The notes under the pieces were generated by a model. It ran no database searches, was not told where the DNA came from, and saw nothing but the letters and a program-made list of their open reading frames with translations. Positions 1 to 64,000 of a stretch of DNA of 64,000 nt are shown piece after piece. Numbering within the stretch: position 1 is the first letter of the stretch; every line of letters begins with the position of its first letter. The stretch covers positions 2,294,001 to 2,358,000 of the forward strand of contig CAKKNE010000006.1 of the NCBI GenBank assembly GCA_918797485.1, read 5' to 3'. Position numbers and translations under genes: made by a program. The DNA comes from Pelagomonas calceolata (taxonomy: Eukaryota; Sar; Pelagophyceae; Pelagomonadales; Pelagomonadaceae).

Positions 1-108
1 CGCAAGTACTGCTCCGCTGCGGTTCGCGGCGCCCCCTGTGAGCTCCGCTGTGGACAATTTGGCCCAGCAATTATGGTCGACTCCAAGACTCCAAAGTCGA
101 CCCGAATT

Positions 109-131
109 GCTAGTGCCTTACATACCGCTAA
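109..131 (+). promoter_or_regulatory. CTAG inverted-repeat promoter motif, copy 1
   Basis: The site reads GCTAGTGCCTTAC followed by a CGCTAA arm, 54 bp upstream of the prolyl 4-hydroxylase start at 186. It is one of 12 related sites in the window, all in upstream intergenic DNA. The two arms (GCTAGTG and CGCTAA) form an imperfect inverted repeat. Binding by a protein or a core-promoter role is inferred from recurrence and position only. Nothing else is recognisable in bases 1-185. Confidence 0.6.
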
Positions 132-185
132 CTCATTTTTTCGAGCAGTTTCGAGCCCGCAGGGCCATTGGCAGCATAGAGAGCA

Positions 186-1730
186 ATGAGAGCGCTACTT
201 ACATTCGCATTGCTGGCCTGCAGCGCGCGGGCCGGCTGGTTCAGCCGCGGTGGCACTGAAAAGCCAGATACCAAAAAAGCAGCCCCAGCAACACCAGCCG
301 CGCCCGACGCCGCCGAGAAAAAGACAAAGGCGCCGCCGCCGCCGCCCGTCGAAGAGCTGGCCGCCGCCGAAAGGGACCACACCTGCGCCGCCGGCCTCGT
401 GTTCGATGTCTACGCGAACGGCGCGTCTGAAAATCCGGTCAGAGTAGAAATGTCCGGCGGCCAGTGCGAGACGGTAGCGGCCTTCGAAGCTGCCGTGTCG
501 AGAGCGGTTTGTGAAGATACGGCGGCCTGTCATGTGCGAGACGGCGCCGGGAGAAGAGTACGGCGCTGCTCCGAACTCTCGAGAAACAGCGCCGAGGCGG
601 GCGTCCAGCCTGGATTAATCCCGCGGGCCTACGGTGTCAGGAGAGACATGCGCTGGGTCTTTCCGACGGAGGAGGTTGGTTATAAACGATACTTACCCCA
701 CCTGCAGATCACGTTAACGACGCTCGCGGAGGAGCCTCGACTTTTCGCCCTCGACAACTTCCTGACCGAAGAGGACGCGTCGCAGCTCATCGAAGACGCC
801 CTAGCTATTTCTGATGATGAGCACAAGCTGACACGGAGTAGTGTGGGCGCCAAGGGCTACACGGTGTCCTCCACGAGAACGTCGGAGAATGCTTGGGTCA
901 AAGATACAAAAACGGCCATGCGCATGAAACGTCGAGCGTTTGAATTACTGGGCTTCGACCATTACGACGAGCGCATGGCCGACGGGCTGCAAGTTCTCAG
1001 ATATAACAACACGAATGGCTATGCGGCGCACAAGGACTACTTAGATAGGCCGCGAGGTTTGTCGAGGGAAGCGATGGAGCCGTCCCTGGGTGGTGCTAAT
1101 AGACTCGCGACGGTGTTCTTGTACTTATCCGACGTGCAACACGGCGGCCAGACGGTCTTTCCTCACGCGCCGCGGCCTTCGATTGCATCATCATTACCAG
1201 CTTTGGAGTCCAGACCGTTAGATGACGAGGTCATTGGACTGAGAGACGCTATAGTATCAAAAGATGAATACACGTGGGAGCCCCGTTTGATCGATGAGTG
1301 CTATACCAAATTAGCAGCAGCCCCGAAGAAAGGTCGCGCGATCCTCTTCTACAGCCAACATCCGGATGGTACGTTGGACAACATGGCGACGCACGGCGGC
1401 TGCCCCGTCCTCGAGGGCACGAAGTGGGCGTCGAATCTGTGGATCTGGAACAAGGCGATGCCCTTTGGTTCTTCTCGGTTCCAGTCAAAGGACGACGATT
1501 CAGGAGATAGCTCAGGCGTCGACGTCGAGGTCTCTACTACTGGTGTCAGTGCCGAAGTGTTCTGGGTTGGTGGCGGCGGCGAGGAGGCGCCCATGGGGAC
1601 GGTCTCACAGGGAGACAACCTGCGGCTGAACTCGTTCGTGGGACACTCGTTCGTGGCGCGGCGGAATGGCGCGGAAGTTTCTAGGTATACGGTCGCGCGG
1701 GGGGCGCAGGCGTGGGCCGTGCCTCCGTAA
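186..1730 (+). CDS. Secretory prolyl 4-hydroxylase with C-terminal VHL-beta-like domain
   Basis: A 514-residue protein opening with a clear signal peptide (MRALLTFALLACSARAG), so probably acting in the ER or Golgi. The central region, about residues 185-425, is a 2-oxoglutarate/Fe(II) prolyl 4-hydroxylase domain: metal ligands H282, D284 (AHKDYLD) and H403 (ATHGGCPV), and the 2OG-binding lysine K413 in EGTKW. The family hydroxylates prolines in secreted proteins or cell-wall glycoproteins. After about residue 440 comes a tail (AEVFWVGGGG, then NSFVGHSF) that resembles the beta domain of the von Hippel-Lindau protein, which binds hydroxyproline. The enzyme assignment is secure; the VHL resemblance is a by-eye comparison. 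The start was chosen because the signal peptide begins there; promoter motif copy 1 lies 54 bp upstream. Confidence 0.9.
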   Translation: MRALLTFALLACSARAGWFSRGGTEKPDTKKAAPATPAAPDAAEKKTKAPPPPPVEELAAAERDHTCAAGLVFDVYANGASENPVRVEMSGGQCETVAAFEAAVSRAVCEDTAACHVRDGAGRRVRRCSELSRNSAEAGVQPGLIPRAYGVRRDMRWVFPTEEVGYKRYLPHLQITLTTLAEEPRLFALDNFLTEEDASQLIEDALAISDDEHKLTRSSVGAKGYTVSSTRTSENAWVKDTKTAMRMKRRAFELLGFDHYDERMADGLQVLRYNNTNGYAAHKDYLDRPRGLSREAMEPSLGGANRLATVFLYLSDVQHGGQTVFPHAPRPSIASSLPALESRPLDDEVIGLRDAIVSKDEYTWEPRLIDECYTKLAAAPKKGRAILFYSQHPDGTLDNMATHGGCPVLEGTKWASNLWIWNKAMPFGSSRFQSKDDDSGDSSGVDVEVSTTGVSAEVFWVGGGGEEAPMGTVSQGDNLRLNSFVGHSFVARRNGAEVSRYTVARGAQAWAVPP

Positions 1731-1835
1731 GTTTATCGTGTGGTTAGCTTGCCTTTGGGGCCGCGTCGGCGGCTTCTTGCGGACGGCTATTCACGCAGTT
1801 TTAAGGCTCAGGCTCAGTTCGTCGCGTATTTAAAT

Positions 1836-1858
1836 ACTAGTGTGTTACTGGTCGCTAG
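1836..1858 (+). promoter_or_regulatory. CTAG inverted-repeat promoter motif, copy 2
   Basis: The site reads ACTAGTGTGTTAC followed by CGCTAG and lies about 170 bp upstream of the ankyrin gene at 2028. It is in the same orientation as that gene. The rest of the 1731-2027 spacer shows nothing else I can name. Confidence 0.6.
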
Positions 1859-2027
1859 ATAACTCCGGCTCGAGGAGGTCAAAAGGCACAATCTCCCGCT
1901 CGCAGCTCTATCGCCTTTGCGTCAACTGAACACGTGCGCTGCTTCAGCGGCGCCTGAGAATTAGCCCTCGCCGCGCGGCCTTTGCGCGGATAATTGCGAC
2001 AAACAGGGTGACCAGGCCGTCTGCCCA

Positions 2028-2762
2028 ATGTTTGGGCCGCTACCTCACGACACAGGCGCAGTATATCAAGCTTGTTACAGGCTCGATGTTGACGCGCTGC
2101 GGCGCGCGTTGGCGAACTTGACGGCCGAAGCCGACCTATCATTCCGCCGGTTGGGGACCGCAGGCCATGTCGGTTTCACCCCACTCCATATTATCGTCGA
2201 TCGCAGTGATAACGCGGAGATGGTTTCAATGTTGTTAAAAGCAGGGCACGACATCAATGCTCGCACTAACACTGATGGCCCGACAGCCCTTCACATAGCA
2301 GTAGGCCACGGCAGAGTAGATTGTGTCGCGGCCTTGCTCGCCGCCGGGGCGTCAGTCACCATAAAATATGATGGATTGGAGCCCATCGATGAAGTGACAA
2401 ATAATAACTGCCGGCGGATTGTCCCCATGCTTCGTCGGGCCAGCTCCGATGGGGTCTATTTGGACCAACAGCGACCAGGCACTTCTGATCCGAGGTTCTG
2501 GTTTCATGATTGGGACGGGCGGCCGTATCACGAGGAAAACTATCAAATTCTCTCGACTTACTTCATGAAGATTTTTATGTCGAACTCAGGGTCGAAGATA
2601 TTTTTGTCAGGCCCAGCGGGTCATGGTCCGGGGACCTTCGCGACCTACGAGAAGGCCCACCGCGCGCGCCTCACCAAGACCTTCGTGCCCAAATTCCCGC
2701 AACTCCCGCCGGACGTCATCCCGACGATCGTCGCGTTCGCCTTCCACACGGGCTGGTACTAA
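2028..2762 (+). CDS. Ankyrin-repeat protein
   Basis: A 244-residue cytoplasmic-type protein without signal peptide or membrane segment. Two good ankyrin repeats are visible: residues about 48-80 (GFTPLHIIVDRSDN, then LLKAGHDINA) and 83-114 (GPTALHIAVGHGRVDCVAAL). A weaker repeat may precede them around residues 10-40 (VYQACYRLDVDALRRAL). The C-terminal 100 residues are not recognised and end in a hydrophobic stretch (DVIPTIVAFAFHTGWY). Ankyrin repeats are protein-interaction modules; no partner can be inferred. The stop is only 7 bp from the stop of the convergent alcohol dehydrogenase gene, so the two transcripts must overlap at their 3' ends. Confidence 0.8.
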   Translation: MFGPLPHDTGAVYQACYRLDVDALRRALANLTAEADLSFRRLGTAGHVGFTPLHIIVDRSDNAEMVSMLLKAGHDINARTNTDGPTALHIAVGHGRVDCVAALLAAGASVTIKYDGLEPIDEVTNNNCRRIVPMLRRASSDGVYLDQQRPGTSDPRFWFHDWDGRPYHEENYQILSTYFMKIFMSNSGSKIFLSGPAGHGPGTFATYEKAHRARLTKTFVPKFPQLPPDVIPTIVAFAFHTGWY

Positions 2763-2769
2763 CTCACAC

Positions 2770-3906
2770 TTAATCGTTATCGTAGCACGCGTGGTAGAGC
2801 CGCGCGACGTCGGCCTCGGACGGCACGAGCGGGTTGTTCGCCGGCGACCCCGACGCGAGCGCGTCCCGCGCCATGCCGGGCACGGCGTCCCTAAACATAC
2901 GCTCGTCGACGCCGCGTTCTAGCAAAGCGTCGCGGAGCGACGGCACGCCCAGGGAGGATGCGAGATCATGAAGCGCGGTCGGCAGGTCGCCGTCGAGCCC
3001 GAGCGCCTCACTACATTGCGCGTACCGCTCGCGAGCACCCTCCAGGGAATAGGCCGTGACCGCGGGCATGAGCACGGCGTTCGACCGGCCGTGCGCTAAA
3101 TGAAAACGCGCGCCGAGCGGCCGCGACATGCCATGAATCAGCGTCACGGACGACACGGAGAAGGACACACCGGCCAGAAACGCCGCGCGCGCCATGCCGT
3201 CCCTTCCTTCTGCCTCGTCGTCGACCGCGCTCCGCAGGTGGCGGCCGATGCCTTGTAAAGCGTCGAGCGCGAAGCCGTCCGCGAGCGGTGAGCTCTTTTT
3301 AGATACAAAGGCCTCCATGGCGTGGCAGAGCGCATCCACACCAACGTCCGCCGTCAGTGCTTTGGGAGAACCGTCCGCGAGGGCCCCGTCGACAATACAA
3401 GCTGCTGGGACGAACGCCGCCCCGGCGCACAGCATCTTCTCGCCACTCTCGGAGTCCGTGACGACGGCGTAGCGCGTCACCTCCGCGCCCGTGCCCGCCG
3501 TCGTCGGCACGGCGACCATCGGTAGCGTTGGTGGCGTATCCGTCAGGACGGGAGCCTTGTAGTCGCGGCATTTTCCGCCGTTTTCGGAAAGCACGACGGC
3601 CAGCTTCGCCGCGTCTAAGGGACTGCCGCCCCCTATGGCTAAAACGCCGTCCGCGCCGGAGCTCGACAGGGCCGCGGCCATCGCGTCGACGCGATCCGAC
3701 GTCGGCTCGTCAACCTCGTCGGCGTAGACCTCTCCACTTAACTCATTACTGTCTAGGACGCTTCTGGTCAATGCTTCGAGGTTCTTGTCCGTGACCACGA
3801 AGGGTTTTGAGACGTTGCACTGCTGCAGCACGCTTCGGAGCTGCGTTTTTGCTGCGCCGCGGCCTAGAGCGACGATGCGCGGAAAAAAAGCCGTGGCGCT
3901 CGCCAT
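2770..3906 (-). CDS. Iron-containing (group III) alcohol dehydrogenase
   Basis: A 378-residue protein from the ATG at 3906. It belongs to the Fe-ADH family: NAD(P)-dependent oxidation or reduction of an alcohol or aldehyde. The nucleotide-binding GGGSPLD lies at about residues 92-98, followed by TTAGTGAE. Metal ligands fit D191 and H195 (GVDALCHAMEAF), H258 (HGMSRPLGA) and H272 (AHGRSNA). The frame stays open to an upstream ATG at 4035, which would add 43 residues rich in Ser, Ala, Cys and His. That extension could be a targeting peptide, so the true start is uncertain. The substrate cannot be deduced. The gene is divergent from the CCCH/exonuclease gene across promoter motif copy 3. Confidence 0.9.
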   Translation of the reverse strand: MASATAFFPRIVALGRGAAKTQLRSVLQQCNVSKPFVVTDKNLEALTRSVLDSNELSGEVYADEVDEPTSDRVDAMAAALSSSGADGVLAIGGGSPLDAAKLAVVLSENGGKCRDYKAPVLTDTPPTLPMVAVPTTAGTGAEVTRYAVVTDSESGEKMLCAGAAFVPAACIVDGALADGSPKALTADVGVDALCHAMEAFVSKKSSPLADGFALDALQGIGRHLRSAVDDEAEGRDGMARAAFLAGVSFSVSSVTLIHGMSRPLGARFHLAHGRSNAVLMPAVTAYSLEGARERYAQCSEALGLDGDLPTALHDLASSLGVPSLRDALLERGVDERMFRDAVPGMARDALASGSPANNPLVPSEADVARLYHACYDND

Positions 3907-4132
3907 GCGTGCACTTGCAGCGGTGCGAGCCGCGGAATTGCAGCTATGCGGGCTGTGGCACGGCTGCAGCGGCAGAGCTTGGTGAGTGCACTGCACAGCG
4001 CGCACAGCCGTCGAGTTGGACGGCACCGGTCGCACAGCACTGGTGCCAGAGTCCGGGAGGTCAGACGGCAGGCTTCAATGCCGCACTCAGCTTGCGGTGG
4101 GGCCTGCATCGACGCCGTAGTTTGTGTGTGCT

Positions 4133-4154
4133 TCTAGTGTCTTACGGCCGCTAG
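4133..4154 (+). promoter_or_regulatory. CTAG inverted-repeat promoter motif, copy 3
   Basis: The site reads TCTAGTGTCTTAC followed by CCGCTAG, one base shorter than the usual form. It sits in the divergent spacer between the Fe-ADH gene (start 3906 or 4035) and the CCCH/exonuclease gene (start 4189 or 4297). Confidence 0.6.
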
Positions 4155-4188
4155 GGGAATTTTTCTGATCTGTGTTTAGATCGACTCC

Positions 4189-5502
4189 GTGGAGAGCCGA
4201 CCGGTGGAAAGAGCTTCCACGGACGACGCGCGTGCGGGAGAGCCAAGGAGCAGCTTTGCAGGCAAGAGGCTGGGTTTGCGGGCGAGGAGCGTAATTATGG
4301 CAGCGCTAGCGGAGACCCCAGCACCCCCGACGACGACTACGATCACAGATGTTACCGCGCGAGCAACAAACGCGGCTGCAACCGTCCCTCCGGCGACGGT
4401 AGCACCTGCAACCCAACCCAAAGCAGGCCCGAGCGGCGCGACGCCCCCTTCCGCGACCGCACCCGGGCCGGCACGACCGCCCGCGCCGCCCCCGACCGCG
4501 GGCCCGTCCAGGGGCGCCGCGAGCCCCCGCGCGGCGGGCACCTCGAGACCCGGCCGCGCGCAGACGCCCTGCGTCTTCTTCGCCAAGGGGAGCTGTCGGA
4601 ACGGCGCCCACTGCCCCTTCGCCCACATTAAGGCGGAGGAGCTACCGGACGTGTCCAAGCTAGAAGTCAAAGAGGAACCACAAGCGCCGGACTCGCCGCC
4701 GAGGCGGCCGTCCGGCGTCGCCATCTGCCGCTTCTTCGCGCAAGGGCTGTGTCGGAACGGCGCGAACTGCCGCTTTTCCCACGGCGAGACGAAACAAACA
4801 GCCACGGGCCCGGCCCTATCGGCCGAGACCTCATTACTGCTAAGACGGTTAGAAACGGGAGAACTACCGATGTACGCCCTGGATGTCGAATGTGTGGCCA
4901 CGGGCAAGACCCATAATGATAGGGCAGTGGCGCAGATCGGTCTCGTCGACGCGTACGGGCGGTGCGTCCTGAACGTTTATGTGAAGCCGAAAAAAGAAGT
5001 GGTTTCCTACTTGACACCATTGACTGGATTGACGGCGGCGTTGATCGATGAACGAGGAGTCCCGCTCGAGGAGGCGATTCGGGTCCTACGATCGCGACTA
5101 CCCTCATCAGCGGCATTGGTGGGTACAAATATCGGCCAGGACGCGAAATGGCTCGGACTCACGGCGCCGGGCGACTGCGCGTTGCTCGTGGACCTGGCGG
5201 CGTTGTTCCGAGCGTGGGACGGAAGTAGATACGTCTACTTCAGCCAAGACCACTGCGCCAAAGTGTGGCTCGGCGCCGTGCGGCCGCCGAACGTCGCCCA
5301 CGACGCCGTCGGGGATGCGGCGGTGTCCATGGCTCTCCTGGGTTGTTATATGAGGATGCCCGATTCCGCGAAAGCCCAATGTCATGCGCGAGCCTTGGCG
5401 ACGCCGCGCGATCCCTCGTTTGCTGTCAAGCATCCCTCGTTCGAGGGCGTGTGCCAAGGGAATCGGCGGCTTTGTACTTGTGGCGCGCCGCACTTCTCGT
5501 GA
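4189..5502 (+). CDS. CCCH zinc-finger / DEDDh 3'-5' exonuclease protein
   Basis: A 437-residue protein. After a Thr/Pro/Ala-rich N-terminus come two C-x7-C-x5-C-x3-H zinc fingers, PCVFFAKGSCRNGAHCPFAH at about 128-146 and ICRFFAQGLCRNGANCRFSH at about 179-198. The C-terminal half is an RNase-T/REX4-type DEDDh exonuclease: D232 and E234 (ALDVECVA), D318 (GQDAKWL), H371 and D376 (HDAVGDAAVS). All five catalytic positions are present, so it is probably an active RNA exonuclease guided by RNA-binding fingers. A second in-frame ATG at 4297 (MAALAETPAPP) is an equally good start. The end, RLCTCGAPHFS, looks natural. Confidence 0.85.
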   Translation: MESRPVERASTDDARAGEPRSSFAGKRLGLRARSVIMAALAETPAPPTTTTITDVTARATNAAATVPPATVAPATQPKAGPSGATPPSATAPGPARPPAPPPTAGPSRGAASPRAAGTSRPGRAQTPCVFFAKGSCRNGAHCPFAHIKAEELPDVSKLEVKEEPQAPDSPPRRPSGVAICRFFAQGLCRNGANCRFSHGETKQTATGPALSAETSLLLRRLETGELPMYALDVECVATGKTHNDRAVAQIGLVDAYGRCVLNVYVKPKKEVVSYLTPLTGLTAALIDERGVPLEEAIRVLRSRLPSSAALVGTNIGQDAKWLGLTAPGDCALLVDLAALFRAWDGSRYVYFSQDHCAKVWLGAVRPPNVAHDAVGDAAVSMALLGCYMRMPDSAKAQCHARALATPRDPSFAVKHPSFEGVCQGNRRLCTCGAPHFS

Positions 5503-5531
5503 GGTGTCGCGTCGATAGCGCCGCCACGCCA

Positions 5532-5574
5532 TCGAGCAGTGCCGCGTCGATGGCGTCGAGCAGTGCCGCGTCGA
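5532..5574. repeat. Two-copy 24-bp-period tandem repeat
   Basis: The 19-mer TCGAGCAGTGCCGCGTCGA occurs at 5532-5550 and again at 5556-5574. Bases 5524-5539 also share 16 bases with the internal box of the introner elements (CCACGCCATCGAGCAG). Confidence 0.7.
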
Positions 5575-5852
5575 CGTGGAACGCCCTCCACGCTCAGGCG
5601 ACGGCGCGAGGACGAGATGTCGCACCGCCGCCACGCCACCGAGCAGACGCGGCGCACCGAAAAAAAAAAACGTATTCGTTCGACCTCTTGGAGGAATACA
5701 CTAGAAAAACCGACGGCCGGCGACGCCCCATGCCGCAACAGATATGGAAAGGCCCGGAGATAAAAATAACTGACGCCCCGCCGCGGAGATTAACGTCCGC
5801 CGCGGGCGCGCACGACGCCTGGGAGACGGCGCGCCCTTTACGCCACGACTAA
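5550..5852 (+). CDS. Small hypothetical ORF
   Basis: A 100-residue frame starting MASSSAASTWNALHAQ. The middle (KKTYSFDLLEEYTRKTDGRR, then PMPQQIWKGPEIKITDAPPR) has the mixed composition of real protein rather than the Arg/Ala-rich composition of shadow frames in this DNA. It follows the exonuclease gene by 47 bp on the same strand. It could be a small independent gene, or a 3' exon joined to an upstream transcript. The function is unknown. The region before and around its start contains a 24-bp-period tandem repeat, which makes the start doubtful. Confidence 0.35.
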   Translation: MASSSAASTWNALHAQATARGRDVAPPPRHRADAAHRKKKTYSFDLLEEYTRKTDGRRRPMPQQIWKGPEIKITDAPPRRLTSAAGAHDAWETARPLRHD

Positions 5853-5945
5853 CTTACTGGCGGCTAGTCCTAGTCTACGCCCAGATGCCATGGCATGCTT
5901 CCATATACAACGTCTCTTACCAGAGGTCAGGGCGCGGCGGGCGTC

Positions 5946-6839
5946 TCACAACTGCAGCGCAGCCATCGGCGACGGCGGGGAGAAGTCCCGGAGCGACTTC
6001 CGGGACGGCGTCCGCTGCGCCTGGGCGAAGCCGTCGCTCGACGCGATGACGACGAGTAGCGCTCTGATTGGATCGGCCTCCCCCGCAACCCTCCCAGTAC
6101 CGTGGGCCAGGCCGACGCGCGCGAGGGCCAGACAAAAGTCCTCGAAGTCCAACTCCTCCTTCGGCCCGAGCACCGCAATCACCTCGTCGACGTCGTCCGT
6201 GAGCGTCGGCACGAGCGCGCAGTCGACGGCCATAAGCCCGAACGAGTACTGGTTCATCAGGCCCTGGTCGCCGTAGGCGTCGAAGAGGCGCTGGATCTTG
6301 CGGCCGACCTGAGCGATCCGCGCGGCGGCGGCCGCCTCCTCGCGGTTCTCGGCGGGCGACGCGATGCGGTTGAAGCCGCGGTCCGCGGCGCGGTCCCGCA
6401 GCGGCGTCGACGGCGTCGCCGGCGCCGACCACGTCACGATCGCTCGGGGCGGCGTGACCGGCGTCGTCGGCGAGCGGTCGCCCTCGGCTGGACGGTACTC
6501 GATGGCCTTCGTGGGCCGCTCGAGGGAGATCCGGCGTGGCCGCCGCCACCGTCGAAACGCGCTCCGGCGCCAGCTCTTGAGCATCGTCGACGCGAGGACG
6601 ACGCATGCGAGGCGCTGGCCGCGCGCCGACGCCGCCGCGGCCCGCGCCAGGATTTGTGACGAGAGGCGCTCGGCCGCCGCCGCGCGCGACGCCTCTAGAT
6701 TGAGACGCCAGCGCATGAAAGCCCGAGTCCGCGCCTTCGTTCTGTTTGCGCGGAGGCGGCTCACGAAATTCACCAGGGCCGAGAGCTGGCGCTTCTTCGA
6801 CATAGTTTTTTTAGAGGATGGCATTTTTTTAGGCCTCAC
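5946..6839 (-). CDS. Basic helical protein with C-terminal EF-hand-like region
   Basis: A 297-residue protein. Residues 1-110 are very rich in Lys, Arg and Ala with W/F-R-R-W patterns (AFMRWRL, SWRRSAFRRWRR) and resemble IQ-type helices. A Pro/Ser/Thr-rich linker follows. Residues about 175-245 (KIQRLFDAYGDQG, then EVIAVLGPKEELDFEDFCLA) look like an EF-hand pair without canonical calcium loops. I do not recognise the family; a cytoskeletal or calmodulin-related role would be inference. A second ATG six residues in (MPSSKK) is an alternative start. It is head-to-head with the TPR gene across promoter motif copy 4. Confidence 0.65.
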   Translation of the reverse strand: MRPKKMPSSKKTMSKKRQLSALVNFVSRLRANRTKARTRAFMRWRLNLEASRAAAAERLSSQILARAAAASARGQRLACVVLASTMLKSWRRSAFRRWRRPRRISLERPTKAIEYRPAEGDRSPTTPVTPPRAIVTWSAPATPSTPLRDRAADRGFNRIASPAENREEAAAAARIAQVGRKIQRLFDAYGDQGLMNQYSFGLMAVDCALVPTLTDDVDEVIAVLGPKEELDFEDFCLALARVGLAHGTGRVAGEADPIRALLVVIASSDGFAQAQRTPSRKSLRDFSPPSPMAALQL

Positions 6840-6989
6840 TGTTTTTCAATGTTTTACTAGTCTAACGATGAGATTCGAGTTCCGAGCCGACCCGTGCGAC
6901 ACACACGGAGATAGAGACAAGGCGTAGAAGCGCACAACCCCGATGAAACAGGTGCAGACCCCCCAGTTTGCCGGGACTTTTGCCGGCGC

Positions 6990-7013
6990 CTAGCGGCCTG
7001 TAGAGACACTAGC
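6990..7013 (-). promoter_or_regulatory. CTAG inverted-repeat promoter motif, copy 4
   Basis: Read on the minus strand it is GCTAGTGTCTCTAC followed by CCGCTAG, preceded by TT. It is the divergent promoter region between the gene starting at 6839 (minus) and the TPR gene starting at 7136 (plus), 123-151 bp from each ATG. Confidence 0.65.
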
Positions 7014-7135
7014 AAGCCGCCCCAGGAGAGGCTCGGCTTTTTCGGCTTAAAGACGCTGCCCCCCCACGCCGCCGCCGCGACGCGCGGGCACGACGCCACC
7101 GCACCGATTCCACCGTCGGCCACCGCCCGAGAAAA

Positions 7136-7921
7136 ATGGCGGAGCAGCGCAACGTCTCCTACGACGACACGAGCAGCGGATGCATGACTTTGTTGGACGG
7201 CGACGGCGACCAGACGTCCTGGCTCGGCTGCGTGATGGGCTGCATGGAGAGGCCGCCCGAGGACGAGAACGAGCGGAAGCCGTCGCAGGCCGCCGGGGAT
7301 TTGCTGGCGCGGGCCGAGACGGAGGAGCGGCGGGGCGCCTACGGGGCCGCGTCCGAGTTGTATAGGAGGGCTTTACGTTTAGATCCAGCGAACGCCACAG
7401 CCCACAACAACTTTGGCTACCTCTGCTCGACGCATACCCGTGATTTTGCCAATGCGGAATACCACTACAAACTGGCCATCGAATGCGCTCCGGACTATGC
7501 TTTAGCACATAACAATTTAGCTTACTTTCTGAAGAAGAACAAGCGCGACCTCGAGGGTGCCGAAAAACATTATCGCGAGGCGATTCGGTGCGACCCGCAC
7601 TATGCGTTTGCCCACTCGAATCTAGGGGTGCTGCTGAAGTCGAAGCGGGACTTCGAGGGGGCCGAGAGACATTACCTCGCTGCGGTTCGGGCAAATGCTC
7701 GCTACGCCCCGGCGTTCCTGAACTACTCTTTACTCCTGAAGAACTACGACGAGGCGGCGTCGCGCGATTATCTGGACGAGGCGATTCGCATCGATCCTGC
7801 TTTGGCGGAGACGGCGGCGGCGAAGTCGCTCGCGCGCGCGTTCGGGGACCGGCCGGCGCGGCCCGCCGGTTCGAGATTAGAGCACGTCGAGCGCCTGTCG
7901 TCGAAGGCGATGCTCCGCTGA
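7136..7921 (+). CDS. Tetratricopeptide-repeat protein
   Basis: A 261-residue protein. After an acidic N-terminus of about 55 residues come about four TPR units between residues 55 and 220, with the usual spacing of W/L-G-Y-A-F-A-P positions (YRRALRLDPANATAHNNFGYL, YKLAIECAPDYALAHNNLAYF, YREAIRCDPHYAFAHSNLGVL, YLAAVRANARYAPAFLNYSLL). The repeats have inserted charged loops (KKNKRDLEGAEKH) rather than strict 34-residue periodicity. TPRs scaffold protein complexes. No signal peptide or membrane segment is seen, so it is probably cytosolic; the partner is unknown. Confidence 0.85.
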   Translation: MAEQRNVSYDDTSSGCMTLLDGDGDQTSWLGCVMGCMERPPEDENERKPSQAAGDLLARAETEERRGAYGAASELYRRALRLDPANATAHNNFGYLCSTHTRDFANAEYHYKLAIECAPDYALAHNNLAYFLKKNKRDLEGAEKHYREAIRCDPHYAFAHSNLGVLLKSKRDFEGAERHYLAAVRANARYAPAFLNYSLLLKNYDEAASRDYLDEAIRIDPALAETAAAKSLARAFGDRPARPAGSRLEHVERLSSKAMLR

Positions 7922-8154
7922 TGTTTAGGGTAAGCTCCAGTGCTCACCACCTCCCACAGATCCGCCCCGTCCGCTCACTGCGTCCTTCGGTCGATGCGTC
8001 GCGGCGACGGCGTGCTGGAGGGGTAGATGTACGCCCGCCACGACGCCATCGCTGCGACGGACGCCATCGACGAAGCCGCAAACCTGGGACGAGACCTAGA
8101 CAATCCCGGCCTTACCCGAAGAAGACCGCGGAGTTGGGGAGAGGGGAAACACAG

Positions 8155-11066
8155 TCAGGCCATCGCGCCCGAGAAGGTCACGTCCGGCGTGATCGGCACG
8201 TCGGCCTTCTTCTTGTCCTGGCGCTCCGTCATCTCGGACCACGCCTGCGCCAAGTCGGCTTTTTCGTTGCCCTTCCTCACGACACAGCGGTCGCCCCGAG
8301 CCACGCGCACGACGGCGCAGCACCCTAGTAATGCGCCAGTAACTAGTAAGGCAGTAACAAGTAAAGTGGCCGCAGCCCCAGTGTCCTCGTCGGGCTCGAC
8401 GGCAAAAGGGTCCGCGGACTTGACATACCCTACGGTAGAAGCCTTCTTCTCCTCGTCGTCGTGCCAGTCCTCGAAGTGCCTTCGTTCATCGTCGCCGTCC
8501 GCGAAGTAGTCGTCGTCCCAGTACCTGCGCGGAATGGCCTCAAACTCGAAAAAGAAACCACCCACTTCCATCGTTCCTGGAGACGAGTCGTATTGAAGTG
8601 AAGGCACCGACGTGGGACGCCGCGAGCGGACCAGTTGCTCTCGTCGTCGTCCCACCACGTGTCGTCCTCGTAGGTGCTGAAGTTGCCCTTGGACGCGGGA
8701 CCGCAGTCCTGGCAGTCCGTTCCTAACGCGCATTCTCCGCCCTGGCGCGGGTCGTCGCAGAAGCCATCCCTAGCATACGCGCACGTGTTGTCGCATTCTA
8801 CTTCTTCAACTTCTTTTTGTGTGGCATCCCCATGCAACGGTTGGCAGTCCGTGCAGTCCGTGCCGTAGGCGCAGGCCGGTAGACTACCTTCGTCGTCCCA
8901 ATACTGGCCGTAAGCGTCGTCATAAAAACCCGCGTAGTAGTTGTCGTCCCCATACCTCCCCCCCCAGTCATCGTCCCAACCATACTCATCATCTTCGACC
9001 GCCGGCTGCGTGCCGTCGTCACACACACCGTCCAGGGCCCACTCGCAGGAATCGTCGCAGATATCACCATCCGGTTCCTTGACGACTGTCGCCACAACTA
9101 TCGGTTTGTCGAAGATGACCTCGCCCGCACCCGAATCTACTTTGGTTACTTTGAGCTCGACGCCTTTGTCATCTTTCAGGTCGTCGCACCACGCTCCATC
9201 TTCTTTGAGTTCCAATGTTACAGACCACTCGGTGGCCTCGATCACACTGTACTTGGCGGCTCTAGTTGGCTCTAGGGTCAACGACGTGCCGTCCGGCGAG
9301 AAGCCCGAACCTCGCACCACCAATCTCTTCGAATGCGTGCCGTACAGCTTGAGCTCGGGGTGGGCGTCAACCACAGGATCGCGGAGGACCGTCGCGACGC
9401 CGACACCTTGACCGTTCGCGAAGGTTCTTTTGGTTTTATCCCCACAGGTGATCTGCGTCACGTATAGAACACCTACCGGCCAGCGCTGCTTGTCCTTTAA
9501 TTCCATCTGGATCTCGGTCGGCGACGCCTTCGTGACGGAAAAGACGTCGGACGAGATGCCCTGCTTGAATTCGACCTTCGCGTCCTTTCCACTATACCCT
9601 TTCTTGCACAGCGAGGTCCCGGAGATCTTTAAATGGCGTAGTGCAGGAGTCTCGTACAAAGTTTGAGTAGACGCGGTAGGCGAGATCTGCGCGCCGGACT
9701 CGTGCAGAGCGTCCTCCTTGATCGTGCCCAGCACGCGGGGCATCGCCTTCGAGACCGTCGGGGCCGGGCCGGCGCCCGTGTCGAGTGCGACACATTTTAA
9801 CGTGCCTCCTGCCTTCGACGCCCACGCTTTCCCATCTCTTAAAGCTACTCTAGCATGGGTAGCATTGAAGACACTTAACAAGTAGTCGACGAAGGGCCTC
9901 AGCTCCAAAGAACCGTCCGCAGACTCCCCAACAAGGCTAACAGTCGTAGAGCCGCGCACGAAGCCACCACCCACTAACCATAACTCATGGGTCAAGGTCC
10001 GGTAGATCTCCCGCGTCTGGTCCGAATGGAGCGAGGGATCCGCGTAGATCGTCGCGACGACGCGGCCCTTCTTCGCATCCGTGGCACCGACCGGCACGAG
10101 GCCCGCGCCGGCGTCGACCGCGAGTAGCGTGAGCGGCCCAGGTAGGTTCGCGGCGTTCGGCCGCCACTTGCTACCAGCTAATAGCGATAGCGTGAGAGCA
10201 TTTGTGGTGGCGGAAGTAACGGTATAGTTCACGCCTCGGCCCTGGAGCTTGTTGCCCCACCGGAGTCGATTCATGGGCGCCGTCTCGTTGAAACCATGAC
10301 CAATAACTTTGAGCTCGGGCGCTGACTGGTAGTATTTTTTATCTGACGTAGTTTCTACCGTAACACCATGTCCACCGAGGTTCGCTTGCACTTCGGCCAC
10401 CGTCACTCCCCCAAATTTGGCGTCGATTCTTAATGCCCCAGCACCGGTGTCGATGCGCTTGAGTTTGAGGGGTCCTGGATTGCCATCAGATCTCCACTTG
10501 CGCCCCGTTTTTAGCGACAATTGAGCCACCTTGGGCGACTTGATTTGTAGGACATAATCGACATCTTGATAGAGCGGCGGGTCAAACGTCAACTGCGTCT
10601 TCTTCGCGCGGAAGGCCGTGCCGTTTATGAGTAGTTTCAGCGAGGCCGACATGTAGAGGAGCCGATCTTCGTGTTTCACTACGGTAGGTGTGCTCAACAC
10701 CGTCGCGGCCACGACGGGCTCCTCCAGCAAATTCTGGTCGCCCTGCGTGTCGTCTCTGTACTCCGTGAGGTACAAAGACGACTCCGATAACCCTTCGCCG
10801 AGCGGCCACGTCGCTGAACCCTTGAGCAACACCGAGAGACTCGTCTCCGACGTCACGAGGACCGAATACTTGGCCGGGTCCAACGCCGGCACGAAGGTGA
10901 GGTGGATGTTCGTGCCGTCGCCTGCAAACCCTTCGCCCTGCAGTCTTAGTTTCGGGGTCACGGTGCTGTAGACCAGGGCGTTGCGCGACGTGACCTTGAC
11001 GGCCGCGGCGGTGCTGACGAGCGCCAGGAGGCGCATCATCATCGTTTTTGACTGGCGCGCCGGCAA
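8155..11066 (-). CDS. Secreted/membrane IPT-like repeat protein with Cys-rich LNR-like modules
   Basis: Two exons, 11066-8608 and 8524-8155, give 942 residues. The N-terminus (MMMRLLALVSTAAAVK) is a signal peptide; ATGs at 11042, 11039 or 11036 fit better than the one at 11066. Then come about six repeats of roughly 110 residues with G-x-G-F-x-x-x-x-T starts (LQGEGFAGDGT, VIGHGFNETA, VGGGFVRGSTT, VRGSGFSPDGT), resembling IPT/TIG immunoglobulin-like domains. Two Cys-rich modules follow (CDDSCEWALDGVCDDG, CDNTCAYARDGFCDD), each ending GTDCxDC. A transmembrane helix (TLLVTALLVTGALLGCCAVV) precedes a short charged cytoplasmic tail. It is probably a cell-surface protein. The intron is inferred because the first frame ends in nonsense just after an acidic DDD/W region that resumes in the second frame. 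Confidence 0.75.
8525..8607 (-). other. Intron (83 bp), possibly a decayed introner
   Basis: On the minus strand the donor is CG|GTGCCTTC and the acceptor CCGCGCAG|GTACTGG. Splicing joins ...GVPRR to YWDDDYF in frame (exon sum divisible by three). The acceptor end, ATTCCGCGCAG, matches 9 of 11 bases of the introner terminus TTTCCGCACAG, but the other terminus and the target duplication are not recognisable. Confidence 0.55.
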
Positions 11067-11552
11067 TTTTTTTTTTTCAGTATCAACTGAGCTGCTTTGT
11101 CAGCGACGGCGCGGCGTTAGCGCTGCGTCGGTTGGATCGCTGGCGTTGCGCGATAGCAATACCGAGACGCCGCGACGTAGAATGCACTTCGGGTGGCCGC
11201 GGCGATGTCGCGTCGGCGCTCGGCAAAATTGATGAAACCTCTAGCTTGACATACTAGGACGAAATTTACTCAGCCGATTACGAGTCCAAGTAAGCCTCCG
11301 AGCCCCGGTAACGCTCCCGCGCCCAGGCCTCGGCGCGACGCGCCAGGTCGCGGGTCTGGAGCGCCGTCGAGCGCCCGAGCGCCGAGCGCATCGATTTTGC
11401 GCACTCCCCGGCTCGGGCGAGGTCCGGGCAGCCAAGCACTTGTGCGCAGCAAGAGAGGCAGCCTCTCGCGCGCGCCGCGCTCGGAGCGGAGCACCGCTGC
11501 CGCTGCCGCTTGGGACGAGCCTGCTCACTGCTCGGGCGCCGCCGCGGCGCCG
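11067..11552. other. Divergent intergenic region without strong motif
   Basis: This 486-bp head-to-head spacer separates the IPT-repeat gene and the WW gene. A 10-T run lies near 11068. CTAGCTTGACATACTAG at about 11244-11260 is a shortened relative of the recurring promoter motif, but it lacks the normal spacing and is not counted as a copy. Most of 11280-11552 is highly GC-rich. Confidence 0.5.
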
Positions 11553-12104
11553 ATGGAGGACGGCTGGGTCGAATACGTCGACCCGGCCACCGGCCACCCC
11601 TACCTGTACCATGCGGAGAGCGGCGAGAGCCGCTGGGTCGTGGCCAAGCCGCCCGCGCCGCCCGCGGGCAGCCCGAACGGCCACGCGAACGGCGCATCGT
11701 ACGCCGCCGCCGCGCCGCACGACGCCGCCGCGGAGGCCGACGCCTCGTCGTCGTCCGCGTCCTCGTCGTCGTCCTCCTCGGACGACGAGCGCGGCATCTC
11801 TGATGATGAATTTGACGACCCCGACCTCGAGGCCAAGTTCCGGCGCATGCTGGAGACGCCCGAGGGCCGGGAAGCCGTGGACGCGGAGCGCGCGCGGGCC
11901 GAGCGGTTGGTGGACCGGCGCGAGCGCGAGCGCTACGAGGCGTGGCGGCGGCGGCGGCGGCGGCAGAGTGGTGGTGGCGGTTTCCTGTCGACGCTGGCGA
12001 CGCTGGCGACGCTGCCCCTGAAGGTCTCGTTCGGGGTGATCCGGTGGGGCTGGAACCGGTGGCGGCGGCCCGAGGCCGCGGGCGACGGGTCCGAGGTTGT
12101 GTAG
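11553..12104 (+). CDS. WW-domain protein
   Basis: A 183-residue protein starting MEDGWVEYVDPATGHPYLYH. Residues 3-33 form a WW domain with both signature tryptophans (GWVEYVD, SRWVVAKPP) and the trailing prolines; such domains bind proline-rich ligands. It is followed by a Ser/Asp acidic tract (residues about 68-85), a charged helix (RRMLETPEGREAVDAERARAERL) and an amphipathic C-terminal segment (LATLPLKVSFGVIRWGWNRW) that may touch membranes. The frame is open further upstream without domain content, so the ATG before the WW domain was chosen. A long Arg/Pro-rich frame on the opposite strand was judged a shadow. Confidence 0.75.
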   Translation: MEDGWVEYVDPATGHPYLYHAESGESRWVVAKPPAPPAGSPNGHANGASYAAAAPHDAAAEADASSSSASSSSSSSDDERGISDDEFDDPDLEAKFRRMLETPEGREAVDAERARAERLVDRRERERYEAWRRRRRRQSGGGGFLSTLATLATLPLKVSFGVIRWGWNRWRRPEAAGDGSEVV

Positions 12105-12141
12105 TTACTTTTGTCATTTTTTAAAACATGGCGTGGAGAAT

Positions 12142-12810
12142 TTACCGCTCCGGCTCCATTTCGACGACGACGCCCTCGACGGTCGGCTCCTCGCCGCCGC
12201 CTTCGACCTTTCCGCCCGACGACGACCCGCCGCCATGCACCTCGATCTCTGGATGGACCGCCGTTGGGACGGGCGGGTAGAAGAAGGTGTGGTACATCGT
12301 CGGCGCATCGCCGTTGAAGGAGGACGTAAACGTTAGACGCAGGTAGCGGCCGAGCTTCATCGGGGCCCAAGACCAGTGCTTCACGGCAGGATCCGGCTCG
12401 GAGACACGCGCCCACGGCACGTCCTCACCCCACGCGGCGTCGGCACTCAGGCTGGCCACCGGCCGCCAGGGCCCTTCCTGTTCATCGGACGTCTCGACGG
12501 TCATCGTCTTCGGCGACTCACCGGCCACGTACGCCTTCATCTCAACGCCGGCCACAAGCCGCCCCTCGCATCCCTCGAAGAGGGCCCAGTGAGGGAAGCA
12601 TCCATGCCCGCCACTGCGTCCACCAAAGTTTGCGAAGCCACCACCACGCGAGGTGATGTTGCTCAGACGGCCGTTGCCATCCATCGGGCTCGACTGGACT
12701 GCTCTGAGTGAAAGCGGAGCGTTCCAATCAACCTGTGGCGAGCGGCCGCTGCTGCCCGGTGAGTGGGTGCCCATTGCCGCAACCCATTGCTTCGAGCCAC
12801 CGCATCCCAT
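12142..12810 (-). CDS. Predicted N-myristoylated discoidin (F5/8-C)-like protein
   Basis: A 222-residue protein if started at the ATG giving MGCGGSKQ. That is a textbook N-myristoylation/palmitoylation signal, so I prefer it to the ATG two codons upstream. The body resembles a galactose-binding-like F5/8 type C fold: Gly/Asn-rich start, WALFEGCEGRLVAG, MTVETSDEQEGPW, and the characteristic LGRYLRLTFTSSFNGDAPTM, then YHTFFYP. The tail is Gly/Glu-rich. An intracellular, membrane-anchored discoidin domain is unusual because the fold is mostly extracellular. The function is unknown. It converges on the WW gene with a 37-bp gap. Confidence 0.65.
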   Translation of the reverse strand: MGCGGSKQWVAAMGTHSPGSSGRSPQVDWNAPLSLRAVQSSPMDGNGRLSNITSRGGGFANFGGRSGGHGCFPHWALFEGCEGRLVAGVEMKAYVAGESPKTMTVETSDEQEGPWRPVASLSADAAWGEDVPWARVSEPDPAVKHWSWAPMKLGRYLRLTFTSSFNGDAPTMYHTFFYPPVPTAVHPEIEVHGGGSSSGGKVEGGGEEPTVEGVVVEMEPER

Positions 12811-12965
12811 TGCCAAGTTCTATAGCGCCCACTGTCCTTTCCAAATGGTGTCTTGTCAGCCGGGCAGCCGGGAGAGCTGTGGATGCGGGTTCTTGGAGAT
12901 GGTTCTTGGCGCCATCGCTGCGGCCCCACGCACTCCGCGGCGAGTCGGTGGAAAAGTAGCAAACG

Positions 12966-14510
12966 TTACTCCCCGGACTCCTTGGGCGGCCCCGGCCGCC
13001 ACCCGTCCCCGTCCTCGTCCGAATCAGCACAGGGCTCCACATCTAATATAGACACGGCGTTCGCCGGGTCCCACTCCGGCGCCACCTCGTTGTCGTCCTC
13101 GACCTTCAAGAGCCGCGGCGCGCCAGATAAAGCGCCCCGCGCGGCGACGGCCCGCCGACTCACCTCGCGGCGGAACCAGCCCGCCCCCCTTTGGATTTGC
13201 GTCGTGGCGACGGGGAACTCGGCCTCGATGCCCTTCCAGGACGTCTCCGCGGCCCGTGCTAGCTTGCCGACCAAGGGCTTTTCCTCCTGAACACTTGGGT
13301 CGGGCAAATCCCACTGGCACATTTTGAGCGTCTTTGGGGACGCCAGAGCGTCGTTCAAGTGCCTTTCCAACATCCCGACGAGCACCTCCTTCGGGACGAT
13401 CCCATACACCGTCTTCAGGAGACTCTGGTCGGCGTTTTCATCGACGGCGATCGCGTCCTTCTCCAGGATGAGTCGCGGGAGGCGTATCAGTTCGACACGC
13501 GATAGGCGTGGAAACGGCGCCGTCGTTGATGATTTCAACAGTAGCTCGCAGCGCGGCCGGCCCGATAAGGTACTTCGCAAATCGAACGACAACGGGTGCG
13601 TCACGGACTTGTCGATGCCCTTGAGTAAATGAGCTGCTGTTTTGAGAAATGAAGGCAGGCCGCCGCCGGCCGGGCGGTAGCCCTTGACCCGACACACCAA
13701 GCGCTGGGGCCATCTCAGGTCGAGACCCAACCGATGCGCGTCCTGATCCGGCCGCAACTCCAATCTTTTGACACTCAGCTTGTCGTCGCCCTCATACCTC
13801 AAAGTCATGGCCTCGACGACGTAGATGCCTCTCAATGCTTTATTCATCTGCGCGAGCGTCTTCTCCGACGAGAGCACGTTGTTCAGCGTCCTTAACCAAT
13901 TATGCCGGTGGAACAAACCAGCATCACCCAACAGACCGTCGACCGACAAGGACGAGAGGAAGGCCGCGGCCTCGTCGGACATCTCGCCGGCCTCCGCGCG
14001 TCTAGCTTGCCGTCTTTCTTCCTCGACCTCGGCTCTCGCATCATCGCGAGCTGAGGAAGACGCCGTCTTCAGCGTTCGCAACCACCTCTGCCGCTCGCCT
14101 TCCGACGAACATTCCAAGTGGTACACGTCATCTCTCGCGCGAAGCGTGAACGCGAAAACATGAGCTCTTTTAGGAACGTAATCGAGACCCAGATCACACC
14201 TAGCACCTCCTAAATTCACGCGCCCCCGCTCCTTCAGGCACCGCTCGTCCTCGTAGTAGGAGATCGACGACCAGTCATCTGATAAAACAAAATAGCGCCG
14301 CTTCCAGTTCCGCCTTTTTCTTCCTTTTTTCATGAGCCATCCTCTCGACACAAAAGGTGGCGGCGGCGGCGGCGGCGGCGCCTTTTCTTCTTCTTTTTTC
14401 TCGATAGTTTTTGGTTTCACTTGCGCCGGTTTTTTTTTCGTGCCAAATTCCAGCGTGATGCCGGCCTCGGCGGCTCGTAAGAGTGTTAGTAAGGTGAGGA
14501 GGCGGAGCAT
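12966..14510 (-). CDS. PH-domain protein with secretory N-terminus
   Basis: A 514-residue protein from the ATG at 14510. It begins MLRLLTLLTLLRAAEAG, a clear signal-peptide or anchor sequence, then a Lys/Glu/Pro linker. A pleckstrin-homology domain at about residues 55-150 is unmistakable (SRGWLMKKGRKRRNWKRRYF, VLSDDWSSISYYED, closing ERQRWLRTLKT). The remaining 350 residues (LLGDAGLFHRHNWLRTLNNV, VVEAMTLRYEGDDKLSVKRLEL) are reminiscent of SMP-type lipid-transfer domains, but this is uncertain. PH domains bind phosphoinositides or proteins on the cytosolic face, so the N-terminus may be an uncleaved anchor. That would fit a membrane-contact-site protein. The frame is open upstream to 14699 without sensible content. 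Confidence 0.75.
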   Translation of the reverse strand: MLRLLTLLTLLRAAEAGITLEFGTKKKPAQVKPKTIEKKEEEKAPPPPPPPPFVSRGWLMKKGRKRRNWKRRYFVLSDDWSSISYYEDERCLKERGRVNLGGARCDLGLDYVPKRAHVFAFTLRARDDVYHLECSSEGERQRWLRTLKTASSSARDDARAEVEEERRQARRAEAGEMSDEAAAFLSSLSVDGLLGDAGLFHRHNWLRTLNNVLSSEKTLAQMNKALRGIYVVEAMTLRYEGDDKLSVKRLELRPDQDAHRLGLDLRWPQRLVCRVKGYRPAGGGLPSFLKTAAHLLKGIDKSVTHPLSFDLRSTLSGRPRCELLLKSSTTAPFPRLSRVELIRLPRLILEKDAIAVDENADQSLLKTVYGIVPKEVLVGMLERHLNDALASPKTLKMCQWDLPDPSVQEEKPLVGKLARAAETSWKGIEAEFPVATTQIQRGAGWFRREVSRRAVAARGALSGAPRLLKVEDDNEVAPEWDPANAVSILDVEPCADSDEDGDGWRPGPPKESGE

Positions 14511-14552
14511 CGCTGTGGCGCGTGGCGGCGGCTGCGGTGCACGACTCTTGTT

Positions 14553-14635
14553 GCGCAGTGCGCTGCACCTTACGTCGCGCCGCTGCGGAGCACTGATGCT
14601 TGGTGAGCGCAGTGCGCTGCTGCAATTACGTCGCG
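14553..14635. repeat. Two-copy direct repeat in the PH-gene upstream region
   Basis: GCGCAGTGCGCTGC followed by TTACGTCGCG occurs at 14553-14579 and again at 14607-14635 (spacer 2 bases longer in the second). It lies 43-125 bp upstream of the PH gene start and may be a duplicated promoter or 5'UTR element. Confidence 0.65.
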
Positions 14636-14762
14636 GAGCCCGGCACTTGCCGCAAGTCGTCGTCCTCGGCTCACACAGTGCTAATCGATGCCAACGCACG
14701 ATATCAAGGTCCTTCGACGGCAGTTTGCTCCCTGTGAGCTATTTTTTTGTGCAATATAAACC

Positions 14763-14785
14763 CTAGCGTCTATTAAGACACTAGC
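14763..14785 (-). promoter_or_regulatory. CTAG inverted-repeat promoter motif, copy 5
   Basis: Read on the minus strand it is GCTAGTGTCTTAA followed by ACGCTAG, preceded by CTT. It lies 42 bp before the FN3 gene ATG (14827) in the divergent spacer shared with the PH gene (14510). Confidence 0.65.
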
Positions 14786-14826
14786 AAGCAAAATCGTTCC
14801 TGACCCTCGGCCTTGCGCTGCCACAG

Positions 14827-16290
14827 ATGGCGAGCTACGGACTGGAGGGGCCCGGCTTGATCCCAGGGCCGGCACGAGCGAGGGCGTCGCGACCTACGAT
14901 GGCCGGATTACCGCCTCCGATGGCCGCACTGACCACTGCGGAGGAAGATGCCTTGCGCCGCGCGCTTGGCGAGTTACACCCTTGCCCGCCGGCCACTATA
15001 CTCAGGGCAGCCGAGAAAACACTGGGCAGACCCGAGGGCAGCCTAGACGCACGGCAAATGCTCGTCACGGCGTTTTGCAACGCCGAGATGTCGCGCATCG
15101 ACGACCTCAAAAGAGCCGTCGCGCCGCCGTCGCTCGCCTTCGGCGACAAGGGCCTGGTCGTGACCTTTACGCCGCCGAGCGACGTTTCTCACGCGGCGCT
15201 GTACCTGCACGTCGACGGCGACAAGCTGTTCTACGACGCCGACAAAAAGAAACTCCTCGCGCCCGGGGAGCTGGGCAACGCATTGGCGGCGAGGCCTCGG
15301 AGACCGAACAAGGTCGTTGTGAGCGGGGGCCTCAAGGTCGGGAAGCCAATCACGGCCACCGTGTGCTACCGCGGGCCCGCCGCGTTCGCCTTCGGCCCGG
15401 AGGGCGCCCACAGCAACTCCGTCGTCGCCGCTCTGCCCTTGCTGCCCGGCGCGCCGCTGGTGCAGCCCTACACGGCGGGTGGTGTTAAAGTCCACTTCGT
15501 GGCTCCGCCGCGCTGCTTCAAGGTCGCCATTCGAGTGGTCGATACTGCGTCTGGCGATGTCTATCGGGTCGAATGGAATGCAGATAAAGACCTGTACGAT
15601 TGCCTGCTGGGACTGACGGGTCCGGGCACCTCGAGAGTCCCGATCCGCACCATCGAGGTCGACGACCATACTCGCCAAAGTACGGCGAAAATTAGGCTAC
15701 GCGCACACAACATCGAGTACGCGATTAGTCTCGCGGCGTTCAACGGCGTTGCGTGGTCGGAATTTGGCCCCGCGTCGACGATAAACCTCGCGGACCACGT
15801 GCCGTTGGTCCCCTGCGCGCCGCTCATAGATACGATCGGCGAGGATAACGCGATGGTGCGGTTCTCGCCGCCGCCGTCGAAACTTTCGGCTCATGGCTCG
15901 CAAGTCGTGCTCGCGTTCCGCGTCCGTGGGGCCCCCGCGGACGCGACGCGATATTTCGATTCGAATACCCTCGAGCTGGTCGGCGGGGACTATGCGCGGG
16001 ACGCTGTTGGCCTGCTGAATGCCAAAAAGCATGGTCGCGCTATCCGCGTGCGGGGCCTCGCGGCGGCTACGGAGTACGAGGCGACCGTCATTGGCGCAAA
16101 TACATTCGGCTGGAGTGCACACAGCCCGGCCACCACCTTCAAGACGCTCCCGGGCGAGGTGGAGGTGACGGGCGTCCAGACCCAGGACGAGCGCGACGCC
16201 GAGGCGAAGAAGCGCGCCGTCGACGTCGACGCGGACGACTCGGACGAGCCCGAGGCCAAGCGGCCGGCGCGGAAGAAGCGCAGGCAGTAG
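14827..16290 (+). CDS. Fibronectin type III-repeat protein with C-terminal NLS
   Basis: A 487-residue protein. An Ala/Pro N-terminus (a second ATG at 14899 gives MAGLPPPMAAL) leads to a helical region (residues about 35-95). Then come three to four FN3-like beta domains with typical ends: PNKVVVSGGLKVGKPITATV, IEYAISLAAFNGVAWSEFGP and TEYEATVIGANTFGWSAHSP. There is no signal peptide, so despite the FN3 folds it is probably intracellular. The C-terminus (KRPARKKRRQ) is a strong nuclear localisation signal. The function is unknown; a nuclear scaffold is the simplest inference. Confidence 0.75.
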   Translation: MASYGLEGPGLIPGPARARASRPTMAGLPPPMAALTTAEEDALRRALGELHPCPPATILRAAEKTLGRPEGSLDARQMLVTAFCNAEMSRIDDLKRAVAPPSLAFGDKGLVVTFTPPSDVSHAALYLHVDGDKLFYDADKKKLLAPGELGNALAARPRRPNKVVVSGGLKVGKPITATVCYRGPAAFAFGPEGAHSNSVVAALPLLPGAPLVQPYTAGGVKVHFVAPPRCFKVAIRVVDTASGDVYRVEWNADKDLYDCLLGLTGPGTSRVPIRTIEVDDHTRQSTAKIRLRAHNIEYAISLAAFNGVAWSEFGPASTINLADHVPLVPCAPLIDTIGEDNAMVRFSPPPSKLSAHGSQVVLAFRVRGAPADATRYFDSNTLELVGGDYARDAVGLLNAKKHGRAIRVRGLAAATEYEATVIGANTFGWSAHSPATTFKTLPGEVEVTGVQTQDERDAEAKKRAVDVDADDSDEPEAKRPARKKRRQ

Positions 16291-16421
16291 TTGTGTGTAA
16301 ATCAGCCCCCGGGGGAAGTTGATACTAGTATTGCATAACAGCAGCGTCTTACCGTCTAGTCGTCGCGAAGAACAACCGGGGTCGAACGAAGTCGGAACCG
16401 AGGGTATCGAAAACAGCGAAG

Positions 16422-18110
16422 TCACTTCTGGCGCTTGGCCGGCGACTCGGCGGCGCTGCCGCGGCGCTTGCGCGTCGCGGGCGCCGCAGAACCGCCTAAC
16501 CGCTTCGCGAGCCAAGTTCGGAGTTTTTTCGCCGTCTTTTTGGGCCAGCTTCCGGCCGAGGGCGCCTTTTGCTGCAAGAGCGCGTCGCGCTCGGCCTCGA
16601 AGCACGCCCACGGGACACATGTATCACCTGTTAATTCACCACTAACGTCGACGCACCACTCGCGGCCGTCGTCATTGCATTTCTGGACGTGGTGGATGTC
16701 CGTAGCGCCCAGGGACGTGAGCAAGGCGCGGACATCCGTGTTCTCGTCGTCGACGCGGACGTGGTAACACGTCCCTTTGGGTGGGGGGTGCACCGGTTCT
16801 ATAGCTTCATCAGAACCCAGGTCGATCTCGTAGACCGACCGCATCAGGTGCAGGCGGTTCTCGCAACTCGTACCTTTCTCGAGCAAGCGTACGTAAACAA
16901 CTCCCGTGGTGTGGGCGTCCCAGCCGGCCTCGTGGAAGCGCTGCGTCGTACGAGGGTCTCTACGAGGCGCATCGAGCGCCGCCCTAAACGCCGCCGTGCG
17001 CGCCGCGTCGTCGACCTGGCCGTCTTCATCGGACTCGTCTTCGGACGACTCTTCCGGGCCGTACTTCCCAAAACCGCGCGCGAAGCGGATCTCCGCACCT
17101 GTCGACGTCTGGACGGCCTCGTACAATTGATCTAACGCGGTCCTTCTCTCAGGAAAGGCACACCGCGGCGCGAAGGCCTTCGTGTCGACGATGATCGGGA
17201 AGTTCTGCCGCACGAGAGCCTTGAATGAAGACCAGTCTTCTGGGATAGGTGCTTCGAAGTGCTCCAACAGAAACAAAAGGTCGTAGAGGCAGTTGTGGCC
17301 TACGAGAGGCAGCTTCCGGTCGCGACAGGCATCGCGCAATTCCACAAACAGCGCCCGAGCCCCAATCTTGTTCTCGCGGACGTCGTCAAGCCGTTGCTGC
17401 TTCCTTAACTGATCCCTACGAGCCTTCTCGGCCTCAGTTAACAGGACACACCGAATCTGGTGCTTGACGGGCCCTTTTTCGGTGGCGACGAGGGGAAACC
17501 TCCGCTCAATCTCTTGATGCAGGTACTTCCGGACCACAGGCGTCGCGTGCGGTTGGAGGTCCATCTGTTTTACTGATGTCTGTTCAGACAGCACCTGGAC
17601 CTTTGCTAACTCCCCATCAGCGAAGGCCTTGTAGGTCGCGTCCTGGAGCTGGAACGTCTTGCGCTCGGGCTCACTGGAGGCCTCCTTGATGAGTCGAGCT
17701 TCCGTCGCGCTGTCGACGTAGGGGATGCCATCTCGTAACCAGGTGCCGAAGTCCATGGCGTTCTTCCTCAGGAAAGCAACGGCTCCGGTACTCAAATTTA
17801 CGTCTCTCCCTCCAGGGGTCTCCGCGGCAAAAACATAGCAGTTGAAGACACTTGAACGGTAGCTTTCGCCGTTTTTTTCGAACACGGCGATGCCCAGTTG
17901 CATCAATCCAAAGGACTTGGCGACATTTCTCATCCTCGCGTAGCGCGACGATGCCGAATCAGACAAGGGGTTCATGTCCTGGAACGAGCCGTTGTTGAAG
18001 CTTATTCCCGTGAACTCCTCGTCGATGGCGACGAACTGGGCCTTGGGCGACTGGAGGGCCCGTCGCAATTTCGTGACGGCGTCGCTCAGGTTGTCTCGAC
18101 TCACGTCCAT
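16422..18110 (-). CDS. PARN: Poly(A)-specific ribonuclease PARN
   Basis: A 562-residue CAF1-superfamily deadenylase. The N-terminus carries the first catalytic acidic motif, VAIDEEFTGI (D30, E32), and PARN-type text around it (SRYARMRNVAKSF, LMQLGIAVF, FLRKNAMDFGTWLRDGIPY). An R3H-like module follows at about residues 190-230 (YLHQEIERRFPLV). Then come the second and third catalytic segments (GHNCLYDLLFL with IIVDTKAFA, and HEAGWDAHTTGVVYV). A C-terminal RRM-like region (TCYHVRVDDENTDVRALL) and a basic tail (TRKRRGS, PAKRQK) suggest nuclear residence. It removes poly(A) tails and trims small RNAs. The domain order matches animal and plant PARN. Confidence 0.92.
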   Translation of the reverse strand: MDVSRDNLSDAVTKLRRALQSPKAQFVAIDEEFTGISFNNGSFQDMNPLSDSASSRYARMRNVAKSFGLMQLGIAVFEKNGESYRSSVFNCYVFAAETPGGRDVNLSTGAVAFLRKNAMDFGTWLRDGIPYVDSATEARLIKEASSEPERKTFQLQDATYKAFADGELAKVQVLSEQTSVKQMDLQPHATPVVRKYLHQEIERRFPLVATEKGPVKHQIRCVLLTEAEKARRDQLRKQQRLDDVRENKIGARALFVELRDACRDRKLPLVGHNCLYDLLFLLEHFEAPIPEDWSSFKALVRQNFPIIVDTKAFAPRCAFPERRTALDQLYEAVQTSTGAEIRFARGFGKYGPEESSEDESDEDGQVDDAARTAAFRAALDAPRRDPRTTQRFHEAGWDAHTTGVVYVRLLEKGTSCENRLHLMRSVYEIDLGSDEAIEPVHPPPKGTCYHVRVDDENTDVRALLTSLGATDIHHVQKCNDDGREWCVDVSGELTGDTCVPWACFEAERDALLQQKAPSAGSWPKKTAKKLRTWLAKRLGGSAAPATRKRRGSAAESPAKRQK

Positions 18111-18369
18111 GTCCCTAGAGCTTGTGCTTTACCTGCGTGCTGTGGGGGCGCGCGCGCGCACGGTATTGGGTTTTGGCGCGCGGGGGTCGGGGCGCGGGCA
18201 AAGGACCTGCAAGGACAGATGAGGTGATCAAGGGTTTGGAGGGCGCTGGCTGGACATTCGTTGTTGCGGGCGGCTGCGCGGCTGGTGAGAGGCTGCGCGG
18301 CGTCAGCGAGCGCGTCAGGCGGCGCGCGCCGGCCGCGTAGCGCGTGGCGGCGGCTGCCGAGCTGTGCTA

Positions 18370-18392
18370 GCTAGTGTCTACACGACGCTAGC
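18370..18392 (+). promoter_or_regulatory. CTAG inverted-repeat promoter motif, copy 6
   Basis: The site reads GCTAGTGTCTACAC followed by GACGCTAGC, with nearly symmetric arms. It sits in the 554-bp divergent spacer between PARN (18110) and the 5-alpha-reductase gene (18665). The rest of the spacer is a GC-rich tract (18230-18350) with repeated GGCTGCGCGG and nothing else identifiable. Confidence 0.65.
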
Positions 18393-18664
18393 TTCGACGC
18401 ACCACGCGCTACAAGCGTTTTGTAGGCCTTGTAGGAGCTTGTGCAGACCTGACGCCGCCAATAGCTGCTCAGTGTTGCCGTGTGGTGCGCTTGATTAAGA
18501 CAGACTGATCCGTTCGCCGCTTCTCCGCCCACAGAGCAGCTTGCTCTCAAACGCTCTGGACGGCCGTCCCAGGGCCTTACACATCACCACGGCGCCGCTG
18601 CGTTTCGTATTATCGTCCTGCGATACACGGCAGTCAAAAGAAAAGAAGTCAACAAAGAAAAGAG

Positions 18665-19622
18665 ATGCGGCCCGGCTCCGTCTTCGGCCTGACGACGCTC
18701 GGACTCGTGAGTCGCACGAGCATGGACGACCGGCTCGGCGACGGCCCGCCGCTCTGGGAAGGCGAGCAGCAGTTTCACGCGTTCCTCGGCTACGCGCTCC
18801 TCACGGCCATGGCGGCGGCGTGCGCCGCGCTGAGCCTGGGCGCCGTGGCCCCGTACGGCCGCTACGCGGACGCGAAAGCGTTGGGTATTAGTGATTGGGG
18901 GCCAAAGGTACCAGCACAACTAGCGTGGTGCCTCCAGGAGCTGCCTTCCCTAGTAGTGCCGCTCGTCTGTCTGGTGCGGCCGGGCTGGGGCCCGGCTTCG
19001 GCGACGAACGGCGTCCTGCTGCTCTGCTTTTTGGCGCACTACGCGAATCGGGCCCTCGTCTATCCTTTGAGGATAAGAGGCGGCGCGCCGACGCCGCTCT
19101 ACGTCATGGCCTCCGCCTTTACGTTTACCTTGGTCAACGGCTACCTCCAGGCGGGCGCGCTCGGCGGGCCCTGGGCGTCAGCCGTGCCCGGCGACGCGGC
19201 CTTCGGCGGCGGCGTTCTGCTGTTTCTTGCCGGCGCCCTCGGCAACGCCTACCACGACGCGCTCCTGCGGGCGCTGCGGGAGCCGGGCGAGACGGGCTAC
19301 AAGGTACCGACTGGCGGCCTCTTTGATTACGTGTCGGGCGCGAACTACTTGTGTGAGATCGTGTGCGGAAATCAAACTCACGCCCCTGACACGCCATCGA
19401 CGCGACTTTCGCTTGGTGCGTCACCGGTCGATTGCCGCAGGCGAGATCGTCGAGTGGGCTGGGTTTGCCATCGCCTGCCGGACGCCCGCGGCCCACATCT
19501 TCGCGTGGTGCGTGATTTTTAATCTCGCGCCGCGGGCGGTGTCGCACCACGCCTGGTACCGCGAAAAGTTCGGCGACGCGTATCCGGCTCAACGAAGGGC
19601 GCTCGTGCCGTTCCTGTTCTGA
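18665..19622 (+). CDS. 3-oxo-5-alpha-steroid 4-dehydrogenase (SRD5A-like)
   Basis: Two exons, 18665-19352 and 19441-19622, encode 289 residues. The family is an ER membrane NADPH-dependent reductase acting on the 4,5 double bond of steroids. Several hydrophobic segments are visible (AFLGYALLTAMAAACAAL, GVLLLCFLAHYANRALVYP). The C-terminus matches the family closely: GLFDYVSGANYLCEIVEWAG across the splice junction, then AVSHHAWYREKFGDAYP, and RRALVPFLF. The residues EIV lie in the target duplicated by the inserted element, so only splicing gives the conserved GANYLCEIVEW. The start is the first ATG, but the first 20 residues are not diagnostic. Confidence 0.88.
19353..19440 (+). mobile_element. 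Introner (intron-forming DNA element), 88 bp
   Basis: The intron of the 5-alpha-reductase gene is an inserted element. Terminal inverted repeats: GTGTGCGGAAATCAA at 19361-19375 and GGTCGATTGCCGCAG at 19426-19440. Target duplications: GTGAGATC (19353-19360) and GCGAGATC (19441-19448), 7 of 8 identical. The GT donor is the start of the left target copy; the CAG acceptor is the element's end. The internal box ACGCCATCGACGCGAC is shared with the other family members. Confidence 0.85.
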
Positions 19623-19656
19623 CGACGACGCGACTACAACTGATAATGTGATATGT

Positions 19657-20709
19657 TTACTCTCCTGGTTCAGGATCGACATAAATAGGATCCCCTGGTT
19701 TCGGCCCTCTATCTTTGAGGCAGTCCGCGCGGAAGGTCACCAACCTAGGCGGCGCGAGCCGCTCGTCACTACCTTCGACCGCTTCCAGAGCCGTCACGAC
19801 GCCCTCCGCCCTCAAGAGAGTTTGGGCGTTGGGCATCCAGGCGACGCGGATGGGCACTGGAACAGCCGCGGGAATGATCTGGGGAGCTTGCACGCGGATG
19901 CCGCCCGGCAAGGCGAGGTTGTAGGACGCCTCGCCGCTCCGCGTCGACTCGTGCCACGACTCGTCCTCCTCAAGACCGTCGGGCAATTCGAAATGCTCGA
20001 GCGTGTCCCTTATCGCAACGTCGCTCTCGCCGACCCAGTCTCTTCTCCAGGAATAGGGGCTTCTCCCCTTCCAGAAGTGCGTATTATCTTTATCATCTGG
20101 TAAATCATCCTCGTGGCCTTGCCACCTTGTTGCCTCCACTTCTCTCGTAGGTGCTCCTAGCTCCGCGTCGCACCGCTCCCTCGCGACGACACATCTAAAG
20201 CAGAGTAACGCGGGCACCGCGTCCTCGACGCCTTCATTGGCCTCCGCCGGGGCGTGCTGCACGGCCACGCGTAACCGCGACGCGCCGTACCTCAATAGCA
20301 ACTCGGTAGACATCAGCCCACTCCTTAGTAACGTAGGCCCGGACACCATGCCCGCACCCGCACACGTCTGCCGTCCGAGCTTCCCTTTCGTGTACGTCCC
20401 GACGGGAATCTGCCGCGGATAGCCGTCGGGCCCGGGCACCTCCATTTTATGGACGGCGTCGTCGCCGTCCAGCGAGACGTCCCAGCAGCCCGTATGCGCT
20501 AATTGTTCGATGCCTTGGCTGTCGAACGTCGTCCAGACGCCCTCCCACCGGCCCGACTGCGCCGCGTACAGCTGCCACTGGGCGTCGGCGAAGTCGGTGT
20601 CGGTCGTTTCGGTGGCGCGGCGGCGCGTGAGCTGGTTGCGTGCTGCCGGCGTCATGATGAGTGCAGTGGCATACTGCAGCAGGAGTGCCGTGACGGCGCG
20701 GCGCCGCAT
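19657..20709 (-). CDS. DUF3598/lipocalin-like protein, probably organelle-targeted
   Basis: A 350-residue protein from the ATG at 20709 (MRRRAVTALLLQYATALIM); the frame extends 20 codons further without better content. The N-terminus looks like a signal or bipartite plastid presequence and resembles that of the MATE gene at 42629 (MRRRRVTALMLATAASAL). The domain start SGRWEGVWTTFDSQG is typical of DUF3598 proteins of cyanobacteria and plastids, which have a lipocalin-like barrel. Repeated short beta-like stretches follow (TYTKGKLGRQTCAGAGMV, SLDGDDAVHKMEV). The biochemical role is unknown. It faces the glutaredoxin gene across a 238-bp spacer without the CTAG motif. Confidence 0.6.
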   Translation of the reverse strand: MRRRAVTALLLQYATALIMTPAARNQLTRRRATETTDTDFADAQWQLYAAQSGRWEGVWTTFDSQGIEQLAHTGCWDVSLDGDDAVHKMEVPGPDGYPRQIPVGTYTKGKLGRQTCAGAGMVSGPTLLRSGLMSTELLLRYGASRLRVAVQHAPAEANEGVEDAVPALLCFRCVVARERCDAELGAPTREVEATRWQGHEDDLPDDKDNTHFWKGRSPYSWRRDWVGESDVAIRDTLEHFELPDGLEEDESWHESTRSGEASYNLALPGGIRVQAPQIIPAAVPVPIRVAWMPNAQTLLRAEGVVTALEAVEGSDERLAPPRLVTFRADCLKDRGPKPGDPIYVDPEPGE

Positions 20710-20947
20710 CGTGCTTCGCTGGGCGCGTTGCTGCGGGACTCTATGAATCACTGGCCAGCGCTGGTGCACGCTCGTCGCACAGCAGCGCTAATGCAGGGCC
20801 AAAACCAAGGAGAGCGGCAGGCTGGAGACCACAGCAACTTTCAGTCTCCTGATCGCATAAATACTCTTGTGATCAAGCAAAGCTGCGCGGCGTGTGGTGA
20901 AGGACTCCAGCCAACAGTTCAGAGGCGTTCGGCTCCTCTCGGACCGC

Positions 20948-21820
20948 ATGCGCCGCCAACTATGCGGCGCACTGCTCATAGCACGCCTCGCAGCAGCCGC
21001 GTGGGGCGTCCGCGAGGCGCTCGACCGCCACCGCGACCGGCCGTGGATGGAAATGATCCAGGACGAGTTGCGCAGTCACCGCGTCGTCGTCTACAGCAAG
21101 ACGTTCTGTCCGCACAGCCGGGCCGTGAAGGAAATATTACGATCGCTCTCCCAGGGGTACGTCGCGGTCGAGCTCGATCACGTCGCGCACGGCAGAGACC
21201 TGCAGCGGGCGCTCGCGAGGCTGACGGGCGTGGCCACGGTCCCGCAAGTCTTCGTCGACGGCCAATTCGTGGGCACGGCCGACGGGACGCGCGAAGCGCT
21301 GGCGTCGGGGCGGCTGGCGCGGCTCCTGAACGCCAGGTTGCCGGATAGTGCCGTCGAGCTGTGCGCCAGTGGCTGCGTCGCCCGTTGCGACGTGCGAGGT
21401 AATCTCGGCGACTGCGGCGTCATATTCAATCGGGGCGACGACTGGCTGAAGGATCGCTGGCAGGCGGCGTCGGACATGGGCGGGACGGCGATACCAGGAC
21501 CCCACAAGGTCGAGATCGATTTTGGACGCGCCGTGAGCGTGTGCTCCGTAGAAATCGACTGGGAGACTGCCTACGCCGACGATTATACGATACATCTCGA
21601 CGGCGAGCGCGTCTTCGACGGCGCGGCGCCGGGCACCAGCAGACGCGCGCGGATGAGCGGAAAGAGTCCCGGGGTAAAGGGGAGACCGCTGCACGTCGTT
21701 CACGACGTCACGTTAGACGAATGCGTGCTGGCGCGAGCACTGACCCTCGACATCCATCGAGGAGCAACTCCATGGGGCGTCTCCATCTGGCACGTGGGCG
21801 TCATGGGGACTGTATCCTGA
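20948..21820 (+). CDS. Glutaredoxin fused to discoidin (F5/8-C)-like domain
   Basis: A 290-residue protein. Residues 1-22 (MRRQLCGALLIARLAAAAWG) form a signal peptide or anchor. Residues about 34-130 are a glutaredoxin: active site CPHS at 54-57 in VVVYSKTFCPHSRAV, the cis-proline TVPQVF, and GTADGTREAL. The second Cys of the usual CPYC site is Ser, so the chemistry is probably monothiol (glutathionylation/deglutathionylation). From about residue 150 a discoidin-like domain follows (DDWLKDRWQAASDMGG, then VEIDWETAYADDYTIHLDG, ending TPWGVSIWHVGVMG), a fold that binds glycans or lipids. A secretory redox enzyme with a carbohydrate-binding tail is inferred. The start was chosen because the signal peptide begins there. 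Confidence 0.85.
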   Translation: MRRQLCGALLIARLAAAAWGVREALDRHRDRPWMEMIQDELRSHRVVVYSKTFCPHSRAVKEILRSLSQGYVAVELDHVAHGRDLQRALARLTGVATVPQVFVDGQFVGTADGTREALASGRLARLLNARLPDSAVELCASGCVARCDVRGNLGDCGVIFNRGDDWLKDRWQAASDMGGTAIPGPHKVEIDFGRAVSVCSVEIDWETAYADDYTIHLDGERVFDGAAPGTSRRARMSGKSPGVKGRPLHVVHDVTLDECVLARALTLDIHRGATPWGVSIWHVGVMGTVS

Positions 21821-21896
21821 CGGCAAATCGATTCTAATGCTTGTAACGCTTGACCGCGACCCGCGCGCCGCCGCGACAGGAGAGATCGTCCAGTCT

Positions 21897-21915
21897 CCAC
21901 GCCATCGAGCAGGCG
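21897..21915 (-). repeat. Introner internal-box copy outside a gene
   Basis: CCACGCCATCGAGCAGGCG is the exact reverse complement of the 19-mer at 44047-44065 and 48571-48589 inside two introners. It lies between the stop codons of the glutaredoxin and sulfotransferase genes. No terminal repeats are recognisable around it, so it may be a decayed insertion in 3' UTR sequence. Confidence 0.45.
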
Positions 21916-21951
21916 CGTCGGTGGCATGATAGTCGTAATTTAAATGTGAAA

Positions 21952-23283
21952 TTAAGCAACGCTCACCGCCGGCAGCGCCCGGATCCGCTCGAGGATGCGC
22001 CCGTACATGCGGTCGAGGCCGCGCCGCGTCGCCTCGGAGTGGGCCTGATTATTTTCGCCGGCGGCCGTCAGGTCGTTGCGCACCGTCTCGGTCCGCTCCG
22101 GGAAGGACGATGCGAGTGATGCGGGCAACCCCAGAGCGCTCATGACCGCCTCGCGGTTCTGCCAGAGCTTGTGGTAGTTCAATGCTACAATGGGGTACTT
22201 TTGGGGTGAGGTATACGCCTCGAAGAAGGCCAATAGACCCATGCGGTCGACACCTTGTTGGGCGTACACGTCGAGCTTTGGAAAGCTCTGTTCCACGCCG
22301 CAATCCCCATCCAAATGCTTGCAGTGCCCGTAGCCAAATCTAGACACCATGGCCTCGACGGGGTCCTTGAAGATGTAGAGCACGCGGTAGTCGTCCAGAT
22401 CGGCGACGGGTTTCGTCTCCGTCCGGAAGCGGCCGCCGCCCGGGAACCGCCTCGCCCTAAAATCCCTTTCTCTGGTCGACGGTCGCGGCGGCGGCGGCAG
22501 CTCCCTTAATATATCGGGTGGTCGTTTATCATGAAAGTGGTAGACGTGCTTCGCGTATTTGCGCGGTAATTGGGCGAGCCATCCCGCGAGCATCTTGCTC
22601 CCGCAGCCTCCATAACTTACGACGATGTACGTCCGCGGCTTCGTCTGCGTCTTGAGGGCAGACCCCCACCATTTTGAGGTTTCTAGTAAGCGTCGACTCG
22701 TATCTTGAGCCGCTCTCGTAGCGTCGTCTCGCAGCAGTCGCACCGTCGCCTTTGATAAATCTCGGTTGTGTCCTGGTTTGATCTCCTGGCCATCCACCAC
22801 AACAGCGTCGCACTCGACTAACCGTTCGCAGTGTTTCAACGCCCGGGCGCAGGTCGCCTCCTTGCAGAGCAATTCGCACGTTTTTGTCACTTTGGCGACC
22901 TTAAAGTCCCGCAAGGCGCAGGGGAAGTCCTTGAGCTGGGTCAGAGGCGTCGCGACCGGCGGCGATGGCGCGACGGGCGTCGCCGTCGTCGCCACGGGCA
23001 CGAAGGGCTTGGGCTGATAGGGTGATGGTGGTATGCGCCGCCGCCGCCGCCGCTGCTGCAGCGCTCTGGTTAAATTCGCGCGCTCGTCGCCCTGCCACCT
23101 CCTCTCCGTTTCCAGGGCCGCCCGCGCCTCGAGCAGCGCTGCGCTTAACGAGGCCCGTCTTGCGACGGCGGCGGCCAGCTCGGCTTCGTGCCTCGCCTGC
23201 TCGGCGCGGCTCGAGCGCAGCACGTAGACGCCGCCCATGAGGGCCAGGACGGAGGCTAGCGTGAGTTCGAGGGTCCGCGCCAT
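21952..23283 (-). CDS. Type II membrane sulfotransferase-like protein
   Basis: A 443-residue protein with Golgi-enzyme architecture: a short N-terminal anchor (LTLASVLALMGGVYVL), a coiled Ala/Arg/Glu stem (residues about 25-85), a basic/Pro linker and a lumenal domain. The PAPS-binding 5'-loop is suggested by SYGGCGSKML (after RTYIVV) and the 3'-phosphate site by YRVLYIFKDPVEAMVSRF. A Cys-rich segment (CELLCKEATCARALKHC) lies before it. Acceptors are probably carbohydrates or proteins in the secretory pathway; the exact substrate cannot be told. The start is the ATG before the anchor. Confidence 0.75.
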   Translation of the reverse strand: MARTLELTLASVLALMGGVYVLRSSRAEQARHEAELAAAVARRASLSAALLEARAALETERRWQGDERANLTRALQQRRRRRRIPPSPYQPKPFVPVATTATPVAPSPPVATPLTQLKDFPCALRDFKVAKVTKTCELLCKEATCARALKHCERLVECDAVVVDGQEIKPGHNRDLSKATVRLLRDDATRAAQDTSRRLLETSKWWGSALKTQTKPRTYIVVSYGGCGSKMLAGWLAQLPRKYAKHVYHFHDKRPPDILRELPPPPRPSTRERDFRARRFPGGGRFRTETKPVADLDDYRVLYIFKDPVEAMVSRFGYGHCKHLDGDCGVEQSFPKLDVYAQQGVDRMGLLAFFEAYTSPQKYPIVALNYHKLWQNREAVMSALGLPASLASSFPERTETVRNDLTAAGENNQAHSEATRRGLDRMYGRILERIRALPAVSVA

Positions 23284-23325
23284 GGCTTTGGGGCAGCGTT
23301 TTGCCGCCGGGGGCTGCCCAAAAAT

Positions 23326-23349
23326 GCTAGCGTCGTGTAACGCACTAGC
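23326..23349 (-). promoter_or_regulatory. CTAG inverted-repeat promoter motif, copy 7
   Basis: Read on the minus strand it is GCTAGTGCGTTACAC followed by GACGCTAGC. It lies 43 bp upstream of the sulfotransferase ATG (23283) and 202 bp from the ankyrin gene ATG (23551). Confidence 0.65.
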
Positions 23350-23550
23350 GAGCAGACTATGGTTTTTAAGCAGCCCCTACCGCTCGCCTGCGCTATCGTT
23401 GCGGCGCGAGACAGACTGTCTGAGGACGCGCCATAGCCGTGGATCACCGCTGTGCACCGCTTCTTGCTCAGCGCTGCGCTTAATTCAAACTCTGATCGGC
23501 CAACCTCCGCAGCGCAGCAGAATCAATTCTCTGCAACGTCCGCAGTAGCA

Positions 23551-25047
23551 ATGGAAGCCGACCCGCCAGCCGACGAGGTCGACGCGCTCGCGACGCGAAT
23601 CGAGGAGATCGATGAGCTGGGCGAAGGCAACGACGAATTCGGCCTCGGTGCCGTCCTGAAGAAATTGATTCGAAACGCCGACGTCGAGGGCGTGCGAGCG
23701 CACCTCGAAGTCCTCGAGTACAATGGGCAGGCCGTACACACGTACCACCTGTCGATGGCGGCGCGGCTGCCTTATAAAGTTCATTACGGCGACGCGGCGG
23801 TCTGCAGACGCTCGCGCGAGGTGCTGTTGCTGCTTGTTGCGGCCTGCGACGAGCAGACGCTCGGCCAGTGCGTCGTAGACACTAGGGATTGGAGTCCGAA
23901 GCGCGCTCTCGGGCGCCGCGGCCCGAACTGGCCGCCGTTTGATTTCACCGCAGAGGATTGGGCTGATATGCCAACGACTGCCACGGTGCTCCATCAGCTC
24001 GCGTGGGACGGCGATGTAGACGCATTAGCTATGATCTTGGCGCTCCCGCAATGCTCGGCGCGCCTCGTGAACGCCACGGCGGACGAGCAAATTCATGCCG
24101 ATGGGTCGGGAGAAGCAGCGAGGTATCAGTTCGTAAGGGGCGACCCGCGTGAGCTCCGCGACGAGATGGGCCCCGGCTCGACCGCGCTGCACATGGCCTG
24201 TCTCGCCGGTCGCGTATCCGTAGTTCAATTGTTATTGCGAGACGGTCGGGCCGATCCGAACTATCCCAACGAATACCGACAGCCGCCACTGATCACATGT
24301 GCCGCCGCCACGGGCGAATGCATGGGTGGGAAAATCAACCATCGCGTCGCAGAGTGCGTCCGAGCGCTGACGCGAGACCCTCGGACGAAAGTAGACGTCT
24401 GGTACGACAAAACAGGAGGGCAGTATAATGGCGCCGGCGTCCACTGCCACATCTTAAGCAAACTTGCCAAGTACGGAGCACTCGAACCGGCGTACCACAT
24501 ACTCGCCGCGCTGCCGAAGCTGGACCCTGACTCTGTGAAACTATGCGATTCGGTGCAGAACAATGTTGTTCGTCAAATAGGTTCAATGGTGGGACTCGCT
24601 AGCCTGAGCCCGCTCGAGACCTGTCTCGACGGGCCGCCGTTGGGCTTCAGGTCAGACGGTCATCACCCGATGCTCTGCTTCTTGATTGAGGTCTCGAACG
24701 CCGGCGGCTTTCGGATGTGGCGGGCGGAGAAACGTCGTGATATGATGGTGATCCGCGCCCTCGTCTCCAAAGCGCGCAAGCGGCGCCGCTTTGACGCGGC
24801 TGCCTCCCTCACGCATCGCCTATTCAACCTCCGCGACGATGCGTTATTCCTGCGCGTGCTCGGCTTCTGTTGGTTCCTGAATCCCGGAGCCCGCGTGCCG
24901 TGTGGTCACGACTATCAGCTCACCCGGCTCCGCAAGGAAGGCAAAACCCCCGATGAAGCGTTTGAAATCATCGCGAAGATGCCGGCAAAATATAAGCCTG
25001 GGACGTTTACTCAGGCGAGAAACTCGAAAATAGCTCGCTATGTCTAA
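23551..25047 (+). CDS. Ankyrin-repeat protein (large)
   Basis: A 498-residue protein from the ATG at 23551 (MEADPPADEVDAL); an in-frame ATG 33 codons upstream is less convincing. An acidic N-terminus is followed by degenerate ankyrin units: TTATVLHQLAWDGDVDALAM, GSTALHMACLAGRVSVVQLL and QPPLITCAAATGECMGG, spread over residues about 150-310. The C-terminal 170 residues are helical and end in a Lys-rich segment (TPDEAFEIIAKMPAKYKPGTF). There is no signal peptide. The domain arrangement is typical of the very large ankyrin families of stramenopile algae; no specific function can be given. Confidence 0.8.
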   Translation: MEADPPADEVDALATRIEEIDELGEGNDEFGLGAVLKKLIRNADVEGVRAHLEVLEYNGQAVHTYHLSMAARLPYKVHYGDAAVCRRSREVLLLLVAACDEQTLGQCVVDTRDWSPKRALGRRGPNWPPFDFTAEDWADMPTTATVLHQLAWDGDVDALAMILALPQCSARLVNATADEQIHADGSGEAARYQFVRGDPRELRDEMGPGSTALHMACLAGRVSVVQLLLRDGRADPNYPNEYRQPPLITCAAATGECMGGKINHRVAECVRALTRDPRTKVDVWYDKTGGQYNGAGVHCHILSKLAKYGALEPAYHILAALPKLDPDSVKLCDSVQNNVVRQIGSMVGLASLSPLETCLDGPPLGFRSDGHHPMLCFLIEVSNAGGFRMWRAEKRRDMMVIRALVSKARKRRRFDAAASLTHRLFNLRDDALFLRVLGFCWFLNPGARVPCGHDYQLTRLRKEGKTPDEAFEIIAKMPAKYKPGTFTQARNSKIARYV

Positions 25048-25069
25048 GTTAGAAATGTGTTACCTACTA

Positions 25070-25891
25070 CTACAACAACCGCGCCGCCAGCGACACCGTC
25101 CCCGTCGCCGACTCGACGTCGTGGAGCCAGCGCGCCGGCAGGAAGAGCGCGTCGCCTTCGTCTAGCTCGACGGATATCAGATCGACCGCGCCAAGCGCCG
25201 ACGAGGCGTCGTCGCCAAGGTACAGGCGCCGCTGCGCGCCCGGCGTCGTCCGCAACCGCAAAAGCTCCGCGAGGCGTTTTGGGCAAGCGTCGGATTGCGA
25301 GGGCGGGATCGCGAGGACGCGCTTCTTGCCCTGCACATGCACTAATATAGAAGCCTCGGGGTCCGAGTGCAGCGGCGTGCGGAGACCTTGGGACGTGACG
25401 AAAACGGCGCTCGCGTCGCCGTCACAGCGGACGCCGAAGGCGCCTTCGACGAGACGCAACGCATCAAGTGGCACGTCGAGCCGCGCCTGGCCGCGCGCGT
25501 CGAGCAATAATTGTTTCGTAAAGCTCCGGCGGCGCGGCCGCCACTTGTTCCGCTCGCCCGACACGATGTTTTCGCCGCGCGCAGGTACCAACCACGGCGC
25601 ACCGCGCGAGGACGCGACGCATTTCAATATGCTTGTTGTGAAGTCGCTATCGAGGGCGCCGCGGACCAATGCCGGGGTCCGGGCGGCGATGGCCGCGGGT
25701 GCGTCGCATGGCGCGGTGTGCCGTAGTTGGAGGACGCGCCGCGCCAGCGCTAATGCTGCCTCGACGCCGTCGCGGCGGCTGCGCAAAGCTGTGCGCTCTG
25801 TGTCTGTAGCGCTCCTTTGGAAGCCGCAGCGATGCTCGCACCGGTCGGGACGGCTGTCAGGCTTCAAGAATTGCTCGAAACAGCAGCTCAA
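25070..25891 (-). CDS. JmjC/cupin-8-type 2-oxoglutarate oxygenase
   Basis: A 273-residue protein. It shows the cupin_8/JmjC pattern: PALVRGALDSDF near the start, metal-ligand pair H-x-D in TPLHSDPEASILVHVQGKKR, followed by VLAIPPSQSDACPKR, and the distal histidine in GDALFLPARWLHDVES. This is the layout of small JmjC hydroxylases such as TYW5, HIF1AN or JMJD proteins, which hydroxylate proteins or tRNA. The substrate is unknown. The N-terminal 50 residues are Cys/Arg-rich and may not all be translated. It converges on the ankyrin gene with a 22-bp gap. Confidence 0.8.
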   Translation of the reverse strand: MSCCFEQFLKPDSRPDRCEHRCGFQRSATDTERTALRSRRDGVEAALALARRVLQLRHTAPCDAPAAIAARTPALVRGALDSDFTTSILKCVASSRGAPWLVPARGENIVSGERNKWRPRRRSFTKQLLLDARGQARLDVPLDALRLVEGAFGVRCDGDASAVFVTSQGLRTPLHSDPEASILVHVQGKKRVLAIPPSQSDACPKRLAELLRLRTTPGAQRRLYLGDDASSALGAVDLISVELDEGDALFLPARWLHDVESATGTVSLAARLL

Positions 25892-25938
25892 CGCAGCAAT
25901 AGGGCGAGGACGGCCAGCTGCAGCCCACAGGCTTGTTT

Positions 25939-25961
25939 GCTAGTGTCTTACAGGCCGCTAG
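25939..25961 (+). promoter_or_regulatory. CTAG inverted-repeat promoter motif, copy 8
   Basis: The site reads GCTAGTGTCTTACAGG followed by CCGCTAG and is preceded by TTT. All 23 bases are identical, in opposite orientation, to copy 11 at 51263, 25 kb away. It lies 48 bp upstream of the JmjC gene (25891) and about 240 bp upstream of the gene at 26198. Confidence 0.7.
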
Positions 25962-26197
25962 GCGCGCTCGGATTTTACTCTGTTTTTTGGCTTCACACGC
26001 CCGCAGATCGGCGACGTTGGCTGCTGCGACATCGCGAAGACTCCAGAACATCTCTGGAATAATCCGCTCTTGTCGAGCGCCGCCACAATTGACGCGCTGT
26101 TGCAGGAGAGCAGCACAAAGGCCTTGGAAGAAATCCTCGCACCGCGAAGGCCCAAGGACAGAAATCCCCGCAGCGCGACCGCCAGCGAGCCGCCACC

Positions 26198-27229
26198 ATG
26201 TCCTCCCTCCTCTCCGACGAAGCTTTAGCGCAAATGGAGCTCAACGAACGCACGGAGTGCGAACTTTTGATCGTGAGCAACGGCATGGACTGCGGGAAGC
26301 TAGCAGCCCTGATCGAAAGCTTGAAGGAGAGCTCGAAGAACGCCGGCTCTCATAAAGCGAGGCAGCTGCTCTGGGAGGGCTATGGTGCTATAGCTTCTAA
26401 GTTAGGAGGCATGGACGGGAGCTACGCCGGTTTTCTGCAGTGGGGGTCCGAGGGTGCTTCGTTGACTCCCGCAACCAAAAAACAGGCCCACGCCTTAGGT
26501 CAAGGTGGTCTGGAAATATTAGGAAGGAGACATCGGCCGCTCGAGGAGCCCGAGTCCAAGAGCTGGATTGTGGTCTTCACGGAGCGAGAGGCGCGAGACG
26601 CTCTGTCAGACATCACGTCCTCGGAAGCGTGTATTTCGATTACGGACAAGGCCTGCCACGTCGGCACGAGATACAAACGAAGGAGGTGCAAGGGCGTGTC
26701 TTCTCCTCTAAAAACGGCCAAGGATTTGGAGAAGTATGTGGCTGAGTTAGCTCCAGCACTACTCAGTGTCGAGTGGTCCTCGTCACAAAACATGGAGACG
26801 AAGGCGTACAACGTCCTACTCGCGGGGAACTTCCCGGCTACACTAACGTCGGCTCTACCTGATGGAGTAGGCCACGTGTCTTCCCATTCGTCAGGAGACA
26901 TCTACGACGCCTTCCTAGCGAGGAGGTCGAAGCATTTCGTGAGCGAGGCAGAACGACTCCTAGATAGCATGGAGGCTGACCTCGGCAAGAAGCAACTCCC
27001 TTGTGTGGTGGCGACGATCAAAGAGGCGTCCTGCTGCCGCAAGAACTGCCTCCTCAAGAAGGCCTACGTCCATTCATCAAAGAAGAAGTTCATCGACGCC
27101 ATCCGAGCTGATGGCGGCGACGTCGAGCTGCACGTCATCGAAGGGGACGTCAAGGGCACGCGCTTCCTCGACTTCGGGGGCGTGGTCTGCGAGATGTTCT
27201 ACCGCGCCGATTTAACCGTCTATGGCTAA
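26198..27229 (+). CDS. Unrecognised protein
   Basis: A 343-residue protein without signal peptide or membrane helix. The N-terminal half is helical (CGKLAALIESLKESSKNAG, then KARQLLWEGYGAIASKLGG), and the middle has short beta/alpha segments (SWIVVFTEREARDAL, YNVLLAGNFPATLTSAL). The C-terminal 70 residues (KKKFIDAIRADGGDVELHV, then GDVKGTRFLDFGGVVCEMFY) loosely recall the last domain of eRF1/Dom34-type proteins, where a glutamate/aspartate-rich strand precedes FGGIAA. This is a weak by-eye similarity only. A Cys cluster (ASCCRKNCLLKKAY) is notable. Its stop directly abuts the stop of the convergent GOLD gene. Confidence 0.7.
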   Translation: MSSLLSDEALAQMELNERTECELLIVSNGMDCGKLAALIESLKESSKNAGSHKARQLLWEGYGAIASKLGGMDGSYAGFLQWGSEGASLTPATKKQAHALGQGGLEILGRRHRPLEEPESKSWIVVFTEREARDALSDITSSEACISITDKACHVGTRYKRRRCKGVSSPLKTAKDLEKYVAELAPALLSVEWSSSQNMETKAYNVLLAGNFPATLTSALPDGVGHVSSHSSGDIYDAFLARRSKHFVSEAERLLDSMEADLGKKQLPCVVATIKEASCCRKNCLLKKAYVHSSKKKFIDAIRADGGDVELHVIEGDVKGTRFLDFGGVVCEMFYRADLTVYG

Positions 27230-28216
27230 TCACAGTGTACTCTCCCCGGTCCTATCGTCCAACGGTACCTCCTTGAGAGGTGGTGACGTTGGGGGCGGCG
27301 GCGGGAACGTGTCCGTGGGCAGGACCTCGTCGGGGAACGCGGGCCGCTGCCCGTCGTCGTACGTATCCAAGAACGCTAGCAATTCGCGCGTTGAGGGGGC
27401 CGGCGGCGCGTCGTCGAAGCCCTTCGACTTCTTCCCGGAGCCTAGCGCGGCCGCCCAGTCGTCGCTCCAATTATCTAAATTTGTGGCCTTGGGCGTCGGC
27501 GCCGACGCGAGCTCCTTGAGGCGCTCGCCTTCGACTTTTGCTTCGTCGAGTTTCGCCGACAGGGCCGCCATCTCGCGCTGCTGTGCCGCTAGATCCCGTC
27601 GCCGCGTGTAGGCCGTCTCCGCCCGAGCGGGGGGCGACGAGACGGGCGTCGGCGGTTTTGGTGTGGGATCATTGACCGAAAACTTGGCCACCACCCTCTT
27701 TGGAGTCAACAACGAATAGGCGTTGTCGAACGCAGCAACAACAGTACAGGGCTCTATCGCCGTCCAGTCGCCCGCGACGGCGACACCAGCCGGAAATCTT
27801 TTAGAATCCACGACGTCGACCTCCACAGACCCGCCCTTCTGCATGGCGCGTCGTCTTAATGCAAAACCGAGATCGTGCGACTGCACGCGAAACTCCCATC
27901 TGAGCGATGCGCCGGCTCTCAGACTGAAGGCCTGGGTCCAGGCCGTCCGTCGCGGTATCTGGAGCACCTCGCCGCCGTCCTTCACGAGCTTGAGGAACTT
28001 CGGTTCCGTCATCGGAGCGGCGCCCATCAATGCCCCGGACGCGTGCTCGCGCCAGCGCGCGCCGGCGATCTTCGCCATCGTCGCCACGGTCTTGGCCCGC
28101 GCCAACGCGTGGCCGATCGAGTAGCGCTCCTCCTCTTTGGTGGGCGGGGGGCCTCCACCTTGGAGGCAGCGCTTCGCCGTGGCGGCGCGCCGCGCCTTTT
28201 GCATCTCCGACATCAT
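27230..28216 (-). CDS. GOLD-domain protein
   Basis: A 328-residue protein (ATG at 28216; the next codon is also ATG). The N-terminus is basic and helical. Residues about 90-182 form a GOLD (Golgi dynamics) beta-sandwich: SLRAGASLRWEFRVQSHDLG, then VEVDVVDSKRFPAG, WTAIEPCTVVAAFDNAYSLL and KRVVAKFSV. GOLD domains occur in p24 cargo receptors and in Sec14-like lipid-transfer proteins. Here there is no signal peptide or transmembrane helix, so it is a cytosolic GOLD protein like the second class. A coiled segment (REMAALSAKLDEAKVEGERL) and a Pro/Asp-rich tail follow. It converges on the previous gene with zero intergenic bases. Confidence 0.75.
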   Translation of the reverse strand: MMSEMQKARRAATAKRCLQGGGPPPTKEEERYSIGHALARAKTVATMAKIAGARWREHASGALMGAAPMTEPKFLKLVKDGGEVLQIPRRTAWTQAFSLRAGASLRWEFRVQSHDLGFALRRRAMQKGGSVEVDVVDSKRFPAGVAVAGDWTAIEPCTVVAAFDNAYSLLTPKRVVAKFSVNDPTPKPPTPVSSPPARAETAYTRRRDLAAQQREMAALSAKLDEAKVEGERLKELASAPTPKATNLDNWSDDWAAALGSGKKSKGFDDAPPAPSTRELLAFLDTYDDGQRPAFPDEVLPTDTFPPPPPTSPPLKEVPLDDRTGESTL

Positions 28217-28668
28217 GGTGGCAGGCTGCCCAACAGTGCCTTGCGCGCTGCCGCTCGGCGCGAGCCTTGGCACGGCGGTAATTGATGAAGGGCGCGGCCG
28301 CGTCGACCCGGTTGCGCGCCCGGTGCGGCGTCCTGCGGAGAGCTAAAGGCCCAAATTGCAAAGCAGCCAATCTGCCAGACCCGCACGCTAGAGGGAAAAA
28401 CCGGCGCTCCGATCGGTCCCCGCCGAGCCGTGGAGAGATCAATATACAACCCCCGTGTGTCGCTCGCGCCGGGAACCCACGAGCCCGTTTCACAGGAAGG
28501 TGGGCAGCCCAACGTGCAACGCGAAGGCGGTGCGCGGCGCGCCGGCGGCGCCCTCGGCGGGCGAGGCATCGCGAGGGCTCCGCGAGACCGCAGCACCGGC
28601 TCGACCTCGCACGCGGTCCAGCAGAGACATCGCGACCGCACACGAGACCACCGCAACAACAGGATAGT
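28217..28668. other. Divergent intergenic region without CTAG motif
   Basis: This 452-bp head-to-head spacer lies between the GOLD gene and the IQ/SAM gene. It is one of five divergent spacers where I find no good copy of the recurring motif. The frame of the downstream gene stays open through it but has Arg/Pro-rich, non-protein-like content. Confidence 0.5.
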
Positions 28669-30963
28669 ATGCCGCAGCTCCCGGACATAGCACCACAGCA
28701 GGCCCAGCGCCTCAACGCCGGCCCGCGCCACGCGCGCGGGTCCGCGTTCTCGAACCACAATTATAACAGATTGTATCGCGACAACACGCTGACGGCGGAG
28801 ACGCGCCATTCCGGGCGGAGGGACAAGGTTGCTGAAGAAAGAGAATTACGAAGAAAGAAGGCCCGGCAAGAACAGGAAAGACGGACAGAAAAACGCCTCA
28901 AGACGCTGGAGCGGCGCATGCGCGACGAGGCGAAGCGCATCGCGGCCATGGAGCGCGAACTCAAGGAGCTGCCGAAACTGAAAAAGACGCGGCAGCAGCT
29001 CGCCCGCGAGTGGGCTCATATGGAGGATTCTCCTAGAACGTCTCGCAGTGCCGAGACGGGGCGCGACGAGGTGTCGTCCTCACCTAGATCGGAGAGCGCG
29101 CCCGCGCGGTCGTCGCCCTTGCCGGACATCGACAGCGCGGCTATAACAGTGCAGCGGGCCGCGCGGAATCGACGGGAGAGCCGGGCTGCCGTCAAGATGC
29201 AGGCTCATCAACGACGTCGACGGGCGTCTTTGGAAGTAGACGAGAGGCGCCGCGTCTCCTACAAACGAAGGCAGAGCGTTTTGTCAGTCGCGGCGACGTC
29301 CGCTTTAGCATGTGCGAGGGACGCGGCGCGGACTTGTGTGCTGTATCGTGATAGTGCGTTACGAGCCTGTCGCATGGTGAAAGCCAGACGGGCCTACGAC
29401 GCCATCTATTTATTACAGCGCTTCGCGCGCTACGTCGGGGGGCAAGCTGCTTTAGCACTCGCGGCCGAGGTCGTGCTGTTTAAGCAGCGGCGGCTCTGTA
29501 AACGAGTTGAAAGGTTACATGGGACGCGGCAGAAGCGACGAGCTGAACGGGAAGCTACCGACAGACTCGCGATCTCCATCCAGAACGCTTCTAGAAGACG
29601 AAAAGCGCGGCAGGAATATCAAAGGCGCTGCGAGCGGCGCAACGAAGTGCTGAAGGCCATGGCGGCCTTCCTCGCTCATACTTTGCAAAAGCATTGTCGG
29701 AGGCGGGCCGCGCGGCGACGCGCTCATCTGATGAGGCAGCGCTGGAGAGGTAGAAGAAAGCTCGTCTCGCTCGACCTGACCGACGTGAGGAAGGCCGTTT
29801 TGAAGCCGGCGAAGCTCGAGGAGGCCTACGGCGCGGCCTGGGCCGCGCTGGGTATCGATGGGGCTTTGCTCGCCGACCCGGAGCTCGACGAGGAGGACCT
29901 GCAGGAGCTGGGCGTGGCCGTGCGGCTTCATAGAAGACGCCTTCTGAAAGACGTCGCTAGGCTGCGGGCCCAGGGCGTCCCCGAGGACGTGCTCGAGCCG
30001 ACGCCGCGGGAGGAGCCGGCGGCGCCCGCCGAGCCGCTGCCGCAGCGGACGCGCGCCGTGCCGCGGTCCGTCGCGGCGGCGCGCGCCGCCGAGGAGGCCG
30101 CCGCGGCGCCCGCCGTGGTGCCCGCCGCCGCGCCCCGGCGGACCGCCGCGGCCTTCGTGCCCAAGCAGGCCAAGCAGCCGGCCCCGAAGGCCGCCGCGCC
30201 GGCGGCGAAGGCGGCGAAGGCCGCGCCCCGGGTCGCCGGCGTCGGCGCCGACGGACGACGCGTGGCCAAGGCCAAGCCGACGAAGGCCGCCGCGAGCAAG
30301 CGCGCGGCGCCGCAGCCGGCCTCGAAGGCGCCGGCGAAGGCGCCGGCGAAGCGCGCCGCCGCGGCGCGGCAACCGAAGGCCGCCGCGCCGAAGCGCGCCG
30401 AGCCCAAGCCCCAGCGCCGCCCGGCGCCCGCGCCGGCGCCGAAGCCGTCGCCCGCACGGCGGCCGCTCGCCGACGCCGCGAATTCCGCCGACAAGCGCGC
30501 GAATGGCCGCGACGCCGAGGTCGCCGCCGCGCGGCGCCGCGCCGCGGAACGCAAAAAGCGCGGGGCCCAGCCCCAGGCCCAGATGTCAAAGACGACGATC
30601 CCCGCCGAGCGCAAGCGCGTCGAACCGAAGGCGTCCGTCTTCGCGGCCGCGGACGACGCGTCGGATTCGGAGGATGCCCTCGAGGGCGTCAAGGCCGCGA
30701 CGTACCCCCGCGCGTCCTTCGCGTCGCCGTCCGTCTTCGAGGAGCGCGGCGACGACGAGTCCCCCGACGACTCGGCCAATTTCTTCTCCAACGAAGACTC
30801 GTCGGACTCGGGCGACAGGCCCGTCCGCATGTCCGGGTCGCTGCCGGACATCCCCGCCGAGACGCTCTTCAAGGGCTCGGTGTTGGAAGATGACGGCTTC
30901 TTCGACGAGGACGACTTCGAGGACGTTGGAAATGGAGAGGACGTGGCGGACCTCTTCGCGTAA
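28669..30963 (+). CDS. IQ-motif / SAM-domain protein with Ala-Lys-Pro-rich tail
   Basis: A 764-residue protein from the ATG giving MPQLPDIAPQQAQRL. Residues about 45-115 are a strongly charged coiled coil (ERELRRKKARQEQERRTEKR). IQ-type calmodulin-binding helices follow (AITVQRAARNRRESRAAVKMQ, SIQNASRRRKARQEYQRR). A SAM-like five-helix module lies at about residues 370-430 (WAALGIDGALLADPELDEED, then LQELGVAVRLHRRRLLKDV). The next 200 residues are low-complexity Ala/Lys/Pro/Arg sequence, and the C-terminus is acidic (EDDFEDVGNGEDVADLFA). It is probably a cytoskeleton-associated scaffold. The start was set at the last ATG before protein-like sequence begins. Confidence 0.75.
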   Translation: MPQLPDIAPQQAQRLNAGPRHARGSAFSNHNYNRLYRDNTLTAETRHSGRRDKVAEERELRRKKARQEQERRTEKRLKTLERRMRDEAKRIAAMERELKELPKLKKTRQQLAREWAHMEDSPRTSRSAETGRDEVSSSPRSESAPARSSPLPDIDSAAITVQRAARNRRESRAAVKMQAHQRRRRASLEVDERRRVSYKRRQSVLSVAATSALACARDAARTCVLYRDSALRACRMVKARRAYDAIYLLQRFARYVGGQAALALAAEVVLFKQRRLCKRVERLHGTRQKRRAEREATDRLAISIQNASRRRKARQEYQRRCERRNEVLKAMAAFLAHTLQKHCRRRAARRRAHLMRQRWRGRRKLVSLDLTDVRKAVLKPAKLEEAYGAAWAALGIDGALLADPELDEEDLQELGVAVRLHRRRLLKDVARLRAQGVPEDVLEPTPREEPAAPAEPLPQRTRAVPRSVAAARAAEEAAAAPAVVPAAAPRRTAAAFVPKQAKQPAPKAAAPAAKAAKAAPRVAGVGADGRRVAKAKPTKAAASKRAAPQPASKAPAKAPAKRAAAARQPKAAAPKRAEPKPQRRPAPAPAPKPSPARRPLADAANSADKRANGRDAEVAAARRRAAERKKRGAQPQAQMSKTTIPAERKRVEPKASVFAAADDASDSEDALEGVKAATYPRASFASPSVFEERGDDESPDDSANFFSNEDSSDSGDRPVRMSGSLPDIPAETLFKGSVLEDDGFFDEDDFEDVGNGEDVADLFA

Positions 30964-31301
30964 AGTATTTTCCACTAGTGCCTTGCTTCAAGTTAGAGCC
31001 GACGCGGGGTCCGCGTGACCGGCGTACGCCCGGGCAGTGCCCGGGCCGCCCGGCGCCCGGCGCGGCCACGTGCGCGGCCCCAGCCTTCATACTTGCCCTC
31101 ATGTCGCCGTCGCCCCGAGTGGTAGCTCGGAGGACACCGGAATACCAGGACCGCGCCGCCGGTGAGCCGCGGGGTGCGGATCGGGAGCGGCACCTTACCC
31201 GGAGACTATTTTTCCACTAATTTATGTGCGCGCAGGGCCCGGTCGAGCGACTGAGGGGGGTAGGAAAGCCATGCGCGCGGGGAAGGGGAAGTTGTCGACC
31301 G
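30964..31301. other. Convergent intergenic region with perfect palindrome
   Basis: This 338-bp tail-to-tail spacer is unusually long for a convergent pair here. It contains a perfect 9-bp inverted repeat with one-base loop at 31028-31046 (GCCCGGGCA and TGCCCGGGC) and several GC-rich blocks. CCACTAGTGCCTTGC at about 30973 matches only the left half of the recurring CTAG motif. No gene is seen. Confidence 0.5.
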
Positions 31302-33074
31302 TCAGCCGACGATCGAGAGGTGCTCGGCCTTGAGCGCGAGCGAGGTCTCGGGCAGCTCGTCCGTCGCCTCCAGCGTGACCTCGAAGCGCTTCTTGGCCGG
31401 CAGCCACCGCGCGACGGCGCCCGCGCGGCCGTTGTGCTGCGGCTTGCTCACGAGGCCGCCGACGCGCACGGCGTCGCCGGCCGCGAAGGGCGGCGCGTCG
31501 CCGGACCGACAGGCTTTGAACGCGTTCCGCTTCGGCGCGTCCTTCTTGCCTATTACGACGTCGACGTCGAAGGCTTGTTTCAGGTCGTCCCGCAGCGCCT
31601 CGGCGACGGTTTCCAGGTCCGAATGGAACTCGATGCTGCGCGGTCTTCTCGGAGGCCCGGCCATACACCGCGCCTCGTCCGACGCGCCGGCCATGGCCTC
31701 GACGAGCGTTTGCCGCACGGTTGCGGCATCTGAGAGATCAACGGAGGCCTTGGCGAGGACCGCCCCGGCGTAGGCCGACGAGTCGCCGACGTCGACGACG
31801 CAGGCCGCGCCGTCGACAGAAGCGACGGCCCAGAGCGACACCTTGCCCTGTTCCCTTTCTAATGAGTTGACGAAGGCGTCGTCGGCAGCATGCGGCTCGC
31901 CCGGCACGAGCTTGCGGAAGCCGTCAAGATATCTATGTTTGTGCTCGTCGCCCGCATCAATACCGGCGGAACAAGCACACAGCGCCGCGGCGCCCCGCCG
32001 GAAGGCCTGGACCTCGCAGTCCCGGTGGCGCGTCTCGAGGCGTTTCCGCTCGTCGGCCTTGCACGCGCCGTGGCACCTTTCTAAGCATCCCAGGGCCTGG
32101 CCGATGGACTTCGCTAATATTACTTTTGCCACCTTCTCCTCGAGGCCCCACCAGTAGGTCGCCAAATGCGTGGACGGTGCCTTGCTACCGGGCGCGCCGA
32201 CGCGCTGCGGCGCATACCCGGGCACGGACACCTCCCACTGCGACGTTTGGGCTAGTAAAGCGTCATCATCAAGAAATGACGAGGCCTTGTCGTCCTTGTC
32301 CGGTCCTAGCCTTCCGAGAGGTCTCCGGCCCGTCGCCGACTTCGCGTGAGCCGCGGCGTGCAGCTCGCCCAGGAAGACCTCGACCTCGGCGCGGACGAGC
32401 CAGGCCTCGCCCCAGGCCGGCCGCACGACTTCGGGAGAGCCGCGCTCGGCCGCCACGGCTCGGATGCACGCGTGCGCATATAAAGCGAGGCATAAAGACG
32501 CGGCCTGGGGGAATTTGCGCAACGCCACGGTGTAGCACTTGAGGACGATATGTAACGGTTGCCCGCCGTCCTCGAACATCTTGTTGTACGCCACTAAATC
32601 GAATTCCAGGGGTCTCGCGCGGAGAGCGGCCCTCGCGAGCCAGAGTGTTGCTCTTGAAACCAAGACTAAAGCAGCCGGTCGGCCGTCCGCACCACAAGGA
32701 GTGTCAAGTAAAGCCATGCCTCGCAACGCGGCCATGCAGGCCGCCTCCCGGTCGCTAAAGTCGTCCTGCCGGATCTCCGGCTCTGTTAAGCCTTGCGTCG
32801 CTCTGAGATAAGCCTCTTTTTTGGCCTGGGGCGACGCGTCATCTTTCCCGGCACCCAACAGCAAGTAGTAGAGGTCCCAGCAGATCGTCTTCGCGAGGGG
32901 CCCCGGCGCCCTACTAATCGCCACCTCCTCCTTGACGTCGGCGTTTTTGGCCAGGCAGTCGCGGCAGCGGCGCGTCGCCTTCGCGGCGAACTGCTTCTTC
33001 GAGTAGCAGGACGCGTCCTTCTCGAGGCCGCAGGCGCCGCAGGCCTTGGTGGGCGGCTTCGGGGGCTGGCACAT
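31302..33074 (-). CDS. Zinc-finger protein with C-terminal KOW/SH3-like segment
   Basis: A 590-residue protein. The N-terminus has a compact Cys motif (ACGACGLEKDASCYSKKQF, then RRCRDCLAKN), a zinc-binding treble-clef-like finger of the kind often preceding MYND-type modules in stramenopiles. A long helical region follows (residues about 60-300), then a Cys/His cluster (GCLERCHGACKADERKRLETRHRDC). The last 50 residues (VSKPQHNGRAGAVARWLPAK, then KRFEVTLE) match the small SH3/KOW-like repeat, NG-x-x-G-x-V, often seen in the same families. The exact function is unknown; regulation through protein binding is inferred. Confidence 0.7.
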   Translation of the reverse strand: MCQPPKPPTKACGACGLEKDASCYSKKQFAAKATRRCRDCLAKNADVKEEVAISRAPGPLAKTICWDLYYLLLGAGKDDASPQAKKEAYLRATQGLTEPEIRQDDFSDREAACMAALRGMALLDTPCGADGRPAALVLVSRATLWLARAALRARPLEFDLVAYNKMFEDGGQPLHIVLKCYTVALRKFPQAASLCLALYAHACIRAVAAERGSPEVVRPAWGEAWLVRAEVEVFLGELHAAAHAKSATGRRPLGRLGPDKDDKASSFLDDDALLAQTSQWEVSVPGYAPQRVGAPGSKAPSTHLATYWWGLEEKVAKVILAKSIGQALGCLERCHGACKADERKRLETRHRDCEVQAFRRGAAALCACSAGIDAGDEHKHRYLDGFRKLVPGEPHAADDAFVNSLEREQGKVSLWAVASVDGAACVVDVGDSSAYAGAVLAKASVDLSDAATVRQTLVEAMAGASDEARCMAGPPRRPRSIEFHSDLETVAEALRDDLKQAFDVDVVIGKKDAPKRNAFKACRSGDAPPFAAGDAVRVGGLVSKPQHNGRAGAVARWLPAKKRFEVTLEATDELPETSLALKAEHLSIVG

Positions 33075-33721
33075 CGCTGCGTCTGGGCTCGCCTTCGTCG
33101 TACGATCTCCCTTGAGCTGCTGTGCTCGCTGCGTGTCGCCGTACGCGCGCTTCGAGCTCCAAATCTCTCCCTAAGCTGTGGGGCACGTCACACCAAAATT
33201 TATCGAGCGATGCCGCGAGTCTGCTGTGCTGCTGGCGGTGTAGTGAGCTCCTGCGCTGCTGCCGTGTCTCTGGCACAGCTTATATCCGTCGATTGATGTG
33301 AGAGCTCGATGCTTATCATCCAGCTGCACGACAGCAAGCGGCACCTCTAGTGTGATCGATGCCAGTAAAAAGTACAAAGCAAGCGTCAGCAGACCTCTGG
33401 GGTCAACCAAGACCGGCCCAGGCGTCTGAGACTCCGGATGTCACCGCTCGTGACTGGGAGAGCAGCCAGCCTCTCAGCTTAAAATCGCAGCCGTGCGACC
33501 CATTCAAGCGGCGCAAGCACGCTCGCGGCAGCGCCTGAAGACCACTGAAGGAGTCCCGTGCAGCGGAGCCAGGATATCCCACCACCGCTCGACCTACGAG
33601 TGGTAAGAGCCAGAGGGCAGTGGGAGGAGACCAGCCTTACGCGCGAACGGGATTGAAACCACCACCACTCTCGACCTGTAGACAGCGACAGAGAGCAGTG
33701 GGAGGAAACGAGCTGTATTAC
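33075..33721. other. Divergent intergenic region with diverged tandem duplication
   Basis: This 647-bp spacer separates the zinc-finger gene and the isoaspartate methyltransferase gene. Blocks at 33578-33640 and 33657-33721 are diverged copies of one about 63-bp unit (both run CCACCAC, CGACCT, then AGCAGTGGGAGGA or GGCAGTGGGAGGA), repeating at about 79 bp and ending at the downstream ATG. CTAGTGTGATC near 33348 is at best a half copy of the recurring motif. Confidence 0.55.
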
Positions 33722-34495
33722 ATGCCGCTGCGCGCGACCTGGCGCCACGCGCTCCTCGTCCTCCCCACGGTCCGCTCCTGGATGTCCTCCGCCAAAACGA
33801 ACGACGGCCTCGTGACGAATCTTGTGAGAGACGGAGTAGTGGAGAAAGGCGGCGCCGTCGAGAAGGCCCTGCGGCGCCTCGACCGCAAGAACTTCGCCGG
33901 GGCCGTGGCGCCGGCGTTTGGGCGCGGCGGCGGTATTGATGACCGCACGGCTTATGCGGATGCGCCGGTCCCCATCGGGCCGCGCGCGACGATCTCGGCG
34001 CCACACATGCACGGGCGGTGCCTCGAGCTGCTGGCGCCGCCTTTATTAGCCAAGGCCCAGGCCAGGGTCTTGGATGTTGGAAGTGGGTCGGGCTACCTGA
34101 CGGCGGCCTTTGCTCTACTGGGCCCGGGCGTCGCCGCGTACGGCGTCGACCGGGACGCTGGTTTAGTTGCTTTGTCGGTGAAAAACGTCGCGAAGGACAA
34201 TCTACAAAAAGAACTGGGCGACCGCGTCCGCTTCGAGCGGCGCGACGGCTGGACAGGTTTACCTGATTATGGACCCTACGACGCGATCCACGTCGGCGCC
34301 GCGGCCGAGACGATTCCGGACGCTTTACTGGACCAGCTGGCCCGTGGCGGCCGGATGATCATACCCGTCGGCGGCGTGAACGCGGCCCAGTCGTTGGTGC
34401 AGGTCGACCGCGATGTTTCGGGAAAGCTGTCGTCGAAGACGCTCTTCGGGGTGCGATACGTCGAGCTGGTGGACGAACGCGGGTCGATGGCGTAA
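33722..34495 (+). CDS. PCMT: Protein-L-isoaspartate O-methyltransferase
   Basis: A 257-residue protein from the ATG giving MPLRATWRHALLVLPTVRSW; another ATG at 33782 (MSSAKTNDGLV) would give the usual cytosolic length. The family repairs isoaspartyl residues using S-adenosylmethionine. Diagnostic segments are present: APHMHGRCLELLAPPL (substrate/SAM region), the motif I loop VLDVGSGSGYLTAAFA, the acidic end of strand 2 (YGVDRD), YDAIHVGAAAETIPDALLDQL, and GGRMIIPVGG. The first 20 residues of the long form could be an organelle-targeting sequence. All core motifs look intact. Confidence 0.92.
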   Translation: MPLRATWRHALLVLPTVRSWMSSAKTNDGLVTNLVRDGVVEKGGAVEKALRRLDRKNFAGAVAPAFGRGGGIDDRTAYADAPVPIGPRATISAPHMHGRCLELLAPPLLAKAQARVLDVGSGSGYLTAAFALLGPGVAAYGVDRDAGLVALSVKNVAKDNLQKELGDRVRFERRDGWTGLPDYGPYDAIHVGAAAETIPDALLDQLARGGRMIIPVGGVNAAQSLVQVDRDVSGKLSSKTLFGVRYVELVDERGSMA

Positions 34496-34609
34496 GGCCC
34501 TTTTTGTGTGATTTCTTATCGCGTCGACGGCGTAGGGGAGACGCAGTGTGAGAGTCGTGTCGCGAGCGTCGACCGTGACGGCGTTGGGGGGCAGAATACG
34601 ATAGAAACC

Positions 34610-37600
34610 TTACGGTGGCTCGTCCATCACGCGCACGGAATCCGGCGCCCGCGCCTCGTCGCGCCGCGCGACCAAATAGATCGATTCCAAGTGCTTTTCA
34701 TAGTCCGGCGCCGGCGCCGGCGCCCCGACACAAGCCTCCTCGTCGAACTCCTCGAGCTGGTCGCCGCCCAAAAAGACGGCTTCGATCGGTGGCGGAGTTT
34801 GCGCTGGTGGTGGACTCTCGGACGGCGCCGCCACTTCGATGCCCCGCAACGCGTCGGACACGCAGGACACCTCGAACGCGAAGGTCCGCTTCGTCGCGTC
34901 GGCGCGCATGCGCTCGCGCTCGTCACCCAGCAGCTCGTCGAGCGGCTCACTTAACAACTCGAAGCCCTCATCATTTTCAAAGGCCGCCTTCGCGCTTGGC
35001 GTCTGCGCGAGGCAGTAGGCCGCGCCGAGTAATCTCTCAACAATCGCCTCACCCGTGTGCTCGACGTCGCGCGCTCTGTTCACCCCTTCTAGTAATAAGT
35101 GGATCGCCTGGATCGGCTCATTCACTTCCGAAGCGTGGTCCGCCAGCGAATTCACCAGAGATGCGGACAAAGCCGCCGCGACGACGCCGTCCACAGATCG
35201 GACCCGCTCGATCAACTTTCCTGCTTCACCAGCGACGCGCTTCGCAATGGCGTCCTCTAATGTCAACCTCTGCAGCGCGACGGCGGCGTAGGCCGTCTGC
35301 GCACTCGTCGCCTCCTTCATAATTAATGAAAGTAGCGCGTCGACGAGATCTCCATCAAACTTGGCGGCAGCCTTCTTCGGGCTGGCCTTCTTCGGGGCGG
35401 TCCTCTTGGGATGCCTCTTCCGCCACGCCGCCTGGATCTCCCGCACCGCCTCGTCCTGCTCCTCCTCCTCGGAGTCCTCGAAGAACCTAGCGCCAAACGC
35501 CTTTGCTGCTTTTCGAGCTTGTTGCTTCTGTCTCCAGGCCGCCTGGATGATCTCCGCGCACTCCTCCATCTCCTCCTCCTCTTCACTATCTTCGCACTCG
35601 TACGGGACGAAGGGCTTGGCCTCACTCGCGACGCCCAGGAGCAGGTACTGGCGGCCTTCTGCATGGGCCGCGATGCGCGCAGTGAGACACGTTATGAGTC
35701 TTCCACAAACATCTAATGACGATAGTCTTGCTACGAGCTTGCCATTCATCACACCTAAAATATCTTCCCGTATCAGGACTTGGAGCGTGGCCGCCGTCCG
35801 CAGATCTCCCGCGTCGGCGTCCGGCATGCGACCACACAAAGCAGCTAAGACTTCAGGCGTGTCCACACTCGCTCTTAGTTTAGGTCCATCGAGAGGCGGC
35901 GGGAGCCACAACGCCAGAGCTTTTTTAGCACCTTTGGAATCGACGTCGGGTACATTCGTCTCCACATCAGAAAAAGCGCCGTGCTCCCGCAGCGCCTTCT
36001 GGATGTCATTTAACCTTGTCTTCACTCTCAACAGAACGCGAGCCGGCCGCCCCTCGACGAAGTTGCCATCCTTTAGCGTCTCGTCTCCACAATCATTATC
36101 ATCATCGTCTGCCGTGGCAACCCCTCTAGCTTGCTCGACGTCGTGGACCAACCAAGCACACACGACCAACAACTCCAACGCCGCCTTTGAGACGTGGGCC
36201 TTCTCCTGTCTCGCATGCAATGTAGCATTAACAAGTCCAGTCTGCCAAGTCTCGTACGCGCGAAATAATACAAGTAATTTCGGCGGCGCGACGCGCGGCA
36301 ATTCCTTCACGAACACATCCCGTAACTCGTCGCAGGTCTTCTCCTTGAGTAGGAGCCACTGGTCGTCGCCCTCTTCGAATAGAGGTGAGAAAGTAGCATG
36401 ACTCCACGGCTTCTTTAGTTGTGACAATACGTTGTAAGTATTGTCCTTGTTCACCGCCAACAGGGCGTCCTTCAGAGCCGCATAGGATGCTCGTTCTTCC
36501 GCTCCTGAAGGGGCATCAGATTGATCATGTGCTCGGCGTCGTTTCCGACACGACCCTAGAGCAAATAGAGCGGCACAGGTGACGCGTAGCCGCGCCAACG
36601 CTTGCTGATGCTGTGCGCGTATAGGTACATGCCGCAACCATCTTTTTTCAAAGGTCGCCCGGCGTTCCCCGCGCAGGCACTCGATGAGCGAGTCGGCGGC
36701 TGTATTGGCGTACTTTTGCGCCTCCCCCGCACCCAAGAACGCAGCCACCGGGGGAGGCTGTCGACCCGGACATAGTCGCTCCGCCCTTAATGCATCTTGG
36801 GCGGCCCCGAAGCCCGCAAACGCCAGCAACTCGTCGACGAGGTCCCAGACCCGATCCAACATCCGCGCGGCGCCTATGGAAGGATCTTCCTGATCGTCCA
36901 ACAATTTGGCGGCCAACTCCCGCAATGATCCCGCCGCCGCGGCGTCGTTGGCGCTCATCTCCGCGATGCTGGCTCGGTGCTCGGCATGTGCTTCAGAAGC
37001 TTTGGCCTTGTCCTTTTCGCTCTGCAAGGACGCTTGTTTTGCCGAGGACGCATCTAATTTAAAGCGCATGGCCGTCTCGCCGCGTTTCGCTAGACTAACT
37101 TCGGCGTCGCAGGCCGACTGGGCCGCTCGGACGGCGTCGTCCCTCTGTTGATTGGCCTCTTCGATGCGAACAGCAGCACTCCGCGCCGCTTCCTCCAACG
37201 AGTCCTGGTTCGCTTTTCTGGAAGCGAGCTCCTCCTCCGCTTTCTGCGTGCGTTCGCGACACTCCACTAACTCTGCATTATTATTGGCTATTGTATTCTT
37301 CAATGAATCCCGCTCACTGATCAGCGCGTCGCGCTCGGCCAGGGCCTGCTCCGCGTCCCTCGCTTTACGTTCCGCTTTGTCCTGCTCCACGCTCAGCTCT
37401 ATTAGTTTCTTCTCACTCTCCTCTTGCGCGGCGACAGCTCGCGCCTCGGCAGCCTTGGCCTCGTCCCGATAGACCACGGACTTGTTCTGTTCCCGCTGCA
37501 ACGCATCGCGCAACTGCTTGATCTCCCTCCGCAACTTGCGCTGCGCGTCCTCCTCATCGATTAATTGGTCTCGTAATTGGTCTCTTTGATGGACCAATCG

Positions 37601-37861
37601 ATCACAATCATCTCTCAGTGAATTCTCCCGCTGACTAAATGATTCTTGCGACGTCTTCAGGTCCGCGACGCGCCTTCGGTCGAGCTGTTCGTATCTACGC
37701 GAGCCTTCTAGGGCCGTGTCGCGGGACTTTCTGGCGCGCTGCGTCTTGCTGCGCTCCTTGCCGAGCTCTTCGACGAGCTCATCGGCTTCCACTCCTCTCG
37801 GAGTAGTATCTTCTTCTCGCTTGTGGAGCGCCTTGCGCATCGTGACCATACGCTTAAACAT
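34610..37861 (-). CDS. Large coiled-coil protein with IQ motifs
   Basis: A 1083-residue protein. Residues about 30-310 are an almost unbroken coiled coil rich in Glu, Arg, Ala and Gln (RDQLRDQLIDEEDAQRKLRR, SEKDKAKASEAHAEHRAS). A predicted globular helical region follows (residues about 320-730). Two IQ-like calmodulin-binding helices separated by an acidic tract lie in the last third (AEIIQAAWRQKQQARKAAKA, VREIQAAWRKRHPKRT). A second helical block resembles Armadillo/HEAT helices (TAYAAVALQRLTLEDAIAKR). The layout suggests a cytoskeletal, centrosomal or flagellar protein; no specific orthologue is recognised. No promoter motif is seen just upstream. Confidence 0.8.
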   Translation of the reverse strand: MFKRMVTMRKALHKREEDTTPRGVEADELVEELGKERSKTQRARKSRDTALEGSRRYEQLDRRRVADLKTSQESFSQRENSLRDDCDRLVHQRDQLRDQLIDEEDAQRKLRREIKQLRDALQREQNKSVVYRDEAKAAEARAVAAQEESEKKLIELSVEQDKAERKARDAEQALAERDALISERDSLKNTIANNNAELVECRERTQKAEEELASRKANQDSLEEAARSAAVRIEEANQQRDDAVRAAQSACDAEVSLAKRGETAMRFKLDASSAKQASLQSEKDKAKASEAHAEHRASIAEMSANDAAAAGSLRELAAKLLDDQEDPSIGAARMLDRVWDLVDELLAFAGFGAAQDALRAERLCPGRQPPPVAAFLGAGEAQKYANTAADSLIECLRGERRATFEKRWLRHVPIRAQHQQALARLRVTCAALFALGSCRKRRRAHDQSDAPSGAEERASYAALKDALLAVNKDNTYNVLSQLKKPWSHATFSPLFEEGDDQWLLLKEKTCDELRDVFVKELPRVAPPKLLVLFRAYETWQTGLVNATLHARQEKAHVSKAALELLVVCAWLVHDVEQARGVATADDDDNDCGDETLKDGNFVEGRPARVLLRVKTRLNDIQKALREHGAFSDVETNVPDVDSKGAKKALALWLPPPLDGPKLRASVDTPEVLAALCGRMPDADAGDLRTAATLQVLIREDILGVMNGKLVARLSSLDVCGRLITCLTARIAAHAEGRQYLLLGVASEAKPFVPYECEDSEEEEEMEECAEIIQAAWRQKQQARKAAKAFGARFFEDSEEEEQDEAVREIQAAWRKRHPKRTAPKKASPKKAAAKFDGDLVDALLSLIMKEATSAQTAYAAVALQRLTLEDAIAKRVAGEAGKLIERVRSVDGVVAAALSASLVNSLADHASEVNEPIQAIHLLLEGVNRARDVEHTGEAIVERLLGAAYCLAQTPSAKAAFENDEGFELLSEPLDELLGDERERMRADATKRTFAFEVSCVSDALRGIEVAAPSESPPPAQTPPPIEAVFLGGDQLEEFDEEACVGAPAPAPDYEKHLESIYLVARRDEARAPDSVRVMDEPP

Positions 37862-38191
37862 CTTGCCCTACCAATGGGCTGCCTGCTCTTATTGGTGTTT
37901 ACTGCGTCGTGCGCCGAGGAAAGGCTGCCCCCTCGGTGCAGAGGTGCGCCTCGAGGCCGCGGCGACGGCTCGCGCGCTGGCAAACGACGAATGCGGCGCA
38001 CAACGGCGCGTAAGCCAGCGCCCGGTGCACGATTTTGAGCTAGCGTGCGGGTCGCGGCGGCGAGGGCTCGGCGGTGACCTTGAGCGCCCCAAGAGCCGTA
38101 CTCGCCCGCCCGGACCCCTCCGAGCACCATCTCGGCGACGCAAACCACGCCCGCGCGAGGATCGACGCGATAGACTTGAGCTACTTACACA
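37862..38191. other. Intergenic region between tandem minus-strand genes
   Basis: A 330-bp GC-rich spacer between the coiled-coil gene start and the TLC gene stop. I see neither a gene nor the CTAG motif in it. Confidence 0.5.
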
Positions 38192-38887
38192 CTAATCGGC
38201 TTTGCCCGACGGCGTCCAGTTCCGGAACCGCGCGTTCTCGACGGCCTGCCTGGCAGCACACAACCCGATACCGACGACGGGGAAGATGATCCGCGACGCC
38301 ATGCCGACATTTTCGTAGTGCAGCGAGTACCAGACGCCGAAGGACGCCGAGACGAAATTTGATAAAGTCATCCAGGGGAACAGCAACAGGTGCAAGGTCC
38401 GGTTTTTCGGAAACTGCGACTGCAGACCAAAGACCGCGGAGCCCAGCTCTAGCGACGTGACGCAGGCACAAAATAAAGCGGATACGTCTGAAGGGTAGCC
38501 ACACAATGAAGCCAACACAAGCCCGAGGCAGACGACGTGGTGCGCCAATAGTACTGGAGTTATGGGTAAAGTTAAATCTTTTACGAGGTACCCGAAGAAC
38601 GCGTGGTGGAACATTCGGTGAAAGTAGTACACATTGCCATACGACCGGAGCCACTCCGTCAGAGGACCGCCGTGCTCCGCGACGCACAAGCCACATAAAA
38701 CGGGAAACACCAGAAATTGGTGCGTGACCCCGTTCCACCAGCTGAAGCGCGGGCTCCCGGCGATGACTTCTTGCGAGCGCTTGGAGCCGAAGCGCTTGAA
38801 GAGCTCGTTTATTATGAGGCCGCCCGCCGTCCACGTTAAGCAGCCTTGTCCGTGGAGCTGCCACCACTGCGTTTGGAGGAACGCCAT
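38192..38887 (-). CDS. TLC-domain multi-pass membrane protein
   Basis: A 231-residue protein with about six hydrophobic helices (GVTHQFLVFPVLCGLCVAE, LLAHHVVCLGLVLASLCGY, VSALFCACVTSLELGSAVFG, MASRIIFPVVGIGLCAARQ). A histidine-rich loop (VYYFHRMFHHAFFGYLVKD) and the paired histidines of LLAHHVV match the TLC family (TRAM/LAG1/CLN8, TMEM56-like), which handles ceramide or lipid sensing in the ER. The length is typical of small TLC proteins rather than ceramide synthases. It is divergent from the first MYND/RING-CH gene across promoter motif copy 9. Confidence 0.8.
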   Translation of the reverse strand: MAFLQTQWWQLHGQGCLTWTAGGLIINELFKRFGSKRSQEVIAGSPRFSWWNGVTHQFLVFPVLCGLCVAEHGGPLTEWLRSYGNVYYFHRMFHHAFFGYLVKDLTLPITPVLLAHHVVCLGLVLASLCGYPSDVSALFCACVTSLELGSAVFGLQSQFPKNRTLHLLLFPWMTLSNFVSASFGVWYSLHYENVGMASRIIFPVVGIGLCAARQAVENARFRNWTPSGKAD

Positions 38888-39004
38888 GCCTTATCGGTGG
38901 CGGCGGCGCTGCGAGGACAACGGCAGGGCAGCGAAAACAGCACGGGAGCGCGTAGCCTTGCCGTAGCGAGTCGACGCAGCAAATTTGCAAGTTATGGTAT
39001 CCGC

Positions 39005-39027
39005 CTTAGCGGCAGTAAGATACTAGC
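39005..39027 (-). promoter_or_regulatory. CTAG inverted-repeat promoter motif, copy 9
   Basis: Read on the minus strand it is GCTAGTATCTTAC followed by GCCGCTAAG. It lies 84 bp before the MYND/RING-CH ATG (39111) and 118 bp from the TLC gene ATG (38887). Confidence 0.6.
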
Positions 39028-39110
39028 CCGCTCTCCCGATCGCATCGCACAGCTCCCTAGCCCCCAAATCGCTGCCCAAACGAGGGCGTCGTGCTACAGC
39101 TGCCCCCAGG

Positions 39111-40307
39111 ATGATTATCCTCACGAGCTGCGCCCACTGCGCGGCCCCGCTGGAGATCATGGGCAAGAAATGCGGCCGCTGCTTCACGCGCTACTGCGGG
39201 GCGGACTGCCAGAAAGCGCACTGGAAGGCGGAGCACAAGCAAATGTGCGGACAAATAAGGCTCGGCGGCGGCGCGGAGAAGTACAACGCCGACCGTAAAT
39301 ACGCGGAGGCCGTCGAAACCGCGTTCTGGGCGTGCAAGGAGGAGACCAAGGGCCAGACGTGCTACATTTGCATGGAGGAATTCAAAAGCGTGACGAACGA
39401 GGGCCTCGTGACCAACTTTTGCGCGTGCCGGGGCGGCTCGAGCTACGCCCACGTGTCCTGCGTCGCGACGCAAGCTCGGGTCGTCGTCGACGACGAGACG
39501 TCGAATGAGTCGGCCGAGAGTAGGTGGAATCGGTGGAACGCGTGCCGCCTGTGTGGGCAGCGCTACCACGGCCGCATGCAATGGGCGCTCGGGTGGGCGT
39601 GCTGGCAGACGTATACGTGTCGAGATGCCGTGGAGTATAATTGGCAACGGCTGTGCGCCATGGGTGTATTGGGGCGAGGTCTCAAGGGCGTGCGTCGCAT
39701 GAAGGAGGCACTCGTCGTCCAGGAGGCCGAGATCGCCACGCACAAGCTCCTACATCCGAACAGTGACGGGCACCGCCTCGGACTCATGCATAATGTGGCT
39801 GGTACCTACATGAATCTGGGCCTACGCGATAAGGCGCTCGAGCTCCACCGACATATTTGTGGACCCAACGGGCTGGCGGCCGCGTTTGGCGCCACGCACG
39901 AACACACCTTGCGCTCGAAGTTGAGTTTGTCGTCTGCGCTCATCGAATGCGCGCAACACGAGAAGCCGCAGTTATTCCGCGAGGCAAGGTCGCTGACGGA
40001 AGAGTATATCCCCGTCGTGGACCGGGTCTTGGGGCCTGATCACGAATGCTCGCTCCAGCTCCGAGAAAACCGCGTGGAAGCCATAATGAACGACACCAGT
40101 AGCACGCCGGGCGACCGCGCCGAGGCCAAGGCCGTCTGTGAGGACGCCACGCGCCGGGCGCGCCGGGTGTTCGGGGCCTCGCACCCGGTCACGGTCCGCC
40201 TCGCACAGCAATCCAAGGACGTGGCCAAGTTCCTGACCGCCTTGGAACAACGTCGGAGCCTCGCCGCGAAGCTCGAACCCGAGGAGAACGCGGAGGAGGT
40301 CGACTGA
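39111..40307 (+). CDS. MYND / RING-CH / TPR protein, member 1
   Basis: A 398-residue protein. Residues 7-46 are a MYND zinc finger (CAHCAAPLEIMGKKCGRCF, CGADCQKAHWKAEHKQMC). Residues about 84-150 form a RING-CH (RINGv) module: CYICMEEF, CACRGGSSYAHVSC, and WNACRLCGQRYHG. RING-CH domains are usually ubiquitin ligases that recognise substrates at membranes or through adaptors. The C-terminal 220 residues are TPR-like helical repeats (LMHNVAGTYMNLGLRDKALE). A paralogue with the same domain order lies at 56999. Linkage of a MYND finger to RING-CH and TPR repeats suggests a soluble E3 with a protein-recruiting arm; this is inference. Confidence 0.82.
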   Translation: MIILTSCAHCAAPLEIMGKKCGRCFTRYCGADCQKAHWKAEHKQMCGQIRLGGGAEKYNADRKYAEAVETAFWACKEETKGQTCYICMEEFKSVTNEGLVTNFCACRGGSSYAHVSCVATQARVVVDDETSNESAESRWNRWNACRLCGQRYHGRMQWALGWACWQTYTCRDAVEYNWQRLCAMGVLGRGLKGVRRMKEALVVQEAEIATHKLLHPNSDGHRLGLMHNVAGTYMNLGLRDKALELHRHICGPNGLAAAFGATHEHTLRSKLSLSSALIECAQHEKPQLFREARSLTEEYIPVVDRVLGPDHECSLQLRENRVEAIMNDTSSTPGDRAEAKAVCEDATRRARRVFGASHPVTVRLAQQSKDVAKFLTALEQRRSLAAKLEPEENAEEVD

Positions 40308-40362
40308 GAAGGTGGTACTAGGTAGCTCGCTTAAATTACTAGTAATCTGTTTAGTAGTACCC

Positions 40363-40980
40363 TCAAGGGACGATCTCGAACACCTCGCCGACGACCTCCT
40401 TCCACTGCGTCTCCCGCTCGCACTTGAGCCAGAAGTCCGAGTTCAGGTACGTCTCCACATCCGAAACGCTCTCGAAGAAGTAGCAGCCCCCGATGACGTC
40501 CCGGTCCTTCGAGTCGCGCGACTCCCAGCGCGCGCGCAGGATGTGCTTGCAGATGAGGCCCGGCTGCGCGGCGAAGGCCGCCGAGAAGTCCTCGCAGGCC
40601 GGCTCGGCGCCGATCATCGCCTCGAACTCCTTGCCGCTCGGCCCGTCGAGCTGGCCGTTGATCACAAGGACGGCCTTCGCATCCTCGAGCGACCGCTTCG
40701 ATTTTTTTAGCGTCTCGGTGCTCGTCGGCTCGCAGACCTCGAAGCTGCGCGCGAATTCGCTCAACCTGAGATCGTGCTCCGTCGCGAAGAGGTCCTTCTC
40801 GTCGTTGAAGCAGGCGACGAAGCCCGTGGTGCTGCCGGACGCCAGGCCCAAAACTTTGAGCTTTGGTGCATTGACGGTCACCTCCCTGAGCTTGTGGGCG
40901 TAGGCGGCATCACTGGGCAGCGGCGCATCGACGCCGTCGTCGCTGTTGACGACGGCCACGTAGGGGGCGAGCTGCACCAT
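40363..40980 (-). CDS. Hypothetical protein, possible dimeric alpha/beta-barrel domain
   Basis: A 205-residue protein starting MVQLAPYVAVVNSDDG. The C-terminal half (GLICKHILRARWESRDSKDR, then IGGCYFFESVSDVETYLNSD) recalls YdhR/ABM-type monooxygenase folds, in which a sheet residue pattern G-G-x-Y-x-F-E precedes a helix. There is no obvious active site and no signal peptide. The frame remains open for about 120 codons upstream, but that part overlaps the antisense end of the methyltransferase gene and looks like a shadow. Function not assigned. Confidence 0.65.
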   Translation of the reverse strand: MVQLAPYVAVVNSDDGVDAPLPSDAAYAHKLREVTVNAPKLKVLGLASGSTTGFVACFNDEKDLFATEHDLRLSEFARSFEVCEPTSTETLKKSKRSLEDAKAVLVINGQLDGPSGKEFEAMIGAEPACEDFSAAFAAQPGLICKHILRARWESRDSKDRDVIGGCYFFESVSDVETYLNSDFWLKCERETQWKEVVGEVFEIVP

Positions 40981-41102
40981 TTTAAGCTGCCCAAAGAGCG
41001 TGCAGCGCTCAGATTTCTGCAGAGCGCGCGGGTCGCGGGCCGGCGGGTGAGCGAATTGACGAATGCTCCCCCGCCACGCCGTCGACGCGGGCTCAAAACA
41101 AC

Positions 41103-42251
41103 CTACTTCCCCCCCTTCTTCCGCCGCCGCCCAGTCTTCTTCGAAGCCCCGCCGCCGCCGTCCGCCCAGGACACGTTTTTTTTGGTGGCGCGCGGCGGGG
41201 ACCCGGGCGGGATTAAGGCGGATTTTGGTGAAGGCGGCGGCTGCGGCACGACCATGAAGGCCCGGATCGTCTGCGGCGACCGCCGCCGCCAGGCGCCGTC
41301 GGGGATCTCGCCGATGACGAGGCCGTTCTCCACACAAGCCTTTTGGAATTTCGCGAGCGTGCGCGCGGCGTTCGGCGTCGACGCCTCGTCGGAGACAATT
41401 AAGGCTTTTGCGTTCCGTTGTCGTGCGAACAATGCGACGAGTGTTTGCAACAAAGGCTCATGTAATGACGCATTGTAGGTGCAGTCGCACGCTAAGATAA
41501 GATCGCCGATCAAATCCGCCGGTAGGGGCTCGCGCCAGTCGAGACACCTCGCACTGATACGTGTCTGACCGTTCGCCAACAAATTCTCGCCGAGTTGGGC
41601 CATCGACGCTTGCATCTCCGTCGCGATTACCGACGACGCGCCCAGGATAGCCGCCGCGACGGCGGGCACGCAGCACCCTCCACCTAATTCTATGATGGCT
41701 TTGTTTTGCACATCCACGACGCCGTCTTCGAGTAACCTTGAACAGGCCAAGGCAGCGGGCCAGAGCGTCCGCAGCCCGTCGCAGCCGTCGTCGTCGTCCG
41801 CGGCGTCCTCGAGGGCGTGGACCTCGCAGCCGTTTATCAGTACCGTGCGCCGCCACCTTGCAGCCTTGGCCTCCCAGAGACCCGCCTTTCCAAGATCCTC
41901 GCCGCCGCGACACAAAGCTATCGAACCATCGTCTGCAGATGTTGATGAGGCGTGGCAGTCGCTCGCGAAGGCCCACGCCGTGCCCGTGCCGGTTTTGATC
42001 AGCACGCAGTCGGCGAGGCGTCTCTCTACTTTGCCTCGGCAGCGCACGCGTCCGGCCGGCGCCCACCGCGCGCAACTGATATCCGCGTTCGTCTCGAGCC
42101 GCCCGACGTTCGCGACGCCGCGGAAGCGGCCCGCGTCGTCTCCTTTAATGTTGCAGGCCTTTGCGAGTCCTCGCGCCCATAGGTCCACTGCTTTTCTCGT
42201 CTCCTCGTCGGTCTTGCCACTGAACGAGTTGCGACGGTTGCGCCGGCCCAT
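41103..42251 (-). CDS. SAM-dependent methyltransferase (METTL21/FAM86-like)
   Basis: A 382-residue protein. A seven-beta-strand methyltransferase core spans residues about 150-300: WPAALACSRLLEDGVVDVQN, the motif I loop IIELGGGCCVPAVAAA, the acidic strand-2 end (VIATEMQ) and the strand-4 motif LILACDCTYN. The D-C-x-Y pattern with an upstream LW-P-A-A-L segment fits the METTL21/FAM86 class of protein lysine methyltransferases. Before it lie 110 residues of unrecognised sequence, and the tail is basic (KKTGRRRKKGGK), perhaps nuclear. The substrate is unknown. It is divergent from the MATE gene across motif copy 10. Confidence 0.75.
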   Translation of the reverse strand: MGRRNRRNSFSGKTDEETRKAVDLWARGLAKACNIKGDDAGRFRGVANVGRLETNADISCARWAPAGRVRCRGKVERRLADCVLIKTGTGTAWAFASDCHASSTSADDGSIALCRGGEDLGKAGLWEAKAARWRRTVLINGCEVHALEDAADDDDGCDGLRTLWPAALACSRLLEDGVVDVQNKAIIELGGGCCVPAVAAAILGASSVIATEMQASMAQLGENLLANGQTRISARCLDWREPLPADLIGDLILACDCTYNASLHEPLLQTLVALFARQRNAKALIVSDEASTPNAARTLAKFQKACVENGLVIGEIPDGAWRRRSPQTIRAFMVVPQPPPSPKSALIPPGSPPRATKKNVSWADGGGGASKKTGRRRKKGGK

Positions 42252-42302
42252 CGCTGCGCCGCCGCGACGGCGTGGGGCTGCCTTTTGCTCTTTTGCTCTT
42301 TT

Positions 42303-42325
42303 GCTAGTGCCTTTGTGCCGCTAGC
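42303..42325 (+). promoter_or_regulatory. CTAG inverted-repeat promoter motif, copy 10
   Basis: The site reads GCTAGTGCCTTTG followed by CCGCTAGC, preceded by TTTT. It lies 52 bp upstream of the methyltransferase ATG (42251) and about 304 bp upstream of the MATE ATG (42629). The rest of this 377-bp spacer has nothing else I can name. Confidence 0.65.
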
Positions 42326-42628
42326 ACGATTATCGAATGGTGGTCAGAGCCCTGAACAGCACGTGAACGCACGCCGACGTGGCCCGAGTGCCACCGAAAC
42401 AAGAGAAAGAGGCTCTTGATTGTACATAGAGCGAGAGACAGCAAAAGCGGCAATAACAAAGCAGTGTGTCATCGCAGAGCACACACTGACGAACACCGCA
42501 TCCAACACCAGAGCTTCGCGTGTGGTGCCTCACACGAGCCGAGCTGCGAGTAGCTCGTACCAGAGAGCTCCGCGTGGTGCCTCACAAGGCGAGCAAGGCG
42601 TAACGCATAACCGTAACGAGTGGCCACC

Positions 42629-44507
42629 ATGCGCCGCCGACGCGTCACCGCACTGATGCTGGCAACGGCCGCCAGCGCCCTGAACCTCCCCGGCCGCCGG
42701 TTACGACAACGGCTACGCGCCGCGACGCTCGACCCGACGCCCGAGGGCACCTGGGACGCCACAGATGAGACCTACGACCCGAGGGACAGCGCGATCAACC
42801 TCGCTCTACTAGATGAACCTTTGGAACTCCCCGAGACGCCGTCGCGGCCGAAAATCCTCGCGTTCGCGGCACCCGTCGCCGTCCTGAACCTCGCGAACTT
42901 TATTATGGGTTCGGTAGATACAGCCGCGGTCGGCACCTTCGGCACGACGACGCAGCTCGCGGCGTTGGCGCCGGGCACCATGGGCATGGAGTACTCGTGT
43001 TATGCTCTGTCGTTCTTAACGACGGCGTCGCTCAATTTACTGAGCACGATCAGCGACCCCGACGGCGAGGAGCGGGACGTCTGGGATTCTACCTTAGCTG
43101 GGAGTATCAAAGTTGCGATATTAGTAGGCTTGGTGCACGGCGGGCTGCTGCTGGGCGCCGCGGCACCATTAGCTCGTTTATTAGGAGCGAATGGTGTAAC
43201 CGTAGCGCCCGCGGCGAGGTACCTGCGCCTCAGGGCTGCTTCGGCCATAGCGTTTCATGTCTCAGCGGTCTGCGGCGCGGCGCACTTCGCGAAGAAAGAT
43301 TCAAAGACGCCGCTGTATACCATACTTTTTGCGGGCCTCGCGAACTGCATCGGCGACCGGGTGCTATGCCCGTTAGCTGAAAGTGGACGGTTGCCGGGCA
43401 TCCCGGACGCCATTGGGGCTGCGGCTCTGGCGACGACGGCGGCGCAGTTCCTGGGGTTGGGCTTCACGCTGATGGCGCTGAAGCGGACGAAACGGCTGCC
43501 GAAGGTCTGGCGGCGCCGGGGCACTGGTACCACTTCTGGAGCATTTCTGGCCTTCGCCGGGCCCGTAAGTCAGCTCCTCTGGTGTAGAATTGCGATATAC
43601 GCTTACGTGGGCCGGTGCGCGTCGTTACTGGGCGCCGCCGCGGGCGCGGCCCAGCAGATCATGTCCACACTCTTCTGGGGCTCGACCACATTGAGCGCGG
43701 AGCCCTTCAACACGGCGGGCCAGACATTTTTGCCCGACCACTACGACCCCGAGACGCCCGATGTCATCACGCCGCGGTTCCGACTGACGTTGCAACGATT
43801 ACTAGATTCGTCATTACTCTGGGGCCTCGCCATCACGCTGGGCACCTATCCGCTCAAAAGCGAGAAAGCACTGTCCATGTTTACCACATCAAAAGATGTG
43901 ATGCGCCTCGTGGCCATCGGGCCCATCCTGGCGGTCGGCGCCTTGATCGCGCCCATGTTGACGGCGGAGGGTACGCTTCTGTGTGGAAATCAAAATTTTA
44001 CGGCTCGTGCTGAATCGTCGCGTCGACCTCCACGCCACCGACGCGCCGCCTGCTCGATGGCGTGGCGGTGCCGGTTCCTCGCCGCTCGCCGAGAAATGAC
44101 TTTGTGAAGAATCATCGGGTGCACCCGACACACTGGTTGATTTCCGCACAGGTACTCTTGTGGTCCTAGGCGAGTTCCAGTGGTTGGTACGCAGTATGGT
44201 CTTCTCCTCCTTCGTCACGTACGGTCTCGTGACGTGGCTACGGCACGCTGGTAAAGCATCAATTGCGAACTACTGGTGGGCCACCGTGACCTTCACGGCC
44301 TGTCGACTCGTCTGCAACATGGTCGGCGTGCGGACTCATGTAAGACGCGCGCGCGTGAAGAACCTTGCCGAGTACCGGCGCGAGAAGCGCGAGGCCGAGT
44401 TGAGATTGAGGACGTGTCCGCCGTGGTTCGACAAGCGCTCCAAGAGGAAAGTGCCGGCGACGGGCCAGTCGTACCCGATGGATATAGAGTACGAGCGCAT
44501 CCCCTAA
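42629..44507 (+). CDS. MATE/DinF-family multidrug or metabolite efflux transporter
   Basis: Two exons, 42629-43970 and 44152-44507, encode 565 residues. The presequence (MRRRRVTALMLATAASALN) plus basic stretch looks like a plastid or mitochondrial targeting signal. About twelve hydrophobic helices follow, beginning LAFAAPVAVLNLANFIMGSV, DTAAVGTFGTTTQLAALAPG, a typical MATE opening. MATE proteins export organic cations, organic acids or flavonoids against H+ or Na+. Exon 2 adds a last pair of helices (VVLGEFQWLVRSMVFSSFVT, YWWATVTFTACRLVC) and a hydrophilic tail. Without splicing the protein would end inside the inserted element. An ATG 3 codons upstream (42620) is equally possible. Confidence 0.85.
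43971..44151 (+). mobile_element. Introner (intron-forming DNA element), 181 bp
   Basis: The best-preserved element. Terminal inverted repeats CTGTGTGGAAATCAA (43979-43993) and TTGATTTCCGCACAG (44137-44151) match with one mismatch. Flanking 8-bp target copies are GTACGCTT (43971-43978) and GTACTCTT (44152-44159), 7 of 8 identical. The intron is one target copy plus the element: donor GTACGC, acceptor CACAG. Removal restores GAGG|GTACTC in frame. The internal hairpin (CCACGCCACCGACGCG with CTCGATGGCGTGG) is shared with other members. It carries no coding capacity, so transposition must have been supplied in trans. Confidence 0.92.
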
Positions 44508-44552
44508 TACGTGTAAGAACTTGTGCATTCGAAAACCATTTACAAGAGAAGC

Positions 44553-47500
44553 CTAGCCGCGCGCCGGGGGAAAGAATTGCCGCGCCTGGAGGCTCTGGCC
44601 GGGCGAGGGAAAGCGGCGCGAGCCCCTGGACATCGGCGAGCCTCTACTTTGAGGCGACGCGGGGAAGAAGCCGTTGTCGTCCGGGACCGGGAGGCGTTCA
44701 AAATCCGACAAAGCCCGCGCGGCCGTCGCCGGCCGGGCCATCGTCGACGACGCCTCCAACAAGCCGATCGAGGCGTCGAGGAAGCAGGCGTCCATTTTGC
44801 CGGCAGACGGTAAGCGTAACGCCCAGTCCGGCTGGCGAGTCCCTTCACAAAAACGAGGGTCATCACAGTCCCACATCCGGTGGGACGGTTTCTTCGCCTT
44901 CGGCGTGTGCAGGGCTTTCCTCGGCTCGCGTTTTTGTCGCTCTGGTTTTCCGCGAAAGGTCTGGCGCGCCCGGGCTCGTTCCACGGCCAAGGCCGAGGCC
45001 GGCGTGCGTGGCCGTTGCATCGGCGGGCCTTCAGCGGTGCCGCCGGGCGACGGAAGGTCGGGCAGCTTGATGGCCTCGCGCGGCTGCGTCGCGAGCGACG
45101 ACGGCGAGGCCGCTCTCGCAGGTTCGGGCTCGCGCAAGGGGGACGAGGATGATTGTAAAGAGGGCTGGTCGTCGACCGCGCCCTCCACCCTAATATGGAG
45201 CGGCATAGTGTAGACGCTGCAACCGCCCGACGAGAGGCCCTTCTCGGGCAGGAAGACGCTCCGCAGATGTCTTAGGGACCGCGGCTCCCTTGCTTTGTCC
45301 AGTACCGACCGTAGCGCCTGGGCCCAGTTTGGCTCTTCTTCATGCAAGCCGTAGCGCGTCTCCCAGTTAAACTCGGGCTCCGCGAGGGTCGACGATGGCA
45401 GGTCCTGCTGCGTGTAGGGGTCCCGTCTGACCACGGGGTCGTTCCCCAGAGATAACGTATTGGCAGGTAGAGCTCGCGCATCGGATGGCCGCCGCGACGG
45501 CCTCGACGCGTAGGCCCGCGTCAGTCGATGGCGCCGTTGTTGATGCTTTGATACGCCTAAATCACCGTCCGACGTCGCCACGGACCTCCGGCACGCCTCC
45601 TCGGAGCCCGCGTCATCCCGTGCGTTCGCGACCTCCGCCGCCCAGTCCACATCAATACGAGGGGCCACCACCACGGGTTCCGGAATGTGCGTCTGAACAA
45701 CAACGGGCGGCGCCTGAACTCGAGGAGGTTCTGCGACGGGCGTCCACCGTGCGACGTTCTCCCGTTCTTCCTGGGCGCGCTTGCGGTACATGTCGGCCTT
45801 GGCTTCGACTTTCGGAGGAGCGCCGAACACGGAGGCCCCCGCGCGGCCGATGGCGTCAGCAGTCTTCCGGTTCCTCGTCACCCGTCGATGCACGGCGCCC
45901 TTCGCCCGTAGCAACCCGAACATGGCGTCCTTGTTTGTATGAGGTACCTCCTCGCCGTCCGACGAGTCGCTCGACGAGTCCGACTCCGACGACGACTCCG
46001 AGGACGAGTCGGTCAGGCTGATGCTGTCTCGAGACAAGCTGACTTCTTCGCGCGACGCGCGCGCGGCCTCGGCGAGCGCCGCGCGCTTCATCCGCAACTG
46101 GTCCTCCTCTAGAGCGAGCTTTTCGGCCTCGAGTCGATCGGCCTCGGCCTTCACAGCCGCGAGCCGCAGCGCCTCCTTCTCATCACCTACTCTCTTCGCT
46201 TCGGCGATTTTTGCGGCCGCCTCCTCCTCCCGGAGCTTTCGACGAGCCTCGGCCTCGTCCTGCCGCTTCCTCATTTTCTCGGCGAGGGCGTCGTCCTCGG
46301 CCTCGCGCTGCTGTCGCCGCTTCGACGCCTCGTCGTACTTGAGCTGTCTCTTCATTGCAGCTTCTTTCTCCTTCAGGCGACGCGCCTCGGCGCGCGCCGC
46401 CCGCCTTAGTAACCGCTGCTCCGCGGCCTCCTCACGCGACTGCGCCTCGGCCGCCGCCCGGTTCGCCTCTTCGAGTTGTTCGCGCGACCGTCTGTTGGCC
46501 ACGGCAAGTTCTTTAGCAATCTGCTCGGCGGCCTTCGCGTCACCCGCTAATCGAGCCTCCTCGATCCTTGAAGCGGCCTGGGCCTCGCGCTCCAAGCGTC
46601 TCTTAGCGTAATTCTCATGTTCCACGCGCCGCTCCTCCTCGCGCTGTGCTCTCAATTCCTCCCTCGCCAATGCCGCCTCCTGCTCGATCTTCTCTCTGGT
46701 AAGACGAGTCTGGCGCTCGAGCTCCTGCTGCGCCGCCAGGTTCTTCGCCGCCAATTCAGCCTTCGACTCGGCATCAGCTTTCTGTAACTCTGCCTTAATA
46801 CGCCGGATCTCCGACGCGTCCTCGCACCGAGCCAGGGCCGCCTCCGCTAGTTTGGCGCGCTCCTCCCTTGCAATAGCCTCGAGGCGTTCCCGCTCCCGCC
46901 TCCTTTCTGCAGCCGCTTCCTCGCGCTCCGCCAAGCGTTCCGCGGCCTCCTCCTCGCGACATTGTTGCCTCCACTCCCGCTCCGTCATCCGCAGTCGTAT
47001 GGAGTGGTCTTTCAAATCCTGCCGTTCTTCCCGTGCATCCTCCTCCTGAGCTCGTTCAAGTGAAGCCCGCGCCTCCCGCTGCAGCTCGGCAGTGATCATC
47101 TCGGCCTTCTGCGCGTCGCCTGCTTGCTCGGCCTCCTCAATTAACCTTTGAGCCTCCTGTAAGCGTTCCTGCCTCCTCCTAGAACGTTCCTCGTTCCTCC
47201 GGAGGCGTTCCGCCTCGGCGAGCTCGCGTCGCTCCAGATCCTGCTGGAGACGCCGCTCCTCCCGCGCTTGAGCAGCGGCCTTCAATTGGTCGCCCTCAAA
47301 CTGTTTTTCCAACTCCTTGGCGCGCCTTTTTTCGAGCTTCGCGAGTCTTTTCGCTTCCTTGGCCTCTTGTTTACGCCTACGAGCGTCCTCCTTCCTCGCT
47401 CGGCGCCAGGCGGCGGCCTCCTCGTCATCACTAGATTCCTGCACGGAACCTATTTCGACCTCTTGCTGCAGTCTAGCTAATTCTCGAGCGCGTTTTCTCT

Positions 47501-49736
47501 CGGCCTTGGCCTCCCTCAAAGCCTCCGCCTCCAGCGCCCGGGCCTCGGCCTTCCGGCGCCGCCGCTCTTCTTTGGCTGCTAATTTAGCCGCTAATTCATC
47601 CTGCGCGTCCTCCTCCTGCTGCAGCCGCTGGAGGCGCGCCTCCTCTTCGGACGAAGCTCTGTTCGCACGAGCCAACTCCTCCTGGATATTACGAGCGCGC
47701 GCCGCGTCGCCCGATGCTTGGGCCTCCTTGATCTTCTGGGCAGCGGCCTCCTCGCGCTTCGCACGCTTTTCTTCGGCCTCGAGTAAACGCTTCCTTTTTT
47801 CCACATCGCGCTGCTGTTGTCTCAAACGTTTGCGCTCGAGCGCTTCCTGTTTCGCGCGTTTCTTCGCCGCCTTGGCGTCCGTCGCTTGCTTCGCTTCTTC
47901 CGCAGCTAATTTCTCCTCCCAGGACGGCTCCTCTGCCACGGGCACCTCGGCCGACGCCTTGCGCGCCTCGCGCTCGGCCCGCTTCTGTTCTTTGGCCGCA
48001 GCTTTCGCCTCGGCCTTCAATCGTTTGCGCTCCTGTTTCGCCTCCTCCTTCAACCGCTTCTTCTCGAGCTTAGCTTCCATCTTCTTCTGTTCGTTCGCGA
48101 GGAAGTCCTTGCGCCTTCGTGCCTCCTCGTTCTTCCGCCGTCGCTTCTCGAGCTCCTCCATGAGTCGGTTGTCCTCCTCCGTCATTACTGCGGGCTCCTC
48201 GAAGACGATTTCGGGCTCTACGGGCTCCGGTTCTTCGGGCTCCGAGTCCGATTCCGACGAGGACGACGACGACGACGACGCGCGCGCCGCGAACGCCTCC
48301 TGGACCGCCGCCTTGACCGCCTGCTGCACCGAATCCTCTTCACTGTGAACGCTCGCCTCGTCGGCCGGGAAGACCTCGCCGAGGTCGACCTCTCCATCAA
48401 TACGCGGCCTCGTAGAAAGCAGCGCGTCGAGCCCGGCTCCACTTACAGCTTCCAGCAGCCCGGGCACGGCGTGGATGCACTTGTCCGCGCCCCTCGCCAA
48501 CCTCCGTTCCATGTCCGGGAGCGACCTGTGTGGAAATCAAAATTTTACGGCGCGCTCGCCATCGACGCGACGCCTGCTCGATGGCGTGGCGATGCCGGTT
48601 CTATCAGGCGCACTGGTTGATCTCCACACAGGCCGCGACGCGTCGAGGTTATCCTCCGGAAGGACATCTGCCAGAGGTTCTAGGGTTTCCAACCACAGCG
48701 GGTCCGCCTCCCACCGTAGACTGACCCGACGTACACCGTCATCATCGGGATCATCGTCTTGCACCGTGATCCGATCCAGCAGAAAACAGAGAAACTTCAC
48801 GTACGCTTGCGTCGTAGGCTCACCTACTAACCAGGCGTCCACGATCTGGTAGAACGACGTGAAGAACCGGTCCCGATTTAACGAGGAGTGCCCCTGCCGA
48901 TCGAAGTCCCACTCCCGCGTCGCCACGACTCGAGCCTCGTCCTGCCAGCCCTCCTTCTGCGTGGCTTCGACGTTCATCGCCGCATAGAGGTTCAGGTGGA
49001 GAAACAGATACTCCTCCAAGTCGATGCTACCACTCTTATCTCGATCGCAGACCTGCCAGAAGCCCTCCAGCAGCTTCCTCACCATGGGGTCGAAGCGCGC
49101 TATATCCCTCCTCAGTAGGAGAAGGTCATCTGGATACCTTCTCTTCTTATCCAGCCACGGCTCCGACGACGGCGCGAAGAGCCAGGCCGAGAACTCGTCC
49201 ACATCCACATCGCCGCCTCCGTCCTTATCTATTTCACTCATTATTACATCAACTTCCGTCTCGCGGATGTTCAAGTGCAGAGAATGACGAATAGCCTTGC
49301 CGAGCTCGTCGCGGTCGATGCATCCACTCCCATCGAGGTCATACTTCTCGAAGAGCTGCACGCAGCCGAGATCCAACGTGCGCATCTGCGCCTTCGTCGC
49401 CATGCGCACCTGGTGGAGGCGGTACGACGCGTCGAAGAAGCATCTCAACTCATGAAGCAAGGCGTGGGCGTTCTTTGACGTACGGTGGTCCCGGGAAAAG
49501 CCATTCCACTCGACGGGTGAGGATGGTTTCGTGCTACCGAGGCAGACGAGCTCGTGCGGGTTCCTCCAAAGTTTTTGTGCCGTCTTTCGTTTTGTGAGCG
49601 TAATGTACTTTGTTGTATTGATGAGGGCGCCGGTTGAATCGAGGTAGTCCACGTCTAGATATTGCAAGGTGCGGCCCGTGAGCCTTTCGCGTAGGTCGTA
49701 GTCGACGCTGCGGCGGCGGCTCCGGCGCCGCGGCAT
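44553..49736 (-). CDS. Giant EF-hand / charged coiled-coil protein
   Basis: Two exons, 49736-48640 and 48525-44553, encode 1689 residues; the intron is an introner, and only splicing joins the two halves in frame (DA|SLPDMERR). The N-terminal part has EF-hand loops DLDGSGCIDRDE (about 133-144), DKDGGGDVDVDE (170-181) and DRDKSGSIDLEE (231-242), so calcium binding is likely, plus one degenerate hand (FDRQGHSSL). The next roughly 800 residues are nearly pure Glu/Arg/Lys/Ala coiled coil (ERRQDLKD, EEAAERLAEREEAAAERRRE). The C-terminus is Pro/Ser-rich. The architecture suggests a calcium-responsive cytoskeletal or flagellar structural protein. Confidence 0.85.
48526..48639 (-). mobile_element. 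Introner (intron-forming DNA element), 114 bp
   Basis: Plus-strand ends are CTGTGTGGAAATCAA (48526-48540) and TTGATCTCCACACAG (48617-48631), near-perfect inverted repeats. Target copies: GGAGCGAC (48518-48525) and GCCGCGAC (48632-48639), 6 of 8 identical. The host gene is on the minus strand: donor GTCGCG at 48639, acceptor ACACAG ending at 48526. Relative to its host gene it lies in the opposite orientation to the element at 43971, yet it is spliced in the same way. It shares the 19-mer CGCCTGCTCGATGGCGTGG with that element. Confidence 0.9.
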
Positions 49737-50191
49737 GGTTGCTCTGCTCCGGCAGCCCGCCTTGCTTCAGGCGCGCGCCGGTGACTCACGGGCAGCGTCC
49801 CGCCGCCCCTTGGCGCGCGCGCGGGGCTGCTCCCACAGACAGCCTCTCCCTGTGAGCCTGCTACTGGTTCGCCGCCCGCGCACGAAGGGCTGGTGCCCGC
49901 GCTTCCGGCGCTTGGACGGGAGCTAAGGAATGAGTAATGGAGCGCGGGGCAGCCGTTTGCCGTCCCTGCCGCACGCACGGGGTGCTCCCACACACAGCCG
50001 GGAGAGCTGTGCCTCCTCAAATCGCACTAGCCCTTCAAATCCGAAACCGCCTCACTCAGGAATTCGCGGCGGCAGGGGCCGCGGGGATACCTCTCGGAAG
50101 GGTAAGCCGCCTGGCGCCGGCGATGGAACGCGGCGCGCGGCCCCTTCACGCCGTCGAGGCGACCCACGTGCATACAAAAAGAATTAACGCC
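49737..50191. other. Intergenic region between tandem minus-strand genes
   Basis: A 455-bp GC-rich spacer containing two diverged blocks sharing GCTCCCACA-ACAGCC (near 49829 and 49984). CAGCCGGGAGAGCTGTG at 49995-50011 is an exact repeat of 12865-12881, which also lies upstream of a minus-strand gene. No gene or CTAG motif is seen. Confidence 0.5.
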
Positions 50192-50935
50192 TCACCGCGC
50201 GCGCTTCGCCCGCGATTGCGGAGAATAGCCGGGCGGCGACGCCGGCACGGGCATGTACTCGAAGAGGACGGGCGCTTGCGACTGGAAATAGCCCGGGAAC
50301 GTCGCCGAGGCCAGCACCGCCAACGCGACCACAAAAACCACAACGAGCAACGCGCGGGTGGCTAAACCACGAGTAGGCGACAGCATCCTATCTACACTGG
50401 GTCGGGACTGCGTCGCGTGGTCCAGCAACCGCTCGCACGCCTTCGGGCACCGTTGCGGTGCTCGTCGGCACTTGTCGTCGTCGTACGCGTATCTAGCGGC
50501 GTAGACCTCGAAGGGCTTCTGGGGGCAGTCTTTCACGATTCCTATCAGGCCGCAGTCGAGGAAATGGCTCCATCTCCGCGCGGCGGGGTGCGCCGCGGCT
50601 CGCGCATCTAGCCGCGCGTGCGCCCGCCAGGCACTTGATAGTCTAGCCAAGCTGCACACGTCGTCGGACTCCCGTCGCTCCTTCACACAATTTGATAATT
50701 GATCTAGGGACGCCTGGTACCGTCGTCGCGTCGTGAAGAAACCGGCGCCATCCAGGATGCGGTTCGCCGGCGGTTTCGGCGGCTGTTCGCCGAGTAACGC
50801 GCAGTTCTGGGGCGGCGGCTTCGGCAGCGACGGCGCGTAGAACAGCGACTGCCACGTCGTCACCACTAGAAGCAAGATGACGATTGCTACTCGCTTTTGG
50901 AGCCGGAGGGGCCAGCGGCGTCTTGCTTGCGCCAT
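50192..50935 (-). CDS. Hypothetical two-span membrane protein
   Basis: A 247-residue protein from the ATG at 50935 (MAQARRRWPLRLQKR). A first hydrophobic helix (VAIVILLLVVTTWQSLFYA) follows a basic N-terminus, giving the look of a type II anchor. A roughly 130-residue middle region has several cysteines (NCVKERRESDDVCSLARL, CGLIGIVKDC, CRRAPQRCPKACERLL), and a second helix (ALLVVVFVVALAVLASAT) comes before a short Pro/Tyr tail. The Cys-rich loop is probably lumenal or extracellular. The family is not recognised. Confidence 0.6.
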   Translation of the reverse strand: MAQARRRWPLRLQKRVAIVILLLVVTTWQSLFYAPSLPKPPPQNCALLGEQPPKPPANRILDGAGFFTTRRRYQASLDQLSNCVKERRESDDVCSLARLSSAWRAHARLDARAAAHPAARRWSHFLDCGLIGIVKDCPQKPFEVYAARYAYDDDKCRRAPQRCPKACERLLDHATQSRPSVDRMLSPTRGLATRALLVVVFVVALAVLASATFPGYFQSQAPVLFEYMPVPASPPGYSPQSRAKRAR

Positions 50936-51262
50936 GCGTCGCGCGCGCGTTGCGCCCCGCGTCCCGCGACGGGCTCCAAATCTAGTGCACTCTACGCAGT
51001 GCCCTCCCCAAGCTTGCTGTACAGCCCTGGGCACGCAAGGAGCGTTGCAGCGTTTTCTCTGCTGTATATCTCGATGCGATTCAGCTGCTATTCGATTCGT
51101 TTCTAAACGAGCTGGGTGCTGCACTGAGCCGAGCTGTGCTCATCCTTTGTGACTGTGCTCTGCGGCTGGCTCGTGGCGGAGCCGTCCTGTAGGCTTAGGG
51201 CTCCCATTGCAAGCCCACCGATCGAAAGAAGACCCAGAAGACCCGTAAACTTGCGCTAATGA

Positions 51263-51286
51263 GCTAGCGGCCTGTAAGACACTAGC
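51263..51286 (-). promoter_or_regulatory. CTAG inverted-repeat promoter motif, copy 11
   Basis: Read on the minus strand it is GCTAGTGTCTTACAGG followed by CCGCTAGC, preceded by TTT. The first 23 bases equal copy 8. It lies 293 bp upstream of CSN2 (51579) in a 643-bp divergent spacer; the other start is at 50935. The spacer also holds GC-rich Arg/Ala-type sequence and nothing else identifiable. Confidence 0.7.
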
Positions 51287-51578
51287 AAACACCAAGGCGA
51301 GGAAGCGCCGCCATTTGTGTCCGCTACAGCCTGCGCGCAGCACACGACTCGCCCAGCGCCTCCATTTGTGCTAGAGACAGCGCGCTGCAAATTTCCAGCC
51401 GCCGCATCGCGCCGCGCGGGAGCACACCAGCCCGCGAGTCACTTGGCGCCGCGCGCCCAACTCGCCCGCCCGCGGCGCCGCGCGCCGAACGAGCGCCACC
51501 AGACGCCCGCCGCAGCGCCCGCCGCCAGCGCGCGCGAGCCGCAACGCACCAGTGACACACTAACGCCAACAAAACAAA

Positions 51579-52928
51579 ATGTCCGACTCCGAGGAGTACG
51601 ACTACGGGTCAGATGAAGAACAATATAATTATAGTGATGAAGATCAAAATGATGAAGGGGAAGATGATAAAATAGCCATCGAGAACGCCTACTACGAAGG
51701 CGACGATTTGAAGAATGAAAATCCGCAACAAGCTTGTCAGCTATTTGAGAGAGTCGTACAATTGGAAGGCGAGCGCGGCGACGAGGTGAAGTGGCGCTTC
51801 AAGGCGTTAGAGAACCTTGTAGTCTTGAAATTCAAGCTCGGCGCGTACGACGAGATGGCGTCGCGCTACGCGGAAATGTTAACACATGCACAAACAGTAA
51901 CGAGGAACGAGTGCGGCGACGGCGTCAACGCTGTTTTAGATGCTCTTGCCGATCCGCAATCACAATGCTCAGACGAAATCATGCGAAAGATGTTCGCCAT
52001 CACGTTTAGTGCTCTGAAAAGCTCTTCCAACGAGCGGCTGTGGTTCAACTGCAACGTGAAAGCGGGCAAGTTGCATCTGGCGCGCGGTGATCACAATGCT
52101 GTCAGACAGGTGGTCGATGAGTTGAAGAAGTCGTGCCAGAAGCCTGATGGTACAGATGATAGTAGCAAAGGTACTTCTCTACTCGAGGCCTATGCCTTGG
52201 AGATCTCGCTCTGTGCGGCCACCAGAGACGCGCGACGCATGAAAAGGATCTACCCTAGAACGCTGAACCTCAATGCGGCCGTCGCGGATCCGCGGATCAT
52301 GGGCGTGATCCGCGAGGAAGGAGGGAGGATGCACATGCGCGACGCGAACTTCGCCGAGGCCTACAACGAGTTCTATGCTGGATTTAGAGCGTACCAAGAA
52401 GCTGGTAATAGTAGAGCCAAGGACTGCCTGAAGTACGTCGTGCTCGCAAACATGTTAGCTCTATCGGACATCAACCCTTTTGACGCTAGAGAAGCGAAAG
52501 CCTACCAGGAGGAGACCGAAGTCGCTGCTATGAGGAGATTACGTGTGTCTTATGATGCCAATGATTTGAGGCAGTTCGAGACCACTCTGACCGATAAGCG
52601 GAACAACATCCAGTCGGACCCGTTCCTCATGGAGTACGTCGATCCTTTGCGGCGGAGGATGCGGGAGCAAGTACTTTTGAGTTTGGTGAAGCCCTATCGA
52701 AGGGTCAAGTTGGACTTCCTCGCTGGTAAGTTGCAACTGTCTGAGAGTGACGTGGAGCAGATCGTGGTGGCCATGATCCTAGATGATCGCATTGAGGGAG
52801 AGGTGGACATGCTCGAGAAGCACCTGGTGCTGTCCGGGAAAGAGGAGGGCAAGAAGCATCGGGAGCTGGCGAAGTGGGCGGGCGCGCTCGAGAGCCTCGC
52901 GAAGGGCATGGCGAACCGGGCCCAGTAG
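51579..52928 (+). CDS. CSN2: COP9 signalosome subunit 2
   Basis: A 449-residue protein, close to the usual CSN2 length of about 440. The acidic N-terminus (SEEYDYGSDEEQYNYSDED) and the block AIENAYYEGDDLKNENPQQA are diagnostic of CSN2. Helical TPR-like repeats follow (LFERVVQLEGERGDEVKWRF, LENLVVLKFKLGAYDEMASR). The PCI/winged-helix end (VKPYRRVKLDFLAGKLQLSE, DVEQIVVAMILDDRIEGEVD) closes the protein. The COP9 signalosome removes NEDD8 from cullins; CSN2 grips the cullin-RBX1 end. The first 60 codons are strikingly AT-rich compared with neighbours (runs such as GATGAAGAACAATATAAT). Confidence 0.93.
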   Translation: MSDSEEYDYGSDEEQYNYSDEDQNDEGEDDKIAIENAYYEGDDLKNENPQQACQLFERVVQLEGERGDEVKWRFKALENLVVLKFKLGAYDEMASRYAEMLTHAQTVTRNECGDGVNAVLDALADPQSQCSDEIMRKMFAITFSALKSSSNERLWFNCNVKAGKLHLARGDHNAVRQVVDELKKSCQKPDGTDDSSKGTSLLEAYALEISLCAATRDARRMKRIYPRTLNLNAAVADPRIMGVIREEGGRMHMRDANFAEAYNEFYAGFRAYQEAGNSRAKDCLKYVVLANMLALSDINPFDAREAKAYQEETEVAAMRRLRVSYDANDLRQFETTLTDKRNNIQSDPFLMEYVDPLRRRMREQVLLSLVKPYRRVKLDFLAGKLQLSESDVEQIVVAMILDDRIEGEVDMLEKHLVLSGKEEGKKHRELAKWAGALESLAKGMANRAQ

Positions 52929-53106
52929 GAGCTTGCCCTTGTGTTAACATGATATGACTATTATTCGCGTCGACGGCGCCGGGGAGGGGCTCCGTGACTA
53001 GAAATTACTGAGGATCAAAAGTGCATGAGGATCGGGAGATAGGTAGGTGGCGTTCCGGCGCGAGGCAGGAGAGCCAGGGGAACAGAGCAGCAAGAGGACG
53101 GAGCGT

Positions 53107-54057
53107 CTACGGAGCGGGGAGTGTCCCTAGGGGGCCTTTCTGCCCGGGATCCTCGCCGCCGGGGGGCTGCGCCACCTGGGGCTGCGCCGCGGGGGACACG
53201 GCCGCGGCCACGGCGTCCTTCGGGCCGTAGCGGTACGCCGGGCAGCCGGGGCAGCTGAAGCAGCAGACGGAGATGGATATTGAAAGCAACACGACGATGA
53301 CGACCCACATTCCAATAAAAATAAAAAAGCGCATACATATCCAATCGTCGTCGTCGTCGTCGTCGTCGTCGTCCCTGTGTGGAAACCAAAGGTTTCGGCT
53401 CCACGCCATCGACGCGACAAGCCCACTGGGCGATTTCCACGCGGTCCGCGACAGCCGAGTGCAGTACCCATCCTGGTCGCAGTCGGGGAAGTCGCCGCCG
53501 CAACACGTCGGGTAGTAGTTGTAGCCGCTGCCGCACTCCTTGTAGCCGGGGGGGCAATTTCCCGGGACGCACGAGAGGTCGAGCGACGCGTCCGTCGAGG
53601 ATTCGCTTCCGTCGAACCCGCAGACGATTGAGACGTCCTCATCGTGGGTGCACGCCGACGGCCCACCCGACCTTCCATCGACGGCTTCGAGGAACGTGGT
53701 GTAGGTGGTCGCCGTGTACGTGTACGTCGAGTAATCGTAGACGTAGGGGTCCTCCAGCTCGACGATGCCGCCGCCGGTCAGCGGCGTGTAGCAGTGGCCC
53801 TCGTCGACGGTCCACGAAACCCAGTCCGTGTTGAAGAGTTGCTTGCAGACGAGCGTCGCGTGGCTGTCCTCAAAATAACTGCCCGAGCCGTAGGCTCCGA
53901 GGCCGCTGCAGACCGAGCTCCATGCGCCTTTGTAGTACACCTGCAGGAGGCCGTCGTACCCCCCCGCCGTCCGGCCGTTTACCAGCTTCACGTCGCCCTC
54001 CGTCTGGGCGGACGCGGTCCCGACGAGCGCGCCGACGACGAGAGTGATGGAGCGCAT
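53107..54057 (-). CDS. SRCR-domain type I membrane protein
   Basis: Two exons, 54057-53453 and 53374-53107, encode 290 residues. A signal peptide (MRSITLVVGALVGTASAQ) leads into a scavenger-receptor Cys-rich-like domain (VKLVNGRTAGGYDGLLQVYY, WSSVCSG, ATLVCKQLF). Further Cys-rich segments follow (CVPGNCPPGYKECG, YPTCCGGDFPDCDQDG). After a run of Asp residues coded by a GAC repeat comes a transmembrane helix (FFIFIGMWVVIVVLLSISIS) and a Pro/Ala-rich cytoplasmic tail. It is probably a cell-surface receptor or adhesion protein. The intron is 78 bp, a multiple of three, so an unspliced transcript would also stay open; the splice signals and inverted repeats favour removal. Confidence 0.8.
   Translation of the reverse strand: MRSITLVVGALVGTASAQTEGDVKLVNGRTAGGYDGLLQVYYKGAWSSVCSGLGAYGSGSYFEDSHATLVCKQLFNTDWVSWTVDEGHCYTPLTGGGIVELEDPYVYDYSTYTYTATTYTTFLEAVDGRSGGPSACTHDEDVSIVCGFDGSESSTDASLDLSCVPGNCPPGYKECGSGYNYYPTCCGGDFPDCDQDGYCTRLSRTAWKSPSGLVASMAWSRNLWFPHRDDDDDDDDDDWICMRFFIFIGMWVVIVVLLSISISVCCFSCPGCPAYRYGPKDAVAAAVSPAAQPQVAQPPGGEDPGQKGPLGTLPAP
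53346..53373. repeat. GTC/GAC trinucleotide microsatellite
   Basis: Nine or so repeats encode a poly-aspartate run just before the transmembrane helix of the SRCR protein. The repeat directly abuts the introner end at 53375. Confidence 0.9.
53375..53452 (-). mobile_element. Introner (intron-forming DNA element), 78 bp
   Basis: Plus-strand termini are CTGTGTGGAAACCAA (53375-53389) and the more diverged GCGATTTCCACGCGG (53430-53444), with internal box CCACGCCATCGACGCGAC. On the minus strand the donor is GTCGCG at 53452 and the acceptor CACAG ends at 53375. The target duplication is not recognisable on the microsatellite side, probably because repeat expansion overwrote it. Confidence 0.75.
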
Positions 54058-54403
54058 CGTGCAGCAGATGGGCAGCCTCTCCTCGTCGGCAAGGTGCGGC
54101 GCGCGCGACCGCGATTCGTCTCGGGTGTTGCCCGGGCTTGCCCGCTGTGCCGCTAACGCCGGAGCAATATACAGTTGGCGCTGGGCAGCACGAGGAGCAG
54201 ATTCTAGTGATCTTTCTAGTGGGCCACTATAGTGGCGCGCGAGATGATCGCGGCCCGACACGAGTCCTGTCTCTCGCCATGATTCGCCGATCAGATCATC
54301 ATGATCATGTGCCTTAGTAGAGCTAGGCCATCGAGTCGCGCGCCTGCGCGGCTTGCGTGGCGACCGTGCGCTTCGAGGGTTGGACGTAGACCACAACATG
54401 TTG
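54058..54403. other. Intergenic region between tandem minus-strand genes
   Basis: A 346-bp spacer between the SRCR gene start and the SDR stop. I see no CTAG motif and no gene. Confidence 0.5.
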
Positions 54404-55258
54404 TTACGCGCGCGCCTCAAGAGCCAACTCATCCATCGCAGCAAACCGCTGGACGCCCTCCGCGTCGCCCGCGATACCACCGACGATGGCGTCGGCCAGC
54501 GTGCCCACTCTGATGGTTCTATCAACGAAGGGCACGCCTAAAGCCGAAGCCAAGTTGAAGACCGGGATGATGGGCAACACGTCGAGCTTGCCCCAGGACC
54601 AGATGAGCGAAGGGCGGTACACCACCGGTCGTAACTTATCTGAATTCTCACTGAGCTTGGCCTCCACGGCTCGTTTGGCGACTAAATACCTACGAAGCCA
54701 CTCCGGAGCTACCTTATCTTCGACGAAGGACCCGCCAGCGACGTCGGGCCACCCGGACTCCGCGCACGACACGAACGCGAACGGTGTGCGAGGTGCAAAC
54801 GGCAACCGTAGGCGATTCGCCGTCGCATCAATGGCGTTGAAGGCCGTCTGCCGCGTGATGCGATCATATGTACTTTCCGCACCGGGCACGGAATTGGAGC
54901 CGCTCACGACCTTCGAGAACTGCGTTAAACCCGAGTCCACGTCGAACAACAACCCCACGGCGTGCACGACGGCGTCGGCGTCCTTCACGAACTGCTGGAC
55001 GTCCTTCGCGTCCGCGGCGTCTCCACTAATCCATTCGACGCAGTCTAAGGCGGCGTCGCCCGGCAGCGGGTTCTCGCCTCTTCTGCTTAATGAAGCGACT
55101 TCCCAGCCTCGTTCCACCGCGCGTTTGCAGACCTCTCTTCCTACGTACCCCGACCCGCCGAGGACGCAGAGGCGCTTGGGAGGGGCGGCTGACATGCTCA
55201 TGTGCTGGCGCGTCAGAGCGAATGCGGCTGGCAAGAGGATTAAAGCTTTGACAGTCAT
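54404..55258 (-). CDS. Atypical short-chain dehydrogenase, COQ11/NDUFA9-like
   Basis: A 284-residue protein. The presequence MTVKALILLPAAFALTRQHM with AAFALTR resembles the ASAF-type cleavage site of bipartite plastid signals, although a mitochondrial signal is also possible. The Rossmann start is RLCVLGGSGYVGREVCKRAV (G-x-G-x-x-G), followed by ADAVVHAVGLLFDVDSG and YLVAKRAVEAKL. The canonical YxxxK is present as YLVAK. The best family fit is the atypical SDRs related to NDUFA9 and yeast Coq11, which work near complex I or in coenzyme Q metabolism. Catalytic activity is uncertain. Confidence 0.75.
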   Translation of the reverse strand: MTVKALILLPAAFALTRQHMSMSAAPPKRLCVLGGSGYVGREVCKRAVERGWEVASLSRRGENPLPGDAALDCVEWISGDAADAKDVQQFVKDADAVVHAVGLLFDVDSGLTQFSKVVSGSNSVPGAESTYDRITRQTAFNAIDATANRLRLPFAPRTPFAFVSCAESGWPDVAGGSFVEDKVAPEWLRRYLVAKRAVEAKLSENSDKLRPVVYRPSLIWSWGKLDVLPIIPVFNLASALGVPFVDRTIRVGTLADAIVGGIAGDAEGVQRFAAMDELALEARA

Positions 55259-55367
55259 GGCGCAGACGTATGGTGGGGATGGCTACGTCCTTTTGGGGCA
55301 CTGTATGCAATTCGTGCGTGCCGTTCAGTGCCAAAATGAGTCTCTGAGCTGGTTATTTGAGCTGGTG

Positions 55368-55391
55368 CTTAGCGTAGCGACACACACTAGT
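55368..55391 (-). promoter_or_regulatory. CTAG inverted-repeat promoter motif, copy 12 (weak)
   Basis: Read on the minus strand it is ACTAGTGTGTGTCG followed by TACGCTAAG. Both arms are recognisable but the centre is diverged. It lies in the divergent spacer between the SDR (55258) and TFIIE-alpha (55559). Confidence 0.45.
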
Positions 55392-55558
55392 ATGCTCCAG
55401 GCCCGCGGCGCCGCGGCCAGCGAGCGTGTGGTGCACGGCCACGGCGTGGGAGAACGCTGTTGGATCACTGCTACCGGGCGCAATCGCTGCGCCGCATACG
55501 CCGCCGCCGCAGGGCCGCCAAAACGCCGCCGCTGCAGCAGCCCTAGGCAGCACCAAGG

Positions 55559-56842
55559 ATGGTCGAGGCCATCCGCGACTGCGAGGCGTTGGTGGCGGCG
55601 GTAGCTAGAGCTTTTTATCCCGATGATGTGGCTATTGTGTTGGATGCATTGATCCGAGACAGGTATGTGCGCGAGGACGAGATGGGGCGACGGCTGCGCA
55701 TGTCCGCGCGGCAAGCTAGGAAGCTTTTACAGTTACTCGAAGGCGAGCGATTGGTCGATTTCGAGGTTTTGGACGTCGGCGCCGACGGAAAACTAAAAAA
55801 AAAGAAGAAAGATTTAGGTCATGAGATAGGTAAAGCCGGAGATGCGGGCCGGAAATCCCCGGCACCACCCGCGGCGAACGAGATCTACTGGTACGTCGAC
55901 CTGGCGCGGTTCGTCGATGTGATACGGTGGCGCGTGCACACGATGCGCGAGACGATTCGCAAGAGGGAGTCGGCAGCTACCGCGGCGCTGACGTTTCGGT
56001 GCGGCCGGTGCGGCGTCGGCCAGTCGTCTCTAGATGCTGTCAGGTACCAGTTCAAGTGCCCCGAGCGGCTGTGTCTGGGCGAGCCCGACGCTTTACTTAC
56101 TGAATCCGCTCTTGACGCTTCTCTCACTTCTGCCAGAAGATTAGGAGCAAAAGTAGACACGCAGCTTGGGAGTAGCGAGGATCATGATAGGGCGGGCATT
56201 TATGAACTACTTAGGAGGTTAGATGGGAAGGAGCTGCCCTCAAATAAGCCGTCCGAGAACCGCGCCAGAGGTGTGGGCGGCTGGTTAGGTAACCGCGGCG
56301 ACGACAAAAAATACACGAGGAACGAGGACGGCACCATCACCACGACCTTCGGGTCGAAGCATGATAGAAGTGGATTGGCTTCGGCGCTGTTTGCTCGCAA
56401 CGACCGCGGGCAGACTGTCTCCGTGTCGCTCAACGGAGAAACGACTACTTCCACAGAGCCATCTAAGAAAGAAGCGAAGAAAGATAGCTCATTACCTTCG
56501 TTTCTGCAGGGGTCTAGAGTGAAACCGAGAACTGCGCAGGACATGTATGCCAATGACGAAAGTGATGAGGACATGGAGGACGCGGAGGGCCTCGTGGCGA
56601 CACAGGCCGCGCGGCAGGCGTCCGAAAGTTGGAAGCCCGTGGATCGGGGCGGGGCGGTGCACTTGGGCGCTCGGGGCGGGTGGGCCGCGGTCACGTCGCC
56701 GCGAGAGGTCGTCGAGGAGGTTGTTGAAGAGGAGGAGGAGGTCGTCGTCGAGTCGGACGACGATGCGGGCGTGGCGTGGACGCCGTACACGCGGGACGAT
56801 GCGCGGCTGGGGTACGTGTTCGTGCCGAGTAATGTGAGTTAA
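55559..56842 (+). CDS. GTF2E1: General transcription factor IIE subunit alpha
   Basis: A 427-residue protein. An N-terminal winged helix (residues about 10-75: EDEMGRRLRMSARQARKLLQ, then LEGERLVDFEV) and the following helix-rich segment (IYWYVDLARFVDVIRWRVHT) match TFIIE-alpha/TFE. A zinc ribbon is seen at CGRCG and CPERLC (about 157-185). The C-terminal half is low-complexity and acidic, ending VEEVVEEEEEVVVESDDDAG then VAWTPYTRDDARLG. It recruits and regulates TFIIH at RNA polymerase II promoters. The layout and length are typical. The next gene follows 156 bp downstream on the same strand. Confidence 0.9.
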   Translation: MVEAIRDCEALVAAVARAFYPDDVAIVLDALIRDRYVREDEMGRRLRMSARQARKLLQLLEGERLVDFEVLDVGADGKLKKKKKDLGHEIGKAGDAGRKSPAPPAANEIYWYVDLARFVDVIRWRVHTMRETIRKRESAATAALTFRCGRCGVGQSSLDAVRYQFKCPERLCLGEPDALLTESALDASLTSARRLGAKVDTQLGSSEDHDRAGIYELLRRLDGKELPSNKPSENRARGVGGWLGNRGDDKKYTRNEDGTITTTFGSKHDRSGLASALFARNDRGQTVSVSLNGETTTSTEPSKKEAKKDSSLPSFLQGSRVKPRTAQDMYANDESDEDMEDAEGLVATQAARQASESWKPVDRGGAVHLGARGGWAAVTSPREVVEEVVEEEEEVVVESDDDAGVAWTPYTRDDARLGYVFVPSNVS

Positions 56843-56998
56843 CTTTGATTACCTGAGAAAATCAGTTTGCGAGGAAGGATCATTTGCGTTTAGAGCGTTC
56901 GCGCCGCGCGGCGTGTTTTTTTGCGAGCTGAAAAATCGGGTTTTTCAAGCCGAGTCAAGCCGCCGCGCGAGCCCAATAACTCACCGCAAAAACGCAAG

Positions 56999-58117
56999 AT
57001 GATCCTCACAACTTGCGCCGCCTGCGCCGCCCCACTGGCCCACGACGCGCCGCGATGCGTGAGATGTAAGTTAAGATACTGTGATGCCACTTGCCAGCAT
57101 GACCACTGGCGCCGCGGCCACAAGCAGATGTGTAAGAAAATACACCGCGGCGGCAACGCTGAGCAGTATAATGCAGACAAAAAATACAAGGAGGCCGTCG
57201 CGGTCGCGGTCGAGGCGTGCGCGGACGACACGAAGGGTCAGACGTGCTACATCTGCACGCAAGCCTTGCATTGGAAGACGAAGGAGGGCCTCGTGCGCGG
57301 GTGCTCGTGCCGTGGAACGGCGGGGTTTGCCCACGTGTCGTGTTTGGCGGAGCAGGCAAAGATTTTGAATGACGAGGCCGAGGCGAACAATTTGGGCGTC
57401 AAGGCGATGAATGAGAGGTGGAGGCGGTGGGACACGTGTAGTTTGTGCGAGCAGGAGTACCACGGCGTCGTGCGGTGCGCGCTCGGGTGGGCGTGCTGGA
57501 AGACATACGTGGGCCGGCCGGAGGCGGATCAGATTCAACGCTTGGCGATGCAACAGCTTGGGAACGGCTTATTCGAGGCAGACCACTACGAGGACGCGTT
57601 GTCCGTGTACGAGGCGGAGTTGTCTGTGGTGCGGCGCCTTGATGGATCTGAGCACGCTATCATCGGCGTGCTGGCCAATCTTGCGAGCACGTATCAATTG
57701 GTAGGGCGGTTTGAAGATGCTTTGAGACTGAAAAGAGATTCATACCGGAGGGCTTTGAAACTATTTGGCGAAGATAGTAGAGAAGCCCTCTCAGAAGCTA
57801 TGAATCTCGCACTTGCACTCCGGCTTACTGGTAACAAACCAGAGGCGAAAGAGTTACTGCGGGCCCGTATTCCCGTCGCCGAACGATCACTTGGGCGCGA
57901 ACACTATATATATTTCAGACTACGCTGGCTTTATGCAAACTCTCTTACCGATGTCGAGCCGTGCGACCTGGTTCAGGCCGAGGCACTGTTCGACGACATC
58001 TACACGCGCTTCCGGCGTGTGATGGGTGACGGGCATCCGGATACGCCGCGAATTCATAGCTGCCTTTTGGACATACGCAGGGAGCTGGCCCGCGCCCGCG
58101 CGTCGTCGCACGCCTAA
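56999..58117 (+). CDS. MYND / RING-CH / TPR protein, member 2
   Basis: A 372-residue paralogue of the gene at 39111. MYND finger: CAACAAPLAHDAPRCVRCK, then CDATCQHDHWRRGHKQMC. RING-CH: CYICTQAL, CSCRGTAGFAHVSC and WDTCSLCEQEYHG. The TPR-like C-terminus starts EDALSVYEAELSVVRRLDG, LANLASTYQLVGRFEDALRL. The start at 56999 (MILTTCAAC) aligns with that of the other member (MIILTSCAHC); an in-frame ATG 26 codons upstream is less likely. A putative E3 ubiquitin ligase; the substrate is unknown. No CTAG motif lies in its 156-bp upstream spacer, so it may be co-regulated with TFIIE-alpha or use another element. Confidence 0.82.
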   Translation: MILTTCAACAAPLAHDAPRCVRCKLRYCDATCQHDHWRRGHKQMCKKIHRGGNAEQYNADKKYKEAVAVAVEACADDTKGQTCYICTQALHWKTKEGLVRGCSCRGTAGFAHVSCLAEQAKILNDEAEANNLGVKAMNERWRRWDTCSLCEQEYHGVVRCALGWACWKTYVGRPEADQIQRLAMQQLGNGLFEADHYEDALSVYEAELSVVRRLDGSEHAIIGVLANLASTYQLVGRFEDALRLKRDSYRRALKLFGEDSREALSEAMNLALALRLTGNKPEAKELLRARIPVAERSLGREHYIYFRLRWLYANSLTDVEPCDLVQAEALFDDIYTRFRRVMGDGHPDTPRIHSCLLDIRRELARARASSHA

Positions 58118-58233
58118 CTATTCAATCAGGGAAACTCAGAAGTAGGGGGTACGCCATCGCGGCGATGAAGAAACTCAAGTGCGTACTCTTACGCAAACAA
58201 TCCAATCCGGGATACTTGGGGGGTAGGAACGGC

Positions 58234-59109
58234 TCAACACGCCGCGGGCGCGAAGTAGGAGGCCGCGCCGCCCGACGGCGCGCGCGGCCGGCCCGTCTGC
58301 GTCGGCGCCAGGGACAGGGCCGCGGGGTACGGTATTGAGAGAGACGCCGGCAGCGGCGCCGCCGCGAAGGGCGCCGCCGGGCCGGGTGCTCGCACCGGCG
58401 GCGTCGCCGCGACCGGCGCTTGCGCCGGTATCAAATGTTGCGGCGTCGGCGGGCCCGGTGGTAATGGGGTCCGGCCGTCTCCCACAACAAACGACGTGGC
58501 GGCTGTAGAGGCAGCCCCGGCCACGGCCGCGACGGCGCCGCCGTCGCGCTGCTCGAAGGCCGAATGCCACGCGTCGCCGCGCCGCGCCAGATCCGCCAAT
58601 TGCGCCCTTGATACTGAGGTTTGCGCCACCACAACTAATCGGACGGGCTCCGGCGGCGGCGGCGGCGGCGGCGGCGGCGCGGGCGCCGGCGCGGCGGCGG
58701 CCGCTCGTTTCGCGTCGACGCACGCCTTCGTCAGCGCCCTCACGACGTCGATCGCTCGTTGGAGCAGATCCACGCGGTTCCCCTCGCTCACCGCGTCTCT
58801 CCTGGGCACGGAGCCCGCGCACCGCTCCTCGGCCTCGCCGAGCGCCTTGGTAAGCTCCTCGAATTTCTCGCCGACCTCCGCTCTCCTCCTCCTTTCTCTA
58901 GCGGACTTCCGATCAGCTCTCTCGGAGGCCGTCTCGTCGGCGCCGTCGCGCGCGCGCTTCTTCGAGCGCCCGGTTTGCGGCGCCGGCTGCGGCGGCGGCG
59001 GCGGCGGCGGCGCGGCGGGGGGCGCGAGGGCGCCCACGCCGGCCTGCGTCGGGTCGTCGTCCGTCGTCGACTGGAGGAAGTCGTTGATGAAGTTCTGGAG
59101 GGTGGACAT
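58234..59109 (-). CDS. bHLH transcription factor
   Basis: A 291-residue protein from the ATG at 59109 (MSTLQNFINDFLQ). Residues about 58-130 contain a basic helix-loop-helix: ERADRKSARERRRRAEVGEK, FEELTKALGEAEE, then NRVDLLQRAIDVVRAL. The basic region carries the R-x-x-R-R-x-x-x-x-x-K pattern of DNA-binding bHLHs. Flanking parts are Pro/Ala-rich with polyproline runs coded by GCC/GGC repeats (near 58655 and 58990), typical of activator tails. The dimer partner and targets are unknown. It is probably a nuclear regulator. Confidence 0.75.
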   Translation of the reverse strand: MSTLQNFINDFLQSTTDDDPTQAGVGALAPPAAPPPPPPPQPAPQTGRSKKRARDGADETASERADRKSARERRRRAEVGEKFEELTKALGEAEERCAGSVPRRDAVSEGNRVDLLQRAIDVVRALTKACVDAKRAAAAAPAPAPPPPPPPPPEPVRLVVVAQTSVSRAQLADLARRGDAWHSAFEQRDGGAVAAVAGAASTAATSFVVGDGRTPLPPGPPTPQHLIPAQAPVAATPPVRAPGPAAPFAAAPLPASLSIPYPAALSLAPTQTGRPRAPSGGAASYFAPAAC

Positions 59110-59670
59110 TTTGTCGCGTCTCGGGTTGCGTCTCGGGCGCGTCAATAGAATTTGTCGGCGCGCCCTACTGCCACGCGCGGTGTTCAACTCGCTGTGCTGC
59201 GCTCACCCGCCGGCCTCTTGCGCGATCGCTTCTCGCTCCGCGGCGATAACTGTCTGCTATCTGCACGTGGAGCGCTGGACTACGTAATCGCTATCGGCGC
59301 GCGGTTTCTGTTAATTGCAGCGACGCGCAGCAGCTTGGTGCCAACGAAAGAGTCTGTCGCGCTTGTTCAACGCGGCCAAAGTCACAAGACCAGGCGCCGG
59401 TACAACAGAGGGCAGACATGCGCCGCTCCCAAAGTTGGCACGCGAGCGCTAGTATGTGCTAGTATGCCAAAAACAAGTCCCGACGGGCCGTCAAAGGCTC
59501 CTAGCCCACGAGAACCGCGCCGTCCCCCCCTTCAAGACCCCTCGAGGGGTCCGGGGCAGTCCTGGCCCACAACGCGCGCCGCGGCGGCCGGCGCGCGTCC
59601 CCAGAGCGCAGCCCTACTCCAATCACACCATGAATCACCCGACCACACCATGAATCACACAAAGACCAAA
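59110..59670. other. Intergenic region, with small direct repeats
   Basis: A 561-bp spacer between the bHLH start and the stop of the upstream peroxiredoxin-like gene. CGCTAGTATGTGCTAGTATG at 59449-59468 has two CTAGTATG units in tandem, unlike the inverted-repeat motif. ACACCATGAATCAC occurs twice near 59626 and 59643. No gene is seen. Confidence 0.5.
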
Positions 59671-60752
59671 TTACGCCTGACTAGCCAGAGTAGAAGCTTG
59701 GGTATCGGTCATCTGCGACCGCGTCCCTTCGTCGAACGCATCGATGGCCGCGTCCAGGATCTCCAATTGGGGAGAAGGAGCCAATCTAAACCAAGGCTTG
59801 ATCTCGACGAAGCCGCGCGGAAATAGGGACTTCGCGCGGATCGGCTCCACATCATTATTGATAAAGACCTGTGAATCAAAGTTCAAGCGCCCTGCAATTT
59901 GGGGTCTCTCGGGGTGTGTGTGAGGTGCTGCTCGCTCTACGCGGTCGAGTGTACCTCCCGGAGGTCGTGTCAAAGTTTGAGCCGAGATCACTGGTCGATT
60001 TCCACACAGATGAACACGTCCTCGCCCGACGCCCAGTTCCCGCCACACGACACGTGGGTATGGAGGAAGGTCATGTTCAGGGCATCGACCGCTCGTAAAA
60101 CTTCATGAAAGTTCCGTCCCACGGCCTCGGGATATTGTTGAATGATCTCGACCCTATTGTTCGGGTTCACTATCAATACCATCGACGCGTGCAGGACGCC
60201 TGTCGGGTGGGGGGGTTGCCCATGTCTCACCATGCCGATCGTCGACGCAATCACGGCATCGGAGTCAGCCACAATCGGGAATTCAACTCGCACATCCGAC
60301 AACTCCTCGGTGGCCGAGACCCACTTTTCTATCGTGGTCTTCGTGTTCACGGCCAGTCCCAGTATTTTTATTCTTCTTTCACCAAAGTCCTTTTGCAGCT
60401 CCGCGAGTGACGTTAGTTCTGAAGTAGCTACAGGGTCATAAGTCCGACAGAACGTCACAATCACGAGCCACTGGTTCTCGCCGTATTCCCGCGAATCGAC
60501 GGGCGCTTTTTCGTTCGTCGAAGCGGCCTTGAAATGAGGCAGTTCATCGCCGATCTGCAACGCAGCGTACGTATCTTCCCCATCGCCGCCGTCGCTCGAC
60601 GAGTCGTCCGGCACGGCTTTCAGGTACAGTTCGGCGGGCGTCGAGAAGCCGTCGGTGGGCTGCAACTCCCAGTCCTGCCGCCCGGCTTTACGAGAAGGGG
60701 CGAGCTGGTGCGCGCTCGGCGCCTTGGCGTCGTCGTCGACCTTAAAGTCCAT
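59671..60752 (-). CDS. Peroxiredoxin-like protein lacking the peroxidatic cysteine
   Basis: Two exons, 60752-60018 and 59868-59671, encode 310 residues. The fold is that of 1-Cys (PRDX6-type) peroxiredoxin: WLVIVTFCRTYDPVATSELT, GLAVNTKTTIEKWV, PIVADSDAVIASTIGM, YPEAVGRNFHEVLRAVDALN, and, only after splicing, WASGEDVFINND and LFPRGFVEIKPWFRLAPSP. The normal PVCTTEL motif reads PVATSEL, so the catalytic cysteine position is A109 (codon GCT at 60428-60426). Another Cys, C102, sits seven residues before it. It may be non-catalytic or use C102. The N-terminal 75 residues are a non-family extension. Upstream sequence is open but Arg-rich, so this ATG is preferred. Confidence 0.85.
59869..60017 (-). 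mobile_element. Introner (intron-forming DNA element), 149 bp, diverged
   Basis: Plus-strand ends are CTGTGAATCAAA (59869-59880, the TIR with three bases missing) and TCGATTTCCACACAG (59995-60009). Target copies: ATAAAGAC (59861-59868) and ATGAACAC (60010-60017), 6 of 8 identical. On the minus strand the donor is GTGTTC at 60017 and the acceptor CACAG ends at 59869. Splicing joins GED to VFINND at codon boundaries. The interior no longer resembles the other copies, suggesting an older insertion. Confidence 0.8.
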
Positions 60753-61306
60753 CGGAGCGTCGACGGCGTGCGGCGCTCGGATGCGTTCGACCGCTGGCGC
60801 TGATCGACGACGGCGGGGGCAGCCTGGAGTAAATGGCTCACGAGCTCTGTGGCCAAATACGCAGCGGCGGCGCCGGGGCAGCGCAATACGGGCGCGACGC
60901 GTCTCAATACAGGCTCTGGCGCACGCTGGTGTACACGCGACGGGCAGCTTGGCCGCGGCGGCGGCGCGCAGCGCGCACACAAAAGCCAGGAGCCGATCGG
61001 CGCGATCGCCCAGGACTCGTCGGCCCGCGCCGGCGAGCCCTCGCGGCGAGCCGTTGCCCGTGACCCTTCTCAGGTGCCGAGCGTGCGGGTTCGAGGCCGC
61101 TGGGCAGTTTTGGGCCGCCGGCGCCAGTTTTGGGCCGCTACGCATTAGGCAACGCTCGGGGCAGCCGCGCGCACTTCTTGGGACGTTGCCGCGCCGGCGC
61201 ATAGCACGCCAGGCACGAACGAGGCGCCGCGAGGCGCAGCGTTAACGACCCCAGCAGAACCAATACAAAAGCAAGCAGCCAGCCGCCGCGCTAGGAGACA
61301 ACGACC
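60753..61306. other. Divergent intergenic region without CTAG motif
   Basis: A 554-bp GC-rich spacer between the peroxiredoxin-like gene and the TMEM237-like gene. CAGTTTTGGGCCGC occurs twice near 61105 and 61125. No CTAG motif and no gene are seen. Confidence 0.5.
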
Positions 61307-63124
61307 ATGCCGCCGCGCCAGGACAGCAGCAGCGACAGCAGCGACAGCGACAAGGAACAGAAGCCGACGCTGCCGTCGCGCGACCGGGACTTCACCAGCA
61401 GCCAGCGCAAGGGCGGCGCCGGCGCCATCGAGTCCGACAGTAGCGACGACGAGGCCGCACCATTAAGAACAAAGGATGAGTCGTCCGAGGACGAAGCACC
61501 GCAACGGAGGAAGGTCCCTCCCCTAAAACCGCACAAGACGACGATCGGCCAGCGCATGCGCGGCGTCATCGGTTCCGTATTTGCGAAGCGCACGAAATCC
61601 CAAGAACCGTCCCAGAAGCTCATGGAGACCTGGAAGAGTCAGGGCAGAGACGCGAACACGCCGCGCGGCCAGGATGTGGGAGACGACTCCGATGCGAGTG
61701 TCGACTCCGACGGCGTCAAGCGGAAGCGTTTTAAAATAGACCCGTCGGATATGAAGGGTGGCACGATGCAGATCAAGGACATGAAGACGCTGCTGCAGTA
61801 CCTCGAGCCGGACCCTGACTACGGCACGCAGCCCGTCGAGCGCCACCTGATGCCGATCGACGACTGGCTGCACCGGCCGGAGACGTGTGAAGATATCCCG
61901 ACCTATATCGAAGACCCCAAAACCGGTCGATGGCGCAAACTACGGAAACGCCATCAAGTCAAGAAGAAGGAGGAGCATTCTCGGGAGGAGCGGAAGGCTG
62001 TGGCGGCGCTCGATGCGGAGTTAGACGCTGTGGATCGGTTGCTGAAGAACGAAGCGGTGCCCGAGGATCGCAGTATGAAGCTCGAACGAGTCCTGAACGC
62101 CTTCTTCACGGCGGCTCGAGGCGCCTTCTGCGGCTTGGCTGGCGGCGTTATTATCATCAATTTCGCCCTGGACAAGGATCGGCAGCTCCTGGACCACTAC
62201 GGTCGAACGTCGAACTTATTCAGGCGGTGGGGCTATCTCCTCGCGACGACCGTCTTCGTCGGTGCACTCAATGCCTGGCACAACGCCCAAGCTAACGCAA
62301 GAATAGAGAGAATCGATCCCATTTTGACGCTCGAAGTCCGTTCCATGGTCGTGATCTACTTCTTCGCTCTCGTGTTCACGTTGGCGATGGCCACGGCCGA
62401 CGCTTCGTTAGCGAGGCACTGGACGGACTGGGACCCCGAGACTACTGATGCTACAGAACTACAGTTATATAATGATCGAGACGACGATTGGGAGCGCGTG
62501 TTCTATGGGAAAGCTACTGAATTACAAACCTTCAAGACCTGGCGCTTCTGCTGCTGGGCGCGGTTCGTCTGTGCCGCTGTTGGCTGGTTGGTTTCGTTGA
62601 ATCGCTTTGACCAGCTGTCGAAGCAACTGCACGCGAAACGTCGAGAGATTGATGCTTTACGGGGTGCTGTGCGTACCGCTAGTACGAAGATGATCGACCT
62701 CTACAACGAACAGGAGAAGAATAAGGAGGTACCGACCGGGACCGAAGCCTTGCGGGATCTGCTCGGTCGACGAGGCTTACCCGTTCCTGCCGAGGCGCAG
62801 GATCTGGTCCGGAACCCACTCATGGAGGCGGAGGCGCCTACCCTCGAGCGGAAGGACGAGAAGCCCTCGGCCCTCCAGAAGATGGCGGCCCTACAAAAGA
62901 AAAAGGCGGAGCTCGGTAAAAAGTCGGCCGAGGAGCTCAGTAAAACGCGCGGAAACGAGGAGGAGAAGACGACGGAGAACCCCATCCGCGGCGTGCGCGT
63001 CGTCCAGTCCAAGCCGGCAGCTTCTCCAGCGAAATCGGACGCCAGCGGGAGCAGCGACGACTCGAGCACGGACGACGAGGGGCCGCGGGACCTGCTGACA
63101 GGGAGCCCGCGCCAGCGCCGCTGA
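61307..63124 (+). CDS. TMEM237-like multi-pass membrane protein
   Basis: A 605-residue protein. The N-terminal 250 residues are Ser/Asp/Lys-rich with acidic patches (SSSDSSDSDKEQ), then VERHLMPIDDWLHRP and YIEDPKTGRWRKLRKRH. Four hydrophobic helices follow: FFTAARGAFCGLAGGVIIIN, WGYLLATTVFVGALNAW, SMVVIYFFALVFTLAMA and WARFVCAAVGWLVSL. The region around the first two helices and the overall topology resemble TMEM237, a ciliary transition-zone protein. The tail is coiled and charged (QKMAALQKKKAELGKKSAEE). The assignment is by eye and moderate; it would be consistent with a flagellate life stage. Confidence 0.65.
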   Translation: MPPRQDSSSDSSDSDKEQKPTLPSRDRDFTSSQRKGGAGAIESDSSDDEAAPLRTKDESSEDEAPQRRKVPPLKPHKTTIGQRMRGVIGSVFAKRTKSQEPSQKLMETWKSQGRDANTPRGQDVGDDSDASVDSDGVKRKRFKIDPSDMKGGTMQIKDMKTLLQYLEPDPDYGTQPVERHLMPIDDWLHRPETCEDIPTYIEDPKTGRWRKLRKRHQVKKKEEHSREERKAVAALDAELDAVDRLLKNEAVPEDRSMKLERVLNAFFTAARGAFCGLAGGVIIINFALDKDRQLLDHYGRTSNLFRRWGYLLATTVFVGALNAWHNAQANARIERIDPILTLEVRSMVVIYFFALVFTLAMATADASLARHWTDWDPETTDATELQLYNDRDDDWERVFYGKATELQTFKTWRFCCWARFVCAAVGWLVSLNRFDQLSKQLHAKRREIDALRGAVRTASTKMIDLYNEQEKNKEVPTGTEALRDLLGRRGLPVPAEAQDLVRNPLMEAEAPTLERKDEKPSALQKMAALQKKKAELGKKSAEELSKTRGNEEEKTTENPIRGVRVVQSKPAASPAKSDASGSSDDSSTDDEGPRDLLTGSPRQRR

Positions 63125-63253
63125 GTTGAGTAACAGACTACTTAGTATGAACAACACTAGCTAGTGGCGACGGGCCGCGGCGATGGCGTGAACACTGCAT
63201 CCCGCTCCACGGGCACGCCGCCGCCCCTCACGCCACCGACGCGAAGGACAACA

Positions 63254-64000
63254 CTACGACACCGCCGCGAAGGACAGCCCGACGAGCGCCAGGCCGAATG
63301 AGACCAGTACGAAGGAAGCACAACGCCGCCACCACAAACGCGGCTTCTCGCGCGCCGCCAGCACCACTGGCGAAGAGAAGATCAAACCCGGCAGGATGAA
63401 CCCGATCAGCGACCCGGCGACGGCCCCCGTCAAAGCCATGACTGCGCCCAGCGAATCTGTACTGAGAGCGACGCCGACGAGCGAAGCCCACAGCCCGAGC
63501 GACCACATACCGTGCGTCCTCGATGAGACGAGACGCACGTCCTCCACCGAGGCATCGCGGTATTTTGAGGACGCGGCCCGATGCAGCGCGTGGCCCGCCT
63601 GGCGGCAGACGAACACCGAGCTCGGAATGCCGAACACCATCGTAATGGCATAGAGTAACCGAGCAATCAGCGCTCGCACGTCGTGGATGGGGTAGTCGTT
63701 CAGGATGTTGCTCGAGGTTTGCGCACCGTAGGTGAGGTAGCCCGCTGCACTGAACAATACACAAAGTAAAGCTGAGGAGCCGAGGGCGAGGCCCGTCGAT
63801 TTCGCGAAGCGGGAAGGTGTCCTTCGTTTCAGGGACCGGTAGTACAAAAAGCACGAGTCCTGGCACACAAAGGCGAAGGCGAACAGGCCCAGGGCGGCCA
63901 CGACGCCGCGGCCCTCGTTCTCAGGTGCCGCTATCGTTAATGACCCTTCTTGGCCCCTCGTACATAACTCAGAAATAACAACACCGGTAGCCGCGAAGAC
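63254..64000 (-). CDS. Amino-acid/auxin permease-type transporter (partial, N-terminus beyond window)
   Basis: The frame is open to the last base of the window, so the 5' end is missing; at least 248 codons are visible. Several membrane helices appear (ALGLFAFAFVCQDSCFLYYR, LGSSALLCVLFSAAGYLTYG, LLYAITMVFGIPSSVFVCRQ, SLGLWASLVGVALS, AVAGSLIGFILPGLIF, FVLVSFGLALVGLSFAA). The pattern FAF..CQ, the FSAAGYLTYG segment and the F-G-I-P-x-x-V helix fit the SLC38/AAAP amino-acid transporter family. The family usually symports amino acids with Na+ or H+. The GTG at 63901 is an internal valine codon, not a start. It converges on the TMEM237-like gene with a 129-bp gap. Confidence 0.75.
   Translation of the reverse strand, partial: VFAATGVVISELCTRGQEGSLTIAAPENEGRGVVAALGLFAFAFVCQDSCFLYYRSLKRRTPSRFAKSTGLALGSSALLCVLFSAAGYLTYGAQTSSNILNDYPIHDVRALIARLLYAITMVFGIPSSVFVCRQAGHALHRAASSKYRDASVEDVRLVSSRTHGMWSLGLWASLVGVALSTDSLGAVMALTGAVAGSLIGFILPGLIFSSPVVLAAREKPRLWWRRCASFVLVSFGLALVGLSFAAVS

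What the first reader, a model, noticed from the sequence alone, without database searches (positions are those of the whole stretch)
25939..25961. A 23-bp inverted-repeat motif recurs in most divergent promoters
Seen: consensus TTGCTAGTGTCTTAC followed after a short variable stretch by CGCTAG. Copies at 109, 1836, 4133, 6990, 14763, 18370, 23326, 25939, 39005, 42303, 51263 and (weak) 55368, on both strands. All are upstream of start codons; 10 of 15 divergent spacers have one. I found none in a coding region and none complete in a convergent spacer. The arms form GCTAGYG...CGCTAG, like a dimer site. I know no named factor with this site. Inference: a lineage-specific bidirectional promoter element or initiator.
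Basis: partly seen in the sequence, partly recalled or inferred. Interest (0 to 1): 0.85.

Follow-up and report, generated by a model that had tools for sequence, protein, structure and literature searches.

The report
Alga's commonest divergent-promoter DNA element
A tiny ocean alga carries a 22-letter two-armed DNA word, estimated at about five thousand copies, which in the parts examined lies between most pairs of head-to-head genes and looks like the landing site of a still unknown promoter protein.

Summary
The window lies in a 32.4 Mb genome that fits Pelagomonas calceolata (stramenopile alga). The perfect site CTAGTGTCTTAC-N(0-9)-CGCTAG occurs 2,099 times genome-wide, against 0 for the reversed pattern. 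In 244 kb (window plus an independent 180 kb) sites occur in 30 of 48 divergent, 12 of 48 tandem and 2 of 36 convergent spacers. Of 5 hits in coding DNA, 4 lie in apparently over-extended gene starts and 1 is a weak match. Its words head the promoter-enriched k-mers. Orientation is unbiased, position is central between divergent genes, and median distance to the ATG is 173 bp. In a sister lineage (about 80-90% DNA identity) the core is kept at 85 of 90 positions, while 60-bp flanks are 65% alike (57% when shuffled). No pairing changes support an RNA stem. This fits an upstream, orientation-free binding site for an abundant protein (general regulatory factor type) better than an initiator. The factor, transcription starts and chromatin were not seen. 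Perfect copies are scarce in one large low-GC, centromere-like stretch. I found no paper describing the element.

The parts
110..131 (+). site, 2 mismatches, N4; window edge, upstream of ORF 186-1730(+)
1837..1858 (+). site, 1 mismatch, N4; tandem spacer upstream of ankyrin ORF 2028-2762(+)
4134..4154 (+). site, perfect arms, N3; divergent spacer 3907-4296
6990..7012 (-). site, 3 mismatches that one inserted base in the core would explain; divergent spacer 6825-7135
14763..14784 (-). site, 1 mismatch, N4; divergent spacer 14511-14826
18371..18391 (+). site, 3 mismatches; divergent spacer 18111-18664 (CAF1 nuclease / steroid dehydrogenase-like)
23327..23348 (-). site, 2 mismatches, N4; divergent spacer 23284-23550
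25940..25961 (+). site given in the finding: perfect arms, N4; tandem spacer upstream of ORF 26198-27229(+)
39006..39026 (-). site, 2 mismatches, N3; divergent spacer 38888-39110
42304..42324 (+). site, 3 mismatches, N3; divergent spacer 42252-42628
51264..51285 (-). site, perfect arms, N4; divergent spacer 50936-51578
55369..55390 (-). weak site, 4 mismatches; divergent spacer 55259-55558

Best explanation
The element is a promoter-proximal binding site, cTTGCTAGTGTCTTAC-N4(N3)-CGCTAGCt, for one abundant sequence-specific protein or protein complex of Pelagomonas and its close relatives. Most likely it works like the general regulatory factors of yeast (Reb1, Abf1, Rap1): the bound factor keeps a nucleosome-free stretch open between divergent genes, and separate start sites on either side fire outward, so one site serves both genes whichever way it points. 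Shown: copy number, position, lack of orientation bias, strict two-arm geometry, conservation against a changing background. Inferred: that a protein binds, that it is one general factor, that it clears nucleosomes, and that both genes depend on it.
For: 2,099 perfect copies against 0 in the reversed control. Sites in 30 of 48 divergent, 12 of 48 tandem and 2 of 36 convergent spacers; divergent versus convergent Fisher P 5e-8, divergent versus tandem P 4e-4. Coding DNA has 5 hits in 195.6 kb, 4 of them in stretches without coding character at the start of called ORFs. Its words head the promoter-enriched k-mers of lengths 6, 7 and 8. More central in divergent spacers than uniform placement (n 29, sd 0.205, simulated P 0.001) and no orientation bias (13 of 31 toward the nearer ATG). 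Core identity between lineages 85 of 90 against 392 of 600 in 60-bp flanks, shuffled flanks 57%, with a site at the matching place in 7 of 7 relative-ascertained pairs, one of them inverted. Two arms as a rule: no isolated left arm at 1 mismatch or fewer in 244 kb. Spacer lengths in the first 100 of 2,099 listed places: N4 73, N3 17, N2 5, N0 3, N5 2, others 0 (recounted). Flanking genes are of mixed function.
Against: No binding, chromatin, RNA or start-site data. No periodicity seen by eye in dinucleotide profiles around the 44 sites. 18 of 48 divergent promoters lack a site at 4 mismatches or fewer. Genes with the site have slightly lower codon scores than genes without (medians 0.136 and 0.156, n 60 and 71, P 0.03), which does not favour a highly expressed class. 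Perfect copies are scarce in a low-GC stretch that still holds long ORFs, so it is not universal. About 30 bits over 18 columns (my sum, biased up by selecting sites with 3 mismatches or fewer) is long for a yeast-type factor (recalled). Several flanks (77-83% in 3 of 10) are conserved too.
Confidence: 0.57

Rival explanations
1. Bidirectional core promoter element or initiator: transcription of one or both genes starts at or at a fixed distance from the element.
For: Very common, between divergent genes, one per spacer in 29 of the 30 divergent spacers that have it.
Against: No orientation bias (13 of 31; 7 of 12) and broad distance to the ATG, whereas oomycete core elements show forward:reverse ratios of 1.8-5.9 within 100 nt of the start codon (PMC3599244 passages). 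AT skew toward the gene is low within 160 bp of the site (-0.04 to 0.14) and higher beyond (0.16 to 0.42), as if the DNA beside it were mostly untranscribed; this is weak evidence.
Confidence: 0.12
2. Insulator: the bound factor separates two divergent promoters so that they are controlled independently.
For: Central position in divergent spacers. Tbf1 and Mcm1 can insulate divergent pairs in yeast, as cited in PMC9481977 (passage).
Against: Also present in 12 of 48 tandem spacers, where no divergent partner was called.
Confidence: 0.12
3. Ordinary regulon site of a specific transcription factor (for example light, iron or cell cycle).
For: 18 of 48 divergent promoters lack it.
Against: An estimated 5,000 copies for 16,667 genes, and no common function among neighbours: Pfam domains in 11 of 18 genes with a site and 7 of 18 without, with diverse families in both (a small sample).
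Confidence: 0.1
4. Replication origin or meiotic recombination site that happens to lie in promoters.
For: Perfect copies are scarce in a low-GC region of the kind the genome paper links to centromeres and suppressed recombination.
Against: About one site per 6-7 kb by my estimate is denser than needed; strong tie to divergent and tandem promoters.
Confidence: 0.05
5. Debris or ends of a mobile element (MITE or introner) inserted into promoters.
For: A dispersed repeat lies directly beside one site in the sister lineage; a subset of copies shares a longer left flank.
Against: Beyond about 3 bases left and 2 right the flanks of the 44 sampled sites carry little information (6 left and 8 right columns seen); sites stay in place across lineages while flanks change.
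Confidence: 0.02
6. RNA hairpin in a 5' leader or small RNA.
For: Arms could form a 6-7 bp stem with one G-U pair (by inspection).
Against: Of 17 deviating arm pairs in 44 sites none is changed on both sides; 14 are broken and 3 become G-U. Orientation is unbiased relative to genes. No Rfam match at gathering score in the window, L064 and L068.
Confidence: 0.02

Closest known systems
Yeast general regulatory factor sites (Reb1, Abf1, Rap1)
   Same: Common in promoters, upstream of genes, often between divergent genes; Abf1's site is also two-part (recalled).
   Different: Different sequence (by recall of theirs), longer (18 fixed letters), inverted CTAG arms, spacer mostly N4 or N3; factor unknown; open chromatin not shown.
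Oomycete core promoter elements INR, FPR, DPEP (PMC3599244, passages)
   Same: Stramenopile promoter elements found by sequence.
   Different: Those are shorter, strand-biased and mostly within 50-100 nt of the start codon; this one is long, unbiased and centred about 170 bp away.
Mammalian long-motif promoter factors such as ZNF143/THAP11 and NRF1 (recalled)
   Same: Long, well-conserved sites frequent in bidirectional promoters.
   Different: No sequence likeness noted; relation not tested.
RFX X-box (recalled)
   Same: Imperfect inverted half-sites with a small variable spacer.
   Different: Different half-site; arms here are about 18 bp centre to centre with a conserved inner TCTTAC.

Membership tests
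General regulatory factor (Reb1/Abf1/Rap1 type) site | Widespread in promoters of functionally unrelated genes | tested here: met
   30/48 divergent, 12/48 tandem spacers; mixed Pfam families in 18 genes with a site
General regulatory factor (Reb1/Abf1/Rap1 type) site | No orientation preference relative to the gene | tested here: met
   13 of 31 toward nearer ATG; 7 of 12 sense in tandem; one orthologous pair inverted
General regulatory factor (Reb1/Abf1/Rap1 type) site | Sits in a nucleosome-depleted region and evicts nucleosomes | not testable with these tools
   No chromatin data; dinucleotide profiles showed no periodicity by eye
General regulatory factor (Reb1/Abf1/Rap1 type) site | Bound by a known factor of that family | not tested
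   Factor unknown; no candidate searched
Core promoter element / initiator | Strand bias relative to the gene | tested here: not met
   comparator ratios in PMC3599244
Core promoter element / initiator | Fixed distance to transcription start | not testable with these tools
   No start-site data; distance to ATG is broad
Insulator between divergent genes | Restricted to divergent spacers | tested here: not met
   12 of 48 tandem spacers also hold one
Insulator between divergent genes | Uncouples expression of the two genes | not testable with these tools
   No expression data held
Mobile element (MITE/introner) copy | Homologous sequence beyond the motif in most copies | tested here: not met
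   Near 0 bits from the third column right of the arm and 0.14-0.32 bits four to six columns left (44 sites); a minority share a longer left flank
Structured RNA element | Compensatory changes in the stem | tested here: not met
   0 of 17 deviating pairs compensated in 44 sites

The most novel reading that the evidence does not exclude
A pelagophyte-specific master promoter organiser: one unknown factor with a two-part DNA reader marks about 5,000 promoters on the chromosome arms, opening most divergent gene pairs, while centromere-proximal low-GC domains run on a different promoter type without it.
Probability: 0.3. Interest if true: 0.8.

Novelty: new member of a known kind. Interest (0 to 1): 0.6.

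Why it matters
[quoted passage not shown] listings). A single element found in 30 of 48 divergent promoters of the sample gives a direct handle on how this lineage starts transcription, a bait for its factor, and a marker for correcting gene starts: it exposed 4 of my called starts as probably too far upstream. It also offers an independent test of whether promoter-organising factors of the yeast type arose repeatedly in compact genomes.

Tried and rejected
RNA stem: rejected for lack of compensatory changes and of orientation bias. Mobile element: rejected as a general account. Nucleosome phasing from CG, WW and GC profiles: nothing periodic by eye at the 44 sites. Highly expressed or housekeeping class by codon score: the reverse tendency, weak. 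Functional theme by Pfam: 36 of the 40 genes listed were scanned (18 with, 18 without); left out were 3 that ran over a locus edge and one 'without' gene whose over-extended start contains a site (L001:4891-6399). No theme. Viral contigs: 40 stretches hold the 15-mer, mean GC 39%; none kept the right arm at 1 mismatch or fewer (spacer 2-6), which fits chance. The Palibaumannia match L066 was taken as chance, not proved so. A direct-repeat control gave 268 hits, but 95 of the 100 listed are the ordinary inverted site read through CGCTAGCG (my reading of the list), so it is a poor control; 5 of 100 are truly direct. Paper search by motif letters returned 749 papers; I saw only the 20 listed, none of whose titles is about an algal promoter. 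A first flank comparison with free end gaps gave 336 of 600; two of its ten flanks were pushed apart by the free gaps, so I use the stricter alignment, 392 of 600.

Full report
Where it is. The window is C6:2,294,001-2,358,000 of a 32,445,274-base genome in 8 contigs. C7 is 90,574 and C8 39,373 bases; an ORF of C7 matches Ycf4 and three ORFs of C8 match respiratory complex I subunits, so they are plastid and mitochondrion. Together with 62.5% GC this fits Pelagomonas calceolata RCC100: 32.4 Mb, six nuclear contigs, a 90-kb plastid, a 39-kb mitochondrion, 63% GC, 16,667 genes and 0.45 introns per gene (PMC9481584, passages). The identification rests on these figures, not on a name given by a tool.

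The observation. All 12 copies are real. I took an independent 180 kb (C1:1,000,001-1,180,000), called genes by codon preference in both sequences (37 and 120 ORFs; one ankyrin ORF added by hand) and scored the 18 fixed letters CTAGTGTCTTAC and CGCTAG with a spacer of 2-6. At 3 mismatches or fewer the window has 11 and C1 33 sites against 0 and 1 for the reversed motif. At 4 or fewer they have 13 and 38 against 3 and 2, with 5.4 expected from Markov sequences. Genome-wide there are 2,099 perfect sites against 0 and 3,083 for a looser pattern against 0. Scaling by the sample (44 sites with 3 mismatches or fewer, about 19 of them perfect) gives roughly 5,000 copies; this is my estimate and assumes the sample is typical.

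Where the sites lie. Among spacers of 30 bp or more, sites (4 mismatches or fewer) occur in 30 of 48 divergent (1.56 per kb), 12 of 48 tandem (0.65 per kb) and 2 of 36 convergent (0.22 per kb); coding DNA has 5 in 195.6 kb (0.026 per kb). Of the two convergent hits one has 4 mismatches and one, in C1, only 2; I did not settle whether the short ORF beside the latter is real. Four of the five coding hits lie 64-207 nt inside called ORFs. There the stretch before the site has a codon score of -0.009 to -0.126 and the stretch after it 0.065 to 0.147, with an in-frame ATG downstream; the fifth has 4 mismatches and is compatible with chance. So I count no convincing coding copy. By sequence alone the site's own words head the enriched 6-, 7- and 8-mers in 94 promoter regions: CACTAG/CTAGTG is seen 48 times where coding frequency predicts 4.0. 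Other words such as GGCTGC (98 against 35) are frequent but less enriched.

Anatomy. Consensus cTTGCTAGTGTCTTAC-N4-CGCTAGCt (44 sites). The arms are inverted CTAG half-sites, but the left reads CTAGT in 42 of 44 at its fifth letter and the right, read from its own end, CTAGC in 43 of 44, so the site has a direction. In the first 100 places listed the spacer is N4 in 73, N3 in 17, N2 in 5, N0 in 3 and N5 in 2. In the 244-kb sample there is no left arm (1 mismatch or fewer) without a right arm. Direction is not tied to genes: 13 of 31 divergent sites point to the nearer ATG, 7 of 12 tandem sites are sense. In divergent spacers of 150-700 bp sites are more central than uniform placement (29 sites, P 0.001); distance to the ATG has median 173 and quartiles 120 and 246 (74 distances). 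GC content dips at the site. AT skew toward the gene stays between -0.04 and 0.14 within 160 bp of the site and is 0.16-0.42 beyond.

Conservation. A scan of genome contigs (one genome for each of 84,980 prokaryotic species) for the full site gave 6 stretches. Four lie in marine 'Spirochaeta' genome bins and one in a 'proteobacterium' bin; the sixth, L066, I take as chance. A search of the whole bins added one more contig, L078. Those tested match this alga's nuclear genome: L061 82% over 7.8 kb, L064 83-94% in collinear blocks, L078 80-87%, L072 (the record of L063) 82-88% in its main blocks. L062 matches only in 2043-3615 of the 8,000 bases tried, at 90-96%. I read them as mis-binned pelagophyte DNA from a sister lineage; L062 is less clear. 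L065 was not compared. For 7 sites in the relatives, 7 of 7 matching places here hold a site: 6 in the same orientation, 1 inverted. One of the six (L062) is too similar to inform. In the other direction, one site here (pair D) is a shortened, degenerate copy in the relative. A weak relative site at L064:462-482 (4 mismatches) has no counterpart here at 4 mismatches or fewer. Over five informative same-orientation pairs the core is identical at 85 of 90 positions, and 3 of the 5 changes can be put down to one inserted base. The 60-bp flanks are identical at 392 of 600 by ordinary global alignment, against 57% for shuffled flanks; 3 of the 10 flanks are conserved too (77-83%).

What it is not. 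Arm pairs do not co-vary: 17 deviating pairs, none changed on both sides, so neither an RNA stem nor a cruciform is favoured. It does not behave as a strand-specific core element: oomycete core motifs show forward:reverse ratios of 1.8-5.9 within 100 nt of the start codon, and the same paper calls motifs 75-300 nt upstream of the start site without orientation bias probable enhancers or proximal elements (PMC3599244, passages). My distances are to the ATG, not to the start site, so the likeness is loose. It is not a mobile repeat in general.

How it most likely works. An abundant factor with two linked DNA-reading parts, or a heterodimer, grips both CTAG arms and the inner TCTTAC, tolerates a base or two of spacer change, keeps the promoter open and lets starts form on both sides. 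This follows the yeast general regulatory factor model. Those factors can also block unwanted divergent transcription, and some factors insulate divergent pairs (PMC9481977, passages), so activation, barrier and insulation remain to be separated. Binding, open chromatin and start sites are inference.

Limits and results against. 18 of 48 divergent promoters have no site at 4 mismatches or fewer; their best matches have 5-7 mismatches or none. Neighbouring genes show no functional theme. Codon scores are slightly lower with the site. No nucleosome phasing was seen. Between C1:2,585,325 and 2,963,178 no plus-strand perfect site is listed where 12.3 are expected (one search's list is complete for that strand there, judging by its numbers), and 3 fifteen-mers on both strands where 12.9 are expected. 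Twenty kb from the middle are 48% GC and have one 4-mismatch hit against 2 in the control. They hold long ORFs (up to 881 codons), but most of these score negative under my GC-rich codon model, so I did not confirm them as genes. This region was chosen after the fact. It fits the low-GC, centromere-linked troughs of the genome paper, which reports only slightly lower gene density there. Other low-GC troughs were not examined.

Literature. Searches (listings) gave no description of this element. Of PMC9481584 I saw the abstract and passages, of PMC5917014, PMC12700378, PMC3599244 and PMC9481977 passages; supplements were not open to me. A loose lead: the giant virus of the related alga Aureococcus methylates adenines in CTAG-type words (PMC12700378, passages); no link to this element is shown.

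Noticed in passing
G000 C1:2,585,325-2,963,178; sample L087-L088: Large stretch (48% GC in the 20 kb read) with long ORFs but few copies of the element: 0 plus-strand perfect sites listed against 12.3 expected. Its genes may use another promoter type.
   Followed up: partly
L064:299-455 and about 2038-2198; C1 copies near 1,126,260 and 1,107,977: Dispersed repeat of about 157 bp, here starting TGTTACGGTGCTAGGACTAGTGGGCGG, with 39 listed matches in this genome (40 of 271 candidates were scored). In the sister lineage a diverged copy lies directly beside a promoter site where this genome has no insertion. Its first 33-47 bp also occur alone.
   Followed up: partly
L061-L065, L078 (NZGT01000041, CAJWEZ010000013, NZGT01000179, NZGT01000013, CAJWOS010000634 and G001:C182): Marine 'Spirochaeta' genome bins hold pelagophyte nuclear contigs or segments (mis-binning); a 'proteobacterium' bin probably too, not compared.
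   Followed up: partly
L072:1487-1523: A subset of copies shares about 14 extra bases on the left (GGGGATGC before CTAGTG): 19 short matches elsewhere in the genome at 79-100% identity, most 88-95%.
   Followed up: no
L078:1432-1545: Short repeat inside a stretch homologous to C6:2,676,663-2,678,052; its part 1484-1541 has dozens of listed matches at 86-97%. Possibly an introner element.
   Followed up: no
window and C1 promoters: Second tier of promoter-enriched words: GGCTGCCC/GGGCAGCC, GCTGTG, TGTGCA.
   Followed up: no
L066:2448-2468: Perfect match in a 4-kb contig filed under an insect symbiont (42.6% GC); taken as chance.
   Followed up: partly
C1:1,170,528-1,170,548: A 2-mismatch copy in a called convergent spacer, an exception to the promoter rule unless the neighbouring 120-codon ORF is spurious.
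   Followed up: partly
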